Notes under the pieces: generated by a model | Seen by the model: the letters and a program-made list of their open reading frames with translations, nothing else | Told to the model about the DNA's origin: nothing | The model's database searches: none | Made by a program: the position numbers and the translations under genes | In this document: positions 1 through 64,000 of the stretch, one piece after another | How positions within the stretch are numbered: position 1 is the stretch's first letter | Layout: each line of letters opens with the position of its first letter | From: Spirochaetota bacterium | Lineage (GTDB): Bacteria > Spirochaetota > Spirochaetia > Treponematales > Rectinemataceae | Reading direction: 5' to 3' | Length of the DNA stretch: 64,000 nucleotides | Assembly: GCA_029265615.1 (NCBI GenBank) | Contig: JAJUIB010000003.1 | Location: 1-64,000, forward strand

Positions 1-18
1 CTTCTATGCGTTAATTAC

Positions 19-125
<107 letters not shown>

Positions 126-131
<6 letters not shown>

Positions 132-138
132 TTTTTTA
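126..138 (+). terminator. T-tract after 5S rRNA
   Basis: The 3' arm of the 5S terminal stem runs straight into CTTTTTTATT, a U-rich tail suited to intrinsic termination of the rRNA operon. Only the 5S stem itself is available as the hairpin. Confidence 0.5.
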
Positions 139-162
139 TTTCCTCTGCATGACGTCCGCTGC

Positions 163-191
163 TTGAACCTCCTTTCGCGATCTGCTAGCCT
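163..191 (+). promoter_or_regulatory. Candidate promoter of ktrBA
   Basis: TTGAAC (163-168), a 17-nt spacer and TAGCCT (186-191) form a reasonable sigma-70-type promoter. The predicted start lies about 12 nt before the ATG at 210. There is no clear Shine-Dalgarno site, so the leader would be very short. Confidence 0.5.
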
Positions 192-209
192 GGTGGCCGC
201 TGGCATGGT

Positions 210-1541
210 ATGCGAATGCGTTTTTCGAGCGAGAAGCTCGTACTCTTTGCGTATTTTTCGGGGATTATTCTCATGGGTTCCGCCGTGCTTGCCCTTCCGG
301 GCGTGTGGCAGGGGCCAGGTCCGCTTTCCTACGTCGATGCGCTCTTCACCGCGACGAGCGCCGTCTGTGTGACGGGACTAATCACAGTCGACACCGCGCT
401 CTATTCGCGTTTTGGTAAGGCGGTTATTGCGACGCTCATCCAGCTGGGCGGCCTCGGGATTATCGCTTTTGCAACAATCTACGTAACACTCCCTCGAAAG
501 CGGATATCACTTGTAAATCGTCGTATAATAAAAGAATATTATATTGACGAAGTCGAATACAACCCCAAGGTCATCGTCATACATATACTTCTTACAACCC
601 TCGGCTTGGAACTGGCTGGCGCTATACTTTTATACCTTCGGTTTCGCGAACTGCCCGATGCCGCCTTTGTCGCAGGCTTCCACGCGGTGTCCGCATTCTG
701 TAATGCCGGCTTTTCGACATTCTCTAACAGCCTCGAGAACTACGTCGGCGACCCACTCGTCAATGCGACGGTCATGTTCCTTGTCATATCGGGCGGGCTT
801 GGATTCATTGTTTGGCGCGACCTTGCAAAATTTGTGCAAGGCAAGAAACGGCGACTTTCCACTCAGACGAAAATAGTTCTCGGTGTTTCGGCTGTCCTAG
901 TTGCGCTGGGAGCTCTCGTGTTTTACTGGCTTGAGGCGCGGCACGCGATGCGTGGCTTGAAGCCGGCCGAGCGGGTGCTCGCCGCCTTGTTTCAGGCGGT
1001 CACTCCACGTACGGCGGGCTTTGATACTATATCACCGGCCAGGCTTTCAGACGGGAGTGTCCTGTTGACCATGCTGCTAATGTTTATCGGTGCGTCCCCC
1101 GGCTCAACAGGCGGAGGGGTCAAGACAACGACCTTTTTCGTGGTGCTCCTTGCCGCGATGCGCGGGCTTGACGAAAAATCGCGCCTCACCATCGGACGGC
1201 GATCGGTATTCGCGAAAACGGTGCTCAAGGCATATGGTGTTGTCGGGAAGGGACTTGTGCTCATTGTGGTTGCCGCATCGGCGCTCCTTGTGCTTGAACA
1301 CAGGGCGCTGTCCGCAGGGGAAATGAGCCTCGTGGAACTGCTGTTCGAGACGATTTCCGCCTTTGGCACCGTGGGGCTTTCGCTCGGTGTAACGTCCCGC
1401 CTTGCGGTGGCGAGCAAACTTGTCCTTGTTGCAACGATGTTTGCAGGGAGAGTTGGCCTTTTCGCCATGACCTTGCCCTCCGGAAGCCGTGATCTTGAAC
1501 GCTATGTGGACCTTCCCTCGACCGATATGATGATCGGCTGA
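210..1541 (+). CDS. ktrB: Potassium uptake channel subunit, KtrB/TrkH family
   Basis: 443-residue membrane protein of the SKT (TrkH/KtrB) family, which conducts K+ (or Na+-coupled K+) through the inner membrane. The four pore loops are visible, each with the filter glycine: CVTGL (G56), FCNAGF (G167), TPRTAGF (G270) and AFGTVGL (G389). The size and the short N-terminus fit KtrB better than the longer TrkH. The next gene, 32 nt downstream, is the matching RCK regulatory subunit, so the pair forms a complete Ktr system. ATG 210 and the in-frame ATG 216 are both possible starts. A second, different Trk system is encoded at 36176-39020. Confidence 0.93.
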   Translation: MRMRFSSEKLVLFAYFSGIILMGSAVLALPGVWQGPGPLSYVDALFTATSAVCVTGLITVDTALYSRFGKAVIATLIQLGGLGIIAFATIYVTLPRKRISLVNRRIIKEYYIDEVEYNPKVIVIHILLTTLGLELAGAILLYLRFRELPDAAFVAGFHAVSAFCNAGFSTFSNSLENYVGDPLVNATVMFLVISGGLGFIVWRDLAKFVQGKKRRLSTQTKIVLGVSAVLVALGALVFYWLEARHAMRGLKPAERVLAALFQAVTPRTAGFDTISPARLSDGSVLLTMLLMFIGASPGSTGGGVKTTTFFVVLLAAMRGLDEKSRLTIGRRSVFAKTVLKAYGVVGKGLVLIVVAASALLVLEHRALSAGEMSLVELLFETISAFGTVGLSLGVTSRLAVASKLVLVATMFAGRVGLFAMTLPSGSRDLERYVDLPSTDMMIG

Positions 1542-1573
1542 ACGCCGCTTGGTGCAGCGGATAGGAGCGTGTG

Positions 1574-2311
1574 ATGCGACAATTCGCGATAGTCGGCCTT
1601 GGCAGCCTTGGTGTAAGAATGCTCGAGAAGCTTGCGGAGGTCACGGACGAGATAGTTATTCTCGACCGGGACGCGGAGGTCATCGAACGGTACAAGGATC
1701 TTGCGGTGAGCGCGTTTGTCGTCGATGCGATCGACGACGCCGCCTTGCGCCGCGTGATCCCCGAAGGCCTTGATGCGGCGGTCGTCGACGTCGGCAGCAA
1801 CATCGAGGCGGCCATCCTTGTGACGAATAGCCTTAAGAAGCTCGGCGTGCGTGAGATCATCGTGAAAGCCGAGTCCGAGGAGCGTGGTGAGGTCTTCAAG
1901 CTGGTTGGTGCGACACGTGTCGTCTATCCCGATCGGGAAGCGGCCTCGCGCATTGTGCCGCTTCTTGTTTCTCCATCGCTCTTCAGCTTCATGCCGATCG
2001 GAACAAATTTGGTGCTCGCCGAGGTCCGGATTCCGGAGAAGTATGTCGGCATGACCCTCATCGAGGCGAACCTTCGCCAGCGCCATGCGATCAACGTTAT
2101 CGCGCTGCGCGAGGAAGCGAGTCGGGAATACCGATATTTCAACGCCGATTATCGGATTCAGGCGGAGGATATTCTGCTTGTTGCGGGCAAGGAACGGGAC
2201 GTCATCGAGTTTTCGGGGGTCGAGGAACGCTCTGCGCGCGGCGACCTCAAAGAGATCCTTGCGGGCTTGCTCAAAGGGAAAGGCCGGGGCAAGGGCCGCG
2301 CGAAGGGCTAA
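1574..2311 (+). CDS. ktrA: Ktr system regulatory subunit (RCK domain, TrkA-N)
   Basis: Cytosolic RCK protein of about 245 residues that binds nucleotide (ATP/ADP or NAD in the family) and gates KtrB. The Rossmann motif GLGSLG lies near residues 7-12, followed by the acidic end of beta-2 (ILDRD). The second half, from about residue 140, is the RCK_C (TrkA-C) region. The C-terminus is a lysine/arginine-glycine-rich tail. I chose ATG 1574 because AGGAG at 1563-1567 sits 6 nt upstream; the GTG at 1571 is too close. It is cotranscribed with ktrB. Confidence 0.92.
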   Translation: MRQFAIVGLGSLGVRMLEKLAEVTDEIVILDRDAEVIERYKDLAVSAFVVDAIDDAALRRVIPEGLDAAVVDVGSNIEAAILVTNSLKKLGVREIIVKAESEERGEVFKLVGATRVVYPDREAASRIVPLLVSPSLFSFMPIGTNLVLAEVRIPEKYVGMTLIEANLRQRHAINVIALREEASREYRYFNADYRIQAEDILLVAGKERDVIEFSGVEERSARGDLKEILAGLLKGKGRGKGRAKG

Positions 2312-2353
2312 AGAATCGGGGTTTTTCGCATTTGTTGCGGTCGAACGCATCGC

Positions 2354-2383
2354 TTGACCCCGAGAGGACTCCTCCTGTATACT
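2354..2383 (+). promoter_or_regulatory. Promoter of the AONS-family gene
   Basis: TTGACC (2354-2359), 18-nt spacer, TATACT (2378-2383). The match to sigma-70 consensus is strong and predicts a leader of about 165 nt before the ATG at 2555. The leader is GC-rich; I could not assign it to a known riboswitch class. Confidence 0.7.
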
Positions 2384-2554
2384 TTGACAATTGCGGGTGA
2401 AACGTCGAATCACGACGGCACCTGCAGCGATTTCGTCGGAGCGGGAGAGACCCTCCTCGTCCTGCGTCCTTATACGAAATCGCGCCGCGGCGCCTGTGCG
2501 GCGCATGCGAATGCCCTGTCGCGCGGATCGGACCGCGCGGAAGGAGTCCTGAGC

Positions 2555-3733
2555 ATGGACATTTTTAAGAAGTGTTACGAGTACGATGCCGACAAGAAGG
2601 CGATGGAAAAAGGTATCTATCCCTTCTTCCAGGCCCTCGAGGGAACCGAAGGCACTGAAGTCATTATGAATGGCCGTAAGGTGCTCATGCTTGGATCGAA
2701 TAACTACCTTGGCCTGACGTTTCACCCCAAAGTGCGGGCCGCCGCCCAAAAGGCCATCGATCAGTTTGGCACGAGCTGCACCGGAAGCCGGCTCATCAAC
2801 GGCACGCTGTGCATCCACCACGAACTCGAGGAGCGCCTTGCTGCGTTCATGAAACGGCCCGCTGCGCTTGTCTTTTCCACGGGCATGCAGACGAATCTCG
2901 GTGCGATCTCGTGCCTTATCGGGCGCAACGACGTCGTTATCACCGACAAGGAGGATCACGCCTCGATCGTCGACGCCTGCCGCCTTGGGTTCGGCGAGGT
3001 GAAGCGCTTTGTGCACGGCGACCTCGAGCAGCTCGAGCGCATTCTCCAGAAGATTCCCGAGGAGTCGGGCGCCCTCGTCGTGGTGGATGGCATTTTCTCC
3101 ATGGGCGGCGAGATCGTCGACTTGCCAAAGCTCGGTCCCCTGTGTCGCAAATACGGCGCCCGCCTCTATGTCGATGACGCGCACGCGGTTGGCGTCTTGG
3201 GCGGCGGACGCGGCACGGCGGTGCACTTCGACCAGGTCGCCGATGTCGACATTACGATGGGCACCTTCTCAAAGAGCTTCGCATCGCTTGGCGGCTATGT
3301 GGTGGGCGAAAAAGACGTCATCAACTACATCAAACACAACGCTCGCGCCTTTATCTTCTCCGCCTCGCTCCCCGCGTCGAATGTCATGGCCGCGATGGCC
3401 GCGCTGGACATCATGGAGAATGAGCCCGAGCACGTCGAGCAGCTCTGGGACAATGCGCATTTCATGATGAAGGGCTTCCGCGAGCTTGGCTTCAACATCG
3501 GCCGCACTCAGTCGCCGATCATCCCCGTGATCGTCGGCGATGACGAGCGGTGCTTCATGTTCTGGAAGGAGCTGTATGAGGCGGGCGTCTATACGAACCC
3601 CGTCATCGCGCCCGCCGTCCCCCAGGGGATGGCACTTCTTCGGACGAGCTACATGGCGACGCACACGAAGGAGCAGCTTACGCGTGCTCTCGGCATTTTC
3701 GAGAAGGCGGGAAAGAAGCTCGGCGTCATTTGA
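2555..3733 (+). CDS. Alpha-oxoamine synthase family PLP enzyme, serine palmitoyltransferase-like
   Basis: 392-residue fold-type I PLP enzyme that should condense an amino acid with an acyl-CoA and release CO2, as in serine palmitoyltransferase, glycine C-acetyltransferase (KBL) and BioF. Visible elements: cofactor-stacking His in DHAS (H135), VDDAH (207-211) whose Asp contacts the PLP ring nitrogen, and the Schiff-base Lys in GTFSKSFASLGG (K240). The TFSKS form is typical of serine palmitoyltransferase; BioF and KBL usually have T-L-G-K. No bio or tdh gene lies nearby. Start chosen at ATG 2555, 8 nt after AAGGAG; an in-frame upstream ATG at 2354 lies inside the promoter. Substrate is not certain. 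Confidence 0.8.
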   Translation: MDIFKKCYEYDADKKAMEKGIYPFFQALEGTEGTEVIMNGRKVLMLGSNNYLGLTFHPKVRAAAQKAIDQFGTSCTGSRLINGTLCIHHELEERLAAFMKRPAALVFSTGMQTNLGAISCLIGRNDVVITDKEDHASIVDACRLGFGEVKRFVHGDLEQLERILQKIPEESGALVVVDGIFSMGGEIVDLPKLGPLCRKYGARLYVDDAHAVGVLGGGRGTAVHFDQVADVDITMGTFSKSFASLGGYVVGEKDVINYIKHNARAFIFSASLPASNVMAAMAALDIMENEPEHVEQLWDNAHFMMKGFRELGFNIGRTQSPIIPVIVGDDERCFMFWKELYEAGVYTNPVIAPAVPQGMALLRTSYMATHTKEQLTRALGIFEKAGKKLGVI

Positions 3734-3769
3734 CCTCGCGCGCGGTTCGCCGCGCGTGAATATCTTAAG

Positions 3770-3806
3770 GGCCGCGCCTCATCACATGGAGGCGCGGCCT
3801 TTTTTT
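3770..3806 (+). terminator. Intrinsic terminator after the AONS-family gene
   Basis: Perfect 11-bp GC-rich stem (GGCCGCGCCTC 3770-3780 with GAGGCGCGGCC 3789-3799) followed by a T-run at 3800-3806. Confidence 0.9.
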
Positions 3807-3944
3807 CGAACCGAGAGCTGCTTGTGGTGAACGCGGTGGGACGATGGAGGGGGCGCGGGGGAGGAAGGCCGCGGGCGCGGCTTCGCTTTTTGCACCTAGG
3901 CGAGGCGCGGTCTTTTACTCCCGTACGGCGAGGGCTAGTCTCGA

Positions 3945-4643
3945 TTAGTCGGAGGATACCGGTTCGAGAAGACCCCGTTCGACGAAGCTGCAGTAGCCTT
4001 CGCTCGAGAAGACAAGGTGATCGAGAAGCGCAATGCCAAGGAGTCCACCGGCCTCTTTGAGGCGGCGCGTGATGTCGACGTCCTCGGCGGAAGGATCGAG
4101 GCGGCCGGAGGGATGATTGTGGGCGACGATTACCGCGCATGCGCGGTCCACAATGGGGTCGGCGAACACCTCGCGGGGGTGTACAACAGTCCTGTTGACG
4201 AGACCGACCGAGACAACTCGTATCGCAAGCACCTCATGCGCGCCGTTGAGCGAGCAGACGAGGAAGCGCTCCTGTTTGCGATCCGCCCAATGGGCGATAA
4301 GCGGATAGACATCGCGTGGAGAGAATATGCGCTTGTCTCGGAGCCCGTATAGCCGACGGCCCAGTTCGAGCGCGCAGGCTATGGACGAGGCTTTTGCGGC
4401 GCCGAGGCCTGATATCCGCGTGAGTGTTGCCGCATCGGGGGGACCAGCCGCGGCGATTGCTGCGAGCGTCTCCTCCGCAAGCGCAAGAACGCCTTTGCCG
4501 CGCGTGCCGGTACCAAGGAGGGCGGCAAGGAGTTCGGCATCGGCGAGAGCGCGGACCCCCTCGCGCGCAAGTCGTTCGCGGACGGCTGGTTTTTCGCTGC
4601 TCATGGCCAATGCGGAGTCGTAGAGCGTTTCGGCGCGCGGCAT
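3945..4643 (-). CDS. radC: RadC-family JAB/MPN domain protein
   Basis: 232-residue member of the RadC (UPF0758) family. An N-terminal helix-hairpin-helix-like region (ISGLGAAKA, about residues 75-90) precedes a C-terminal JAB metalloprotease-like domain with the zinc motif AHNHPSG-x2-PSAED near residues 172-185. Both zinc histidines and the Asp are present. The cellular role of RadC is unsettled; despite its name a repair function is doubtful. GAGGGGGA precedes the ATG. A TACAAT box (complement of 4662-4667) lies upstream on this strand, with a weak -35. It stands alone, convergent with the preceding gene. Confidence 0.93.
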   Translation of the reverse strand: MPRAETLYDSALAMSSEKPAVRERLAREGVRALADAELLAALLGTGTRGKGVLALAEETLAAIAAAGPPDAATLTRISGLGAAKASSIACALELGRRLYGLRDKRIFSPRDVYPLIAHWADRKQERFLVCSLNGAHEVLAIRVVSVGLVNRTVVHPREVFADPIVDRACAVIVAHNHPSGRLDPSAEDVDITRRLKEAGGLLGIALLDHLVFSSEGYCSFVERGLLEPVSSD

Positions 4644-4781
4644 GGTCTCCCCCTCATTGCCATTGTACGCGCGAGAGTTTCGCCGCCGATTGAAACGGGC
4701 CCTGTCTGCCGGGCTGTAGCTCCAGCCTCGTTAGGCGACACAGAATGGTCGACGGCACGCGATGAGGGGAATTTTTCTTCA

Positions 4782-4810
4782 TTGCACGCGGGCTTGGGCT
4801 TTACTATATT
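4782..4810 (+). promoter_or_regulatory. Promoter of the rubrerythrin-SOR-rubredoxin cluster
   Basis: TTGCAC (4782-4787), 17-nt spacer, TATATT (4805-4810). The leader to the rubrerythrin ATG is about 90 nt. I saw no convincing PerR or Fur palindrome. Confidence 0.7.
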
Positions 4811-4907
4811 TGGATGCGTCAGCCTTCAGCCCTCCTCCGCCCTGGAGGCGTGGTCTGAGGGCGCGCCTTGAGGCGCATGTCATGGAAATCGCGAAAAGGA
4901 GAGGCGG

Positions 4908-5483
4908 ATGAAGAGCTTGAAGGGATCGAAAACCGAGAAAAACCTGATGGCGGCCTTTGCTGGCGAGTCGCAGGCGCGCAATCGCTACACGTATTACGCC
5001 TCCAAGGCGCGAGATGAGGGGTTCATTCAAATCGCGCTGATTTTCGAGGAGACCGCAAACCAGGAAAAGGAGCATGCAAAGCGTCTGTTCAAGTTTATGG
5101 AAGGCGGTTCGACCGAGATAACGGGCGCTTTCCCTTTCGGTACGATCGGGACGACCACGGAGAACCTTCTCCACGCCGCCGAGGGGGAGAACTACGAGTG
5201 GCAGACGATGTACCCCGAGTTCGCGAAGGTGGCGCGCGAAGAGGGCTTTGATGCGATCGCCACGGTGTTCGATGCGATCTCCGTTGCCGAGAAGCAGCAT
5301 GCTAAGCGGTACGAGAAGTTTAGGAAGAACATTCTCGATGGAACCGTGTTCAAAGCCGACAAGGCGGTTGTGTGGCGCTGCCTCAACTGCGGCTACCTCG
5401 CCGAGGGGACGGAGCCGCCCAAGGCTTGCCCTGCCTGCGCGCATCCCCAGGCTTACTTCGAGCTACTTGGTGAGAATTATTGA
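4908..5483 (+). CDS. rbr: Rubrerythrin
   Basis: 191-residue cytosolic diiron peroxidase of anaerobes that reduces hydrogen peroxide with electrons from rubredoxin. The ferritin-like four-helix domain (about 1-145) carries the diiron ligands in ESQARNRY, the [11 protein letters not shown] helix, and [13 protein letters not shown]-terminal rubredoxin-like knuckle follows (WRCLNCGY and CPACAHP, about 155-175) with all four iron Cys. It has a GGAGAG Shine-Dalgarno site. It is followed by superoxide reductase and rubredoxin genes on the same strand, a usual oxidative-stress cluster in strict anaerobes. Confidence 0.96.
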
Positions 5484-5515
5484 GCGTTGTTGTCGAACTA
5501 TGCGAGGAGGAATGC

Positions 5516-5890
5516 ATGGCTGAGTTTATGGGTGTGTATCGTTGCGAGATCTGTGGCAACATCGTCGAGGTCTTGCATGCCGGAAAGGGCGAGCTTGTGT
5601 GTTGCGGGCAGGCGATGAAGCTACTCCCCGAGAATGCAACAGACGCGGCGAAGGAGAAGCATGTTCCCGTCGTCGAGAAGACCACTGATGGCTACAAGGT
5701 GACCGTGGGTTCCGTGCTCCATCCCATGGATCCGGATCATTATATCGAATGGATAGAACTTATCGCCGACTCCAGGGTGTATCGGAAGCAGTTTAAGCCT
5801 GGCGACAAGCCCGAAGCGCTTTTTTGCGTGCAGGCGGACAAGGTCTCCGCCCGTGAATACTGCAACAAGCACGGTCTCTGGAAGGCCTAA
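5516..5890 (+). CDS. dfx: Desulfoferrodoxin (superoxide reductase, two-iron class)
   Basis: 124-residue superoxide reductase that converts superoxide to hydrogen peroxide without making O2; the peroxide can then go to the rubrerythrin encoded just upstream. The N-terminal desulforedoxin domain has YRCEICG and the LVCCGQ Cys pair (center I). The C-terminal domain has the center II ligands: [24 protein letters not shown], and the Cys/His in [13 protein letters not shown] 5516 is preceded by GAGGAGG at a good distance. The gap to rubrerythrin is 32 nt. Confidence 0.96.
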
Positions 5891-5972
5891 GAGCGTCCCG
5901 AAAAGAGTGGGCGATTTATGGCACCGTTTGGTGTCCGCGCCTGTCTATGTGAGAGTGTGGTAAGGAGAGGAC

Positions 5973-6131
5973 ATGAAGAAGTACGTCTGCGATGTGTGTG
6001 GTTACATCTATGATCCCGCGGTCGGCGACCCCGATGGAAATGTCAAGCCGGGGACGGCATTTGAGAATTTGCCGGCTGATTGGGTTTGCCCCATGTGCGG
6101 TGCCGGCAAGGACAGTTTTTCGCCGGCCTAA
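5973..6131 (+). CDS. Rubredoxin
   Basis: Short gene of 52 codons. The product starts [18 protein letters not shown] and ends in [16 protein letters not shown], so both CxxCG iron-binding knuckles and the hydrophobic core Trp/Tyr/Phe of rubredoxins are present, at the usual family length. It carries single electrons, here most likely to the superoxide reductase and rubrerythrin encoded directly upstream. Its Shine-Dalgarno sequence is AAGGAGAGG. It is the last gene of the cluster, followed by a strong terminator. Confidence 0.96.
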
Positions 6132-6178
6132 GGCGATCGCCCGTGCCGCTTGCCGATCAGGCGGTGCCAGACTACAAT

Positions 6179-6213
6179 GCCCCGCGCGGGGATTTTCCGC
6201 GCGGGGCGTTTTT
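6179..6213 (+). terminator. Intrinsic terminator after rubredoxin
   Basis: Perfect 11-bp stem GCCCCGCGCGG (6179-6189) with CCGCGCGGGGC (6197-6207), a 7-nt loop, and a T-run at 6209-6213. Confidence 0.92.
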
Positions 6214-6271
6214 GCATCCGCCCCATCCCCATAACGGGCCATCGATCGGCGGCGCAGAGACGGAGGGGCAT

Positions 6272-6562
6272 ATGATATCTCGTGAAGATTTCGCTTTTAC
6301 GATTGGCTATGACGGCGAACAGGCTGTTGTCGACGGCAAGGCAAAACGCCAGTACGGCTCGCTTTCGACGATGGAACTTGCTGAAAAGGGCTTGTACCGT
6401 GCCGCATTTTCTTCGGCGCTGTATTCGGGCGACGAGGCTGAAATGCAGGCTTTTATCGACTACTTCAATGCGAAGGCCAAGACTGCCTACCGCAACGCCG
6501 ATGAGCTTAAGCGGCTCTTTGGCGTCAACCTCGAGACGGTCAAGCGCGTTCTCGTGCTATAA
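6272..6562 (+). CDS. Small hypothetical protein, 96 residues
   Basis: I do not recognise this family. The reading frame has a GGAGGGG Shine-Dalgarno site just before the ATG and codon use like its neighbours, so it is probably real. The product is soluble, mixed acidic/basic and mostly helical in appearance, with a central FSSALYSGDEAEMQAFIDYF segment and no Cys pairs, signal peptide or membrane segment. It sits alone between the rubredoxin terminator and a convergent methyltransferase gene; the 70-nt gap after it holds an 8-bp inverted repeat (6581-6588 with 6610-6617) without a T-run. Confidence 0.75.
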   Translation: MISREDFAFTIGYDGEQAVVDGKAKRQYGSLSTMELAEKGLYRAAFSSALYSGDEAEMQAFIDYFNAKAKTAYRNADELKRLFGVNLETVKRVLVL

Positions 6563-6633
6563 CGCGGGCATGCCGCTACGGCCGCCTTCATCGCGCCGCC
6601 TGCGGACACAAGGCGGCGGCCGCGTCATTCCAA

Positions 6634-7866
6634 TCAGAGCCGCTCGCCCGCTTCGACGATGAGGCATTTGAGGTAGCGCGCCTCGTCGTAGCCTGAGACG
6701 ATGGGGTGGTCGAGATCCTGGGTGCGCTCCTCCACGAGGCGGAGGCGGCAACCTGCGTCGCGCGCCGCCTCCTCGAGCATGGCGGCGAACCTTTCGCGAG
6801 AGAACCAGTGAGAACAGGAGCAGGTGACGAGGATCCCGCCCGGCTCGAGCAGCTTGAGCGCGCGGAGGTTCAAGTCCTTGTAGCCGCGATGCGCGCCCTC
6901 CACGGAGGCGCGGTTTTTGGCGAAGGCGGGGGGGTCGAGGACGATCAGTCCGAAGCGCTCTTTTGCCCGCTCAAGCTCTCGGAGAAAGTCGAAGGCGTTC
7001 GCTTCGACCGCGCGCACGCGATCCTGAAGGCCGTTCTGTGCCGCGTTGTGCGACACCGCGATGACCGCCTCGGCGGAGGCATCGACCGCGAGTACCGAAT
7101 CTGCGCCGTTCGCGGCGCATGTAAGGCCGAAGCCTCCTTGGTTGCAGAATGCGTCGAGGACGCGCCTGCCTGATGCGAATTTCGCCGCCGCCTTCCGGTT
7201 CGTCCGCTGGTCGAGAAACCATCCAGTTTTCTGTCCTCCGAGAAGGTCAATTGCGAAGGAGAGTCCGTTTTCCTCGATGGCGACACGGCGCGGCACTTCG
7301 CCCTTCATGACACCGACCCGGGTGGGAAGGCCTTCGAAGCGGCGGACTGGCGCGTCGCTTCGTTCGGCGACGCCTGCGGCGGGAAAGACTGATTCAAGCG
7401 CGGCGAGTACCCTGTCCTTGCGCATTTCCATGCCGAGCGAGAGGAATTGCGCGGAAACCCAGCGGCCCTCCGCCGCGCCGCCGCCATCTAAGGGAAGAGC
7501 GCGGCCGACGAAGGAGTCGATGATGAGACCAGGGAGGCCGTCTGCTTCGCCAAAGACAAGCCTCAGGCTCTGGCGTTCCGGATCGAAAAAGCGGCGCCGC
7601 CAGGCGAGTGCCCGTTCGAAGGCTTCGACGAAGAAGGCTTCGTCGGCGGCGCGAAAGGCCCGTGAGTAGAGGCGGGCGCGGATTTTTGAGTTCGGATTCC
7701 AGAAGGCCGAACCAACCGGAATAAGCCGCGCGTCAAAGACCTCGACTTCGGCTCCGGGCCCAGGTTCGCCCTCGACACGGGCAATCTCGTTATCATAGAC
7801 CCATGGATGCCCGGCGCGCAGGCGGAGGTCTTCTTTCGGCTTGAGTACAATGCGGGCTCTGTCCAT
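6634..7866 (-). CDS. RlmI-like class I SAM-dependent rRNA methyltransferase
   Basis: 410-residue member of the COG1092 family, in which RlmI methylates C5 of a cytosine in 23S rRNA. The N-terminus (about 1-75) is PUA-like (LKPKEDLRLRAGHPWVYDNEI). A middle EEHEE-like region precedes the SAM domain: LDAFCNQGGFGL (SAM-binding loop, about 240-251), VLAVDAS, and LDPPAFAK (motif IV). TCSCSHW holds the expected Cys near motif VI. The exact RNA target cannot be read from sequence. Its -10 box ends 6 nt before the ATG, so the mRNA is probably leaderless. Confidence 0.87.
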   Translation of the reverse strand: MDRARIVLKPKEDLRLRAGHPWVYDNEIARVEGEPGPGAEVEVFDARLIPVGSAFWNPNSKIRARLYSRAFRAADEAFFVEAFERALAWRRRFFDPERQSLRLVFGEADGLPGLIIDSFVGRALPLDGGGAAEGRWVSAQFLSLGMEMRKDRVLAALESVFPAAGVAERSDAPVRRFEGLPTRVGVMKGEVPRRVAIEENGLSFAIDLLGGQKTGWFLDQRTNRKAAAKFASGRRVLDAFCNQGGFGLTCAANGADSVLAVDASAEAVIAVSHNAAQNGLQDRVRAVEANAFDFLRELERAKERFGLIVLDPPAFAKNRASVEGAHRGYKDLNLRALKLLEPGGILVTCSCSHWFSRERFAAMLEEAARDAGCRLRLVEERTQDLDHPIVSGYDEARYLKCLIVEAGERL

Positions 7867-7872
7867 GCACCG

Positions 7873-7901
7873 AGCGTACTTGCCGCGCCCGATTCGCGCA
7901 A
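7873..7901 (-). promoter_or_regulatory. Promoter at the start codon of the RlmI-like gene (leaderless)
   Basis: On the minus strand: TTGCGC (7901-7896), 17-nt spacer, TACGCT (7878-7873), then 6 nt and the ATG at 7866. There is no Shine-Dalgarno site in those 6 nt. Confidence 0.6.
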
Positions 7902-7972
7902 GCGGGCCTTAAAGGCGATTGGCCTGCGGTCTATTGTTGTGTTGCAGCTAGCTTTCCTGCGGGGAAAATGCG

Positions 7973-8001
7973 TTGCGGCGGGCCTCGTTAAGCGTTATAC
8001 T
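7973..8001 (+). promoter_or_regulatory. Promoter of the vWA lipoprotein gene
   Basis: TTGCGG (7973-7978), 17-nt spacer, TATACT (7996-8001). GAGGAGG follows at about 8027-8033, before the ATG at 8039, so this mRNA has a normal leader. Confidence 0.65.
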
Positions 8002-8038
8002 ATGATCCGTACGTCCTTCGATATTTGAGGAGGCTCCC

Positions 8039-9889
8039 ATGCTTTCCCGACTCGCGGCCCGCCAGGCGGCAACCCTTCTTGCGCGTGCGTCGCTCGCGGC
8101 CGTCATTGCGGGCTTCCTTGCGGCCGCGCTTTTCGCATCCTGCGCATCCGCGCCGGCCCCCGCTGTCCCCTCGGTCTCGGCCGACTCACCTCTGCCCGAG
8201 ACACCCTTTATGGCCGCGAAGCGGAGCGAGGAGCCGCGCGGTGGCGATATGGCTCCGGAAGCCAAAGGCGCCGCGGCTGGCGAATTCGCGTTCAAAGAAG
8301 TCGTGCCGGGCGGCGTCACAGCCTCTAGCTCGCGCGCGGCGCCCAGCCAGTCCGGCCTCAAGGCAGGCTTTTCCGACGACAACGAGCAGTACAACCTCTT
8401 CGTGAAGTTCCTCGAGCAGTACGGCGGCGAGGTCGCCCACAAGATTCTCGATGTGCGCGAGCGCATCCTCCTCAAGGTCCTCGATGCGAAGGAACGTCCC
8501 GTCGCGAATGCCGAGGTGCTTGTGAAGGCTGGAACACGGACGGTCGCCAAGGGGAGAACCTATTCGGACGGCGGCTTCAACCTCTATCCCCGCGACCTTG
8601 CGGGAGCCGCCGATGCTTCCGTCTATCGTGTCGAGGTGAGTGCCGCTGCCGGTAAGGCGGCACTCGAGGTCGACCGCCAAGGTCCGCGTTCCGTCCAAAT
8701 ACGGCTCGGGGCCGAGCGCGCAACGCCTATGCCCCTCCCCGTCGATGTGCTTTTTGTCATGGATACGACGGGTTCCATGGGCGAGGAGATCGAACGCCTC
8801 CGTGCGACGATCGAGATTATCCACACGAACCTTTTGGCGCTGAAGCCGCGGCCTGAAATTCGTTTCGGCCTCGTCCTCTACAAGGACCGCGAGGATGAGT
8901 ATATCACCGAGGTCCACCCCTTTACGGCGAATCTCGAGGCCTTCCAGAAGGTGCTCGACAGGGTCGGCGCCTATGGGGGCGGCGACACGCCCGAGGACCT
9001 GCAAGCGGCGCTCAAGGACGCCGTTCGCGGCATGGCATGGAACAGGGACGGGCTTCGGCTTGCGTTTATTGTCACCGACGCTCCGCCGCAGCTTTACGAG
9101 GATCAGACCTACGATTATGCGGCCGCGGCGCGTGAAGCGAAGGAGAAGGGAATAAAACTCTACACCATCGGCACGGGCGGGCTACCGCTCGATGGCGAGT
9201 ATGTGCTGCGTCAGATCGCGCAATACACGCAGGCCAAGTACATCTTCCTCACCTATGGCGAGGGGGGCGAGAGCGAAGGCGGTAAGGAGGGCTCGGTCTC
9301 CCACCACACAGGCACAAACTTTACCACCGATAAACTCGAGGCCGTCGTCATCCGCTTCGTGAAGGAAGAGATATCCCGTTTCTCCGACAAGCCCCTTGCT
9401 TACGACGAGTCCTTCTACGAGGCGAACAAGGTCGCCGACGAAAGCCGCGAGGACACCCTCGGGAAGCTCTTCGGCGAGGCCCTCAAGAATCTCGCGGACT
9501 ATTCCACCTTCCGCCTGGGACCCGAGACGCGGCTCGCCGTGATGCCCGTCTCTCCGCCTTCCGGGGATGCGGGCGCTGCGCTCGCGGCAACCGCAGAATA
9601 CTTCAGCGCCCAACTTGCACAGGCGGCGGCCGCTTCGAAGCTCTGGACGGTCGTGGAGCGAAAAGACCTCCAAACGGTCCTTAAGGAGCTCGAACTCCAG
9701 CTCTCGGGCCTCGTTGACGAGGAGGCCGCCGCAAAGGTCGGGAGGATCCTTGGTGCCGAGGTCCTTGTCTCCGGCTCTGTGTACCGCAGGGACGAGCGCT
9801 ACGAACTTTTCCTAAAGCTCGTCCGCGTTGAGACTGCGGAGGTTCTTGCGGCGACGAAGGCGCGGATTGATCTCAAGCTCGGTCTCTAG
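8039..9889 (+). CDS. Lipoprotein with vWA domain and CsgG-like C-terminal domain
   Basis: 616-residue predicted lipoprotein. A hydrophobic signal ends in LFASC (lipidated C35), a loose lipobox as in spirochaetes. Residues about 140-225 look like a carboxypeptidase-regulatory/beta-sandwich repeat (LDAKERPVANAEV, GGFNLYP). A von Willebrand factor A domain follows, with a full metal-ion-dependent adhesion site: DTTGS (242-246), T317 in GGDTPED, and D347 in TDAPP. The last 110 residues (AVMPVSPP, VVERKDLQTVLKEL, GAEVLVSGSVYR) resemble the CsgG/FlgO/TolB-N-type fold of outer-membrane assembly lipoproteins. Its function is unknown; an envelope surface or assembly role is likely. Confidence 0.85.
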   Translation: MLSRLAARQAATLLARASLAAVIAGFLAAALFASCASAPAPAVPSVSADSPLPETPFMAAKRSEEPRGGDMAPEAKGAAAGEFAFKEVVPGGVTASSSRAAPSQSGLKAGFSDDNEQYNLFVKFLEQYGGEVAHKILDVRERILLKVLDAKERPVANAEVLVKAGTRTVAKGRTYSDGGFNLYPRDLAGAADASVYRVEVSAAAGKAALEVDRQGPRSVQIRLGAERATPMPLPVDVLFVMDTTGSMGEEIERLRATIEIIHTNLLALKPRPEIRFGLVLYKDREDEYITEVHPFTANLEAFQKVLDRVGAYGGGDTPEDLQAALKDAVRGMAWNRDGLRLAFIVTDAPPQLYEDQTYDYAAAAREAKEKGIKLYTIGTGGLPLDGEYVLRQIAQYTQAKYIFLTYGEGGESEGGKEGSVSHHTGTNFTTDKLEAVVIRFVKEEISRFSDKPLAYDESFYEANKVADESREDTLGKLFGEALKNLADYSTFRLGPETRLAVMPVSPPSGDAGAALAATAEYFSAQLAQAAAASKLWTVVERKDLQTVLKELELQLSGLVDEEAAAKVGRILGAEVLVSGSVYRRDERYELFLKLVRVETAEVLAATKARIDLKLGL

Positions 9890-9897
9890 CGTTCCCG

Positions 9898-9927
9898 TTG
9901 AAGCGACTGCCACGCCTCGGATACGAT
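9898..9927 (+). promoter_or_regulatory. Promoter at the start codon of radA (leaderless)
   Basis: TTGAAG (9898-9903), 18-nt spacer, TACGAT (9922-9927), then 9 nt and ATG 9937. No Shine-Dalgarno site is present. Confidence 0.5.
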
Positions 9928-9936
9928 GTTTTTGTC

Positions 9937-11310
9937 ATGAGCGCCAAAAAGACCCAGACCGTCTATCGTTGTGCGAACTGCGGCCGTGTCGAGCCGCGCT
10001 GGCTCGGGCGTTGCCCGGAGTGCGGTGAGTGGAACAGCCTCCGCGAAGCGGCTGCTACTGAGCTTCGAACCGATCGGGCGGGCGAGAGCTTCCCTCTACC
10101 TATAGCTTCCATCGATCCGGGGCGTGGCGCGCGGATTGCAACGGGCTCTGCGGAGGTGGACCGGGTGCTCGGGGGTGGTCTTATGCGCGGTTCGGCGGTG
10201 CTTATCGGCGGCGAACCGGGAATTGGAAAATCGACGCTTCTCCTCCAGCTCTGCGCCAAGGCGGAGATACAGGGGCGCATCCTCTATGTTTCAGGCGAGG
10301 AATCGCCCGCGCAGATTCGCCTTCGGGCCGACCGGCTCGGCGCACTCCGCGAAAACCTCGAGGTGCTGGCCACGGGCGATCTTGGACGCATTCACGGGGC
10401 GCTCGAGGCGGTGAAGCCGAGCCTCGTTATCATTGACTCGATACAGACGCTCCACGCCGAGGAGGCGGGAGCCGTGCCGGGTACCGCGAACCAGATCAAG
10501 TATTGCGCCCAGGAGCTTGTTGCGTGGGCGAAAGAGCGCGAGGCCGGGCTTTTTCTTGTCGCCCATGTGACCAAGGACGGGCTGATAGCGGGGCCGAAAG
10601 CGGCCGAACATCTTGTCGACGCAGTACTTACGTTTGAGCAGAGCGAGGCGGAGTTCAGGACGCTCCGCGCATCGAAAAACCGCTTTGGAAGCGCCGAGGA
10701 GATCGGAATCTTCCGCATGGGGGACAAGGGGCTCGAGGAGGTCGCGGATCCTTCCGGCCTCTTTCTGGTTCGCCGCGAGGGTGGTTTCCCCGCAGGTGTC
10801 GCCGTGGCGCCGGTGCACGAGGGAAGCCGCGTCCTCCTTGTTGAGATACAGGCGCTGACAGTGCCCGCGAAGGCGGGGCTTACGCGCGTGTATTCCGAGC
10901 GCATCGAATCGGGGCGTGTGGCGCGCGTGGCTGCCGTGCTCGAAAAGCACAGCGGCATGCGATTTTCGGATCAGGACCTCTATGTCAATGTTGCAGGCGG
11001 AATACGGCTTGTGGAGCCTGGCATCGATTTGGCGCTCGCCGCGGCGCTTTATTCGGCCCGCTCCGGCGTTGCGCTTCCGGCGGGCGCGGCGCTAGCGGGG
11101 GAACTTTCGCTCGCCGGCGAGCTCAGACCTGTCAGACAGATGCGCCGCCGCGCGCGAGCGGCGCGATCGCTTGGCCTTGAGCTTGTTCTTGGTCCGGTTT
11201 CGGGCGAGGAGGGCGAGGGGAGGGAGTGGCGCGCCATGCGCGACCTTAAAGAGGCCTTCGCGTGTCTCCTTGGGCGCGCCGATGCCGCGCCTTCTTCCTC
11301 CAAGGGTTAG
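9937..11310 (+). CDS. radA: DNA repair protein RadA (Sms)
   Basis: 457-residue RecA-like ATPase that drives branch migration in recombination and repair. Domains in order: C4 zinc finger (YRCANCG and GRCPECG, about 7-30), RecA-like core with Walker A GGEPGIGKST, the RadA-specific KNRFG motif, and a C-terminal Lon-protease-like domain (about 320-450) that lacks peptidase function in the family. ATG 9937 is chosen because the zinc finger follows directly; the in-frame TTG at 9898 falls on the -35 box. It lies 47 nt after the lipoprotein gene but seems to have its own promoter. Confidence 0.96.
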   Translation: MSAKKTQTVYRCANCGRVEPRWLGRCPECGEWNSLREAAATELRTDRAGESFPLPIASIDPGRGARIATGSAEVDRVLGGGLMRGSAVLIGGEPGIGKSTLLLQLCAKAEIQGRILYVSGEESPAQIRLRADRLGALRENLEVLATGDLGRIHGALEAVKPSLVIIDSIQTLHAEEAGAVPGTANQIKYCAQELVAWAKEREAGLFLVAHVTKDGLIAGPKAAEHLVDAVLTFEQSEAEFRTLRASKNRFGSAEEIGIFRMGDKGLEEVADPSGLFLVRREGGFPAGVAVAPVHEGSRVLLVEIQALTVPAKAGLTRVYSERIESGRVARVAAVLEKHSGMRFSDQDLYVNVAGGIRLVEPGIDLALAAALYSARSGVALPAGAALAGELSLAGELRPVRQMRRRARAARSLGLELVLGPVSGEEGEGREWRAMRDLKEAFACLLGRADAAPSSSKG

Positions 11311-11329
11311 CCGAGGTGAATGCGGGGTT

Positions 11330-11343
11330 ATAAACCGGTTTAT
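11330..11343. promoter_or_regulatory. 14-bp palindrome upstream of malQ, candidate LacI-family operator
   Basis: ATAAACCGGTTTAT is a perfect palindrome with the central CG and AAAC/GTTT arms typical of LacI/GalR-family operators. It lies upstream of a TATACT -10 box (11372-11377), its centre about 47 nt before the likely start site of malQ. No LacI-family regulator gene is in the window. Confidence 0.45.
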
Positions 11344-11397
11344 GGACTTCCTTTTCTTCCTCTGCTCAGCCTATACTACGTGCGAGGGGAGGTTCGT

Positions 11398-13488
11398 ATG
11401 AAGTTCGCCCATGCCGGAAGCCGTATCAGCGGCATTGTCGTCCCACTCTCCGCCTTGCGCAGCCATCAGAGTCCTGCCTGCGGCGAATATCCCGATCTTG
11501 CCATCCTTGGAAACCTCGCCGCGGACTGGAATTTCGAGCTTGTCCAACTCCTCCCGGTCAACGATTCGGGATATCAAAGCTCGCCGTATTCGGCGCTCTC
11601 CGCCTTTGCCCTTCACCCGATCTACCTCAGGGTTGCCGAACTTCCTGAAGTGGCCTGCAAGGAGGGTATCGCCCTTGTGCGGGCCGCGGCGGAGCTCGCT
11701 GCGCTTCACGCAGACGATGAGCGCTTCCGCTACGGTCCGTACCTTCATGCGAAACTTGCGATTCTCGAACGGGTATTTCGCGAGCTTGCCGCCCCGCGAC
11801 TCGGCCTTGTTCTGCGTTCCGACACTGCGCAAGTGTCGACCGAGTCAGTACCGATTCAGCTGGCAAAGACAGGCCCTGATGCCGAAACCTTCGCGCGCTG
11901 GATTTCGGCGCACCCCTGGGTCAAGGCCTACGCAGTGTTTTCCGAGCTTAAACGCCGTAATGGCGGCAAGCCCTGGTGGGAATGGGAAGCCGAGCGGGAC
12001 CCATCGCCTCAGCGCATTGAGGAACTCTGGCTTTCGCCTGATCTTCTTGCGGGCACGCGCTTCCGTGCCTGGCTTCAGTGGCGCGCCGAGGAACAATTCG
12101 TCCATGCCGCGCGTGCGCTCCATGCCTCCGGTATCGATCTCATGGGCGATATCCCCATCCTTATCAACGAGGACTCCGCCGAGGTGTGGGCGCGTCGCTC
12201 CCTCTTTCGGCTTGGACTTTCCGCCGGCGCGCCGCCTGACATGTATGCGCAGCTTGGTCAAAACTGGGGCTTTCCGATCTACGACTGGGATGCGCTCGCC
12301 AGGGAGGGATACGGATTCTGGCGCGAGCGCCTTGCCGCCGCAAGCACATTCTACACCGCCTACCGCATCGACCATGTGCTCGGATTTTTCCGCATCTGGG
12401 CCCTCTCGGTGTGCGAGCGCACGGGCTACCTCGGACGCTTTGTGCCGGATGCCTACATCACGCGCGACGAGCTTGCGGCGCGCGGATTTTCTCCCGAGCG
12501 GATACGCTGGCTTTCCGAGCCCCATCTGCGCACCGAAGGCCTTATCCGCGCGTCGGGCGGGGATCAGACCGCGGCCTTCGAGTCCGCACTCTGCGTCCTC
12601 GATCGGATCGGCGACGAGGAGCTGTTTCTTTTCAAGCGGACGATCCGCGGCGAGCGTGACATCGAGACGCTTGCCGAGGTGGGGCAGCCCGGGTATGGCG
12701 GAGCGGGCTTTCCCGCCTCCCTCCGTGATTTCCTTCTTGCATCATGGCGCGATCGTGTCCTCTTCGAGTTCGAGCCTGAGCGCTATGCGGCCGCCTGGCG
12801 CTACCGCGAGGCGAGCGCCTGGTCGAGCCTTTCGACGGGTGAACAGGAGGCGCTTGAGGAACTCTTCCGTAGTAAGCGAGCCGAGGGCGAAAGGCTCTGG
12901 GACGAGGCGGGGCGCAAAATCCTCGGAATGCTCTGTGCATCGAGCGACATGCTCCCCTGCGCCGAAGACCTCGGTTCGGTGCCGCCCTGTGTGCCGCAGG
13001 CGCTTGCCGACCTTGGCATTCTCGGCCTGCGTGTCCTCCGCTGGACGCGGGAGTGGGGGAAGCCGGGCGATCCCTATGTGCCGCTTGCGTCTTATCCTGA
13101 GCTTTCTGTCGCCTGTCCCTCTGTCCATGATTCGTCTACGCTCCGCGAGTGGTGGGAGCGCGAGGCGGACCGCGATGCGGTCTGGGCGCTCGTCGGCGGC
13201 GAGGGATCTGCACCCCCGCGGCTTGAGCCCGAAGTAGCCGCCTGCATTTTGGGCGCCCTTGCGCGTTCGGCTTCGCGCATTGTCGCCTTCCCCCTTCAAG
13301 ACCTCTTGGCCTTGGGGCGGGCGTTCCGAAGTGCCGATCCTGCCGCAGAGCGGATCAATGTGCCGGGCTCGGTGAATGAATGGAACTGGGGCTGGCGGCT
13401 TCCCGCGACACTTGAAGCGATTGCGGCTGATCGCACTCTTGCCGAAGCGACGCGAGGCCTTGCCGGCCTGCGCCGTCTTAGGGCCTGA
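11398..13488 (+). CDS. malQ: 4-alpha-glucanotransferase (GH77, amylomaltase)
   Basis: 696-residue GH77 enzyme that moves alpha-1,4-glucan segments between maltodextrins. The catalytic nucleophile is D325 in YRIDHVLGFFRIW. The acid/base Glu lies in CAEDLGSVPP and the third acidic residue in HDSST. The donor-site segment with DIPILINEDSAEVWARR and the 'PPD..GQNWGFPIYDW' region of the family are intact. Start chosen at ATG 11398 because GAGGGGAGG sits at 11384-11392, 6 nt upstream. A TATACT box at 11372-11377 and a LacI-type palindrome upstream suggest carbon-source control. It likely acts in glycogen or maltodextrin turnover. Confidence 0.94.
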   Translation: MKFAHAGSRISGIVVPLSALRSHQSPACGEYPDLAILGNLAADWNFELVQLLPVNDSGYQSSPYSALSAFALHPIYLRVAELPEVACKEGIALVRAAAELAALHADDERFRYGPYLHAKLAILERVFRELAAPRLGLVLRSDTAQVSTESVPIQLAKTGPDAETFARWISAHPWVKAYAVFSELKRRNGGKPWWEWEAERDPSPQRIEELWLSPDLLAGTRFRAWLQWRAEEQFVHAARALHASGIDLMGDIPILINEDSAEVWARRSLFRLGLSAGAPPDMYAQLGQNWGFPIYDWDALAREGYGFWRERLAAASTFYTAYRIDHVLGFFRIWALSVCERTGYLGRFVPDAYITRDELAARGFSPERIRWLSEPHLRTEGLIRASGGDQTAAFESALCVLDRIGDEELFLFKRTIRGERDIETLAEVGQPGYGGAGFPASLRDFLLASWRDRVLFEFEPERYAAAWRYREASAWSSLSTGEQEALEELFRSKRAEGERLWDEAGRKILGMLCASSDMLPCAEDLGSVPPCVPQALADLGILGLRVLRWTREWGKPGDPYVPLASYPELSVACPSVHDSSTLREWWEREADRDAVWALVGGEGSAPPRLEPEVAACILGALARSASRIVAFPLQDLLALGRAFRSADPAAERINVPGSVNEWNWGWRLPATLEAIAADRTLAEATRGLAGLRRLRA

Positions 13489-13561
13489 AGTCGATCTTGC
13501 AACGCGGGCGATAGCGCGGTGCCGCCCCATGCAGTACAATTAAACCCCGAGAGGAGGCTGC

Positions 13562-15148
13562 ATGGCGGGCGCGCTACGGGCGGGGGGCATGATACTGGGG
13601 GCGCTTCCCGCAAGCGGCACCGAAGAGACGCTCGAGCGATACCTTGACGCGGGCATTGTCTCGCTGCTCGTTCCCAGTGATCTTGCCGCTGATCCCGAGC
13701 GCCTTCGCACGCTCGCTTGCAAGGCGCGCGAGGGGGCCCGTGCGCGCGGACTTCCGCCAGTCCTCTTTGCGCTCGGGGGGGCGCGAGATCTGTGCGGCGC
13801 GCCCGAATTACCCGGCTTTCCACATCCGCTCGGACTTGCGGCATCAGGTGACAAGGCGCTTGCGCTTAAGGCGGGCCGACTTCTTGCGCAAAGGCTTCGT
13901 GCGTGCGGCGTCGATCTGATTTTCGCGCCGCGGTTCGACCTTGCCAGCGACCCCAAACGCGCGCTCGGCATTCTCGAGCTTTTTGGCGAAGACCCTGAAC
14001 GTAGCGCCGCGATGGCGCTCGCATATGCCCGCGGCCTTGCCTCTGGCGGAGTGCTCCCCTGCGGCGCCTGTTTTCCTGGTTGCGGGTTTCTCGCCACGGA
14101 GGGACGACAGGGACCGCCGCTCGTGCCTTTTCCTTTTGAGCGGCTTTCGAGCGTTGAGTCGCGTCCTTTTGCGCGCGCGGTGAAGGCGAGGCTTCCCGCC
14201 ATCCTTGTAGGCCGCGTTCTTGTCCCGGCGCTCGAGCCTGAGCGTGTGCCTGCGGCACGGAGCGCCCGCGTGATTGAGGGGCGACTACGGCGGGATCTCG
14301 GCTTCACAGGCCTCTGCATCGGTGCGAAGCTCGATGACGACCCTGCGGGCGTGGCGAGGGCGGCGGTGCTCGGCGCACTCGCCGGGGCGGATATGACCGT
14401 GGCCGCGGAACCCCATGCGGCGATCACCGCGGCCGCAGCGCTTGAACGTGCGCTTGAGGCGGGGGAGCTTCCTGCTCCGCGGGTTGCCGTTGCGCTCGCT
14501 CGCCGCGAGCGGCTTGTCGCGCAACGTGAGGGCCTCCGCGCCGCGGAGAGATCGCGCATCGTGCCCGGCCTCGAAGCTTTGTCTTTGCGGGCGGCCCTTC
14601 GTGCCGCTACTGTCTTTCGCGCCGCAAAGGCCCGCGGGAAGCGGGCTTTTGCCGCGAAGGCAAAAGGGGCCGCAGGGCCACGGGCGAGGGAGTTTCCGCT
14701 GTCAGCCTTGCCGCGGCTCGTGCTCGTTGCGCTTCCGCCTTCGCACGACCCCGATACCGGAGCTGTGCCTGCTGTGCTCGAGGCGCTCTCCCGTGAGCTT
14801 CCTGCGGCGCAGCTTGTGCCTATCGCCGCCGACCCGGGCCTTGCGGAGGGCGAGGCGCTTGTCCGTCTCGCGGGCGAGGTAGGCGGGCCTGCGCTTGCCC
14901 TGACCTACGATGCGCATCGGCATCCCCGTCAGGAGAGCCTTGTTCACCTCCTTGAGGAGAGTGTCGCCGAGGTTGCCGTGATTGCGATGCGCGATCCTTA
15001 CGACGCGGCGTTTTTTCCGCGAGCGGCCGCCCGTGCCGCGGTCTATGGCTTTGCGCCGGCCCAGATGCGCGCCGCGGTGGCGCTCGTGCGAGGCGATATC
15101 GCGGGGCGGGGAGTCTGTCCCGTCTCTGTCCTCGGACTCGAGGTCTGA
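13562..15148 (+). CDS. GH3-like (NagZ/BglX fold) protein without catalytic residues
   Basis: 528-residue protein with a GH3 N-terminal barrel (about 1-330) and a GH3 C-terminal-like alpha/beta domain (about 375-525). The family motif KHFPGHG is present as ACFPGCG (169-175), so the Lys and both His are lost. In the nucleophile motif the usual S-D-D is G-A-K (254-256), so the Asp is replaced by A255. The DSH loop of NagZ is also absent. The frame is intact with a GAGGAGG Shine-Dalgarno, so it is not an obvious pseudogene; more likely a binding protein or an enzyme with changed chemistry. No signal peptide is visible. TACAAT at 13535-13540 may be its -10 box. Confidence 0.75.
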   Translation: MAGALRAGGMILGALPASGTEETLERYLDAGIVSLLVPSDLAADPERLRTLACKAREGARARGLPPVLFALGGARDLCGAPELPGFPHPLGLAASGDKALALKAGRLLAQRLRACGVDLIFAPRFDLASDPKRALGILELFGEDPERSAAMALAYARGLASGGVLPCGACFPGCGFLATEGRQGPPLVPFPFERLSSVESRPFARAVKARLPAILVGRVLVPALEPERVPAARSARVIEGRLRRDLGFTGLCIGAKLDDDPAGVARAAVLGALAGADMTVAAEPHAAITAAAALERALEAGELPAPRVAVALARRERLVAQREGLRAAERSRIVPGLEALSLRAALRAATVFRAAKARGKRAFAAKAKGAAGPRAREFPLSALPRLVLVALPPSHDPDTGAVPAVLEALSRELPAAQLVPIAADPGLAEGEALVRLAGEVGGPALALTYDAHRHPRQESLVHLLEESVAEVAVIAMRDPYDAAFFPRAAARAAVYGFAPAQMRAAVALVRGDIAGRGVCPVSVLGLEV

Positions 15149-15203
15149 GGACGGTCAGACACGTCCGGGTAAGCCACGGCTCTTGGGCGTTTCCAGAGCT
15201 TTC

Positions 15204-15233
15204 TTGACACATGCGGAATGCGAAGGCTAGATT
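15204..15233 (+). promoter_or_regulatory. Promoter at the start codon of the Gate-domain gene (leaderless)
   Basis: A full-consensus TTGACA (15204-15209), 18-nt spacer, TAGATT (15228-15233), then 9 nt and ATG 15243. No Shine-Dalgarno site. Confidence 0.65.
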
Positions 15234-15242
15234 GGGCGGACG

Positions 15243-16280
15243 ATGGATGAAGAACAGCGTCCTGCGGCAGAGAAGCCGTCCGGCTCCCCCGCCCGCCGCC
15301 CCCCGCGGCGCGGGAAGTCCCTGGTGGCCGCCGTGCCGCGCCACCTGCTTGCCGCCCTTGCCGCGGGCGTACGGGATGCGCTTGCCGCCTTTCCTCGCTT
15401 GCTTGCGAAGCTCAGCCTGCCTGCAGTGGGTGCCGCGCTTGCAGGACGATTCGGTCTGCCTCGTGCGCTTGAGCACCTGGCCCGCGCCGCCCTTTCGCCG
15501 TTTGATCTTCCCGGATCTGCGTTCTATGTGCTTCTCGCCGCCGTTTTTATCGATCTCTATGCCGCGCTCGCTGTTGGCGCGGCCCTGTTTCTGGATCTCC
15601 GCGAGGCGACGATCCTCGCGGTCATGTGCCTTGCCGCGCACGATCTGCGCCGCGAGACCGAGGCGATGCGCCGCGCGGGTTCATCGTCTTCGCAGATGGT
15701 GGTCCTGCGCCTCGCGCTCGCCCTTGCTTCGGGCTATTTACTTGCGCGCATGTTGCCTGCATCGCTGTCAAGTAGCCCTCGCTCGCTCGGCTCGCTGGCC
15801 CTGCCCTTCGATGCTCCCCTTCTCTCCGCGCTTGGTCCCTGGATTTTGCGGTTTGCGGGATTTTCTGCCGCGCTGGCCGTGTTTGTGCTCTGCCTGAGTG
15901 TCGGTAAGCGTCTTTTCGCCGCCTGCCGCGGCGTGGATATCCTTGCACGGCTTGCCGCGCCGCTTATGCGCTTTTTCGGCCTGTCTGCGCGGGATGCACG
16001 ACTCTTAGCTGCAGCCGACGTGCTTGGCTACGACTATGCATCCCGGCTTGCAGCTGCCGACATCGAGGCTGGGCGCATCAAACAGCAGGATGGGGACCTT
16101 TTCAACCACCATGCGGCGGCCTCTCATGCGCTTGTCGAAGAAACGCTCCTCCTCTGGTTCGCGGGGCTCCCTCTCTTTTGGCTTGTCGTGCCGCGCCTCG
16201 TGGGCGCCGCGGCGCTCGTGTGGCTCGAGCGCTTCAGGCGCCACTACTTCCGCCGCTCCTTTCGGGCGGGAATAGGCTAA
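15243..16280 (+). CDS. Membrane protein with nucleoside-recognition (Gate) domain
   Basis: 345-residue integral membrane protein. The first 30 residues are charged and Pro/Arg-rich. Hydrophobic segments follow near residues 90-130, 155-175 and 200-225, with a last pair near 300-330. The segment GDLFNHHAAASHALVEETLLLW (about 277-298) matches the asparagine/histidine-rich signature of Gate (Nucleos_tra2-like, SpmA/SpmB-related) proteins. Substrate and role are unknown for most of this family. It has its own promoter and is convergent with ccdA. Confidence 0.7.
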   Translation: MDEEQRPAAEKPSGSPARRPPRRGKSLVAAVPRHLLAALAAGVRDALAAFPRLLAKLSLPAVGAALAGRFGLPRALEHLARAALSPFDLPGSAFYVLLAAVFIDLYAALAVGAALFLDLREATILAVMCLAAHDLRRETEAMRRAGSSSSQMVVLRLALALASGYLLARMLPASLSSSPRSLGSLALPFDAPLLSALGPWILRFAGFSAALAVFVLCLSVGKRLFAACRGVDILARLAAPLMRFFGLSARDARLLAAADVLGYDYASRLAAADIEAGRIKQQDGDLFNHHAAASHALVEETLLLWFAGLPLFWLVVPRLVGAAALVWLERFRRHYFRRSFRAGIG

Positions 16281-16307
16281 ACGGGCGACCGGGGCCGCGT
16301 GTGTCCC

Positions 16308-17267
16308 TCATGCACCGGAAAAGAGAAGCCATTGCGCGAGGATCGCCGCACTCGAGACCAGCCCCGTGGCTTCTAGCGCGCTCATGAGCGCGCACAAGGC
16401 GGCGGCGACAAAGCGCGGAGTCGTTCCACCGCGGTGGCGGAGGAGGGGTGGTGCGGCGAGAAAAAGCGCAAGGACAAGCCAGAACGCCGCGCCGATGAGG
16501 CGGACCGCGGTCGCTGCGCTGACGGTCGCCTCTTTGAGAGCGAAGCCGGCCCGTGCGGCGAGGGCCGAAACCGTGCCCAAGCGCCCCAGCGCCATTGCGG
16601 CGCCGAGGAGGATGAGTAGGAGTCCCGACGCGAGCCGGATGGCGCGTGCACGCTGTTTGAAAAAGTTCATGAGCGGTGACAGCCGGTCGAGGAACACCCC
16701 CGTCGCGATAAAGGGCAGGGCGAGGCCGAGCGAATAGGCGAGAAGCAGCACGGCGGCGCGGAGTGCACTCCCCTCGCGGGCGGCAAGAAAGAGTATCGAG
16801 GCGAGTATGGGGCCGACGCAGGGCGACCAGCCTGCGCCGAAGACAAGCCCGACGCCGAATGCACCCGCGAGACTCCGTGGCGCCGATCCGGGATGGATGC
16901 GCGTCTCGCGGTTGAGGAACTTTGCGAAATCGAAGATGAAGTTGAGGCCGAGGAGGGCGACCGTTACGCCCGCGACGATCGACAAGGTCCGAGACAAACC
17001 TCCGAGAAGAAGTGCGCCGCCCGAGAACACGAGGCCGAGCGCGGCGAACACGAGCGAAAACCCTGCGGAAAAGGCGAGACTTCGGAGAAGGAGGCGGCCG
17101 CGTCCCCGCCCGGCGCGAATATCGCCGATGCCATAGCCCGAGAGAAAGGACAGATATCCCGGGATGAGGGGGAGCACGCAGGGAGAGAGGAACGAGAGTA
17201 TGCCGGCGAAAAACGCCGTACCAAAGCCCGGCACATCGAGGGGCAGAGTTCCAGGCGCGCTGTTCAT
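16308..17267 (-). CDS. ccdA: CcdA-type thiol:disulfide transporter
   Basis: 319-residue polytopic membrane protein of the CcdA/DsbD-beta family that moves reducing equivalents from cytosolic thioredoxin across the membrane. The two redox Cys lie in SPCVLPLIPGYLSFLSG (about residue 30) and GWSPCVGP (about 150), each at the start of one three-helix half. It overlaps the upstream tlpA stop by 4 bp (ATGA), so the two are translationally coupled. TlpA is the natural periplasmic electron acceptor. The C-terminal 100 residues add two to three extra hydrophobic segments beyond the minimal CcdA. Confidence 0.9.
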   Translation of the reverse strand: MNSAPGTLPLDVPGFGTAFFAGILSFLSPCVLPLIPGYLSFLSGYGIGDIRAGRGRGRLLLRSLAFSAGFSLVFAALGLVFSGGALLLGGLSRTLSIVAGVTVALLGLNFIFDFAKFLNRETRIHPGSAPRSLAGAFGVGLVFGAGWSPCVGPILASILFLAAREGSALRAAVLLLAYSLGLALPFIATGVFLDRLSPLMNFFKQRARAIRLASGLLLILLGAAMALGRLGTVSALAARAGFALKEATVSAATAVRLIGAAFWLVLALFLAAPPLLRHRGGTTPRFVAAALCALMSALEATGLVSSAAILAQWLLFSGA

Positions 17268-17878
17268 CGCCGTGCCAGCTCGCCGAGGATTTCGAGCATC
17301 GCAGGGCTGTCGTATTCCCGCGATCCGACGTAGCCTGCGATGATTCGGCCTGTTTTATCCACGATATAGGTGGTCGGAATGCTCCGTGCGCCGAATTTCG
17401 CGCCGATGCTACCTGAGCGATCGAGGTAGACGGGGAAGCGGAATTTCTCACGGGCGATAAAATCAGCAACGGTTTTCCGCTCCTCGCCGACGCTTATCGC
17501 CATCACCGTGAAGGCCTTGCCTGCAAGCTTGTCCGCAAGTCGCTGGATTGAGGGCATCTCCTGTCTGCAGGGTGGGCACCACGTCGCCCAAAAATTGAGG
17601 AGAACGACGCTCCCGCGTTCCGCCGACAAGCTACGTGTCGTGGCCTTTGCGCCGGGCGGCGAGGTGAGTGGCTCAACCGAAAAGTCGCCTGCCTCGACGG
17701 GGGAGGGAAAGACGTAAAAGCCGAGTTTTTCAAGGCCGTCGGTGTACCAGGCGCGTTCGGCGGCACTGGGAGAGGGTGGCGAGGAGGTTTTGGCTGGGGC
17801 GGCGACCGCGAAAGCCCCTCCGCACAGGAGCATCACCGTCAGGACGAGAAACAGGGGACCATGGGTTTTTTGCGTCAC
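17264..17878 (-). CDS. tlpA: TlpA/ResA-like exported thioredoxin
   Basis: 204-residue thiol-disulfide oxidoreductase. A signal peptide (about 1-26, ending AVAAPA) exports it to the periplasm. The thioredoxin fold carries the active site WATWCPPCRQEMP (CPPC 101-104) and the cis-Pro in RSIPTTYIVD. It likely reduces envelope disulfides with electrons from CcdA. AGGAGG precedes its start. No cytochrome c maturation genes are nearby, so the client is unknown. Confidence 0.93.
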   Translation of the reverse strand: MTQKTHGPLFLVLTVMLLCGGAFAVAAPAKTSSPPSPSAAERAWYTDGLEKLGFYVFPSPVEAGDFSVEPLTSPPGAKATTRSLSAERGSVVLLNFWATWCPPCRQEMPSIQRLADKLAGKAFTVMAISVGEERKTVADFIAREKFRFPVYLDRSGSIGAKFGARSIPTTYIVDKTGRIIAGYVGSREYDSPAMLEILGELARR

Positions 17879-17905
17879 ACAGACCTCCTGGGGTTAAGCA
17901 TATAG

Positions 17906-17934
17906 AAAATACTATATTAAAGGCGACCTTACAA
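17906..17934 (-). promoter_or_regulatory. Candidate promoter of tlpA-ccdA
   Basis: On the minus strand TTGTAA (17934-17929), 17-nt spacer, TATTTT (17911-17906). The region is AT-rich and other -10-like boxes (TATAGT) lie inside it, so the exact choice is uncertain. Confidence 0.4.
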
Positions 17935-18059
17935 GGGCTCGTCGTGAAGGCATTGCGCGAAACTTTGCGGCTCCGGTAGTATGAAAGAACGTGGCGCCTG
18001 GCCCTTTGCCGCGCACGATTGTATATTACATTCGAACTAAGCCAAGCTAAGGAGCTTTC

Positions 18060-18677
18060 ATGAACAGGAACCGCCCCGGTCTCCGCCTCCAGGATGAGGA
18101 CGACGAGGAGAAAAAGTCCGAGCGCCGACCTGAGGACGCGCTCGCCGAGCGCTTCCTCAAGACCCGTACGATCCTCCTTACGGGCGAGATCGACAAGGAT
18201 TCAGGCGAACGTTTCATTCGCCAGCTTCTGCTCCTCGAGAGCCTGTCCGAGGAGCCGATCACCGTCTTTATCGATTCGCCCGGCGGCGACGTTGACGCGG
18301 GATACGCCATATTCGACATGATCCGCTTTGTCAAGGCGCCCGTCCGCATCGTGGGCATGGGCCTCGTCGCGAGCGCGGCCGCGCTCATTCTACTCGCCGT
18401 GCCGAAGGATCGTCGCTTCGGCCTGCCGAACAGCCATTACCTCATTCATCAGCCGCTTTCCGGCATCCGGGGCGTTGCGACCGAGATCGAGATTCATGCG
18501 CGCGAGCTTGAAAAGACGCGCGAGCGCATCAACCGGGAAATCGCCGAGGCGACCGGCCAGCCGCTTGCGCGGGTCGAAAAGGACACCGATCGCGACTACT
18601 GGATGAATGCCGAGGAGGCGCTCGCCTACGGTCTCATCTCCAAGATCGGCTCCGGCCGCGGCGAGCTCGGCCTATGA
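18060..18677 (+). CDS. clpP: ClpP-family serine protease (paralogue)
   Basis: 205-residue ClpP-fold protease. The triad is S105 in GLVASAAAL, H130 in YLIHQPL and D175 in EKDTDRDYW. The segment around Ser differs from the usual GMAASMGA, and the N-terminus (about 1-30) is a charged, acidic extension, so this looks like a second ClpP rather than the standard one. SPGGDVDAG (73-81) provides the oxyanion glycines. AAGGAG lies 7 nt before ATG. Its stop overlaps the purC start by 4 bp (ATGA). No clpX or tig gene is adjacent, unlike the usual locus. Confidence 0.88.
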   Translation: MNRNRPGLRLQDEDDEEKKSERRPEDALAERFLKTRTILLTGEIDKDSGERFIRQLLLLESLSEEPITVFIDSPGGDVDAGYAIFDMIRFVKAPVRIVGMGLVASAAALILLAVPKDRRFGLPNSHYLIHQPLSGIRGVATEIEIHARELEKTRERINREIAEATGQPLARVEKDTDRDYWMNAEEALAYGLISKIGSGRGELGL

Positions 18678-19681
18678 CCTACGAGCGTATCGCGGCCTGC
18701 CTGGGCGCAAGCTTCGAATCCCTCCCGGACGAGGCCGCCCATGGACTGCCGCTTTACCGCGGCAAGGTGCGCGACGTCGTTCGCGGGAAGGGGCGGCTCC
18801 TCCTCGTCGCGAGCGATCGTATATCGGCCTTTGACCGTGTTCTGTCCTCGGTGCCCTACAAGGGCGAGGTGCTCGCTCGCATTGCCGCCTATTGGTTCGA
18901 GCAGACGGCGGACATTGTCCCGAACCACGTCATCGCGCGCCCGGCTCGCGCCCTCACTGCCAGCGGAGCTCCCGGCGAGCTCGTCGGCACGGGCCGCGCC
19001 ACCCTTGTCGCCGAGGCTACTATGCTTCCACTCGAGGTGGTGGTTCGCGGCTACCTCGCAGGATCTTCCTGGCGCGACTACCAGGCGGGAAGGCCAGTTT
19101 CGGGTATCGCGCTTCCCCGCGGCCTTGCCTGCAACGAGAAATTCCCCGTTCCGATTATCACGCCTTCCCGCAAGGCCGCCTCGGGGCATGATGAGCCCGT
19201 GTCCCGCGCGGACATTATTGCCGAAGGGCTTGTCTCCGAAGAGCTCTGGCGCGAAGTTGAGCGGGTGTCGCTTGCGCTGTTCCGCCGTGGACAGGAACTC
19301 GCATCTCGGGGCGGGCTCATCCTCGCCGACACCAAGTACGAGTTCGGCCTCGTGGACGGCCGACTTACGCTGTGCGACGAGATACACACTCCCGATTCGA
19401 GCCGGTACTGGTGGGCCGACTCCTATCGCGCCCGCTTCGAGGCCGGCGAGCCTCCTCGCGAACTCGACAAAGAACCGTTCCGCCGCTGGCTTCTTGAGCG
19501 CGGATTCCGAGGCGAGGGCGAGGCGCCCCGCATTCCCGATGCCGTGCGTGCCGAAACGGCATGGCGATATATCCAGGCCTACGAGGCGATTGTCGGCGAG
19601 GCCTTCGAGCCGATTGCCGTAGAACCTCAAGCGGAGACGGCGCTTCTTGCGCGTATCGTCGAGGAGCGCCTCCTCGCCTAG
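18674..19681 (+). CDS. purC: Phosphoribosylaminoimidazole-succinocarboxamide synthase
   Basis: 335-residue SAICAR synthetase, the ATP-dependent ligation of aspartate to CAIR in purine synthesis. Signatures: YRGKVRDVV near residue 30, SDRISAFDRV (55-64), EVVVRGYLAGSSW, and LADTKYEFG with the DEIHTPDSSRYW segment that binds substrate. The length matches the long (yeast-like) PurC form rather than the 240-residue one. It overlaps the ClpP gene by 4 bp and so should be translated with it. Confidence 0.95.
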   Translation: MTYERIAACLGASFESLPDEAAHGLPLYRGKVRDVVRGKGRLLLVASDRISAFDRVLSSVPYKGEVLARIAAYWFEQTADIVPNHVIARPARALTASGAPGELVGTGRATLVAEATMLPLEVVVRGYLAGSSWRDYQAGRPVSGIALPRGLACNEKFPVPIITPSRKAASGHDEPVSRADIIAEGLVSEELWREVERVSLALFRRGQELASRGGLILADTKYEFGLVDGRLTLCDEIHTPDSSRYWWADSYRARFEAGEPPRELDKEPFRRWLLERGFRGEGEAPRIPDAVRAETAWRYIQAYEAIVGEAFEPIAVEPQAETALLARIVEERLLA

Positions 19682-19740
19682 CCGGTCCGGGCCGTTCGCG
19701 CCCAGTGCGACCGCTTCGCAGGCGGCGCGCGGGAGGTTCA

Positions 19741-20970
19741 ATGACGGCCACGTACGGATCCGCTCGCTGCGCGTCCCTCTGTATTGCATCGCCGCAGCGG
19801 ACGCCCATCGGGCTGAAGGGCGTCCGCGTCCTAGCTGGGGTTGCGCTTTTCGGTGCCCTGTCTCTTTTAGGATTCGGCTGCGCGCCGCTTGCATCGCGGT
19901 CGCCTAGCGTAGAGTTCCGCGTGCTTTCTTACAATGTAAAAAGCCTTTTTGATGCCGAGGATTCGGGGCGTGAGTATCCCGAGTTCTCGGTCGCCGAAGG
20001 GCGCTGGGACGAGGCGCGCTACCGCCGCCGCCTCGAACTCCTTGCAGAGGTTGTTCGCGCGGCGCAGCCTGAGCGGAAGGGGCCCGACATTCTTTGCCTC
20101 GTGGAGCTCGAAAACCGGCGCGTGCTCGACGATCTGTGCCGCGGTCCGCTTGCGGAGTCGGGATACCGCTATCTCGCGCTCGAAGAGGCGACCGGCGAGG
20201 CGGTGCACTGTGGCATCGCTTCGCGATGGCCGATCCGGTCCCTGCGGACCCATGCGCTTGCCGGCTCCCGAATGGTGAAGGGGGGGCGCGGGGCGGCAGT
20301 CGGCGCAGCCGGCGGCGCCGAAACTCTTCCAAACTACGGCCGCCTGCTCCTCGAGGCCGACATTGAGGTTGGATCTGGCCGGGAGGCCAGGGCAGGGGGT
20401 ACCGCGCTTCGGCTTTTTGTCTGCCATTGGAAGTCCAAGCTCGGCGGGGCGGAGGCGACGGAAGCCGCGCGATGCGAGGCCGCCGCCCACCTTGCCTCGC
20501 GCGTCGCCGCCGTTCTTGCGGAGAATCCCGGCGCGGAGCTCCTTGTCTGCGGTGACTTCAACGAAAGTCCCGATGAATACGCGCGGGTTGGACGACGTTA
20601 CCCGACCGCGCTTTTCCCTGCGAACGAGGCGGAAGTTCTTGCCGCTGAGGCCCCCGCCCTGCTTGTTGCGTCGGGGGCTGAGACGGCAGGCTTGCATGGC
20701 GGCCGCGTGGCGCTCTACAGCCCATGGATCGAGACAGAAGGCTACAGTTATATCTATGAGGGGGCTCCTGAGCGGATCGATGGATTCCTCCTCGCGCCCG
20801 GGCTTTTGGATGGTAGGGGGCTCAGACTGAGTGGTTTTTATCCGCTTGATGAGTCCTTCCTGCTCGATGGGAAGGGGGCCCCACGCGCGTGGTCGGGAAG
20901 TTCCCGCTCAGGCTATTCGGATCACCTGCCCGTCGTCCTTGAACTTGCGTATGGAGAAGCTGGCTTCTAA
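19741..20970 (+). CDS. Endonuclease/exonuclease/phosphatase-family lipoprotein
   Basis: 409-residue protein of the EEP (DNase I-like/exonuclease III) superfamily. A hydrophobic segment ending LLGFGC (about 36-47) looks like a lipoprotein signal, preceded by an unusually long 25-residue n-region. Catalytic motifs: SYNVKSLFD (Asn), LCLVELENRR (metal Glu), LLVCGDFNESPDEY (Asp/Asn) and GYSDHLPVVLEL (His near the C-terminus). It should act outside the cytoplasm on nucleic acid or a phosphoester substrate. GGGAGG precedes ATG 19741. Confidence 0.85.
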   Translation: MTATYGSARCASLCIASPQRTPIGLKGVRVLAGVALFGALSLLGFGCAPLASRSPSVEFRVLSYNVKSLFDAEDSGREYPEFSVAEGRWDEARYRRRLELLAEVVRAAQPERKGPDILCLVELENRRVLDDLCRGPLAESGYRYLALEEATGEAVHCGIASRWPIRSLRTHALAGSRMVKGGRGAAVGAAGGAETLPNYGRLLLEADIEVGSGREARAGGTALRLFVCHWKSKLGGAEATEAARCEAAAHLASRVAAVLAENPGAELLVCGDFNESPDEYARVGRRYPTALFPANEAEVLAAEAPALLVASGAETAGLHGGRVALYSPWIETEGYSYIYEGAPERIDGFLLAPGLLDGRGLRLSGFYPLDESFLLDGKGAPRAWSGSSRSGYSDHLPVVLELAYGEAGF

Positions 20971-20997
20971 GGGCCACGCCCCGCGTGCCGAGGGCTT

Positions 20998-21954
20998 TTA
21001 GCGCGTGTGAGGGCCGGAGTTGCGCTCCCAGAACACACCGTCCTCATAGCCCTGGATGCGCGGTTCGCGCAATGCGAGTTCAAGCCGCCTCGCGGCATAG
21101 AGGCAGTGCTCAGGATCGCGTTCGATGCCGATGAAATGGCGGCCGAGTTTTCGTGCGACAACCGCACTGGTACCCGAGCCGAGAAAGGGATCGAGGACCA
21201 GGCCTCCCGCGGGGCAGGATGCGAGAATGAGCTTGGCAAGGAGCTTTTCGGGCTTTTGTGTGGGGTGTGGGGTGTTCTCCGGCATCGACCAATAGGGCAC
21301 CGTGAGGTCGGTCCACAGGTTCGATGCCGCAGTGTCGCGAAATCGCCCAGCTGCGGTTTCAATCCAGTCCTTGGGACGGCCCTCTGCATCGCGGTAGGGT
21401 GCGCGCACCCGCCGCCGTAGTCGCACCGACTTGGCGTCGAAGTGCCAGTGTGCCGACCGTGTCGCGAACCAAATTTCTTCGTGCGCATTTTTCCAATTCA
21501 TCTGCGCCGCCCGCCCTTTTTCCCGTTCCCAGGCGATCTTGTTGCGGACGATGAGGCGACGCGAAAGCGCCCGGTAGAGTGCCGAACTACTTCGCCAGTC
21601 GCCAAAGACGTAGACACTCGCTGTGGGGCTGAGGAGGGAAAGGGCGGCCTCGAGCCACGTGGCGGTGTAGGCCTCGTAATCGTCATCACTCATTTGTCTA
21701 CCTCGCTCGCTGCCGAAGGCTTTGTCGAGGTTGTAGGGTGGATCGGCGATGAGGAGATCGACGCAGGCCTCGGGGAGGCGGGGAAGCACGGTGCTACAGT
21801 CGCCCACGATCAGGCGGTCTTTCGTTTCGGCAAGGGAAAGGGCTCCCTGCGAGGCGCCGCGGGCGAGGGCTTCCGCAAGAATGGGTGCAAGCCGTTCCCG
21901 GTCCTCGTCTGAAATGCGGAGTCCTCGGTTGCGCGGACCCGGTTCATGAGGCAT
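20998..21954 (-). CDS. Site-specific DNA methyltransferase, beta class (N6-A or N4-C)
   Basis: 318-residue amino-methyltransferase. The catalytic motif DPPYN (71-75) precedes the SAM motif DPFLGSGT (255-262), the order of beta-class enzymes. HPTQKP (230-235), shared by this class, is present. The region between about 140 and 230 (NWKNAHEEIWFATR, RVRAPYRDAEGRPKDW) is the likely target-recognition part. No restriction endonuclease is adjacent, so it is an orphan or works with the divergent helicase operon. I chose ATG 21954 because the -10 box ends 7 nt before it. The target sequence cannot be read from the protein. Confidence 0.9.
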   Translation of the reverse strand: MPHEPGPRNRGLRISDEDRERLAPILAEALARGASQGALSLAETKDRLIVGDCSTVLPRLPEACVDLLIADPPYNLDKAFGSERGRQMSDDDYEAYTATWLEAALSLLSPTASVYVFGDWRSSSALYRALSRRLIVRNKIAWEREKGRAAQMNWKNAHEEIWFATRSAHWHFDAKSVRLRRRVRAPYRDAEGRPKDWIETAAGRFRDTAASNLWTDLTVPYWSMPENTPHPTQKPEKLLAKLILASCPAGGLVLDPFLGSGTSAVVARKLGRHFIGIERDPEHCLYAARRLELALREPRIQGYEDGVFWERNSGPHTR

Positions 21955-21961
21955 GGAAGAC

Positions 21962-21990
21962 AGTGTAGGGAGATGGGAAGGCTTTCGCAA
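21962..21990 (-). promoter_or_regulatory. Promoter at the start codon of the DNA methyltransferase (leaderless)
   Basis: On the minus strand TTGCGA (21990-21985), 17-nt spacer, TACACT (21967-21962), then 7 nt and ATG at 21954. No Shine-Dalgarno site. It is back to back with the helicase promoter at 22026-22054; the two -35 boxes are 35 nt apart, so one regulator could serve both. Confidence 0.65.
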
Positions 21991-22025
21991 TGGCGGCGCA
22001 ATGGTCGGGCGCTTCGCGGGCGTTC

Positions 22026-22054
22026 TTGTTGCCCACGTCGGTTCGAGTTACAAT
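22026..22054 (+). promoter_or_regulatory. Promoter at the start codon of the XPB helicase gene (leaderless)
   Basis: TTGTTG (22026-22031), 17-nt spacer, TACAAT (22049-22054), then 9 nt and ATG 22064. No Shine-Dalgarno site in between. Confidence 0.65.
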
Positions 22055-22063
22055 ATATCGAAT

Positions 22064-23815
22064 ATGGCTCACGGAAGGCCCCTCATTGTTCAAAGCGATC
22101 TTTCGCTACTTCTCGACGTTCATGATCCTGCATTCGAGGAGGCTCGTGCCGTAGTGGGCGCCTTTGCCAGCCTTGAAAAGAGCCCCGAGCACCTTCACAC
22201 CTATCGGATCGACCCGCTCTCTCTCTGGAACGCCGCAAGTGCGGGGCTTGATCCCGAAATGGTCCTCGACGCGCTTACGCGCTTTGGCCGCTACGAGCTC
22301 CCTCGCGATGTCGCCTTTCTGGTGCGCGACACCATGTCCCGCTTTGGCCGTCTGACGCTCGGTGTGATGCCGGGGGGCTTTGACGCAGAGGAAAGGACGC
22401 TCTCGCTCCCCGCCCCCGGCGAAAACGGCGATGCTGCGCGCGCGGATACGGAAGTTTCCGCGGCGTCCGACCGCTTTCTTCTCCTCTCCTGCGCCGATGA
22501 AGCGGTTCTCCGCGAGCTTTCCGCGAACAAGCGACTTGCAAAGTGGCTCGAGCCTGTGAGCGAGGGCTTTCGCGTGCGCCTTGTCGACCGCGGCACGGTG
22601 AAGCGCGAGCTTCTTAGGCTCGGTTGGCCGGTGAAAGACGTCGCGCCCCTTGCTCCGGGCGACCCGCTTGCCATCTCGCTTTTGCCCGAGCGCCGTTCGG
22701 GCGGCCCCTTCGTGCTCCGTCCCTACCAGCGCGACGCGCTTGCGGCATTTTTGGGCGGCAATCTTCCCGGCTCCGGCTATGGGGTCATCGTCCTCCCCTG
22801 CGGGGCGGGCAAGACCATCGTCGGGATGGCGGTGATGGAGGCGATCGCAAAGAAGACGCTCATCGTGACGACCAACGTCGCTGCGGTGCACCAGTGGATC
22901 GACGAACTTCTCGACAAGACCGATCTTGCCGAGGATGCGATAGGCGAATACACGGGCGCCGCGAAGGAAGTGCGACCGGTGACGGTGGCTACCTACCAGG
23001 TGCTCACCTGGAGGCCCGACAAGGACGCGGACTTCCCGCATTTCGATCTTTTCCGTCGCGAGAACTGGGGCCTCGTGATTTACGACGAGGTGCACCTTCT
23101 TCCCGCTCCCGTGTTCCGCGTCGTCGCGGAGATCCAGGCGGTGCGCCGCCTCGGGCTCACCGCGACGCTTGTCCGCGAGGACGGGCGCGAGGAGGACGTC
23201 TTCAGCCTGATCGGCCCGAAACGCTACGATGTGCCGTGGAAGGACCTTGAACGTAAGGGCTTCATCGCCGAAGCCTACTGTCGCGAGATACGCATACCCC
23301 TGCCGCCCGAGGAAGAGCTGCGGTACACGGTCGCCGAACCGCGCGAGAAGCACCGCCTTGCGGCGGAGAACACGGCGAAGTACGAGGCGGTCAGGGAGCT
23401 CGTCGCCAACCATCCCGAGGAGCCGATCATGGTCATCGGCCAGTTTCTTGCGCAACTCGGCCGTCTTGCCAAGGAGCTCGGTGCCCCCCTCGTTACGGGA
23501 AAGACGCCGAACCCCGAGCGCGAGCGCATCTACGCGGATTTCAAGGCGGGACGCGTCCGCGTCATCGTCGTATCCAAGGTCGCCAACTTCGCGATCGATT
23601 TGCCCGACGCGTCGGTTGCCATACAGGTTTCGGGCAGTTTCGGTTCGCGGCAGGAGGAGGCGCAGCGCCTGGGTCGCATCCTTAGGCCGAAGGAGCGCAA
23701 TTCGTACTTCTATTCGCTCGTGACGCGGTATACGATCGAGGAGGAATTTGCCGCTAACCGACGCAAATTTCTCACCGAGCAGGGCTATCGCTACCAGATC
23801 GAGGCCTGGGAATGA
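22064..23815 (+). CDS. XPB/Ssl2-type SF2 DNA helicase
   Basis: 583-residue superfamily 2 helicase of the bacterial XPB group. An N-terminal region (about 1-200) resembles the XPB N-terminal and damage-recognition parts. The motor has Walker A LPCGAGKT (K250), DEVH box (341-344), motif III GLTATLVRED with the XPB RED motif (371-373), and motif VI QRLGRILRP (534-542). No thumb-like insert is obvious. Family members unwind or translocate DNA at damage or promoters. Its stop overlaps the next gene by 4 bp (ATGA). The start at ATG 22064 follows from the promoter position; longer in-frame starts upstream would cross the divergent promoters. Confidence 0.93.
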   Translation: MAHGRPLIVQSDLSLLLDVHDPAFEEARAVVGAFASLEKSPEHLHTYRIDPLSLWNAASAGLDPEMVLDALTRFGRYELPRDVAFLVRDTMSRFGRLTLGVMPGGFDAEERTLSLPAPGENGDAARADTEVSAASDRFLLLSCADEAVLRELSANKRLAKWLEPVSEGFRVRLVDRGTVKRELLRLGWPVKDVAPLAPGDPLAISLLPERRSGGPFVLRPYQRDALAAFLGGNLPGSGYGVIVLPCGAGKTIVGMAVMEAIAKKTLIVTTNVAAVHQWIDELLDKTDLAEDAIGEYTGAAKEVRPVTVATYQVLTWRPDKDADFPHFDLFRRENWGLVIYDEVHLLPAPVFRVVAEIQAVRRLGLTATLVREDGREEDVFSLIGPKRYDVPWKDLERKGFIAEAYCREIRIPLPPEEELRYTVAEPREKHRLAAENTAKYEAVRELVANHPEEPIMVIGQFLAQLGRLAKELGAPLVTGKTPNPERERIYADFKAGRVRVIVVSKVANFAIDLPDASVAIQVSGSFGSRQEEAQRLGRILRPKERNSYFYSLVTRYTIEEEFAANRRKFLTEQGYRYQIEAWE

Positions 23816-26070
23816 GCGATGTTCGAGATGCAGGCGACTCCCGCACGCCGGTCGTTCCACCGCTTCCGAATGCGGCTGACTGGGAGGCCGCCCTGCTTTC
23901 ATCGGACACGGAGGCGCTTATCGCCGCTGTGCGCAACTACCTCGGTCCCGTTCGCACTCCCTACGACAAGCGGGTCCTTGTCGCCCGGCTTTCTGCCTTT
24001 TTGAGGCGCGAGGACACGCGGAAGGGAGTGCTTGCGCTCCTTGATCCGCTCGATGCCCGTATCCTCGGCGCACTCCTTGTCGCGGGTCCGCTTGCTGAGC
24101 CAGAGCTCAGGAACCTGTTTTCGGGAGAGTTGCCGCTGTTCGATCTCGGTATCCGCATCGCGAACCTGTTGGATCGGCTCATTGTGTTCCGCTGGGAATC
24201 CGCGCAGGGAAAGCTTCTCGCGGTGAACCCCCTCCTCGCGGAACCGCTTGCGGGCGTGGTGCTTGAAGCGGGGATCGTGTTCGGGCTTGAGCGCGAAGGG
24301 GGCTGCTTCGCTAGCCCAGCGGAGGCGGAAGCGGCGCGCGCCTGTGCGGTGAGCGCGGAAACGGCGCTTGCGCTGTTTCTCTGCGTCTATCACGCGCCGG
24401 GGAGTATCCGCAAAGGCGGCGACCTCACCAAGCGCGCCGCCGAGCGCGTTGCGGGCCTTGTGCCGGGGTTGGTAGTGGCGGAGGAGGGGGGTGCCGGACG
24501 GCGGCTTGAGGCGGTGGTCCGCGCCTTCGCTGCCGCAGGCCTCTGGGGCGATGCGCGCGATCGCGTTCCCGATGTGGGCTCCCTCGGGGCGCTTATCGCG
24601 GCCTGGGGCGAGGCGTTACCCATCTACCTTGCGGTCTGCCTCGGCCGCGGTACGACGCCTGGTGATGATGCGGATGAGGCGGCCCTCCCCCCGGTTCCCG
24701 CGATCGAGGAGGAGGCGCGGCTTGTTGCGGCCGCACTCGCCGCCGCTCCGCCGCTTCTTGTGTTTTCGCGAGGCGGACTCGCCCGCTGGATGGCGCTTAT
24801 CTCCCTCCGGTTTTCGCGGCTATGCGCCGCGCGTGACCGTGTGGGCTCAAGGCCGCGCGGCTTTGAGCCCGCTTCCATGGAGCGCCTTTTTGAGGCCCTG
24901 TCCGCTTTCGGCCTCCTTGCTCCCCTCGATGGCGGCTTTCTTGTCGCGGTGCCCTCTGCCGGCGCCCACGATCGGTTGCCCGCGCCGGATCCTGCGTCGA
25001 CCGCAGGACGGCCCGTCCTCGTTGCGGAAGGGTCGCATGTTCTCCACCTCCTCCCCGAAGCGGGGCTTGCCGCGCGGCTCTCGGTCGGCGGTCTTGCGCG
25101 GCCGGTTTCATTCGGCGCTGTGTGGAGTTTTGAGGTCGATCGCGAAAGCGCGCGGCGGGGTTTTGCGGCCGGCCGCGGTGCTAAGGATGCGATAGCTGCA
25201 CTCGAGTCGCTTGCGGGGCGGGCGCTTCCGCAGAGCCTCGCCTTTTCGATACAGGCCTGGGAGGAGGAGTACCGTTCGCTCAGGCTGTACCACGGTTTCG
25301 TCCTCGTGGCGGATGAGCGCCGCATGCGGGTGATCGAGCGTTCGCCGCTTTTGTCCGCTGCGATCGTGGAACGGCTCGCGCCCGGCGTCTATGTGCTTGC
25401 GGTTTCGAGCGAGGAAGAGGCGGCGGCCTTGCTCCGCGCCGCAGGACTCGAGCCTCCCCCGGAGGCGCGCCGCGCGGGCCCGCCCGTCCCGTGGGAAGCC
25501 TCACGAGCCCGCATCGGGGAGCTGGACGGGCAGGGCGAGTCCGGGGCGGCGCGGCGCGCGGCGGAGGCGGCGGCGCCACTTGCCGCGCTTGCCGCGCGCA
25601 GGGGCTCTTCTGTGCCGCTTGATCCGGGCGCGTATGCCGCGGCCCTCAAGGTTGCGCTCGCCCGCCTCTCCGATGATGCGCAGGAACAAGGCGGGGCGCG
25701 GCGAAGTCCGGAAGTGCTCCGTGAGCTTGCGGAGCGTATCGACCGTCGCATCGTCCTTTCGGAGCAGCAACTTCTCGAAGCCGATGTCCATGCCGAGCGG
25801 ATCGAAGCCGCAGGGCTCGACTACCTCGGCAAGGTGCGTGTCGTCGAGCACGCCCTCAGGCATAGCGGCGACCGGCTCGAGCTTCTCTACCGCCTTCCGG
25901 GCTCCTCCCCGGAACGAACCCTCGTGCGCCCCGTGCGCCTCGACAAGACTGACAAGGGGCTCGTCCTCGAGGCCGAAGACCTCGCGACGGGGAGTCCCAT
26001 CCGCATCCCGCTCGGCGCCATGAGCTCCGTGAAACGGATGCGGGCATCCCTCTTTGGAGAAGGAACATGA
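23812..26070 (+). CDS. Helicase-associated protein with XPB-N-like and WYL-like regions
   Basis: 752-residue protein coupled to the XPB gene by ATGA. Residues about 30-160 look like stacked winged-helix segments. Residues about 400-545 (RPVLVAEGSHVLHLLPEAGL, GFVLVADERRMRVIE) resemble the Helicase_C_3 / XPB-Ssl2 N-terminal-like domain found in actinobacterial proteins. The last 80 residues (ALRHSGDRLELLYRL, RTLVRPVRL, GLVLEAEDLATGSPIRIPL, MSSVKRM) have the pattern of a WYL-type SH3-like domain, used elsewhere as a ligand or nucleic-acid sensor. No catalytic motif is visible. It most likely binds or regulates the helicase. Domain assignments are by eye. Confidence 0.65.
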   Translation: MSDVRDAGDSRTPVVPPLPNAADWEAALLSSDTEALIAAVRNYLGPVRTPYDKRVLVARLSAFLRREDTRKGVLALLDPLDARILGALLVAGPLAEPELRNLFSGELPLFDLGIRIANLLDRLIVFRWESAQGKLLAVNPLLAEPLAGVVLEAGIVFGLEREGGCFASPAEAEAARACAVSAETALALFLCVYHAPGSIRKGGDLTKRAAERVAGLVPGLVVAEEGGAGRRLEAVVRAFAAAGLWGDARDRVPDVGSLGALIAAWGEALPIYLAVCLGRGTTPGDDADEAALPPVPAIEEEARLVAAALAAAPPLLVFSRGGLARWMALISLRFSRLCAARDRVGSRPRGFEPASMERLFEALSAFGLLAPLDGGFLVAVPSAGAHDRLPAPDPASTAGRPVLVAEGSHVLHLLPEAGLAARLSVGGLARPVSFGAVWSFEVDRESARRGFAAGRGAKDAIAALESLAGRALPQSLAFSIQAWEEEYRSLRLYHGFVLVADERRMRVIERSPLLSAAIVERLAPGVYVLAVSSEEEAAALLRAAGLEPPPEARRAGPPVPWEASRARIGELDGQGESGAARRAAEAAAPLAALAARRGSSVPLDPGAYAAALKVALARLSDDAQEQGGARRSPEVLRELAERIDRRIVLSEQQLLEADVHAERIEAAGLDYLGKVRVVEHALRHSGDRLELLYRLPGSSPERTLVRPVRLDKTDKGLVLEAEDLATGSPIRIPLGAMSSVKRMRASLFGEGT

Positions 26071-26861
26071 AACGGAATCAGACATACCAGGAACAGCCCA
26101 AGACAGAAACCCCGTACCAGGCCCAACTCAAGCTCGCCGTCCTCATCGACGCCGACAACACCCAAGCCTCCATCGTCGAGGGTCTTCTTGCGGAAGTCGC
26201 GAAGTACGGGGTCGCGAGCGTCAAGCGCATCTATGGCGATTGGACGAGCACCAACCTCCGCTCCTGGAAGGACAAGCTCCTCGAGTTTGCGATCCAGCCC
26301 ATCCAGCAGTTCAGCTATACGACCGGCAAAAACGCCACGGATAGCGCGATGATCATCGATGCGATGGACCTCCTCTACACGGAGAGCCTTGACGGGTTTT
26401 GCATCGTTTCAAGCGATTCCGACTTTACGCGCATCGCGATGCGTCTCCGCGAGGACGGAAAGCTCGTTCTCGGCTTTGGTCAGAAAAAGACACCGAAACC
26501 CTTTGTTGCGGCCTGCGATAAATTCATCTACACGGAGATTCTCCGGGAAGAGGAGGAAGAGAGTCATGGTCGTGAGGTGCCGAAGGCCAGCGCCGCCGAG
26601 CTCAAGGGCGATCGGCGCGTCGCCAATCTCCTGCGCAGTGCTGCCGAGGATGCCGCCGACGAATTTGGCTGGGCCTATCTCGGCGCCATAGGCACCAACA
26701 TCGCGAACCGCCAGCCAGATTTCGACCCGCGCAACTATGGCTATCGCAAGCTCGGCGACCTGATCAAGGCCTCGGGTCTTTTCGAAATCGACGAGCGTGA
26801 CAACCCCTACAATCCCGGGAAGCAGGTCTATCTCAGGCTGCTGCCTAAGGGGCGGCGATAG
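26067..26861 (+). CDS. NYN domain (PIN-like) protein with C-terminal OST-HTH/LOTUS domain
   Basis: 264-residue LabA/DUF88-type protein. The NYN nuclease-like domain (about 22-158) keeps the metal-binding acids: LIDADN (D28, D30), TDSAMIIDAMD (D92, D98) and SSDSDF (D117, D119). An acidic linker follows (EEEEES, about 160-166). The C-terminal AAEDAADEFGWAYLGAIGTNI...YGYRKLGDLIKASGLFEI segment (about 190-240) matches the OST-HTH/LOTUS RNA-binding domain. The family are predicted ribonucleases. It overlaps the preceding gene by 4 bp, giving a three-gene coupled unit with the XPB helicase, and ends 8 nt from a convergent UDG-like gene. Confidence 0.88.
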   Translation: MKRNQTYQEQPKTETPYQAQLKLAVLIDADNTQASIVEGLLAEVAKYGVASVKRIYGDWTSTNLRSWKDKLLEFAIQPIQQFSYTTGKNATDSAMIIDAMDLLYTESLDGFCIVSSDSDFTRIAMRLREDGKLVLGFGQKKTPKPFVAACDKFIYTEILREEEEESHGREVPKASAAELKGDRRVANLLRSAAEDAADEFGWAYLGAIGTNIANRQPDFDPRNYGYRKLGDLIKASGLFEIDERDNPYNPGKQVYLRLLPKGRR

Positions 26862-26869
26862 CCTGCACC

Positions 26870-27628
26870 CTACCAACCGAAGATGCGAGCGCGGTTTTCG
26901 TAGCCGATCCGCGCAAGTTCCTCGGCAAGGGGCTTGCGCGGATCGCGTTTCTGCCGCAGTTCGATGGCGAACTGGTTCATGGAGAAGTGGCGGAACACCC
27001 ATATGGTGCTACGAAGGTCCTGCGGGCCGTCTTTGCATCCCTGTGCAAGTGTCTCGGCGTAGGTGTGAAACAGACCTCGCGGCCCGAGTTCGCCGTAGCC
27101 AGAGATCCAGAGCGGCGCCCTCGTCGCCGCATGGAGGCGCAGTGCAAGTTGCGCCATCGCCCTCTGGCTTTCCGCAAAGACCGATTCAAGCATCGTGCGT
27201 TCTCGGGATCCGGGGGCGCCTGCAAGCGCCAATAGATTTTTGAGCTCGGCCGTCTTGGGGGTGTGGAGCGGGGTTTTGTTGAGCACCGCCACCTCTTTTC
27301 GGAAGTCGATGCCAAGCTCGCGGGCGAACCAACCTTCTGCAAGTTTTCCTGACTGACCGACGAGGTAGCGGTTATTGATGGCGAGTTGCTCTTTTTGTCC
27401 GGGATTGTCCGCGACGAGGATGTAGGAAAGACTATCCGTCTCCGTAAGCTCATCGAGCGCACGGTTGTAGACGATTGGCGTTTCTACGCGGTAGCTGTCG
27501 TAGCCGCACGCGCGTTTAAGCCTTTCCTGAAGGTCGGAAAGAAAGGGAAGATCCGCATCCCACTTCTCCACCAGGGCGCGGAATTCGTGACGGACCGCAT
27601 CGAGAGCGGCATAGGCTTCTTCTGTCAT
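26870..27628 (-). CDS. Uracil-DNA glycosylase superfamily-like protein
   Basis: 252-residue soluble protein. YILVADNPGQKEQ (about 75-87) resembles motif A of UDG-superfamily enzymes (GxxPGxxE-type), followed by a conserved-looking NKTPLHTPKT segment. A late WVFRHFSMNQF could be the second motif with its His. Catalysis is not certain because the usual HPS motif is absent. ATG 27628 is preferred over longer upstream frames, which are Arg-rich and cross the divergent promoter. A UDG-like role would fit the repair context of the neighbouring helicase operon. Confidence 0.5.
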   Translation of the reverse strand: MTEEAYAALDAVRHEFRALVEKWDADLPFLSDLQERLKRACGYDSYRVETPIVYNRALDELTETDSLSYILVADNPGQKEQLAINNRYLVGQSGKLAEGWFARELGIDFRKEVAVLNKTPLHTPKTAELKNLLALAGAPGSRERTMLESVFAESQRAMAQLALRLHAATRAPLWISGYGELGPRGLFHTYAETLAQGCKDGPQDLRSTIWVFRHFSMNQFAIELRQKRDPRKPLAEELARIGYENRARIFGW

Positions 27629-27635
27629 GCTCAGG

Positions 27636-27665
27636 AGGATGCCCTGTTTCCCTCTTCTCGCGCAA
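27636..27665 (-). promoter_or_regulatory. Weak promoter at the start codon of the UDG-like gene
   Basis: On the minus strand TTGCGC (27665-27660), 18-nt spacer, CATCCT (27641-27636), 7 nt, ATG 27628. The -10 box matches only half of consensus. Confidence 0.3.
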
Positions 27666-27722
27666 CAAGCTTCGTTGCACCTGCCCTGGCGCGTCTCCGC
27701 CGCGCGCCCGCGCGGGGCCTTC

Positions 27723-27752
27723 GTGACAGAGGGGCGGGGACAAGGGTATAGT
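27723..27752 (+). promoter_or_regulatory. Promoter at the start codon of the VanY-like gene (leaderless)
   Basis: GTGACA (27723-27728), 18-nt spacer, TATAGT (27747-27752), then 7 nt and ATG 27760. No Shine-Dalgarno site. Confidence 0.6.
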
Positions 27753-27759
27753 CTTCCCC

Positions 27760-28644
27760 ATGTCGGATTCCCTGCCCGCTCTGTGCATTTTCGCGTGCGC
27801 CGCCTTCTGCCTTGTTGGATGCGGGATAAGCCCCCGCGATGCCTCATTCACGAAGAGCCCCCCTGGCGCAGTGGGGGCCGCGCTTCCTCCGAACGCGGGA
27901 AGCCGTACGGTCGCTCCTTCCCTGTCCCCTGTCTGTGCCGCCTTGGATGCTTCCGGAATCGAGCCTGAAATCCGGGCGGCGATACGCGCCCGCATCGAGG
28001 CCGCACCTGAGGCTTTCCTCGATGTGCTCGCGCACATCGAGCGGCGTCGGGCTGCCGATCCCGATCTGTTCCGCCGCGTCGACAAGGAACAGCGCCTTCC
28101 CGCAGACTATACGCCTACGGATCTCCGGCCGCTCGATGGGACGGGGCTTGCGGTATCGCGAGCCGGACACCAGCTTCGCGCGGAGGCATTGGATGCGCTT
28201 TGCGTCATGAGCGCCGCGGCCCGGGCGGAGGGGGTTGTGCTTGTTGTCGGCTCAACCTATCGCTCGTTTGCGTATCAGAAAACCGTTTTTGAGCGCTCGG
28301 TCGCCGCCGAAGGGCTTGCGGAGACCGAGCGGAGCGTTGCGCCCCCGGGCGGATCCCAGCACCAGCTCGGCACGGCGCTCGACTTTGCGCCGATCGACGA
28401 CTCGTTTGCGGCGACCGCGGCCTCTAGCTGGCTTGCGGCGAACGCCTCGCGCTTTGGGTTTTCCCTCTCGTTCCCGCGGGGGCTCGAGCGGCTCACGGGC
28501 TATAAATGGGAAAGTTGGCACTACCGCTACCTGGGATCTGATGCCGCCCGGCTCATCGATGAGTACTTCGAGGGCGTGCAGGCGCGCTTTCTCCTCTTTT
28601 TGGATGCCTACTCCACGCTTTCGCCGACCTCCAAACTTCCGTAG
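27760..28644 (+). CDS. VanY-type D-alanyl-D-alanine carboxypeptidase lipoprotein
   Basis: 294-residue zinc peptidase of the LAS (VanY/DacB) family, which trims the terminal D-Ala of peptidoglycan stem peptides. An N-terminal signal with lipobox CLVGC (about 17-21) predicts a lipoprotein. The zinc motif SQHQLGTALDF (about 205-215) gives the first His and the Asp, and ESWHYRYLG (about 251-259) gives the second His. VVGSTYRSFAYQ is the conserved Arg-bearing strand. It acts in the periplasm on the cell wall. Confidence 0.9.
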   Translation: MSDSLPALCIFACAAFCLVGCGISPRDASFTKSPPGAVGAALPPNAGSRTVAPSLSPVCAALDASGIEPEIRAAIRARIEAAPEAFLDVLAHIERRRAADPDLFRRVDKEQRLPADYTPTDLRPLDGTGLAVSRAGHQLRAEALDALCVMSAAARAEGVVLVVGSTYRSFAYQKTVFERSVAAEGLAETERSVAPPGGSQHQLGTALDFAPIDDSFAATAASSWLAANASRFGFSLSFPRGLERLTGYKWESWHYRYLGSDAARLIDEYFEGVQARFLLFLDAYSTLSPTSKLP

Positions 28645-28660
28645 CCGGGGTCGGCCTGCC

Positions 28661-30184
28661 CTATGCCTTCTTGACCTCGCGGGCCATGCGGCTCGTTTCG
28701 AGCTTAAAGCCCTCCGACATCGCCTCGACGATCTTCTTGAACTGCTTTTCGCCAAGGATGTTGAAGCTCGTGAGGGCCGCCGGCTCGAGTTGGTCGTAGG
28801 ACATGCCTCCGTTTCCATACTCGCAGAAGGCGTTCGCGAGGTAGACCGTGTACACGAGTTCTTTGTGTTCGGGCGGCACCTGGGAAAGCTCGTGGTGATG
28901 GCGGATCGAGGCGACGAGGGAATCGGGGAAATTCCATTTTTCCGCGATGCGCGCGCCGATTTCAGCATGGTTCATGCCGCCGGCCATGTTTTCGAACATG
29001 CCGGGGGGGATGCCCTTCTCTCCGCAGAAACTCCGTATCTTGTCGAGTAGTTCAGGGTGCACGTTCGAGAAGACGATTTTCCCCATGTCGTGAAGCATGC
29101 CGCCGACATAGGCGTCGTCGAGGAGGTTGCGGTTCCCCGGTTTGAAGTTTTTGGCCAGGTTGTAGGCGTAGTAGGCCGTGCGGTACGAGTGGTCCCAAAG
29201 CCGCTTTCGGTCTTCGGTCGAGTCGTCGCCGAGTATCTTGATGGTGCCGTAGGAGTAGAGGAGTCCCTTGATGCCCCGGAGACCGACGAGTTTTACCGCA
29301 TCGACGATGTTGTCGACCCGCTTCTGGGTCATGTAGGCCGCCGAGTTGACCAGCTTGAGGAGATCTGCGGTCATCGCGGGGTCGGTGGATATGTAGCGGG
29401 CGATGTCGATCATCTGGCTCTGGGGGTCGGCGATGAGGCGCTGTATCTGGACTATGTTTTCGGGGAACTGCGGCAGGCTTGTGATGGATTTGACGATTTC
29501 ATCGGTGAGCGCATCGACGCTTTCAAGATGGGTTTTGGCGATAGGCACCGTGATGCGTGCCACTGTTTCGCCGTTTTCCGCCCAGATGTCAAAGCAATCC
29601 TCGTCGAGGCCTATCTTCTTGAGCATGAGGACGAGGATGACGAGGCCGAGTCCCGCGCCCTCGGAGGCGTCGAGGACGTTCGATAGCGCCTCCTCGAGGG
29701 AATTGTAGGCCCGCGAGCGCGCAAGCTTGTCGTGGATGCGGACGTACTCCTTTTTGTTGATTTCGACGTTGTTCCGGACTTCGATGATGATGTTCGGTCC
29801 GCGGGCCTGGAAAATGAGCTTGACGTACAGGCCCTTTTCCTTCTGTTTTTGGAGGTAATAGGCGATGTTTTCGAGGGTGTCATCCTTGAAGGTTTTCATC
29901 CCCTCCTCGTAGTCGGAGGGTTCGTCGATGTCGAGGCCTTTCACTTCGAAGTAAACCCGCTTTGTGTTTGCTTTTTTCGCGTTTACGGCGAGCTCACGAA
30001 GGCAGTACACGAGGTAGTCCTTGAGTTTTTTTTGGCCGAGCTCCTCGAGGAAGACGTCGAGGACGGACTCCATGTACAGTTCGATGTCGTGCGGGAGTGT
30101 GTAGGTCGTGATGGTGAGGGGTATTGCATTGTGCGCGGCCTTTTTGATCTTCGGCACGTCGACAACGAGTTCCGCAGCGGGCAT
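28661..30184 (-). CDS. GHKL-ATPase-like/HDOD fusion signalling protein
   Basis: 507-residue cytosolic protein. The first 220 residues resemble a histidine-kinase-type ATPase: CLRELAVNAKKAN (N-box-like, about 66-78) and ASEGAGLGLVIL (G-box-like, about 172-183), with no phosphoacceptor His domain. Residues about 225-440 form an HDOD domain (ITSLPQFPENIVQIQRLIADP, ISTDPAMTADLLKLVNSAAY), and the HD motif GGMLHDMGK is intact, followed by HHHELS. HDOD proteins act in signalling and gene regulation in motile bacteria. A good own promoter (30230-30258) and AAAGGTGG Shine-Dalgarno are present. Confidence 0.87.
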   Translation of the reverse strand: MPAAELVVDVPKIKKAAHNAIPLTITTYTLPHDIELYMESVLDVFLEELGQKKLKDYLVYCLRELAVNAKKANTKRVYFEVKGLDIDEPSDYEEGMKTFKDDTLENIAYYLQKQKEKGLYVKLIFQARGPNIIIEVRNNVEINKKEYVRIHDKLARSRAYNSLEEALSNVLDASEGAGLGLVILVLMLKKIGLDEDCFDIWAENGETVARITVPIAKTHLESVDALTDEIVKSITSLPQFPENIVQIQRLIADPQSQMIDIARYISTDPAMTADLLKLVNSAAYMTQKRVDNIVDAVKLVGLRGIKGLLYSYGTIKILGDDSTEDRKRLWDHSYRTAYYAYNLAKNFKPGNRNLLDDAYVGGMLHDMGKIVFSNVHPELLDKIRSFCGEKGIPPGMFENMAGGMNHAEIGARIAEKWNFPDSLVASIRHHHELSQVPPEHKELVYTVYLANAFCEYGNGGMSYDQLEPAALTSFNILGEKQFKKIVEAMSEGFKLETSRMAREVKKA

Positions 30185-30229
30185 ACAACCACCTTTACTT
30201 TGTGAGATTGGCGCTTTTAATTACTTCAA

Positions 30230-30258
30230 AGGGTAACCGCATTTCACCGGTTTTTCAA
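30230..30258 (-). promoter_or_regulatory. Promoter of the HDOD gene
   Basis: On the minus strand TTGAAA (30258-30253), 17-nt spacer, TACCCT (30235-30230). The leader to ATG 30184 is about 40 nt and carries a Shine-Dalgarno site. Confidence 0.65.
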
Positions 30259-30313
30259 CCGAAGAAAGCTTCCAAAGATCCGCGGTCTGGCGGATGGGAC
30301 CATGCCACGGCTC

Positions 30314-32794
30314 TCACCCGAGGTAGCTTTTGATGGTCTTCGCCATTTTCTGAAGCTCGCGGCGGACGCGTCCGTTGAAGCTCGTTGCGGGGAAGTCGCC
30401 GTGTTCGCCCGCTTCGCCCGGATCCATCCCTGAGAGGACGGCGATGCCTTCGTCGATTGACGACACCGCCCACACATGGAAGCGTTTGGCGGCGATCGCG
30501 TCCTGAACCTCGGCGGGGAGCGTCAGATTGACGACGTTGCGGCGCGGAATCATGACGCCTTGGCTGCCTGAAAGGCCGACTTTTTGGCAGACGCGGTAGA
30601 AGCCGGTGATTTTTTCGTTGACACCGCCCACCGGCTGGATCTGGCCCACCTGGTTCATCGATCCCGTCACGGCGATGTCCTGGCGCAAGGGGATGCCCGC
30701 GATCGCCGAAAGGAGGGCGTATACGGCGGTCGAGGAGGCTGAATCGCCCTCGATCGCGGTATAGGATTGCTCGAAGCAGATCGAGGCGCTCACAGCGAGG
30801 GGGAAGTCGCGCGCGTACCGGCTCCGGAGGAAGCCTTCGACGATGAGGACCGCCTTGTCATATATTTCGCCCGACAGGCCGGATTCGCCCTCGATGTTGA
30901 TGACGCCCGATTCGCCCGGGCTCACCTGGGCGGAGATCACGGCGGGAACGCCGAAGGCGTAATACCCCCGGTCGTGGACGGCCAGCCCGTTCACGCGTCC
31001 GACAGCCTTGCCGCTCGCCTGGAGGATGATCTCGCCCGAGGCGATCATCTCGCCGATTTTTTCCTCGGGGAGACCAGACAGTCGGGCGCGCGCAGCCACG
31101 GCGCCGCGCACCGCCGCGGCATCGATGGCCTGCTTGCCGTCGAGGCGCGCACGGTAGTCCGATTCGCGGAGGAGGTCGGCGACGAGGCCGAAGCGCGTGG
31201 AAAGCCGCGTTCGATATTCCGAAAGGCGCACCCCTTCTTCTGCTACGGCGGAAAGGCCATCGGAGGCGACGGCGAGGAGGCCCTCCTCGTCGACGATGAC
31301 GCGAACGAACGATGCGTAATCGCGCAGCGACTCGCTGTTGCGCGGCATCGTCGAATCGAATTCCGCATGAATTTTGAAGAGCTTCTGAAAATCGGGGTCG
31401 GTCTGGTAGAGAATATCGTAGGTGGACTCTCCGCCGATGAGAATGACCTTGACATCGGCCTTGACGGCCTCGGGTTTGAGCCACGCGGCGCCGCCCATCG
31501 GCCCCTCGCGCGGCTGTATTTCCACTTGACCGTCTTGGAGTGCGCGTTTTAAGCGGAGCCAGGCCTCTTCGTCGGCGAGCACATCCTCGGCGCGGAGCAC
31601 GAGGAAGCCGCCTGAGGCCTGAAGAAACGAACCCGCGCGTATACGGAGGTAGGCGCCGCGCGTGTCGCCGTCCTCTTCGGGGCGCGGTTCGACAAAGCCA
31701 AACAGGTTCGTCGCGCTTGGATGGTGCTCGATGATGACCGGCGGCCTTTCGACGCCGCTCCGATCAACAACGAGGTTGACGCCATAGCGCACGAGAGCGG
31801 GAGAGCGGCGGCGCTTCCCTTCGGCTTGTTCGTCCGGCTGACGGAAGAGGTAGAGCCGCTCCTCAACATCGCGGCCAAGGCTTTCGATCCAGGCGCGGAC
31901 GCGTGGTTCGGTCCAACGCTCGAGGAGAAGTGCGGTTTCTGCGGCGACCTGGGGCTTGAGCGCCGCGTCGCGCTGCTCAGCAAGGCGGGTTTCGAGCTCG
32001 AGCCGCCCTTTTTTGAGTTCGCCGAAAAGACGCTTCATGCGGTCCATATGGCCATACCAGAGCTCGCGGAGGCGGTTGTACTCCGCTTCGGCGAGCTCGC
32101 CTGAGGCGACGAGATCCTGCAGCGCCTCGAAGCTCGAAGGTTCGAGGCTTTCGGCACCACCTTCGCCCCCTGGCGCAAGTCCCGCGGGGCGCCCGTTTCG
32201 GAGGAGTGGGACGATGTCCATCGAGGCGCCGTTTTCGCTTTCGACCTGGACCGCGCGGAAGCCGTCTGCGGCCAGCGCCGCTTCGAGCTCGGCAAGGCGG
32301 CGGTTTTCTTCCGCCTCGAGGGCGGCGGTTGCCTCCGATTCGGCGCGTTTTTCTTCGTCACTTTCGGCTTGGAGCGCCACTACGCGCTTGAGCGCTTCGA
32401 CAAAGCGATGGAGATCGCGTTTGAACTCGCGTCCCTGCCCCGCCGGGAAGGAGAGGACGCGGGGGGCAAGGGGGGCGTCGAAATCATAGACAAAAGCGAG
32501 GTCGCGGAGGTGTTCGGTCGAGGCAGGCTCGTCGGCAAGGACTCGGAGGACGGCGGTCCTCCGTCCGGTGCCCGGCGCGCCTGAGACGTACACATTGTAG
32601 CCCTTCGCGCGGATGCGGACGCCCATCTTGAGCGCCTCAAGGGCGCGCGGTTGGCCGATGACCTCGCTACCCCAGCGTGCGGCACCCGCTACGCCGCCAG
32701 CCCGATCCTCGTCCGGGTTGGGGTTCGCCTCGCGTTCGAAATCGACGGAGAAGGCGGCTTCAGCCGCGGTCAGTTCGAGCTTTGAGATGTCCAT
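30314..32794 (-). CDS. Lon-like ATP-dependent protease (COG1067, LonB/LonC-type)
   Basis: 826-residue AAA protease. The N-terminus lacks the Lon substrate-binding domain. Walker A is degenerate: SGAPGTGRRT, with Arg (R78) in place of the catalytic Lys, as often seen in the COG1067 group. A long charged helical region (about 110-290) interrupts the ATPase. The S16 peptidase domain is intact: Ser in IEGDSASS (S685) and Lys in GGVNEKITG (K728). It probably degrades proteins in the cytoplasm; whether ATP is hydrolysed is uncertain. GGAGGA precedes ATG. The gene shares its strand with the upstream propeller gene, 33 nt away. Confidence 0.9.
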   Translation of the reverse strand: MDISKLELTAAEAAFSVDFEREANPNPDEDRAGGVAGAARWGSEVIGQPRALEALKMGVRIRAKGYNVYVSGAPGTGRRTAVLRVLADEPASTEHLRDLAFVYDFDAPLAPRVLSFPAGQGREFKRDLHRFVEALKRVVALQAESDEEKRAESEATAALEAEENRRLAELEAALAADGFRAVQVESENGASMDIVPLLRNGRPAGLAPGGEGGAESLEPSSFEALQDLVASGELAEAEYNRLRELWYGHMDRMKRLFGELKKGRLELETRLAEQRDAALKPQVAAETALLLERWTEPRVRAWIESLGRDVEERLYLFRQPDEQAEGKRRRSPALVRYGVNLVVDRSGVERPPVIIEHHPSATNLFGFVEPRPEEDGDTRGAYLRIRAGSFLQASGGFLVLRAEDVLADEEAWLRLKRALQDGQVEIQPREGPMGGAAWLKPEAVKADVKVILIGGESTYDILYQTDPDFQKLFKIHAEFDSTMPRNSESLRDYASFVRVIVDEEGLLAVASDGLSAVAEEGVRLSEYRTRLSTRFGLVADLLRESDYRARLDGKQAIDAAAVRGAVAARARLSGLPEEKIGEMIASGEIILQASGKAVGRVNGLAVHDRGYYAFGVPAVISAQVSPGESGVINIEGESGLSGEIYDKAVLIVEGFLRSRYARDFPLAVSASICFEQSYTAIEGDSASSTAVYALLSAIAGIPLRQDIAVTGSMNQVGQIQPVGGVNEKITGFYRVCQKVGLSGSQGVMIPRRNVVNLTLPAEVQDAIAAKRFHVWAVSSIDEGIAVLSGMDPGEAGEHGDFPATSFNGRVRRELQKMAKTIKSYLG

Positions 32795-32827
32795 TGCTTC
32801 CTCCGGGCCCCAGCCTGCGCGTGGTGC

Positions 32828-35155
32828 CTATTTTGCGTGCTCGACAAGGGTCGAGACGGTGACGATGTCGTAGCCTGAGCCCTTGAGCGCGTCGATGAGT
32901 AGGGCGAGTTCATTGAAGAGGTAGTCCTCGCGCCCCCCCTCCGGCACCCCGAGCCGTATAGGGATGATCGAGCCGGGCTTCGCTTTCGCCACCACCCGTT
33001 CGATGAGCGCATGGGCCGGCAGGTAGGCTCCCGGCATTTTGTAGCCGTCGAGTTTGCTCACCCAGTCGAGGGTGTCGAGGTCGCGGCCGATGTACTGATA
33101 GCTCATCGATCCGCCCGCCTCGATGATCTCGGTGTTCACCGTATAGTAGGGGGTGTGCCAGATGAGGGAGAGTTCGCGGCCCGTTGCGGCGAACCAGTCG
33201 TCTTCCGCGCGCGCAAGCCCGCGACGTATGTAGTCGCGGTCGACGCGGAATCGCGCATCGGTGGGGTCGACGGCGGTGAAGAACATGGATCCAACCTCGT
33301 GACCGCTTTCCGCAAGGAGTCGGGCCGCTCCCGGCTCGCGGCGGACGAATTCGCCGTTGACGAAGAAGGTCGCCCTGACGCCGTAGTCAGCGAGCGTGTT
33401 AAGTACGCGAACAAGCCCCTCGCCTCCGTCGAGCGCATCGAAACTGAGCGCCAGTTCCCGTCTGCGTATGCGCGAGCCGTGGTCGAAGGCCCCGCCGCGG
33501 AGCGGTTCGTCGCGGTCGGGGAAGGCGGCATAGGCAAGCGCCGGCGCGGGGAAGAGCGTGCGGGTTCCGAGCGCCTTGAGCTCGCGCACCATGACGAGAT
33601 TGCGATACGGGCCCGAAGCGGCGGGCTCGAGGTAGACGCGGTACGAAGGGTTTCCCGTTGCCGCAGGAAGCGGCGAAAAGGTCGCGCTAGTCGCCCATGC
33701 GCCGGCCGCGGCCCGGGGCTGCGCCCCCGCTTCTTGGGCGAGGGGCGGCCGCACGTACGCCCTGTCCCCCGTTTTGGCGAGCACACGCCCCGCAGCGTCG
33801 CGACCAAAAGTCTCGGCCTGGGAAAGGGCGATAAGCCGCCGCGCGCCGGTCGCAAGGTCGACCGATTCCGTGCACAGCGAGCCGGCGACGACGAGGCGCG
33901 ATGCGTCGAGCCAGAGTGCACGGAGGGCGCCAGGGGATGCGATATCGCTTTGCTTGTTCCAACTCGCGTAGTCACGGATGATGACGCCCGTGTCGCGGAC
34001 AATAGCGACCTTGGCGCCATCGGGCGAAAGGACGACTTCAAGCGCGCCCGCGACCTCGAGCTCTTTGACCGCGGGTGCAAGATCGAGCTCGGCGCTGTCG
34101 GCGGGCGCATCAAAGCGGTATGCGCCCGACCGCCGTTCGCCTCCCCGTAGCGAGCCTGTGAGCACGGTGACGCTTCCTCCCGCGGGCCACAGAACGCTTT
34201 TGACCGAAGTTCCCCCCTGCAGGTAGAGGTGGGGAAGGGCAGTGACCCGTTGCGCTGCGCCAAAATCGTCCGGGTTGAGATAGACGAGGAAAAGGCTCCT
34301 CCCTCCCTTCGACAGGATGATCCTCGAGCCATCGGAGGCGACCCAGAAATCATCGAAGCTCGGATCGTAGGGAAAGGGCGTTTTTCCCGCGAGGACGCCC
34401 ATGCCGGCTAGGCCCCGGTAGAGCGCCTGCGTGAAGAACTCGGCCGGCAGAATGCGGTAGAGCGAGGAGCCGCGGAGGTAATAGAGGCTACCGTCGGCGC
34501 CCCAGCGCACGGATCCGATGCGCCCTTCGCCGATTCTGCGATAGTCCTCGTCGAGGACGCGGTTCCCCACAAGCTGTTCGGTGCTGTAGTAGTAGAGCGA
34601 GCCTTTTTTCGCATAAACAAACCAGCGCGAATCCTCCGACCAGCGCGCCGGAAAGGTCTCTACCGAGTACTCGAGCCCCTCGGCGACGACGCTCGTGCGG
34701 CCGCTTGCCGCATCGAGAAGGACGAGGCGGCAGTAAGCCGCTGAGCTTGGCTCGGCGGAGAGGATGTATGCGCCGTCCGGGCTTGGGGCGCAGGGGACGA
34801 GGCGGCCTGCGGGTATGCCCGCGCCGCGCGCAAAGGCTGGGTATCCCTGCACGGGCGCGAGATTTTCGAGCGCCCGATCCGTGCGGAAAAGTCCGAAGCG
34901 GTTCTGTATCTGGAGGCGTCTGCCCCCGTCGATCAGCGCTATGTGCTCGGGATAGACGGTGAGCTGCTCGATCTTGCCGGAGCCAAGCTCGGCGGCGAAC
35001 AAGCTGTCGTAGCTTCCGCCCTGTGGGAGCCCCGCGCGCGCGGCGAAGAGAAGTCGGTCGTCCTCGCCAAGGTCGAGGCCGAAGAACTCGACCTCGGCAT
35101 GGGCCCCCAGGGCGGCGGCGAGCGCCAGGGCGAGGAATAGGGCGTATCGCTTCAT
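32828..35155 (-). CDS. Exported beta-propeller protein with degenerate NodB-like deacetylase domain
   Basis: 775-residue protein with a signal peptide (1-20, ending GAHA). Residues about 25-480 consist of repeated SPDG/SEDS-type blades, as in TolB/WD40-like propellers. Residues about 565-775 resemble a polysaccharide deacetylase (NodB): ATFFVNGEF and SGHEVGS are recognisable. Its metal site is broken: the T-F-D-D motif reads SFDA (571-574), so one Asp is gone, and the H-x3-H motif reads MFFTAVD (624-630). It is therefore likely a carbohydrate-binding pseudoenzyme in the envelope. It is followed by the Lon-like gene. Confidence 0.75.
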   Translation of the reverse strand: MKRYALFLALALAAALGAHAEVEFFGLDLGEDDRLLFAARAGLPQGGSYDSLFAAELGSGKIEQLTVYPEHIALIDGGRRLQIQNRFGLFRTDRALENLAPVQGYPAFARGAGIPAGRLVPCAPSPDGAYILSAEPSSAAYCRLVLLDAASGRTSVVAEGLEYSVETFPARWSEDSRWFVYAKKGSLYYYSTEQLVGNRVLDEDYRRIGEGRIGSVRWGADGSLYYLRGSSLYRILPAEFFTQALYRGLAGMGVLAGKTPFPYDPSFDDFWVASDGSRIILSKGGRSLFLVYLNPDDFGAAQRVTALPHLYLQGGTSVKSVLWPAGGSVTVLTGSLRGGERRSGAYRFDAPADSAELDLAPAVKELEVAGALEVVLSPDGAKVAIVRDTGVIIRDYASWNKQSDIASPGALRALWLDASRLVVAGSLCTESVDLATGARRLIALSQAETFGRDAAGRVLAKTGDRAYVRPPLAQEAGAQPRAAAGAWATSATFSPLPAATGNPSYRVYLEPAASGPYRNLVMVRELKALGTRTLFPAPALAYAAFPDRDEPLRGGAFDHGSRIRRRELALSFDALDGGEGLVRVLNTLADYGVRATFFVNGEFVRREPGAARLLAESGHEVGSMFFTAVDPTDARFRVDRDYIRRGLARAEDDWFAATGRELSLIWHTPYYTVNTEIIEAGGSMSYQYIGRDLDTLDWVSKLDGYKMPGAYLPAHALIERVVAKAKPGSIIPIRLGVPEGGREDYLFNELALLIDALKGSGYDIVTVSTLVEHAK

Positions 35156-35175
35156 CGGTGCTTCCCTCCCACCTC

Positions 35176-35204
35176 ATTGTCGGCGAAAGCGCGGTGGAAG
35201 TAAA
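35176..35204 (-). promoter_or_regulatory. Candidate promoter of the propeller/NodB-like gene
   Basis: On the minus strand TTTACT (35204-35199), 17-nt spacer, GACAAT (35181-35176). A GGGAGG Shine-Dalgarno site precedes ATG 35155. Confidence 0.45.
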
Positions 35205-35293
35205 CGCACCGGCGCCGCGCAAAGCGCCGCGCCCTCTACCGTGAGCGCTGCGCCGGTGCGCGACGGGCCGGGCAGCGCGCGCGGGCACTCCCT

Positions 35294-36106
35294 TCAGCCT
35301 GCGAGGACGAAGCGTTGGACGACCTCGGCGACAAAGTCCTCATCGTTGGTGCGTGTGGAGACGAAGCTCGCCGTAGCCTTTGCCGCGGGGATGGCGTTGG
35401 CGGGCGCGCAGGAGATTCCCGCCGCGCGGAGCATGCCCAGGTCGTTCATGGCGTCGCCGCAGGCCATTGTCGCGTCGAGCCCCAGACCCAAAAGCCTCGC
35501 AAGGCGGGCGAGCGCCTCGCCCTTGTCGACGCCCGCCGCAAGCACCTCCATAAAGTAGGGTTTCGAGATGAGCACTTCGGCGCGACCAGAAAATCGACGG
35601 GCTGTCTTTTCGCGGAGGGCTGGTAAGAGCTCAGGATCCCCCGGGACGACGAATTTTATCTGCCCCCGTGCAAGGAGCTCGTCGGGTTTTTCGACGATGA
35701 AGTTCGGCTGACCCGTGAGGCGCGTGTCCTCTTCGGTCCAGGGGTTGCGGGCGTTTGCGAGTATTGTGCCGTTTTCATAGACCTGCCAGGGGAAGCCCTC
35801 TTCATCAAGGTGGCGGGCGATTTCGCGGCAGAGCTCAGGCTCGATGCGGCGTTCGTACAGCCGCCTGCCGCTTGCTGTCTCGACGATCTCCGCGCCATTC
35901 GAGGCGATGAGGTAGTCGTCCGGCCCTTCGAGTCCGAGCTGGGCGGCGTAGGCGCGCATGCTGTAGATGTTCCTTCCCGAGGCGAGGACGATTTTCGCCC
36001 CGGCACGGTGGGCCGCCCGGAGCGCCTCGCGGTTGGCGGGGGAGATGGAGAGGTCTTCGCGAAGAAGAGTGTCATCGAGATCTAGGGCGATAAGGCGTAT
36101 AGGCAT
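35294..36106 (-). CDS. Cof-type HAD phosphatase
   Basis: 270-residue HAD-superfamily hydrolase, subfamily IIB (Cof). Motif I LDLDDTLL (8-15) holds the nucleophile Asp; motif II is VLASGRN; the late Lys is in AAGVDKGEALARL; motif IV is ACGDAMNDLGML. The C2-type cap spans about residues 85-190. Cof enzymes dephosphorylate sugar phosphates or cofactors such as FMN and PLP; the substrate cannot be called here. Its -10 box ends 6 nt before ATG. Confidence 0.9.
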   Translation of the reverse strand: MPIRLIALDLDDTLLREDLSISPANREALRAAHRAGAKIVLASGRNIYSMRAYAAQLGLEGPDDYLIASNGAEIVETASGRRLYERRIEPELCREIARHLDEEGFPWQVYENGTILANARNPWTEEDTRLTGQPNFIVEKPDELLARGQIKFVVPGDPELLPALREKTARRFSGRAEVLISKPYFMEVLAAGVDKGEALARLARLLGLGLDATMACGDAMNDLGMLRAAGISCAPANAIPAAKATASFVSTRTNDEDFVAEVVQRFVLAG

Positions 36107-36112
36107 GGGGCG

Positions 36113-36142
36113 AGCATAGCGCCGGCCGGCCCGGCTGGTCGA
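36113..36142 (-). promoter_or_regulatory. Promoter at the start codon of the HAD gene (leaderless)
   Basis: On the minus strand TCGACC (36142-36137), 18-nt spacer, TATGCT (36118-36113), then 6 nt and ATG 36106. No Shine-Dalgarno site. Confidence 0.55.
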
Positions 36143-36175
36143 GGGGAGGCTACTCGCCGTCCTCCTGCCGCGGCC

Positions 36176-37630
36176 CTATCGCCCGCGCCAGAAACTCGGG
36201 GTGAGAATGACAAGGACGGTGCATACCTCGAGGCGGCCGGCGATCATGAGAAAGGAGAGATAGGCGAGGATGCCATCGGGAAGGGCCCCGTAGTTCGCCG
36301 TCGGACCGAGTGCGCCGAGTCCGGGGCCGATGTTGCCGATGCAGGCCATCGAGCCGGTCAGGGCGGTCGTGATGTCCAGGCCGACGGCCGTAAGCGCGAC
36401 AAAGCCTGAAAAGGCGAGAAAGAAATAGAGGACGACGAAGCCCGCGATGTCATAGATCGCGTTCTTTCTTAGCGGCCTTTGGTCGACGAAGATCTCGAGG
36501 CGGGCACGCGGATTTACGAGGTAGCGAAGCTCTACAAGGGCCAGCTTGAGAAGGGTGAGGAGGCGGCCGACCTTGATGCCGCCGCCCGTCGAACCGGCGC
36601 ATCCACCTATGAACATGAGGACAAACAAGATGCCTTGCGAAAGCGGCGGCCATCGGGCGAAGTCCGTGGTCGCGTAGCCGGTGGTGGTGAGGATCGACGA
36701 AGCTTGAAAGCTCGAAAAGCGAAGGCGGTGGAAGATGTTCCCGCCCATGGACGTGCGAAGGTCGAGCGCGATGATGAGGCTCGCGACCGCGAAAATGCCG
36801 AAATAAAGGCGGAACTCCGAGTTTTTGATGACCTCGCGCCATTTGCCGCGCAGCGCCTGGTAAAGGAGCGTGAAATTCGAGCCGGCGAGTACCATGAACA
36901 GCGTGGTGACGATGTCGATCCATGCGGAGCCGAAGGCGCCGACGCTTGCATTTTTCGAGGAAAAGCCGCCCGTCGCCATCGTACCAAAGGCATGGATCAC
37001 CGCGTCAACTAAGTCCATGCCGCCAAGTGCGAGGAGGATGGTCTCGGCAAGAGTGAGCCCGAGGTAGAGAAGCCACAGAAGTTTTGCGGTGCCGGTGATG
37101 CGCGGCTTGATGCGGTCCACCGAGGGACCGGGCGCCTCCGCTTCCATGAGGCGTGCCGCACCGTATCCGAGGAGTGGGAAGATCGCTACGGTGAGGACCA
37201 CGATGCCCATGCCGCCGAGCCAGTGCGTCATCGAGCGCCAGAAAAGGAGGGACCGGGGCAGGGCTTCGATGTCCGTTAGAACACTTGCGCCCGTTGTGGT
37301 GAAGCCCGAAGCCGCCTCGAAGTATGCCTGTGCATAGTGCGGAACGGCGCCTGAAAGCACGTAGGGGAGCGCGCCCCAGGCCGAAGCGCCAAACCAGGCG
37401 AGGCCGACAAAGAGGAAGCTCTCCCGGATGGTGAGGCGCCGTTCCGAGCTGCCGCGTGAGAGCCAGACCCCGAGGGCGAGTGCGAGGGCGGCGGTTGCAG
37501 GGACAGCCAGCGCGAAAAAGGTGCGGATCTCCTCGCCGAGGACGAGTGCTAAAACGGCCGCCAGGCCCATGAAGGGCGCAAGAAGGCCGAGAAGGTAAGC
37601 AAGGAGCCGCGCGACTTTGTTAATCGCCAT
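36176..37630 (-). CDS. trkH: Potassium uptake protein TrkH
   Basis: Inner-membrane K+ translocating subunit of about 484 residues, the TrkH size class and longer than KtrB at 210. The pore-loop motifs are present: AASGFTTTGASVL, GTMATGGFSSKN, SSILTTTGYATTDF and ACIGNIGPGLGALG, with FIGGCAGSTGGGIKVGR after the third loop. Start taken at ATG 37630; the in-frame GTG 37636 is an alternative. It overlaps the end of trkA by 11 bp, so expression is coupled. With trkA it forms a second complete potassium system in the window. Confidence 0.94.
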   Translation of the reverse strand: MAINKVARLLAYLLGLLAPFMGLAAVLALVLGEEIRTFFALAVPATAALALALGVWLSRGSSERRLTIRESFLFVGLAWFGASAWGALPYVLSGAVPHYAQAYFEAASGFTTTGASVLTDIEALPRSLLFWRSMTHWLGGMGIVVLTVAIFPLLGYGAARLMEAEAPGPSVDRIKPRITGTAKLLWLLYLGLTLAETILLALGGMDLVDAVIHAFGTMATGGFSSKNASVGAFGSAWIDIVTTLFMVLAGSNFTLLYQALRGKWREVIKNSEFRLYFGIFAVASLIIALDLRTSMGGNIFHRLRFSSFQASSILTTTGYATTDFARWPPLSQGILFVLMFIGGCAGSTGGGIKVGRLLTLLKLALVELRYLVNPRARLEIFVDQRPLRKNAIYDIAGFVVLYFFLAFSGFVALTAVGLDITTALTGSMACIGNIGPGLGALGPTANYGALPDGILAYLSFLMIAGRLEVCTVLVILTPSFWRGR

Positions 37631-39020
37631 TGCCACCGCCGAAGTACCGTTCGAGTTTAGCGAGCATGGAGCGGCGTGCGATGAGGCAGAGCCGATCCCC
37701 TGCAGCTATGCGTGTTTCGCCGTCAGGAATGATCGCCTCTTCTGCACGGAGGACATAGAGGACGAGCGCTTCACGCAGTCGCTCGAGTTCTCGAAGCCGT
37801 TTGCCCGCGGCCGTCGAGTCGGCCGCGACGTGGAGCTCGATGATGTCGGCTTCCGCTTCGGAAAAACTGTGGAGGGTGCGGATCCGCGCCCTCCGTGCTT
37901 CGGCAAGCACGGTATTGACGACCGATTCCTCGAGGCTCATCACCGCATCCACCTCGAGCGCGGGGGCGAGCTTGCGATACGATTCTGTCTGCACGAGCGC
38001 GATCGTCTTGCCCGCGCCGAGGCGTTTGGCGCGAAAGGCGGTCATGAGGTTGAGGCTTTGCGAGTCGGTGAGCGTCGCGACAAGGTCGGCGCCGCCAAGG
38101 AGGCTCTCGACCTCTTCCGAGTCGGCGGAGACGGTGAGGTTCTGGACGAGGAGTTCGGGGTAGCTGCGGGCAAGCTCTTTGGCGCGCAGGCCGTCGCGTT
38201 CGATGAGTGTGAGTTCGGGCGGACGCTCACGCGAAAAGCCGCGGGCAAGACGTCCGAAAATGCCGAGACGGCGCTCGCTTCCCGCAAGGCGCTCGATGAC
38301 GAATTCCGCCGTGCGGGTGCCTCCCACGAGGACGATGCGTCTTATTCGCTCCTGCTTGTGCGCTCCAAGGAGGAGTTCGAAGGCCGATTCCTCCGCAAGG
38401 ACATAGGCGAGGTCGCCCGGGAGGAGCGAGTCGCGGCCGGATGGGATGAGGAAGTCGCCCCGGCGCACGAGTGCCGGGATGAGAAATGGCCGCTCGGCGC
38501 CGCGCCGTAGCTCGGGAAGGCTTTTACCTGCGAGGGGAGAATCCTTTCCGACCTGGACCGGCCGCATTCGTAGCTGTCCAGGGAGCAGTACGAGGCCGCG
38601 CTCGATGCCTTCGGAAATCGCGTGGACGATGCGGTCGGCGGTCTCCACGTCGGGGTTGATGAGCTCGTCGACGCCCATCGTGGCCTTGCTACCTGAAGGA
38701 AGTTCGAGGTAGTAGGGATTGGAGACAAGTGCGAGCCGCCGTACCGAGGGGAAGCGTGCCGCAGCAAGGCCGCAGGCGACGATGTTTGCCTCGTCCGAAC
38801 CCGTAAGCGCAACAAAGAGCTCTGCTTCCGAAAGGCCTGCCGCGTCGAGCGCCTCGGCGGAAAAACCGTCGGCATGGATAACCATCGAGTCGAGCTCATT
38901 GAGGGCAATCCGCGCGGTTTCCGCGTCCTTTTCGATGAGCACCACATCACGGTCTTCCGCAAGGAGCGCCTTGGCAATCCGCTGGCCCACCATGCCGGCG
39001 CCGATGATCACGATTCGCAT
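37620..39020 (-). CDS. trkA: Trk system regulatory protein TrkA (tandem RCK)
   Basis: 466-residue peripheral membrane protein that binds NAD(H)/nucleotide and controls TrkH. Two RCK units in tandem: the first Rossmann motif is IIGAGMVGQRIA (5-16) with TrkA-C near 140-225, the second is IVLVGGTRTAEFVIERL (about 235-251), where the glycine motif is less complete, with a second TrkA-C near 385-465. The double form distinguishes it from the single-unit KtrA at 1574. GGAGCGGGA precedes ATG. A TATGAT box (complement of 39071-39076) may be its -10, with a weak -35. Confidence 0.94.
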   Translation of the reverse strand: MRIVIIGAGMVGQRIAKALLAEDRDVVLIEKDAETARIALNELDSMVIHADGFSAEALDAAGLSEAELFVALTGSDEANIVACGLAAARFPSVRRLALVSNPYYLELPSGSKATMGVDELINPDVETADRIVHAISEGIERGLVLLPGQLRMRPVQVGKDSPLAGKSLPELRRGAERPFLIPALVRRGDFLIPSGRDSLLPGDLAYVLAEESAFELLLGAHKQERIRRIVLVGGTRTAEFVIERLAGSERRLGIFGRLARGFSRERPPELTLIERDGLRAKELARSYPELLVQNLTVSADSEEVESLLGGADLVATLTDSQSLNLMTAFRAKRLGAGKTIALVQTESYRKLAPALEVDAVMSLEESVVNTVLAEARRARIRTLHSFSEAEADIIELHVAADSTAAGKRLRELERLREALVLYVLRAEEAIIPDGETRIAAGDRLCLIARRSMLAKLERYFGGGNGD

Positions 39021-39142
39021 GTCCCGCTCCGCGCGGGGCCGCGCTTTATTTGCGGGACTCCGCGCAGAGCATCATAGCACGGGATCCACGCTTGGGCGAG
39101 ATGGTCTTTCCCCTTTAGGCGGCCATATCCCGCTTGTGGCGT

Positions 39143-41008
39143 TTACTTTTCGGGTAGGGCGGTCTGTGCGGCGCCGCAAACGGGCACTATCGGGAGCCCC
39201 GTCGTTGCGCCGCTCAGGCGGAAGTAGCCCACAGAGGCGACGAGGCGGTCGGCGATGTCTGCAAGTTCGCCCGCCATGCCGACGAGGGTTTCGGCGCTTG
39301 CAGCGTTTTTTTGAACCACCTCGTCAAGCTGGAGCACTGCCGTCGAGATCTGGCGCACCCCGGTTTCCTGTTCGGCGCTCGCCGCGGCGATATCCTGGAC
39401 GAGGTCCGTCGAGGAAGCGATCGCCGGCACGAGTTTGCGGATGCTCTCGCCAGCGAGCACCGCCTTTTCGAGGGAGCTGCCTGAGACCTCATTGATTTCG
39501 CCCGCCGCGGCCTGGCTCCGTTCGGCGAGCTTGCGCACTTCGCTTGCGACGACGGCGAACCCCTTGCCCGCTTCTCCCGCCCGCGCCGCCTCGATCGCCG
39601 CATTGAGCGCAAGGAGGTTCGTTTGCCGCGCTATCTCCTCGATGATGGTCGTTTTTTCGACGATTGTGCGCATCGCTCCGACCATGGCTTCGACCGCTTC
39701 GCCGCCTGAACGCGCATCCACGGCGATACGCTCCGCGATGGCGCGGGCGCGGTTCGCATTGTCGGCGCTTTGCTTGATGTTCGCCCCCATCTGTTCGAGC
39801 GAGGCGGAGACCTCCTCCATCGAGGCCGCCTGCTGGCTTGCGCCTGCGGAGAGCTCCTGGCTTGCATCCGAGAGGCGCCGTCCCCGGTCCTGGAGGTTTG
39901 CGGCGGAAATCTGGACGTCGCCGACGACTGTGCGCAGGGAGCCGAGCATCCCGCGGAGCGCTTCCGCAAGCCTGCCCGACTCGTCACCGCTTTGCACTGC
40001 AAGCTCCGCGTCGAGCCTTCCGTTTTTGAGCGCATCGGCGAATTCGACGCCTTGGACGAGGGGGCGTGTGATCCGCGCCGCGACCAGGGTGAGGATAAGG
40101 ATGGAGATGACGACAGAGATGCCCGCAGCGAGGAGGAGTCCGCCGAGGAGAAAGGCGAGGCGGCTCCGGTACTCCGCGACGGGGAGTGCGGCGACGACGA
40201 TCAGGCCCTTCCGCTCGCCAAAACTGGCAAAGAGGCGCGTGCCCTTGTAGTCGTATTCCATGGAGCCGTTTTTCCGCCTCAGAATCTCCTTGGCGAATGC
40301 TTCGCCCGAGACATCGAGGCCAATACGCTCGCGGTTTGTGTGGGCGAGCGCCTTGCCGTCGGGCCCGAGCACATAAATATAGCCGCTTTCCCCGACTTTC
40401 ATGCCTTCGACGAGGCTCTGAAGGCTCGCTGAGGAAAGCAGTTCCGCAAGTTCCCGCGGCTGGATACCGATCTGTACGATACCCGGACGGTCGCGACGAG
40501 GGACACCGATGTACTGGAAGAGCACCTTGTCCGCGCCGCGCTCCTGAGGTTCCTGGGCGAGCTCGAAGCTCGGATCGCTGAGCATCTTGAGGAAGGGGCG
40601 CGTCTGTTCCGCGCTTGCAAAATCGAAGCCGTAAAAGGCCGCCACATTGCCCCAGCGGAGAACGCCCTTTTCGTCGGTGACGTGGACCTCGTCGACGCCG
40701 AGGCGCTTTGCGATCGCGGCCATGCGCGCGGGTGCAAGGAGACCCGGATCGGCCGCGACCAGTTCCGCAAGCCCCCGCGCGACGCGAAGGGCGTTGGTGG
40801 CCTGAGACGCCTTGAGGGTTGCGATCGTCTGTTCGAGGCGATCGAGACGCTCGGCGAGCTCGCGATGTTTGGTCTCGGTGGTCGAACGCATGAGCTCGTC
40901 GAGTGTCCTTGCCTGAAGTGTGTAGGCAATGAATGAGACAGCGGCGACCGTCGCCGCAAGAAGGGCGATCGCGGGCAGGATGATCTTTGTGCGAATCGAC
41001 ATGCGCAT
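39143..41008 (-). CDS. Methyl-accepting chemotaxis protein with dCache sensor
   Basis: 621-residue chemoreceptor. Transmembrane helix 1 (about 9-30), a periplasmic double-Cache-like sensor (about 35-275, with [10 protein letters not shown] and [17 protein letters not shown]), transmembrane helix 2 (about 285-310), HAMP, then a cytoplasmic signalling domain whose hairpin tip reads [18 protein letters not shown] and [18 protein letters not shown]. It passes ligand binding to CheA/CheW; the ligand, probably a small organic acid or amino acid, is not readable. ATG 41008 is chosen for the GAGGAA Shine-Dalgarno 6 nt upstream. No che genes are nearby. Confidence 0.93.
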
Positions 41009-41190
41009 GGAATTTCCTCGCAATGACACGAAGCTTGGGGGCTGCAATCTGCGGTGCCAGCCGACATTCAGAGACTGGCCATATTGAACAAATTATCGTT
41101 TTTGTGGATGCGGCCTGCAATATCTTCCGCGATGAAAAAAGCATGAAAACCGCTAGTCCCGCCTGCGCCCTTCACGGTAGGCTCTCGCAC

Positions 41191-42822
41191 ATGGCGGAAG
41201 AATCAATGGGCCAGCCCCGGCACGGCGCTGCGTCGCCGAGGGGCGGAAGTTCGCGTGATGAGGGGGCAAGACTCCTCCGCGAGGGCGGAAAGCTCTCGCT
41301 TCTCACGCTCATCTCGCGCATCCTTGGGCTTGTTCGCGAGATGACACGTGCTGCATTCATGGGCACGGGCGCACTTGCCGACGCATTTACGATGGCCTTC
41401 ATGATCCCGAACCTGCTCAGGCGGCTTTTTGCCGAAGGTTCGATTTCGGTTGCCTTCATCCCGACCTTTAAGGGCTATCTTGTGGAAGGGGATGCGCGTA
41501 AAACCCGCGAATTTCTTTCCGCGTCATTCACGGTTTTGCTCATTCTTGTACTTGCGGCGACGGCGCTGGGTATCGCGCTTGCGCCGTGGATTGTCCTCCT
41601 CTTCAAATCGGATCCTTACGAGACCACGGTGCTCACCCGGCTCATGTTCCCCTTTTTGGCGCTTGTGTCTTTTGCCGCCCTGCTTCAGGGGGTGCTCAAT
41701 GCAGAGGGCGTTTTTGTTCCCTCAGGCTATGCCCCAATCCTTTTCAACATCTGCTATATCGGGGTTCCGTGGCTGATTGCGCCTTTTATGCCGAACCCAG
41801 CACGTGCGCTGGCGGTCGGCGTCCTCGTAGGTGGCCTCGCCCAGGCGCTCTGCCAGCTGCCGGCGGTGCTCCGGGCTGGCCACCGTTTCGGGTTTACGCG
41901 TCCGGATCGTGCCTTCCACGATCCCGGGGTTCGCAAGGTGCTCGCGCTCATCGCGCCGACCATCCTTGGTATGGCGGCCTACCAGCTTAACGAGCTTGTC
42001 TGCACCGCCGTTGCCTCGCGGGCGGGGACGGGGGTCGCGACGAGTCTTACCTTTTCGCTTCGTTTGCTTGAGCTGGTGCTCGGCATATTCGCCGTTTCCG
42101 CCGGCACGGTGCTTCTCCCCGAGCTCACGGGGGCGGCAAAGGCGGAGGATTGGCCGCGCTTTTCCTCGCGTCTTGGCAAGGCGCTTGATCTTATCGCCCT
42201 CGTCACCGTGCCGGTCGCCGTTTTTGCGATGGCGATGGGGCGAGAAATCGTCGTGCTTCTGTTCCAGCAGGGGGCTTTTACCGAGGACTCGGTCGCCCTT
42301 ACAACGCGCATCTTCTTTTTTCATATGATCGGCCTTTATTTCATTGCGGCGAATCGCGTGCTTGCGCCCGCGTTCTATGCCCGCGAGGATACGAAGAGCC
42401 CGACCTGGGCGGGCATCGCCTCGTTTGGACTCAATATTGCCTTCGCTATCGCGTTTGTCGGGCCGTTTTCCGGTGGTGGCATCGCCCTTGCGCTCTCCAT
42501 CGCGAGCGCCGTGAACACGATCCTCCTCGTCCTGCTTCTTGTGCGCGCCCGCATCGAAGGGCTCTTGCGCGCATTCCGTTCCTCGCTCGGAGCGCTCGGC
42601 CGTCTGTGTCTTTATTCGTTTGTCGCTCTTGTGCCGCTTCTGATTCTGAAGGCGCCGCTTGCGGGGCTGTGCACGGGAGCCTTATCGAAGAAGCTCGCCG
42701 CAGCCGCAACTCTTGTGCTCGGCGCTCTTGTCTACGGTTTTGTTGGTGTCAGCCTTCTTGTTCTGTTTCGGGAGGAGTCGGCCTCGCTTTTGCTCCGCGG
42801 TTTCAGGCGCAAGAAACGATAG
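41191..42822 (+). CDS. murJ: Lipid II flippase MurJ (MviN)
   Basis: 543-residue multi-pass membrane protein of the MOP superfamily that flips lipid II for peptidoglycan synthesis. The family N-terminus is clear: SLLTLISRILGLVREMTRAAFMGTG and DAFTMAFMIPNLLRRLFAEGSISVAFIP, with the charged Arg residues lining the cavity. About 14 hydrophobic segments follow. Start taken at ATG 41191, 7 nt after a TAGGCT box with a poor -35; ATG 41143 is an alternative that would add 16 residues. It is divergent from the chemoreceptor. Confidence 0.94.
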   Translation: MAEESMGQPRHGAASPRGGSSRDEGARLLREGGKLSLLTLISRILGLVREMTRAAFMGTGALADAFTMAFMIPNLLRRLFAEGSISVAFIPTFKGYLVEGDARKTREFLSASFTVLLILVLAATALGIALAPWIVLLFKSDPYETTVLTRLMFPFLALVSFAALLQGVLNAEGVFVPSGYAPILFNICYIGVPWLIAPFMPNPARALAVGVLVGGLAQALCQLPAVLRAGHRFGFTRPDRAFHDPGVRKVLALIAPTILGMAAYQLNELVCTAVASRAGTGVATSLTFSLRLLELVLGIFAVSAGTVLLPELTGAAKAEDWPRFSSRLGKALDLIALVTVPVAVFAMAMGREIVVLLFQQGAFTEDSVALTTRIFFFHMIGLYFIAANRVLAPAFYAREDTKSPTWAGIASFGLNIAFAIAFVGPFSGGGIALALSIASAVNTILLVLLLVRARIEGLLRAFRSSLGALGRLCLYSFVALVPLLILKAPLAGLCTGALSKKLAAAATLVLGALVYGFVGVSLLVLFREESASLLLRGFRRKKR

Positions 42823-42907
42823 CACGCTCGCGTTAACGCGCTCGCGTTAGCCCGCGCGCAATGACACGCGATAGTTCGCAAGAGCGGCGCCGACGCCATT
42901 GTTGGCC

Positions 42908-42936
42908 TTGACAAAAGCGCGTGCGGGTGATACTGT
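42908..42936 (+). promoter_or_regulatory. Promoter of the tRNA-Thr/rpmG/tRNA-Trp/secE block
   Basis: TTGACA (42908-42913), 17-nt spacer, TACTGT (42931-42936), with the tRNA-Thr 5' end 16 nt downstream. This is one of the best promoters in the window. Confidence 0.75.
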
Positions 42937-42951
42937 CACACCGCTTTCTAT

Positions 42952-43024
42952 GCCCTTGTAGCTCAGTTGGCAGAGCATATCCATGGTAAGGATAAGGTCA
43001 ACGGTTCGATTCCGTTCGAGGGCT
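42952..43024 (+). tRNA. tRNA-Thr (anticodon GGT)
   Basis: 73-nt cloverleaf. The acceptor arms are GCCCTTG and CGAGGGC, and the D-loop segment is TAGCTCAGTTGGCAGAGCA. The anticodon stem-loop is TATCC-ATGGTAA-GGATA, with anticodon GGT for Thr, and the T-arm is AACGGTTCGATTCCGTT. The discriminator is T and no CCA is encoded. Confidence 0.96.
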
Positions 43025-43056
43025 AGCATGACCGATTCGCTTACCCCCGCGGCAGG

Positions 43057-43123
43057 CCGGTCCGTCTGATCGGGCGCGGCGGTGCCGCGTTTCGGGTTTT
43101 TGGGGATATTAGTGCCGGACCGG
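43057..43123 (+). promoter_or_regulatory. Structured rpmG leader
   Basis: CCGGTCCG (43057-43064) can pair with CGGACCGG (43116-43123). Inside lies the hairpin CGCGGC-GGT-GCCGCG (43075-43089) followed by a T-rich stretch (TTTCGGGTTTTT). It could be an attenuator or a tRNA-processing structure between tRNA-Thr and rpmG. Confidence 0.4.
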
Positions 43124-43161
43124 GGCGGCTGTGCCGCGCGGCTCCGATGAAAGGATAGAGC

Positions 43162-43335
43162 ATGGCCGCGAAGAAGCAGACCGTTGAGCTTATCGCCCTC
43201 GCCTGCACCGAGTGCAAGCGCCGGAATTACACCACTAAAAAGAACCGGAAAACCCAGCAGGAAAAGCTTGAGCTTATGAAGTACTGCAAGTGGGACCGGA
43301 AGCACACGCTCCATAAGGAGACGAAGGTAAAATAA
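43162..43335 (+). CDS. rpmG: 50S ribosomal protein L33
   Basis: 57-residue large-subunit protein with the zinc-ribbon-type start [18 protein letters not shown] and the conserved [17 protein letters not shown] end. The Cys pattern CxxC with the single late Cys suggests a partly degenerate ribbon. A weak AAGGAT-type site lies upstream. It is placed between two tRNA genes and before secE, the arrangement common in many bacteria. Confidence 0.95.
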
Positions 43336-43402
43336 GCATTGCAGGGCTTGTTGCGCCCTGTATGGTTTTCGCGATCCGACGTGCGCGAGTGCGGCGTATC
43401 GC

Positions 43403-43445
43403 GAGGCGGGGAGGCGTGAATCGCTGATTCGTGCTTCCTCGCCTT
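43403..43445 (+). promoter_or_regulatory. 20-bp RNA hairpin ending at the tRNA-Trp 5' end
   Basis: Positions 43403-43422 pair without a gap to 43426-43445 around a 3-nt loop (GCT). As RNA, 15 pairs are Watson-Crick and 5 are G-U. The last paired base is immediately before the first tRNA-Trp base. It may guide processing of the polycistronic transcript. Confidence 0.6.
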
Positions 43446-43518
43446 AGGCCAGTAGCTCTAATGGTAGAGCGCCGGTCTCCAAAACCGGATGTTGAGGGTT
43501 CGAATCCTTCCTGGCCTG
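43446..43518 (+). tRNA. tRNA-Trp (anticodon CCA)
   Basis: 73-nt cloverleaf with acceptor arms AGGCCAG and CTGGCCT, D-arm AGCTCTAATGGTAGAGC, anticodon loop CTCCAAA (CCA, Trp), T-arm AGGGTTCGAATCCTT, discriminator G, and no encoded CCA. It lies between rpmG and secE and should be cut out of their common transcript. Confidence 0.96.
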
Positions 43519-43580
43519 GTTTTCAACTACGATAAGCTGGCCGCGTCATGGTTGCGCGGCCCGCGGCGCAAGGAGCCGCC

Positions 43581-43763
43581 ATGAAGAAGATAGTCCAGTT
43601 CTTCAAGGATAGCTACGCCGAGCTCAGGAAAGTCGTGTGGCCGGGTAAAGAGGATGTGATCGCTTCCGTCAAGGTGGTGGTCGTTTCTACGCTCGCCATG
43701 GCGCTGGTGCTCGGTCTTATCGATTTTCTCCTTGTCGCGGGCATTGACCTGATTTTCAGGTAG
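43581..43763 (+). CDS. secE: Preprotein translocase subunit SecE
   Basis: 60-residue single-span form of SecE, which clamps SecY in the membrane. The conserved amphipathic segment FFKDSYAELRKVVWPGKEDV (about 7-26) precedes one transmembrane helix (about 33-55). AGGAG stands before ATG. The gap to nusG is 13 nt; the order secE-nusG-rplK is the standard one. Confidence 0.95.
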   Translation: MKKIVQFFKDSYAELRKVVWPGKEDVIASVKVVVVSTLAMALVLGLIDFLLVAGIDLIFR

Positions 43764-43776
43764 CGGGAAGGCCTGC

Positions 43777-44334
43777 ATGGCGAAGGCCTGGTACGTTCTC
43801 CACGTCTATTCCGGCTACGAGAACAAGATCGAGCGGACCATCCGCATGCTCATCGAGAATGGCGATCTCTCTCGCGATGTGGTTACCGATGTGAAGGTGC
43901 CGAGCGAGGAGGTTGTTGATGTTAAGGATGGTAAGCGTCGTTCTTCTTCGCGTAAAATACTTCCCGGATATCTTCTTGTCGAGATGGATCTTCCAGAAGA
44001 TGGCTGGAAGGCTACCTGTTCCGAGATCAAAAAAATCACCGGTGTGACCGGTTTTGTCGGGCAGTCGCAGCGGCAGAAGCCGCAGCCTATTTCCGCCGAA
44101 GAGGCGCGCGGTGTTCTGCAGCGTGCGGGCGAGATCAAGGGTGACCGATCCGTGCGGAGCCGCCAGACTTTCCAGGCTGGGGAGCAGGTGAAGATAATCG
44201 AAGGGCCCTTTGAGTCTTTCACGGGATCCATTGAGGAAGTGAATCTCGAAAAGAATAAGCTCAAGGTGATGGTCGGCATCTTCGGGCGTGCGACGCCAGT
44301 CGAGGTCGACATGCTCCAGGTTGAGAAGATCTAG
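43777..44334 (+). CDS. nusG: Transcription elongation/antitermination factor NusG
   Basis: 185-residue factor that binds RNA polymerase and couples it to Rho or to the S10-bound ribosome. The NGN domain has WYVLHVYSGYENKIE at the start and RKILPGYLLVEMDL in the core. The KOW domain is at the end (FQAGEQVKIIEGPFESFTGSIEEV). There is no large inserted domain II. Confidence 0.96.
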   Translation: MAKAWYVLHVYSGYENKIERTIRMLIENGDLSRDVVTDVKVPSEEVVDVKDGKRRSSSRKILPGYLLVEMDLPEDGWKATCSEIKKITGVTGFVGQSQRQKPQPISAEEARGVLQRAGEIKGDRSVRSRQTFQAGEQVKIIEGPFESFTGSIEEVNLEKNKLKVMVGIFGRATPVEVDMLQVEKI

Positions 44335-44562
44335 CGACACAGGAGCGGCGCCGCCCCCGGCGCCGTCGAGTTCTTTAGTAAAGCGGCATCGCGCCTTGCG
44401 GCAGCGCTTTGTGTTGCTCGTCGCGCGACGCTTCTCATAGAGGGGTGTTACCTCCGTTAGATGGGAGTCTGTCTGCGCTTTGTGCGTGTGGCGGACGCTA
44501 CCCCGGCTCAATGCGGGCAAAAAACCTGCAGGATGCCGGGTACACCACGAAAGGAGTGAAGG
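44335..44562 (+). promoter_or_regulatory. Leader region before rplK
   Basis: 228 nt without a gene. It may hold the promoter or the L1-binding control site of the L11 operon, both common at this place, but I could not fix either. TTGCTC (44414-44419) and CATAGA (44436-44441) form only a weak promoter candidate. Confidence 0.35.
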
Positions 44563-44994
44563 ATGGCGAAGAAAGTAGTCACCGCGGTTATTAAGCTGCA
44601 GTGCCCCGCCGGGAAGGCGACTCCTGCTCCCCCCGTCGGTCCTGCGCTCGGTCCGCACGGCGTCTCCGCCCCCCAGTTCTGTCAGCAATTCAACGACAGA
44701 ACCAAGGGTATGGAGGCCGGTCTGACGATCCCGGTCATCATCACGGTCTACAAGGACAAGACCTTCACGTTCATCACGAAGACGCCGCCGGCGTCGGTGT
44801 TGATCAAGAAGGCCATCGGGCTCGATAAGGGGTCCGGCGTTCCCCACAAGCAGAAGGTTGGCAAGCTTCCGAAGGCGAAGCTCGAGGCAATCGCTCAGCA
44901 GAAACTTCCCGACCTCAATGCCAACGATCTCGAGGCCGCGAAGCGGATCATCGCCGGCACCGCCCGTTCCATGGGCGTCGAGACGGAGCTGTAA
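44563..44994 (+). CDS. rplK: 50S ribosomal protein L11
   Basis: 143-residue stalk-base protein that binds the GTPase center of 23S rRNA. The Pro-rich N-terminal loop [20 protein letters not shown] and the [17 protein letters not shown] segment are typical, with the C-terminal rRNA-binding domain ending RSMGVE. AAAGGAG lies before ATG. It is 3 nt from rplA. Confidence 0.97.
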
Positions 44995-44997
44995 GCC

Positions 44998-45681
44998 ATG
45001 AAGCACGGCAAGAAATACAACGAGGCCGCGAAAAAGATCGACAAGGATCTCGCCTACGAGGTCCCGGCTGCCTGCGCCCTCGTCAAGGAAGCCCATTTCG
45101 CCAAGTTCGACGAGACTGTCGAGGTTCACGTCCGCGTCAATCTCAAGAAGAGCCAGACCGTGCGCGACACGGTCGTTCTGCCCCACCAGTTTCGCGGCGA
45201 GAAGAAGATACTCGTCTTCTGCAAGCCCGAAAAGGAGAAGGAGGCGCTCGAGGCCGGTGCCGCATATGCGGGCTCTGATGAGCTTATCGAGCGCGTCAAG
45301 GGTGGTTGGCTCGATTTCGATGTCGCGGTCGCTACGCCCGACATGATGAAGGATGTCGGTAAGCTCGGTATGGTGCTCGGTCGTAAGGGCCTCATGCCCA
45401 ACCCGAAGACCGGCACGGTCACCCACGACCTTAAGGCCGCGGTTGCCGAGCTCAAAAAGGGCCGGACCGAATTCCGCACCGACAAGTCGAATATCATCCA
45501 CCTCGCCATCGGCAAGGTGTCGATGGATGCCGACAAGATTGCCGAGAACGTGAACACCCTCCTCGCCGAGGTTGCGCGCAAGCGCCCTGCGGACGCGAAG
45601 GGCGACTTTGTCGCCTCCGTCTACCTCAGCTCCACGATGGGTCCCGGCGTCCGCGTCGCGCTCCAGAAGATCGAGAGGTAA
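44998..45681 (+). CDS. rplA: 50S ribosomal protein L1
   Basis: 227-residue protein of the L1 stalk and, in many bacteria, the repressor of its own operon. Signatures: FDETVEVHVRVNLKKSQTVRDTVVLPH and LGRKGLMPNPKTGTVT, and the end SSTMGPGVRV. It follows rplK after 3 nt and leads into rplJ. Confidence 0.97.
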   Translation: MKHGKKYNEAAKKIDKDLAYEVPAACALVKEAHFAKFDETVEVHVRVNLKKSQTVRDTVVLPHQFRGEKKILVFCKPEKEKEALEAGAAYAGSDELIERVKGGWLDFDVAVATPDMMKDVGKLGMVLGRKGLMPNPKTGTVTHDLKAAVAELKKGRTEFRTDKSNIIHLAIGKVSMDADKIAENVNTLLAEVARKRPADAKGDFVASVYLSSTMGPGVRVALQKIER

Positions 45682-45685
45682 AGCC

Positions 45686-46222
45686 ATGGCCATGAGAGCG
45701 AACAAGATCCAGGTCGCCAAGACCGACGCGATCAACGAGCTCAAGACGAAGATCGGAGCCAGCAAAGACTTCATCTTCACGGAGTACCGCGGCCTCACGG
45801 TGGAGCAGATCTCGGCACTGCGCAAGCAGCTTCGGGCGAAGAACGCCGAATTCCACGTCGTCAAAAACAATTTCGCACGCATTGCCTTCGACGAGCTCGG
45901 CTATCCGAAGGAGCTCGCGCCGGTCCTCGTCGGGCCGGTCGCCGTCGCCTTCGCCAAAGAGGAGCCCAACGAGGTTGCAAAGATCCTCGTGGAGTTCGCG
46001 AAGGAGGCCCCCGCCCTCAAGGTAAAGGCCGGTGTCGTCGACAAGGACTTTCTCGACGAGAAGACGGTCGACGCTTTCGCGAAATTGCCCGGTCGGAACC
46101 AGCTCATCGCGATGTTTATGGCCGGTCTCAAGAGCCCTGTGCAGAAGCTTACCTACACGCTCGTCGCGTACCAGGAGAAGCTTGCAGGCGGCGCGGGCGC
46201 CACGGAGGCGAGCGGAGCCTGA
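45686..46222 (+). CDS. rplJ: 50S ribosomal protein L10
   Basis: 178-residue stalk protein that anchors L7/L12 dimers. FTEYRGLTVEQISALRKQLR and VVKNNFARIA are typical. Starts at ATG 45686, 4 nt after rplA; ATG 45692 is an in-frame alternative. The C-terminal helix that holds L12 spans about 135-165, followed by a Gly/Ala-rich tail. Confidence 0.96.
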   Translation: MAMRANKIQVAKTDAINELKTKIGASKDFIFTEYRGLTVEQISALRKQLRAKNAEFHVVKNNFARIAFDELGYPKELAPVLVGPVAVAFAKEEPNEVAKILVEFAKEAPALKVKAGVVDKDFLDEKTVDAFAKLPGRNQLIAMFMAGLKSPVQKLTYTLVAYQEKLAGGAGATEASGA

Positions 46223-46365
46223 AGCGGGCTTCCGTGTTAGGTAATTTGTGGTTCACGGCGTCCAGGCTTCCGGTTAGCTGCCGTTCCTGTTCGCCATAGG
46301 CGCGGGCATTCTGCGCCGCAGGGCGGTCCGTATGGGCCGCCAACGACATCGAAGGAGAAGATAAT

Positions 46366-46746
46366 ATGGCAGCTCTTACGAACGAGCAGATTCTCGACGC
46401 CATCGCTGAGATGAAGATCACCGAGATCGCCGACCTTATCAAGGCGATGGAGGAGCGCTTTGGCGTCACCGCCGCCGCTCCTGTGGCCGTCGCCGGCGCT
46501 GGTGCCGCCGCGGCTCCCGTCGAGGAGAAGACCGAGTTCACCGTCATTCTCAAGGGCGGCGTGCCGGCCGACAAGAAGATCGCGATCATCAAGGAAGTCC
46601 GCGCCATTACGGGCCTTGGCCTCAAGGAGGCGAAGGATCTCGTGGAGGCCGGTGACAAGCCTCTCAAGGAGAATGTCTCTAAGGATGAGGCCGAGAAGAT
46701 CAAGAAGCAGATCACCGACGCGGGCGGCGCCGTTGAGGTCAAGTAA
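46366..46746 (+). CDS. rplL: 50S ribosomal protein L7/L12
   Basis: 126-residue acidic stalk protein that recruits translation GTPases. The N-terminal dimer domain ([25 protein letters not shown]) is joined by an Ala/Val hinge (about 38-50) to the C-terminal domain ([24 protein letters not shown]). GAAGGAGAAG precedes ATG. The 143-nt gap after rplJ is longer than usual. Confidence 0.97.
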
Positions 46747-47126
46747 GACGGCCAAGCGGGTTTTTGATTTCCGATCCTCGTGGCGCGCGGCGTCTCCCGT
46801 CCGAAACGGGGGGACGTGCGTCTAGGTTCCGGCGGCCGGCGGTTTTTGCCTTCCGGGCGGGCTTAACCCTGCCCGGAAGGCGTAAGGCCGCGCGCGGCCG
46901 GGGCCTTGTTGTGTTATAGGGAGCTTTTCGCTGTGCCTGCGGCCCGAACGCCGACGGCATGGAGAAACGGCATGCATGGCTGGCCTTGCCGGGGCCGACA
47001 TCGAGAGTAGGGAAACAACGCCGCATTCACGTGCATTTGCGGAAGGCGGCTTTTACGATACATCGCGCTAGGGAAGAACCGGACCGATCCGCGCGCCGAA
47101 GGGCCGCGCGCAGCTGGGGGTGACGG
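46747..47126 (+). promoter_or_regulatory. 380-nt gap before rpoB with strong hairpins
   Basis: No gene is supported here. It holds a hairpin at 46848-46881 (11-bp stem GCCTTCCGGGC/GCCCGGAAGGC plus an inner GGG/CCC) with no T-run, and a 14-bp palindrome GGCCGCGCGCGGCC at 46886-46899. It may attenuate or process the rplL-rpoB transcript. No convincing promoter was found; TTGCGG (47037-47042) with TACATC (47059-47064) is weak. Confidence 0.5.
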
Positions 47127-50100
47127 ATGGCATATACCGAGAAGAAGATCGTACGAAAGTACATAGGCAAAGACTTTCAGGAGGTCATGGAAATACCCGA
47201 CCTCATCGACATCCAACTCTCGTCCTACGAGCGCTTCCTTCAGCGCGAGAAGTGCCGCCGCGGCGAAGACCTCGACTGTGTCGGCCTTGAGGAGGTTTTC
47301 CGCACGACCTTCCCCATCGAGAGCCCCAACGGCGACATGCTCCTCGAGTACGAGCGGTACTACCTTGACGAGTCCGCAATGAAGTATTCCGAAATCGAGT
47401 GCAAGCAGAAGGGGCTTACCTACGCCGTCCCCCTCAAGGCCAGGATCAACCTGGTATTCCAAAAAACGGGCGAGATCAGGCAGAAGGAAATCTACCTCGG
47501 CGACATTCCGCTCATGACCGATCGGGGCACCTTCATTATTAACGGCGCCGAGCGGGTCGTCGTCTCCCAGATTCACCGTTCGCCCGGCGTTATTTTCTGC
47601 CATGAGAAGGGTGTCTACTCCGCGCGCATCATCCCTTATCGCGGCTCCTGGCTCGAATTCGAGATCGACCAGAAGAAAGAGCTCATCTACGCCAAAATCG
47701 ACCGCAAAAAGCGCATTCTCGGCACGATGTTCCTCCGCGCCCTCGGCTTCGAGACGCGCGAGGACATTGCCCAGGCGTTCTATGTCTCGGAGAAGGTCGC
47801 GATCGGCGAAAAACGTGAGGAAAAGGAGAAGGCGGTCAACCGCGTGCTCGCCAAGGCGGTCTACGCCGACGTGAACGGCGAGCGGAAAAAGCTCTACCGC
47901 GCGGGCGACAAGCTCCATCTGCACGATGTCGACGAGCTTGTCAACATAGGGATCCGCGAGCTCGACGTTATCGATTTCGAGCATCCTGACTCCCTGCATT
48001 TCGACATGATCCTCAACTGCTTCGAGCGCGAGGACATAAAGCTTGTGAAGGAAGACCCGTCTCAGGACGAGCCTTCGAAGGCCGATGCTCTCGCAGCGGT
48101 CTATTCGACCCTCATGCCCGGCGAGCCCATCACCGTCGAAAATGCCGAGCGCGACCTTGCGAATATGTTCTTCTCAAGCCGCCGCTACGACCTCGGGAAA
48201 GTTGGCCGCTACAAGCTCAACAAGAAATTCGACTACGCGGTGCCCGTCAAGGAATTCACCCTCGTGAAGGACGACGTCATCGCGACGATGAAGTACCTCA
48301 TGGCGGTCTACTATGGCGAGGCGAACGTGGACGACATCGACCACCTCGGCAACCGCCGCGTCCGTTCCGTCGGCGAGCTCCTTGCCAACGTGATGAAGAG
48401 CGCATTCGGCCGCATGGAGCGCATCGCCAAAGAGCGCATGAGCCTCAAGGAGACGGACACGATCCGCCCCCAGGACCTCGTCTCCATAAAGCCTATTGTC
48501 GCCGCGATCAAGGAGTTCTTCGGCTCCTCGCAGCTCTCGCAGTTTATGGATCAGGTCAACCCGCTCGCCGAGCTTACGCATAAGCGCAGGCTCAACGCAC
48601 TCGGTCCGGGCGGCCTTTCCCGCGACCGGGCGGGCTTCGAGGTTCGCGACGTCCACTACACCCACTATGGCCGTATGTGCCCCATCGAGACGCCCGAAGG
48701 TCCGAACATCGGTCTCATCGTTTCGCTTGCCACCTATACCTCGGTCAACGAGTACGGCTTCCTCGAGACGCCCTACCGCAAGGTCGAAAACGGCAAGGCG
48801 ACGAAGGAGATCGAGTACCTTTCGGCGATGGACGAGGACAAGTACTACATCGCCCAGGCTTCGGCACGACTCGAAAAGAACGGCGCCTTCGCTGACCAGT
48901 CCGTCTCCTGTCGGCACCAGGGCGACTATACGACCCGCGCGCCCTCGGAGCTCCAGTATATGGACGTCTCGCCGAAGCAGATCATCTCAGTCTCCGCGGC
49001 TCTCGTCCCCTTCCTCGAGCACGATGACGCAAACCGTGCCCTCATGGGCTCGAACATGCAGCGCCAGGCCGTGCCGCTCGTGTTCCCCGAGCAGCCGCGT
49101 GTCGGCACCGGCATGGAGTGGAAGACTGCCTACGACTCGGGCGTCCTTGTGAAGGCGAAGCGTGCGGGTGTCGTCGAGTATGTCGACGCGAACCACATCG
49201 TCATCCAGCCCGACGAGGACAAAAGGGCGCGGGACCGCTATGAGCTCGTGAAGTATCAGCGCACCAACCAGGACACCTGTTACACACAACGCCCGATCGT
49301 GAAAAAGGGCGAGAAGATTCTCAAGGGCCAGGTCATTGCCGACGGCCCGGCGACCAACCAGGGCGAGCTCGCCCTCGGGCGCAATATACTCGCGGGCTTT
49401 GTGCCCTGGAACGGCTACAACTATGAGGACGCCATCCTTATCTCCGAGCGCGTGGTCAAGGAGGACATGTTCACCTCCATCCACATCAAGGAGTTCCAGA
49501 CCGAGGTCCGCGAGACGAAGCTCGGCCCTGAGCGCATAACGCGTGATATCCCGAACACGAGTGAGAAGAGCCTCGACAGCCTTGACGCCGAAGGCATTAT
49601 CCGCGTCGGGGCCAAGGTCAAGGCGGGGGACATCCTCGTTGGCAAGGTCACGCCGAAGAGCGAGACGGAGACCACGCCGGAGTTTAAGCTCCTCAACTCG
49701 ATTTTCGGCGAGAAGGCGAAGGACGTCCGCGATTCCAGCTTGCGCGTGCCTCACGGCATCGAGGGCACAATCATCGATGTGCAGCGCCTCAAGCGGAGCG
49801 CCAACGACGACCTCTCACCGGGCGTTGAGGAGGTTGTCAAGGTCCTCATCGCGGCGAAGCGCAAGCTCAAGGAGGGCGACAAGATGGCGGGTCGCCACGG
49901 CAACAAGGGTGTCGTCGCTCGTGTTCTCCCCGTGGAGAACATGCCCTATCTCGACGACGGAACCCCGCTTGACATCTGCCTGAACCCGCTCGGCGTCCCC
50001 TCGCGCATGAACATCGGCCAGATCATGGAGACCGAGCTCGGCTGGGCCGCCAGCACTCTCGATGAGTGGTACAGCTGCCACGTCTTCCAGTGCCCCTCGC

Positions 50101-50618
50101 AGGAGCAGATCGAGCAGAAGCTCAAGGAGGCAGGGCTTCCGGGCAACTCGCGGACCATGGTGCGCGACGGTCGGACGGGCGAGTACTTCCAGAACCCCGT
50201 CACCGTCGGTGTGATCTACTTCATGAAATTGCACCACCTTGTCGATGACAAGATGCATGCGCGTTCCACCGGCCCGTACTCGCTTGTCACGCAGCAGCCG
50301 CTCGGCGGCAAGGCCCAGTTTGGCGGCCAGCGCCTCGGCGAGATGGAGGTCTGGGCGCTCGAGGCCTATGGTGCCGCGAACACGCTCCAGGAACTCCTCA
50401 CGATCAAGTCCGACGACATGACGGGCCGCGCCAAGGTCTACGAGGCCATCGTTAAGGGCGAGCCGCACACCGCGGCGGGCATCCCCGAGGCCTTCAACGT
50501 CATGGTGCAGGAGCTCCGGGGGCTCGCGCTTGACATCCGCGTCTTCGACGCCAAGGGCAAGCAGATCGCCCTCACCGAGCGCGACGAGGACATCATCACC
50601 AAGCAGAGCACCTTCTAA
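47127..50618 (+). CDS. rpoB: DNA-directed RNA polymerase subunit beta
   Basis: 1163-residue catalytic subunit. The rifampicin-pocket segment [17 protein letters not shown] is followed by L-N-A-L-G-P-G-G: Asn (N490, codon AAC at 48594-48596) occupies the E. coli Ser531 position, a known spirochaete trait that confers natural rifampicin resistance. [11 protein letters not shown] (here [11 protein letters not shown]), [10 protein letters not shown] and the C-terminal [25 protein letters not shown] are intact. GGGGG precedes ATG. It is 15 nt from rpoC. Confidence 0.99.
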
Positions 50619-50633
50619 AGAGGGGGGGGAAGC

Positions 50634-54986
<4,353 letters not shown>

Positions 54987-55042
54987 GGGCCACCCCGTAG
55001 CGCCACACCTGGCATTGCTAGGGCGCCACTGTCGTCTTTCCG

Positions 55043-55080
55043 CCCTTTCGGCCCGGATTGACGAATCCGGGCCGAAAGGG
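55043..55080 (+). terminator. 17-bp perfect hairpin after rpoC
   Basis: 55043-55059 pairs perfectly with 55064-55080 around the loop GACG. There is no T-run, so it may be a weak terminator, a processing site or a barrier that partly separates rpoBC from the str genes. It overlaps the candidate promoter at 55058-55087. Confidence 0.6.
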
Positions 55081-55087
55081 GTAGTAT
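55058..55087 (+). promoter_or_regulatory. Candidate rpsL promoter inside the post-rpoC hairpin
   Basis: TTGACG (55058-55063, in the hairpin loop), 18-nt spacer (the 3' hairpin arm), TAGTAT (55082-55087). The leader to the rpsL ATG at 55209 would be about 115 nt. Confidence 0.5.
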
Positions 55088-55208
55088 TACGATCTATCCG
55101 TCCTGGCGGTTTCACGGCCTGCCGGAACGGATGACAAATAGACGCGTACCATCGTATTTCGCCAGGGCGATGCTGACGCCCGGCACACAAAGGGAGTCGA
55201 ACGCTCAC

Positions 55209-55583
55209 ATGCCGACGATCAACCAGCTTATTCGCCTCGGTCGCAAGGCCAATACATGGCGGACCAAGGCCCCGGCGCTCGAGGAGTGCCCGCAGAAACG
55301 CGGCGTCTGCACCCGCGTCATGACCGTCACGCCGAAGAAGCCGAACTCGGCCCTCCGCAAGGTCGCCCGTGTTCGCCTTACGAACGGCATCGAGGTCACT
55401 GCGTACATCCCCGGTGTTGGCCACAACCTTCAGGAACACTCGGTCGTCCTGATCCGCGGCGGCCGTGTCAAGGACCTCCCGGGCGTGCGCTACCACATCA
55501 TCCGTGGCGCGAAGGATACGCTCGGCGTCGAGGACCGCAAAAAGGGCCGCTCCAAGTACGGCGCCAAGCGTCCGAAGGCGTAA
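55209..55583 (+). CDS. rpsL: 30S ribosomal protein S12
   Basis: 124-residue decoding-center protein. [12 protein letters not shown] opens it. [15 protein letters not shown] and [13 protein letters not shown] keep the two Lys whose mutation gives streptomycin resistance, so this allele looks streptomycin-sensitive at those sites. ATG 55209 is chosen from the conserved N-terminus; AAAGGGA lies about 15 nt upstream, a rather long spacing. Confidence 0.98.
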
Positions 55584-55595
55584 GGGGGGAGAATC

Positions 55596-56066
55596 ATGGG
55601 CCGCAAAAAGAAGTCCATCGATCGGGGTCATCTCCCCGACACCAAGTACAACAGCGTCGTGGTCACCAAGTTCGTGTGCCGCATGATGTGGCAGGGCAAG
55701 AAATCCATCTGCTCTCGCATCATGTACGACGCTATGGAGCTTATGCAGAAAAAAACCGGGGTTCCGGCGCTCGAGGTCTTCAACAAGGCGCTTGAGAATG
55801 CAAAGCCCGTCGTCGAGGTCAAGTCCCGCCGCGTCGGCGGCGCCACCTACCAGGTGCCCATCGAGATTCGCGAGACTCGCCGCGAGGCTCTTGCGATGCG
55901 CTGGCTCATCAACGCCGCGCGCTCCCGCTCTGGCAAGGCCATGGCAGACAAGCTCGCCGATGAACTCGTCGATGCCTATAACAACACCGGTACCGCGGTG
56001 AAGAAGAAGGAAGACACCCACAAGATGGCTGAAGCCAATAAGGCTTTCGCCCACTACAGGTGGTAG
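55596..56066 (+). CDS. rpsG: 30S ribosomal protein S7
   Basis: 156-residue primary binding protein of the 16S 3' domain. [14 protein letters not shown] at the start, [18 protein letters not shown] and [16 protein letters not shown] in the core, and the terminal [15 protein letters not shown] are all typical. GGGGGGAG precedes ATG. A strong terminator follows, so the str operon ends here. Confidence 0.98.
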
Positions 56067-56084
56067 TCTTCGCAGACTGCTGAA

Positions 56085-56116
56085 AGCGAGGTTGGCTCTG
56101 CCGACCTCGCTTTTTT
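56085..56116 (+). terminator. Intrinsic terminator after rpsG
   Basis: 11-bp stem (AGCGAGGTTGG 56085-56095 with CCGACCTCGCT ending at 56111, one G-U pair) and a T-run to 56116. Confidence 0.9.
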
Positions 56117-56131
56117 ATGCGGCGCGAACGT

Positions 56132-56212
56132 CTTATTGGCTCTCGCGCGCAGAAAGGCGCGAAAGCCTAATGAGAGCTTGGCGGCAGACCGGCGAAAGCC
56201 GGTCTTGTTTTT
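56132..56212 (+). terminator. Second hairpin pair between rpsG and the EF-G-like gene
   Basis: An imperfect stem (56132-56148 with 56157-56174) is followed by a clean terminator-like hairpin: AGACCGGC (56186-56193), GAAA loop, GCCGGTCT (56198-56205), then TGTTTTT. Together with 56085-56116 it isolates the EF-G-like gene from upstream transcription. Confidence 0.65.
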
Positions 56213-56251
56213 GAAGGCGGCGCGCGATAGCTATAGACGCCCCGGCGGGTG

Positions 56252-56257
56252 TATACT
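56252..56257 (+). promoter_or_regulatory. -10 box at the start codon of the EF-G-like gene (leaderless)
   Basis: TATACT (56252-56257) ends 8 nt before ATG 56266. The -35 region is weak. No Shine-Dalgarno site is present. Confidence 0.5.
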
Positions 56258-56265
56258 CGCCTGCG

Positions 56266-58398
56266 ATGTGTGAAGCACCCTCGCCCCGCCGAAATATCGG
56301 CATTTTCGCGCATATCGACGCAGGGAAGACGAGTCTTACCGAGCGCCTCCTCTATGTGGCTGGGCGCATCAGGTCTCTGGGGAGTGTTGACGAGGGGACG
56401 ACCGCGACCGATTACCTTGCCGTGGAGCGCGAGCGCGGCATCACGGTGAAGGCCGCCTGCGCCCGTCTTACATGGCGGGACACAGCCATCGCGCTCATCG
56501 ATACGCCGGGGCATGTTGATTTCGGTGCCGAGATTGAACGTTCACTGCGGGCCCTTGATGGGGCGGTTGTTCTTGTCTGCGGCGTTGCGGGGGTGCAATC
56601 CCGAACCGAGACGATTGTCCGGGCTCTTGACCGCCACGGAACGCCGAGGCTTTTTTTTGTCAACAAAATGGACCGGCGAGGGGTCTCGTTTTCGCGCGCG
56701 ATGAGCGAGCTTCGGGTTCTTTCAGACGGCCGCGCCGTGCCGCTCGTTCTTCCCTGGGGCGAGGGCGAGGCCTTTCGTGGTCTTGTGAACCTCGTTGCGA
56801 TGGAGGCTGTCGATTTTTCTTGCGGCGGCGTTCCCAAACCGGTGCCGGAATCGCTGTATGCCGCGGCGGCTACTGCGCGTGAAGAGCTCCTTGCGCTTCT
56901 TGCGGAAGAGGATTCCGGCATCATGGAGGATTTTGTGGCCGGGCGACCGAGCGCGCCTGCGCGAATCGCTGCGGCGCTCCGCCGTGCGGTCATCGCGGGG
57001 CGCGCCGCGCCGGTACTCTGTGGTTCGGCCCTGAGCGATGGGGCGACGGTTAGCCTTCTCGGCGCGGTGGTGGATTACCTTCCTGCGCCCGAGGAGGTTC
57101 TCTGTCCCGAGGCCTGTGCCTATCCGCTTGGCTTGCCCGCGCCCGAGGGCGCCGCGCGCGCCGGAGAGCGCCGGGCGCCGAGTCCTTCCGATCCATTTTC
57201 CTCGCTTGTATTTAAAACGCAGGCAGATAGAACTTTTGGTCGCCTGTCGTGGTTGCGCGTTTTTTCGGGTCGTCTTGCGGCGGGCGATTGTGTTCTCGAT
57301 GCGGGTTCAGGCCGACTTCTTCGGGTGCAGAAGCTCTTTTCTATTCAGGCGGCGACGCTCGAGGAGCGGCCGGAGGCGCTTGCGGGCGACATTGTCGCGG
57401 CGGCCTTGGTCGCTGCAGGGCGCAAGGCTGGACGGAGTACCGCAGATTCGGGCGGGGATGCGGCGGGCGGCACGCGTGGCAGCGGCCTTACGGGGGCGAG
57501 CCTGTGCGCGCCAGAGCGGCCGATCCTGTATGAGCCGATTCTCTTTGAGGAGCCGGTAATCGCCTTTGCGCTTGAGCCGGAGCGGCAGGCGGATCAGCCC
57601 GCGCTCAGGGCGGCGCTGTATGCGCTCCTTGAGGAGGATCCCTCTTTGCGCCTTCGCGAGGACGCGGAGACGGGGCGCATCGCGCTTGCGGGGATGGGCG
57701 AACTTCATCTCGAGGTCGCCCTGGCGCGGCTTAAAGAGGAGTTCGGGGTGCGTGTTCGCGCCGGGGCGCCCGAGGTTGCGTACCGGGAGTGCCCGACGCA
57801 GGCTGCGCGCGAGCGCGTTGATTTTGAGCGAGACTATAACGGCACCATCCTTAATGCGTCGGTCGAGCTTGCGCTGGAGCCCGAGGCGCGCGGCTCGGGC
57901 ATCGCTTTTGCGGTGGTGCCCGAGCTCAAGGCGGGTTTTGCGCTTGTAGCTGCGGTTCGGCGGGGGGTCGAGTCATCGCTCTCTGCGGGGCCGGCGCGGG
58001 GCTTCCCGGTGCTCGATGCGGCGGTCCGGGTGCTGGGGCTTCGTGTGCCTCAGGCCAGGCAGGCGGAGCTCGCCGCCGAAATTGCCGCCTCGCTCGCTCT
58101 GCGGCGTTGCCTTGAAGCCGCGCACTGCGTGCTCCTTGAGCCCTGGATGCGCATCGAGCTTGTGCTGCCTGAGGAATTCCTTGGTGCGGCGATGGCGCTG
58201 GTGGCAGCGCGCGGGGGGCGTGTCGAGGCGATTGGCGATGTGGCCGGGGCGAAAGCCGTCGAGGCCTCGGCGCCGCTTAGGCTTTTGTTCGGGCTTGCCA
58301 GCGAAATTCGCTCGGCGACGCAGGGGCGGGTGGAGCTCCAGCTTCGCTTTTCGCGTTACGAGCCCGTCCCGCGCGATTTTTCCGCCAAAAGGCCTTGA
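56266..58398 (+). CDS. Divergent elongation factor G-like GTPase
   Basis: 710-residue translational GTPase in the place normally held by fusA. G motifs: AHIDAGKTS (16-24), RERGITV, DTPGHVD, NKMD. Switch I reads GSVDEGTTATDYLAVERERGIT, closer to Tet(M)-type and EF-G2-type proteins than to housekeeping EF-G. Domain III shows GMGELHLEV. Domain V (EPWMRIELVLPEEFLG, FGLASEIRSATQGR) is clearly EF-G-like. The domain IV tip lacks the usual H-x-K-Q-S-G-G-R-G-Q motif. A Gly/Ser-rich insert (about 388-412) splits domain II. Probably a specialised paralogue for rescue, recycling or ribosome protection; the main fusA should be elsewhere. Confidence 0.8.
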   Translation: MCEAPSPRRNIGIFAHIDAGKTSLTERLLYVAGRIRSLGSVDEGTTATDYLAVERERGITVKAACARLTWRDTAIALIDTPGHVDFGAEIERSLRALDGAVVLVCGVAGVQSRTETIVRALDRHGTPRLFFVNKMDRRGVSFSRAMSELRVLSDGRAVPLVLPWGEGEAFRGLVNLVAMEAVDFSCGGVPKPVPESLYAAAATAREELLALLAEEDSGIMEDFVAGRPSAPARIAAALRRAVIAGRAAPVLCGSALSDGATVSLLGAVVDYLPAPEEVLCPEACAYPLGLPAPEGAARAGERRAPSPSDPFSSLVFKTQADRTFGRLSWLRVFSGRLAAGDCVLDAGSGRLLRVQKLFSIQAATLEERPEALAGDIVAAALVAAGRKAGRSTADSGGDAAGGTRGSGLTGASLCAPERPILYEPILFEEPVIAFALEPERQADQPALRAALYALLEEDPSLRLREDAETGRIALAGMGELHLEVALARLKEEFGVRVRAGAPEVAYRECPTQAARERVDFERDYNGTILNASVELALEPEARGSGIAFAVVPELKAGFALVAAVRRGVESSLSAGPARGFPVLDAAVRVLGLRVPQARQAELAAEIAASLALRRCLEAAHCVLLEPWMRIELVLPEEFLGAAMALVAARGGRVEAIGDVAGAKAVEASAPLRLLFGLASEIRSATQGRVELQLRFSRYEPVPRDFSAKRP

Positions 58399-58416
58399 CA
58401 TCGGGCTTTGCGGCCC

Positions 58417-58445
58417 TTGAATAGCTTGCAGGCTTCTTGTATAAT
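58417..58445 (+). promoter_or_regulatory. Promoter of tuf
   Basis: TTGAAT (58417-58422), 17-nt spacer, and a full-consensus TATAAT (58440-58445). The leader of about 48 nt ends in a strong AAGGAGGAGAAGG. It serves tuf and probably the S10 operon. Confidence 0.8.
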
Positions 58446-58499
58446 GCGGGAACCCACGTAGAACGCTATTGGCGGTACGAAGCCAAGGAGGAGAAGGAT

Positions 58500-59690
58500 A
58501 TGGCTAAAGAGAAGTTCGAGCGTACCAAACCTCATATGAACGTTGGTACGATCGGCCACATCGACCACGGCAAGACGACTCTCAGCGCTGCCATCACCAT
58601 GTACTGCGGCCGCAAGTACGGCGACAAGGTCATGAAGTACGACGATATCGACAATGCGCCGGAAGAGAAGGCGCGCGGTATCACCATCAATACCCGGCAC
58701 CTTGAGTATCAGTCCGAGAAGCGCCACTATGCGCACATCGACTGCCCTGGTCACGCCGACTATATCAAGAACATGATCACCGGCGCTGCGCAGATGGACG
58801 GCGCCATCCTTGTCGTTTCCGCGCCCGACTCGGTCATGCCCCAGACTCGCGAGCACGTCCTCCTTGCCCGCCAGGTCGGCGTTCCCTCCGTGCTTGTCTT
58901 CCTCAACAAGGTCGACCTTGTTGATGATCCTGAACTCATCGAGCTTGTCGAGCAGGAAGTTCGCGATCTCCTTACCTTCTATGGCTTCCCTGGCGAAAAG
59001 ACCCCGATCATCAAGGGTTCCGCGTTCAAGGCCATGTCCGAGCCCGATAATGCTGAGGCGGGCAAGTGCATCCAGGAGCTTCTTGATGCGATGGACTCCT
59101 TCTTCCCGGATCCTGAGCGCCTTACGGATAAACCCTTCCTTATGCCCATCGAGGATGTTTTCTCGATCTCTGGCCGCGGTACCGTCGTTACGGGCCGTGT
59201 CGAGCGCGGCGTGATCAAGGTTAACGAAACGGTCGAGATCGTGGGTATCAAGCCGACCCGCTCCACGGTTGTCACCGGCGTCGAGATGTTCAACAAGCTC
59301 CTTGATGAGGGGCAGGCGGGCGACAACATCGGCACCCTTCTTCGCGGTATTGAGAAGAAGGAGGTTGAGCGCGGTCAGGTTCTTGCCAAGCCGGGTTCGA
59401 TCACCCCGCACACGAAGTTCAAGGGCCAGATTTACTGCCTTTCCAAGGATGAGGGTGGCCGCCACAGCCCCTTCTTTGGTGGTTATCGGCCCCAGTTCTA
59501 CTTCCGCACGACGGACATCACCGGCACCGTCACCCTTCCTGAGGGTCGCGAGATGGTGATGCCTGGCGATAACACGGAGATTCAGGTCGAGCTCATCTAC
59601 CCGATCGCCATGGAGAAGGGGCTTAAGTTTGCTATCCGTGAGGGTGGCCGCACGGTTGCTTCCGGCCAGGTTACCGAGGTGATTGCGTAA
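58500..59690 (+). CDS. tuf: Elongation factor Tu
   Basis: 396-residue GTPase that brings aminoacyl-tRNA to the ribosome. G motifs: [23 protein letters not shown]. The start [26 protein letters not shown] sets ATG 58500. Full length and intact. Codon use is strongly biased, as expected for a highly expressed gene. Confidence 0.99.
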
Positions 59691-59907
59691 ACAGTTTGCG
59701 TGCGTCTCTCTCTGAGGCTCGGTCTTGGGGAGAGATGCCGTGTCGGTGTTTTGCCGGTACTGGAACGATAGTGCTTTGGGTGCACGGCGCATGGCGTCGT
59801 GCACCGTGCTTGCGGGGCTCCCCGGCCCCGCCGCGTAACGCTCGGACGGCGCGCCCGCCAGGGAACGGCCGACTTAGGGACGTACGCAAGTGATCTTTGG
59901 AGGAAGC
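59691..59907 (+). promoter_or_regulatory. Structured tuf-rpsJ spacer
   Basis: 217 nt without a gene. Two hairpins: GTGCACG (59780-59786) with CGTGCAC (59798-59804), and GCGGGGC (59812-59818) with GCCCCGC (59825-59831). Neither has a T-run. It may carry S10-operon leader control, but no known L4 leader motif was recognised. Confidence 0.4.
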
Positions 59908-60213
59908 ATGAAGGACAGGATTCGCGTCAAGCTCCGAGGGTTCGATGTTCGTCTCATCGACGACAGCGCGCGCGGCATCGTACAGACGGTGCAGAAGGCG
60001 GGCGCCAAGGTCGCAGGGCCGATACCTCTCCCCACTCGGATCAATAAGTACACGGTGCTTCGCTCGCCGCACGTTCACAAGAAGTCGCGGGAGCAGTTCG
60101 AGATGAGGACCCACAAGCGCTTGATCGACATCATCGATCCCACCGCCGACGTCATGGACGCGCTCATGAAGCTTGAGCTGCCCGCGGGCGTCGACGTGGA
60201 AATCAAGCAGTAA
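59908..60213 (+). CDS. rpsJ: 30S ribosomal protein S10
   Basis: 101-residue head protein of the small subunit, also Nus[16 protein letters not shown] and the [28 protein letters not shown] loop are typical. ATG 59908 follows GGAGGA by 3-4 nt. First gene of the S10 operon. Confidence 0.98.
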
Positions 60214-60289
60214 CCGTACGGGGCTTGGCCCCGTAAGCCAGCAGTAACGCCCGGCTTCGAGCCGAAGCGTTCAACGCTAGGAGAACCGT

Positions 60290-60916
60290 ATGATCGGATT
60301 GATCGGAAAGAAGGCCGGGATGACCCAGGTCTTCGACGCGAGCGGGAAGCTCATCCCCGTCACCGTCATCGAATTCGCCCCGAACGTCGTTGTTGCCAAG
60401 AAGACGGCGGAAAAGGACGGCTATGACGCGATTGTCGTCGGTGTTGGCGAGATGAAGAAGTCCCGCACGACGAAGCCCTATGCGGGCCAGTTTGCCGAGG
60501 GTATTGCTCCCGCCAAGCTCCTTCGCGAGATGCGCGATTTCGAGAAGGAGTGCGCCGTGGGTGACAAGCTTGGCGTTTCCACCCTCGAGGGGCTGCGCTT
60601 TGTCGACGTGACTGCCGTTTCCAAGGGTAAGGGCTTTCAGGGCGTCATGAAGCGCTGGGGTTTCGGAGGTGGTCGCAACACGCACGGCTCTAAGTTCCAC
60701 CGCGAGCCGGGTTCCACTGGCCAGAGTACCTACCCCCACAAGACCTTCAAGAACGTGAAGCTCCCCGGCCGTATGGGCGGTGAGCGCGTCACGGTCCAGA
60801 ATCTCAAGGTCGTCCGCGTGGACGCCGAGAACGCTTGCATCCTCGTCCGCGGCGCCGTCCCCGGTCCGCGCGACTGCACCGTACTCGTCCGCGGCGCGGT
60901 CAAGAAGACGAAGTAA
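60290..60916 (+). CDS. rplC: 50S ribosomal protein L3
   Basis: 208-residue protein near the peptidyl-transferase center. It opens with [15 protein letters not shown], keeps the [14 protein letters not shown] loop and the [15 protein letters not shown] end. AGGAG precedes ATG 60290. Confidence 0.98.
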
Positions 60917-60929
60917 GGCGGAGGACCCC

Positions 60930-61565
60930 ATGGAAAGGAAAGTCGTTTCCTTGCAGGGCAAGGAGCTCCGGAGCATCGAGCTTTCGGACTCGGTCTTCGG
61001 CCTGCCCATCAACGAGGACGTCATCTATTACGCGATCAACAACGAGCTTGCGAACCTTCGCGTCGGCACCGCCTGCACGAAGACGCGCGCCGAAGTGCAT
61101 GGCACGAACCGCCGGCCCTACTCGCAGAAAGGCACCGGCCGCGCCCGCCAGGGTGACTACAAGTCGCCGCTCTATGTCGGTGGCGGCGTCGTGTTCGGTC
61201 CGAAGCCGCGCGATTACTCGTTCGTGCTTCCCAAAAAGGTAAAGCGGCTCGCGATGAAGTCCATTCTGAGCCTCAAGGCGCAGAATGGCAGTATGCAGAT
61301 TGTCGAGGATTTTACGGTCGAGTCGGGCAAGACTCGCGACCTCGTCAAAAAGCTCGAGGCGCTCGCCTCCGACAAAAACCCCGAGCGCACCGTTGTGATC
61401 CTCGCGGGCGACGACGCCGCGGTGAAGCGGGCAGGCAGGAACATCCCCTGGCTTCACTTTCTTGCGTACAACCGCCTTCGCGCTCACGACCTCTTCTACG
61501 GTCGGAAGGTCATCGTCCTCGAGTCCGCCGCCAAGGGCTTGAACGAGTTCTACGCGGATAAGTAA
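60930..61565 (+). CDS. rplD: 50S ribosomal protein L4
   Basis: 211-residue exit-tunnel protein. The long tunnel loop is seen in RAEVHGTNRRPYSQKGTGRARQG, and the C-terminal part ends in HDLFYGRKVIVLESAAKGL. ATG 60930 follows GGAGGA. L4 represses its operon in E. coli; whether it does so here is unknown. Confidence 0.97.
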   Translation: MERKVVSLQGKELRSIELSDSVFGLPINEDVIYYAINNELANLRVGTACTKTRAEVHGTNRRPYSQKGTGRARQGDYKSPLYVGGGVVFGPKPRDYSFVLPKKVKRLAMKSILSLKAQNGSMQIVEDFTVESGKTRDLVKKLEALASDKNPERTVVILAGDDAAVKRAGRNIPWLHFLAYNRLRAHDLFYGRKVIVLESAAKGLNEFYADK

Positions 61566-61577
61566 GGAGCAGGTACG

Positions 61578-61862
61578 ATGGAATACGATTCGATCCTTAT
61601 CGAGCCGGTGCTCACCGAAAAGAGCAACCTGCTCCGCGAGACCGGGCGCTACGTTTTCCGCGTTGACGCCCGCGCGGACAAGCATCAGGTCATGGAAGCC
61701 GTGCGCCGCATGTTCCAGGTGCACCCCGTTTCCTGCAACATCGTCAATGTGAAGTCCAAGCCGAAGCGGCTCCGCGGTCGCCCCGGCCGGACCTCCGAAT
61801 GGAAGAAGGCCATCGTCCGCGTTGCGCCCGGCGAGACGATCAAGATTTTCGAGGGCGCCTGA
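61578..61862 (+). CDS. rplW: 50S ribosomal protein L23
   Basis: 94-residue protein at the tunnel exit, docking site for SRP and trigger factor. LIEPVLTEKSNLL and VNVKSKPKRLRGRPGRTSEWKKAIV are typical. Its AAGGAG site overlaps the end of rplD. Confidence 0.97.
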   Translation: MEYDSILIEPVLTEKSNLLRETGRYVFRVDARADKHQVMEAVRRMFQVHPVSCNIVNVKSKPKRLRGRPGRTSEWKKAIVRVAPGETIKIFEGA

Positions 61863-61878
61863 AACGTAAGGGGATATT

Positions 61879-62709
61879 ATGGGTATCAAGACCTTTAGGC
61901 CTATCACTCCGGGCCTCCGGCACCGGGTGCAGGTGGTGAACAGCGAGATCACCACCAACAGGAGCGAGCCCGAGAAGTCCCTTACGAGGGGTAAAAAGTC
62001 GAACGGCGGCCGCGCCTCCAATGGGCGCATCTCCGTCCGGCACCAGGGCGGTGGCCACAAGCAGCGCTACCGGGATATCGATTTCAAGCGCGACAAGCTC
62101 GGCGTGCCGGGCGTCGTGAAGGCGATCGAGTACGACCCGAACCGCAGCTCGAACATCGCTCTTATCCACTACCTTGATGGCGAAAAGCGCTACATCATCT
62201 GCCCGAAGGACCTTGTGGTCGGCAAGCAGATTGTGGCGGGCCCCAACGCCCCCATCGAGGTCGGGAACTCCCTTCCCCTCGAGGCGATTCCGGTCGGCAT
62301 CACGATTCACAACGTCGAGCTCACCCTCGGCAAAGGCGGCCAGCTCGCCCGCTCCGCGGGCGCGAGTGCGATGATCGTCGGCAAGGAGGGCGACTATGTC
62401 ACCATCAAGCTCCCCTCCGGCGAGCTCCGCATGGTGTTCAAGAAGTGCTCGGCAACCATCGGCGCCGTCGGCAACGAGGAGCACATGAACGAGCGCCTCG
62501 GCAAGGCCGGCCGCACGCGCTGGCTCGGCATTCGTCCGACCGTCCGCGGTACCGTCATGAACCCGGTTGATCACCCGCATGGCGGTGGCGAAGGCCGTGG
62601 CAAGGGCTATAAGCAGCCCCTCACGCCCTGGGGTCAGCCGTGCAAGGGTTACAAGACGCGTGATCCGCACAAGCCGTCGAGCCGCTTCATCGTGAAGCGC
62701 CGGAAGTAA
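61879..62709 (+). CDS. rplB: 50S ribosomal protein L2
   Basis: 276-residue core protein of the large subunit. [12 protein letters not shown] and [17 protein letters not shown] mark the RNA-binding domain, and the conserved [17 protein letters not shown] segment holds the His near the peptidyl-transferase center. 16 nt after rplW. Confidence 0.98.
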
Positions 62710-62723
62710 GGGAGGAGCCCCAA

Positions 62724-63005
62724 GTGTCCAGGTCCGTTAAGAAAGGGCCCTTCATCGAGAAGAGCCTCTACAAGAAAGTCCAGGAAGCGAGCAAGGCGGG
62801 GGACAAGAAGATGGTGAAAACCTACTCCCGCACCTCGACCATTATCCCCGAGATGGTCGGCCTGACCGTGTCGGTGTACAACGGCAAGACGTGGATGCCG
62901 GTCTATGTGACCGAAAACCTCGTCGGCCACAAGCTCGGTGAGTTCGCCCCGACCCGCGTCTTCCGCGGCCATGCCGGCAGCGACAAGAAGGCCGAGAAGA
63001 AGTGA
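62724..63005 (+). CDS. rpsS: 30S ribosomal protein S19
   Basis: 93-residue head protein. [14 protein letters not shown] opens it, and the C-terminal [16 protein letters not shown] is typical. The start codon is GTG at 62724, after GGGAGGAG. It ends just before rplV. Confidence 0.97.
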
Positions 63006-63016
63006 GGCGAGCGACT

Positions 63017-63385
63017 ATGGCAGCCAATAAGACCGGTTACCGCGCGACCGCCAAGTGGCTCATCGCCTCTCCCTCCAAGGTTCGGCCCGTCGCCGACCTC
63101 GTGAGGATGAGGCCGTACGCCGAGGCCGTCGCCATCCTTGAGAACACGCCCAACAAGGGCGCCAAGCTCATCAAAAAAGTGGTGGCTTCGGCCGCCGCGA
63201 ACGCGCTCGACCGCAATCGGAAGCTCGACGAGAGCATGCTCTACGTCCGGGAAATCCGGGTCGACGAGGGCCCGCGCATGAGGCGCGTCTGGTTCAGGGC
63301 TCGCGGCAGGGCGGACATGCTCGTCAAGCGCATGTGCCACATCAGCTGCGTGATCGACGAGATCGGCAACAAGACGGAGGCGTAA
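63017..63385 (+). CDS. rplV: 50S ribosomal protein L22
   Basis: 122-residue exit-tunnel protein. [24 protein letters not shown] and the C-terminal hairpin with [21 protein letters not shown] are typical. ATG 63017 is chosen from the N-terminal homology; the in-frame GTG 63002 would overlap the rpsS stop. Confidence 0.95.
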
Positions 63386-63386
63386 G

Positions 63387-64000
63387 GTGGGTCAGAAAGT
63401 CAGCCCGATCGGGCTCCGCATCGGCATCAACAAGGACTGGAAGTCCCGCTGGTACGTCGATCCGCGCGACTACGCCAAGACGCTCCACGAGGATTTGGCG
63501 ATCCGCCGCCGCATTCTCGAGCTTCCCGAGACCAAGGGTGCCGACATTTCCGAGGTTGAGATTGTCCGTCACCCCCAGAAGATCACCGTTGTGATCCATA
63601 CGGCACGCCCTGGCGTGCTCATCGGGGTGAAGGGCGCCAATATCGAGCAGATCGGCCTCCAGCTCCAGAAGCTTGCGAGCAAAAAGGTTCAGATCAAGAT
63701 CAAGGAAATCAAGAAGACCGATACGAATGCCCAGGTCGTCGCCCAGGGCATTGCCCGGCAGCTTGAAAACCGCGGTTCCTTCCGCAAGGCCATCAAGATG
63801 GCCGTTGCAAACGCCATGAAGGGCGGAGCGCAGGGCTGCAAGGTGCGTGTTTCCGGCCGCTTAGGCGGCGCGGATATGTCCCGCACCGAAGAGCACAAAG
63901 AGGGGCGTGTTCCCCTCCACACGCTCCGCGCCGACATCGACTATGGCTTCTGGGAGGCCCACACGACCTTCGGGAAGATCGGCGTCAAGGTGTGGATCTA
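63387..64000 (+). CDS. rpsC: 30S ribosomal protein S3 (partial, cut by window end)
   Basis: First 204 residues of S3. The start codon is GTG at 63387, one nt after the rplV stop, with GGAGGCGTAAG just upstream inside rplV. It opens (G)[16 protein letters not shown]; the KH domain motif is seen in [21 protein letters not shown] and the C-terminal domain in [31 protein letters not shown]. The remaining residues lie beyond the window. Confidence 0.97.

Follow-up and report, generated by a model that had tools for sequence, protein, structure and literature searches.

The locus analyzed here raises the question of how a protein that still belongs to a family of sugar-cleaving enzymes can be maintained in a bacterial lineage after its catalytic center has been dismantled, and what such a protein might do instead. 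The gene, denominated psGH3 in the following, lies on a stretch of 64,000 nucleotides from a Spirochaetota bacterium (the window). An earlier note, made from the letters of this stretch, had described an intact frame with a good Shine-Dalgarno site, and the frame indeed starts with ATG, encodes 528 amino acids with zero internal stops (read directly) and is preceded by GAGGAGG. Its product matches the GH3 N-terminal domain (Pfam PF00933) with E=2.5e-33 and a score of 116 bits, the cut-off being 27. The best sequence match with a solved structure is 6k5j (4.6e-35), and the solved matches are beta-N-acetylglucosaminidases; the threshold of the NCBIfam equivalog PRK05337 (NagZ) is missed (75 bits vs 207). 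With a barrel above the curated cut-off and both domains of its predicted model superposing on solved GH3 structures, psGH3 is a GH3 member by descent and fold, namely a full-length two-domain protein of the beta-N-acetylglucosaminidase (NagZ) type. The motifs DAHxxPxQE and DPYDxAFFP occur in the C-terminal domain of all eight orthologues that reach this domain. Coordinates of all features discussed are collected in the table.

Table. Features of the psGH3 locus (positions in the window; residue numbers refer to the psGH3 protein)
Feature	Position	Strand	Basis
radA/sms	9898..11310	+	TIGR00416, E=1.1e-127, over cut-off
malQ, 4-alpha-glucanotransferase (GH77)	11320..13488	+	PF02446, E=1.1e-112; directly upstream in 9/9 psGH3 genomes
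Shine-Dalgarno-like GAGGAGG, upstream of psGH3 ATG	13551..13557	+	read directly
psGH3, two-domain GH3 pseudoenzyme, 528 aa	13562..15148	+	Pfam PF00933, AlphaFold2 model, structure superposition
ALGG (residues 70-73) at the place of IDQEGG, with a three-residue deletion that includes the pocket Asp	13769..13780	+	alignment
E139 replacing invariant Arg of RSFG	13976..13978	+	41/41 catalytic rows have Arg; clade has E, D or G
C167, sole clade-invariant Cys (9/9), two residues before lost Lys	14060..14062	+	alignment
ACFPGCG (169-175) replacing KHFPGHG	14066..14086	+	read directly, alignment
E-G-R (180-182) replacing acid/base dyad D-S-H	14099..14107	+	alignment
R218 replacing invariant His of A-H motif	14213..14215	+	His in 41/41 catalytic rows; Arg in 9/9 clade members
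G-A-K (254-256) replacing [S/T]-D-x, nucleophile position A255	14321..14329	+	read directly, alignment
C-terminal alpha/beta domain of psGH3, approximately residues 385-528	14714..15145	+	model, orthologue alignment
Promoter-like TTGACA-18-TAGATT, between psGH3 and memb345	15204..15233	+	10/12 matches; weak
memb345, putative membrane protein, 345 aa	15243..16280	+	hydrophobic stretches by eye; directly downstream in 8/8 psGH3 genomes with continuing contig

In order to define what has been lost, the nine sequences of the psGH3 clade were aligned with 41 catalytic-type GH3 sequences, chosen from 63 distinct GH3s (64 rows, with one gene present twice; the alignment did not include the remaining 22). 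The motif KH[FY]PG is found in all 64 of these other rows and the [S/T]-D motif in 63, with L082 giving no pattern match. In the window protein both motifs are altered as the earlier note had read them, to ACFPGCG and to G-A-K with Ala at the nucleophile position. The pocket Asp of IDQEGG, present in 41/41 catalytic rows, is deleted in 9/9 clade members, and the Arg at position 139 (41/41) has become Asp or Glu in eight of the nine. Lys and the first His of KHFPG are each found in 41/41 catalytic rows and the second motif His in 40/41. The dyad His (41/41 vs 0/9) and the Met four residues past the nucleophile (41/41 vs 0/9) have disappeared completely, and the dyad Asp (41/41 vs 4/9) and the nucleophile Asp (41/41 vs 5/9) in part. 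Altogether the pocket Asp, Arg, Lys, all four His and Met are kept by no clade member. In RmNag, Asp80, Arg149, Lys179, His192, Met229, Asp268 and Met297 of the pocket are described as binding GlcNAc or taking part in catalysis (PMC4680927), and the same is stated for the counterparts of the lost residues in a Rhodothermus enzyme (PMC6987092). At the positions of the subsite -1 Asp, Arg, Lys and His, the window protein has a deletion, E139, A169 and C170, respectively. Chance or sequencing error can be set aside, since Lys, Arg, His and the pocket Asp are likewise missing from the eight orthologues, each of which comes from a different genome.

Among 16 polar or Met positions that are at least 95% conserved in the 41 catalytic rows, ten are kept by none of the clade members and just three, D126, S234 and D277, are unchanged throughout the clade; of 27 non-polar positions at the same level, 15 are identical in 9/9, including 13 of 20 Gly, Pro or Ala. 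Nine former functional positions were tested for conservation within the clade, and eight of them have a pairwise identity of 0.11-0.43 compared with a protein mean of 0.49, position 218 being the only invariant one. New and invariant in the clade are D130 (9/9; Asn in 34/41 catalytic rows), R218, C167, G136 and G254. K132 was also considered as a new clade residue and rejected; it is invariant in the clade but occurs in 7/41 catalytic rows. Other invariant residues of the clade include E239, R241, D450 and E458. Another GH3 of the window's genome (L002, G000:C7:41258-42220) has a diverged KHFPGNAG and a VDPH with Lys, His and TDD kept; it is placed on a very long branch (2.49) and may represent a GH3 of unusual specificity.

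The eight orthologues were found among 58 relatives searched, with E values of 8e-53 or better vs 7.5e-32 for the next matches, and they share 44-58% identity with the window protein. Carriers comprise 9/30 genomes examined of one spirochaete family, distributed over 6/14 genera, and the gene is missing from the remaining 21. All nine frames are open (the copy of G005 ends at a contig edge), and in the G003 protein about 25 extra residues are inserted past the nucleophile motif. When a profile was run against 392 genomes sampled from the phylum, with at most three candidates scored per genome, 119 of them had matches at E<=1e-30; the window's own match reached 4.9e-212 and the next 4e-54, and the 29 best other loci all have KH[FY]PG. 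The nine psGH3 sequences form one clade (support 100 with nine rows, 100/100 with eight rows) whose stem has a length of about 2 changes per site. They group with two-domain enzymes from bacteria of their own family, order and class, a weak placement (83/80) that the long stem makes unsure. On the malQ tree the psGH3-less G010 forms a long branch nested within the carriers, which takes two changes, and on the radA tree (216 columns) it is the sister of the carriers. A single gain of psGH3 would be the simplest account of this distribution.

The nine sequences also suggest an order of loss. Nucleophile changes were counted on a tree built without column 255, and within the clade this column needs three of them, to A in G000 (the window's genome) and G001, to E in G003 and to G in G017; the losses other than that of the nucleophile are common to all nine. 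The simplest reading would be that sugar contacts and the acid/base His were lost first on the long stem, and that the nucleophile Asp drifted later and repeatedly. Repeated change of the nucleophile is the pattern expected if catalysis no longer matters.

The two cysteines in ACFPGCG had been suggested as a possible basis of new chemistry in place of the histidines. This idea finds no support in the alignment. At the first motif-His position the clade has Arg in six members and Cys, Ser and Ala in one each, with Cys only in the window protein, and at the second position Cys in 4/9 and Leu in 5/9. As neither Cys is clade-wide, cysteines at the former His sites are best understood as lineage drift and not as a common device. 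Cysteine chemistry in general was rejected as well, because only C167 is invariant and among the 41 catalytic rows one, L017 (ASCAKHFPG), has a Cys in the same column.

Despite these losses the fold appears to be retained. The AlphaFold2 model based on 50 rows has a pLDDT of 90.6 and a pTM of 0.92, values to be read with the proviso that the catalytic rows in this alignment may pull the model towards the family fold; it supersedes an earlier nine-row model with poor loops (pLDDT 73.5). Superposed on PDB 6k5j it gives Z 41.6 and an rmsd of 3.0 Å over 496 aligned residues. Its first strand starts at residue 11. The chain would thus open directly with the barrel and leave a signal peptide no room, and psGH3 is presumably cytoplasmic. 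For four pairs of orthologues the dN/dS ratio is 0.25, 0.18, 0.35 and 0.40 in psGH3 (rough values, since synonymous sites are near saturation), and for the same pairs 0.26, 0.19, 0.29 and 0.29 in malQ and 0.38, 0.33, 0.20 and 0.52 in memb345, again with synonymous sites near saturation; psGH3 lies above malQ in two of the four. As judged from these sequence comparisons, psGH3 is under purifying selection. With nine orthologues in open frames, selection of this kind, a confidently predicted fold and pocket residues lost in 9/9, the earlier proposal of a maintained GH3 pseudoenzyme is upheld, and we are highly confident that psGH3 has no means for GH3 catalysis or NagZ-type GlcNAc binding and is maintained nevertheless.

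In all nine carriers psGH3 comes directly after malQ. The distance between malQ and psGH3 ranges from -4 to 100 bp and is at most 12 bp in 4/9 genomes; start codons for this measurement were chosen by us, so that two overlaps (G015, G005) are tentative. The two genes may be co-transcribed. The downstream gene memb345 gave no match in a Pfam search, and NCBIfam PRK10519 was reached only far below its cut-off; in its poorly resolved tree the window copy has the longest root-to-tip distance (1.95 vs 0.21-1.22 in eight relatives). Upstream of malQ, radA is present in 8/9 psGH3 genomes, in some of them 1.3-1.7 kb away, and was not found in G005, and clpP and purC follow nearby in 5/8 of the psGH3-region stretches examined. 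The gene malQ itself occurs in 28/30 genomes of the family, including 19/21 of those without psGH3. In all 18 testable psGH3-less relatives malQ and memb345 are direct neighbors, with -47 to 339 bp between the malQ stop and the memb345 match (some at contig ends or in pieces). In the genomes compared, psGH3 is one gene at one site in one group. Promoter-like sites in the 8.5-kb region number 2, with 1.0 (sd 1.3) expected, and a terminator scan returned 10 sites with 9.1 expected.

Further genes accompany this block. Upstream of radA (8039-9889) a protein is encoded whose VWA and CsgG-like domains each score above the Pfam cut-off, and a 67%-identical relative is located near radA in G004. In the window, as in some relatives, the block contains ccdA/DsbD-like and thioredoxin-like genes (16308-17878, minus strand), which were not found in the stretches examined of G002, G008 and G017. 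In G010 (C114, L086) malQ stands beside memb345 without psGH3. Among ten malQ genes compared, that of G010 is the fastest (root-to-tip 0.93 vs 0.39-0.57), and the G010 radA is not fast (0.27 vs 0.29-0.42); loss of a partner could be the cause of the fast malQ in this single case.

Because catalytic and GlcNAc-binding residues are absent, protein binding and a rebuilt ligand site are the options that remain. As the best explanation, put forward tentatively and with somewhat less than even confidence, we suggest that psGH3 is a conserved cytoplasmic GH3 pseudoenzyme acting as a non-catalytic partner, with MalQ as the first candidate. The ancestor would have been a two-domain GH3 beta-N-acetylglucosaminidase whose sugar pocket and acid/base His disappeared along a single long stem branch. 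The protein, by then presumably devoid of glycosidase activity, would have been kept as a folded cytoplasmic scaffold that most likely binds another protein. By analogy with plant ISA2, psGH3 might then tune the activity of MalQ, its assembly or its targeting to alpha-glucan. In plants, ISA1 is reported to bind its non-catalytic paralogue ISA2 (PMC12510319). Protein binding is the preferred option, with MalQ as the first partner to consider, since the two genes are neighbors and nearly abut in 4/9 genomes. This neighborhood is weak evidence for such a partnership because the unrelated radA, clpP and purC also stay near, and MalQ needs no psGH3 in general, as psGH3 is present in only 9 of the 30 family genomes, far fewer than have malQ. 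Counted against this explanation are also the two pairs with dN/dS above that of malQ and the retention of the dyad Asp in 4/9 and of the nucleophile Asp in 5/9 members.

The main alternative, which we consider unlikely, is that the pocket has been refitted, so that the mouth of the barrel binds another ligand or bears new chemistry through R218, D130, C167 and the acid at 139; psGH3 would then be a sensor or a different type of enzyme. The new invariant residues D130, C167, R218, G136 and G254 and the change of Arg to Asp/Glu at 139 fit this reading. They have to be weighed against the low identity of eight of nine former functional positions, which stay below the protein mean, against the absence of any invariant Cys/His/Asp set resembling a known catalytic device, and against the catalytic relative L017, which already has Cys at 167. 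A related and rather improbable proposal connects such a site with MalQ: the GH3 barrel would serve as an allosteric module whose rebuilt mouth (R218, D130, acid at 139, C167) recognizes not GlcNAc but some different ligand, e.g. alpha-glucan or a sugar phosphate, and signals to MalQ.

The earlier suggestion of a sensor for sugars or muropeptides is very unlikely in the form of GlcNAc or muropeptide recognition without cutting through the old NagZ pocket. The fold is kept in psGH3, and precedents for GH3-domain pseudoenzyme sensors exist in Ngs1 (PMC5063960) and in NAG3/NGS1 of T. reesei (PMC12954445). Ngs1 of Candida albicans, however, is reported to require D74, R145 and K175-H176 in order to function, with K175-H176 needed to bind GlcNAc (PMC5063960), and the Asp, Arg and Lys-His matching them, which hold GlcNAc in published structures, are absent from 9/9 psGH3 proteins.

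That psGH3 is still a glycoside hydrolase with relocated catalytic residues has hardly any probability left. The nucleophile position still holds Asp in 5/9 proteins, so that the alignment check named in the earlier note, a nucleophile Asp and His displaced to nearby positions, gave a mixed outcome: these five lack Lys, Arg, the motif His and the dyad His, and in the window protein the position is Ala, with no conserved replacement found nearby. An acid follows five positions later in 7/9, including D260 of the window protein, and was rejected as a displaced nucleophile since neither it nor any His is invariant. Furthermore, Lys, Arg, both motif His, the dyad His and the pocket Asp are lost in 9/9, the barrel has no invariant His and the nucleophile column changed three times. 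A decaying, functionless gene kept by chance is the least probable of all, for the long stem and the absence from 21/30 family genomes stand against nine open frames over six genera (one at a contig end), retained structural residues and a dN/dS of 0.18-0.40.

The preferred reading of psGH3 as a non-catalytic partner can be compared with known systems. The closest are the two-domain GH3 beta-N-acetylglucosaminidases of Paenibacillus FPU-7 (6k5j), Rhizomucor (RmNag, 4zm6) and B. subtilis (NagZ/YbbD, 3bmx), with which the psGH3 model shares its overall fold and the order of its domains (Z 40-42 with 483-496 residues aligned) as well as FPGxG, AP/GP-xxD and PAxxS; in contrast with them the window protein is without nucleophile, dyad His and the subsite -1 Asp, Arg, Lys and His. 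Ngs1 and the T. reesei NAG3/NGS1 resemble psGH3 in keeping a GH3 fold without catalytic residues (PMC5063960, PMC12954445). Ngs1 retains GlcNAc-binding residues and a GNAT domain, and psGH3 has neither. With ISA2 it has in common that an inactive, conserved relative of glycosidases would be bound to an alpha-glucan enzyme, a functional analogy only; ISA2 is a GH13 protein and a paralogue of its partner with reported binding to ISA1 (PMC12510319), whereas psGH3 belongs to GH3 and would bind MalQ by our inference.

Pseudoenzymes are common, and GH3 pseudoenzymes are already known from fungi. In the literature searched, with most subscription papers outside reach, the only GH3 pseudoenzymes met were those of the fungal Ngs1/NAG3 kind, thought to bind GlcNAc, and a GH3 clade from bacteria whose pocket had been erased was not encountered. 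The locus thus presents a bacterial lineage that keeps the GH3 fold while erasing its sugar contacts, and its nine orthologues suggest the order in which these were lost. If MalQ is the partner, psGH3 would correspond in bacteria to the inactive subunits known from the starch enzymes of plants, and if the barrel works as an allosteric module, a type of enzyme formerly engaged in cell-wall recycling would now regulate bacterial glycogen or maltodextrin metabolism. For these spirochaetes it also means that family matches alone would lead to a glycosidase label, by which recycling of chitin or peptidoglycan would be overstated.
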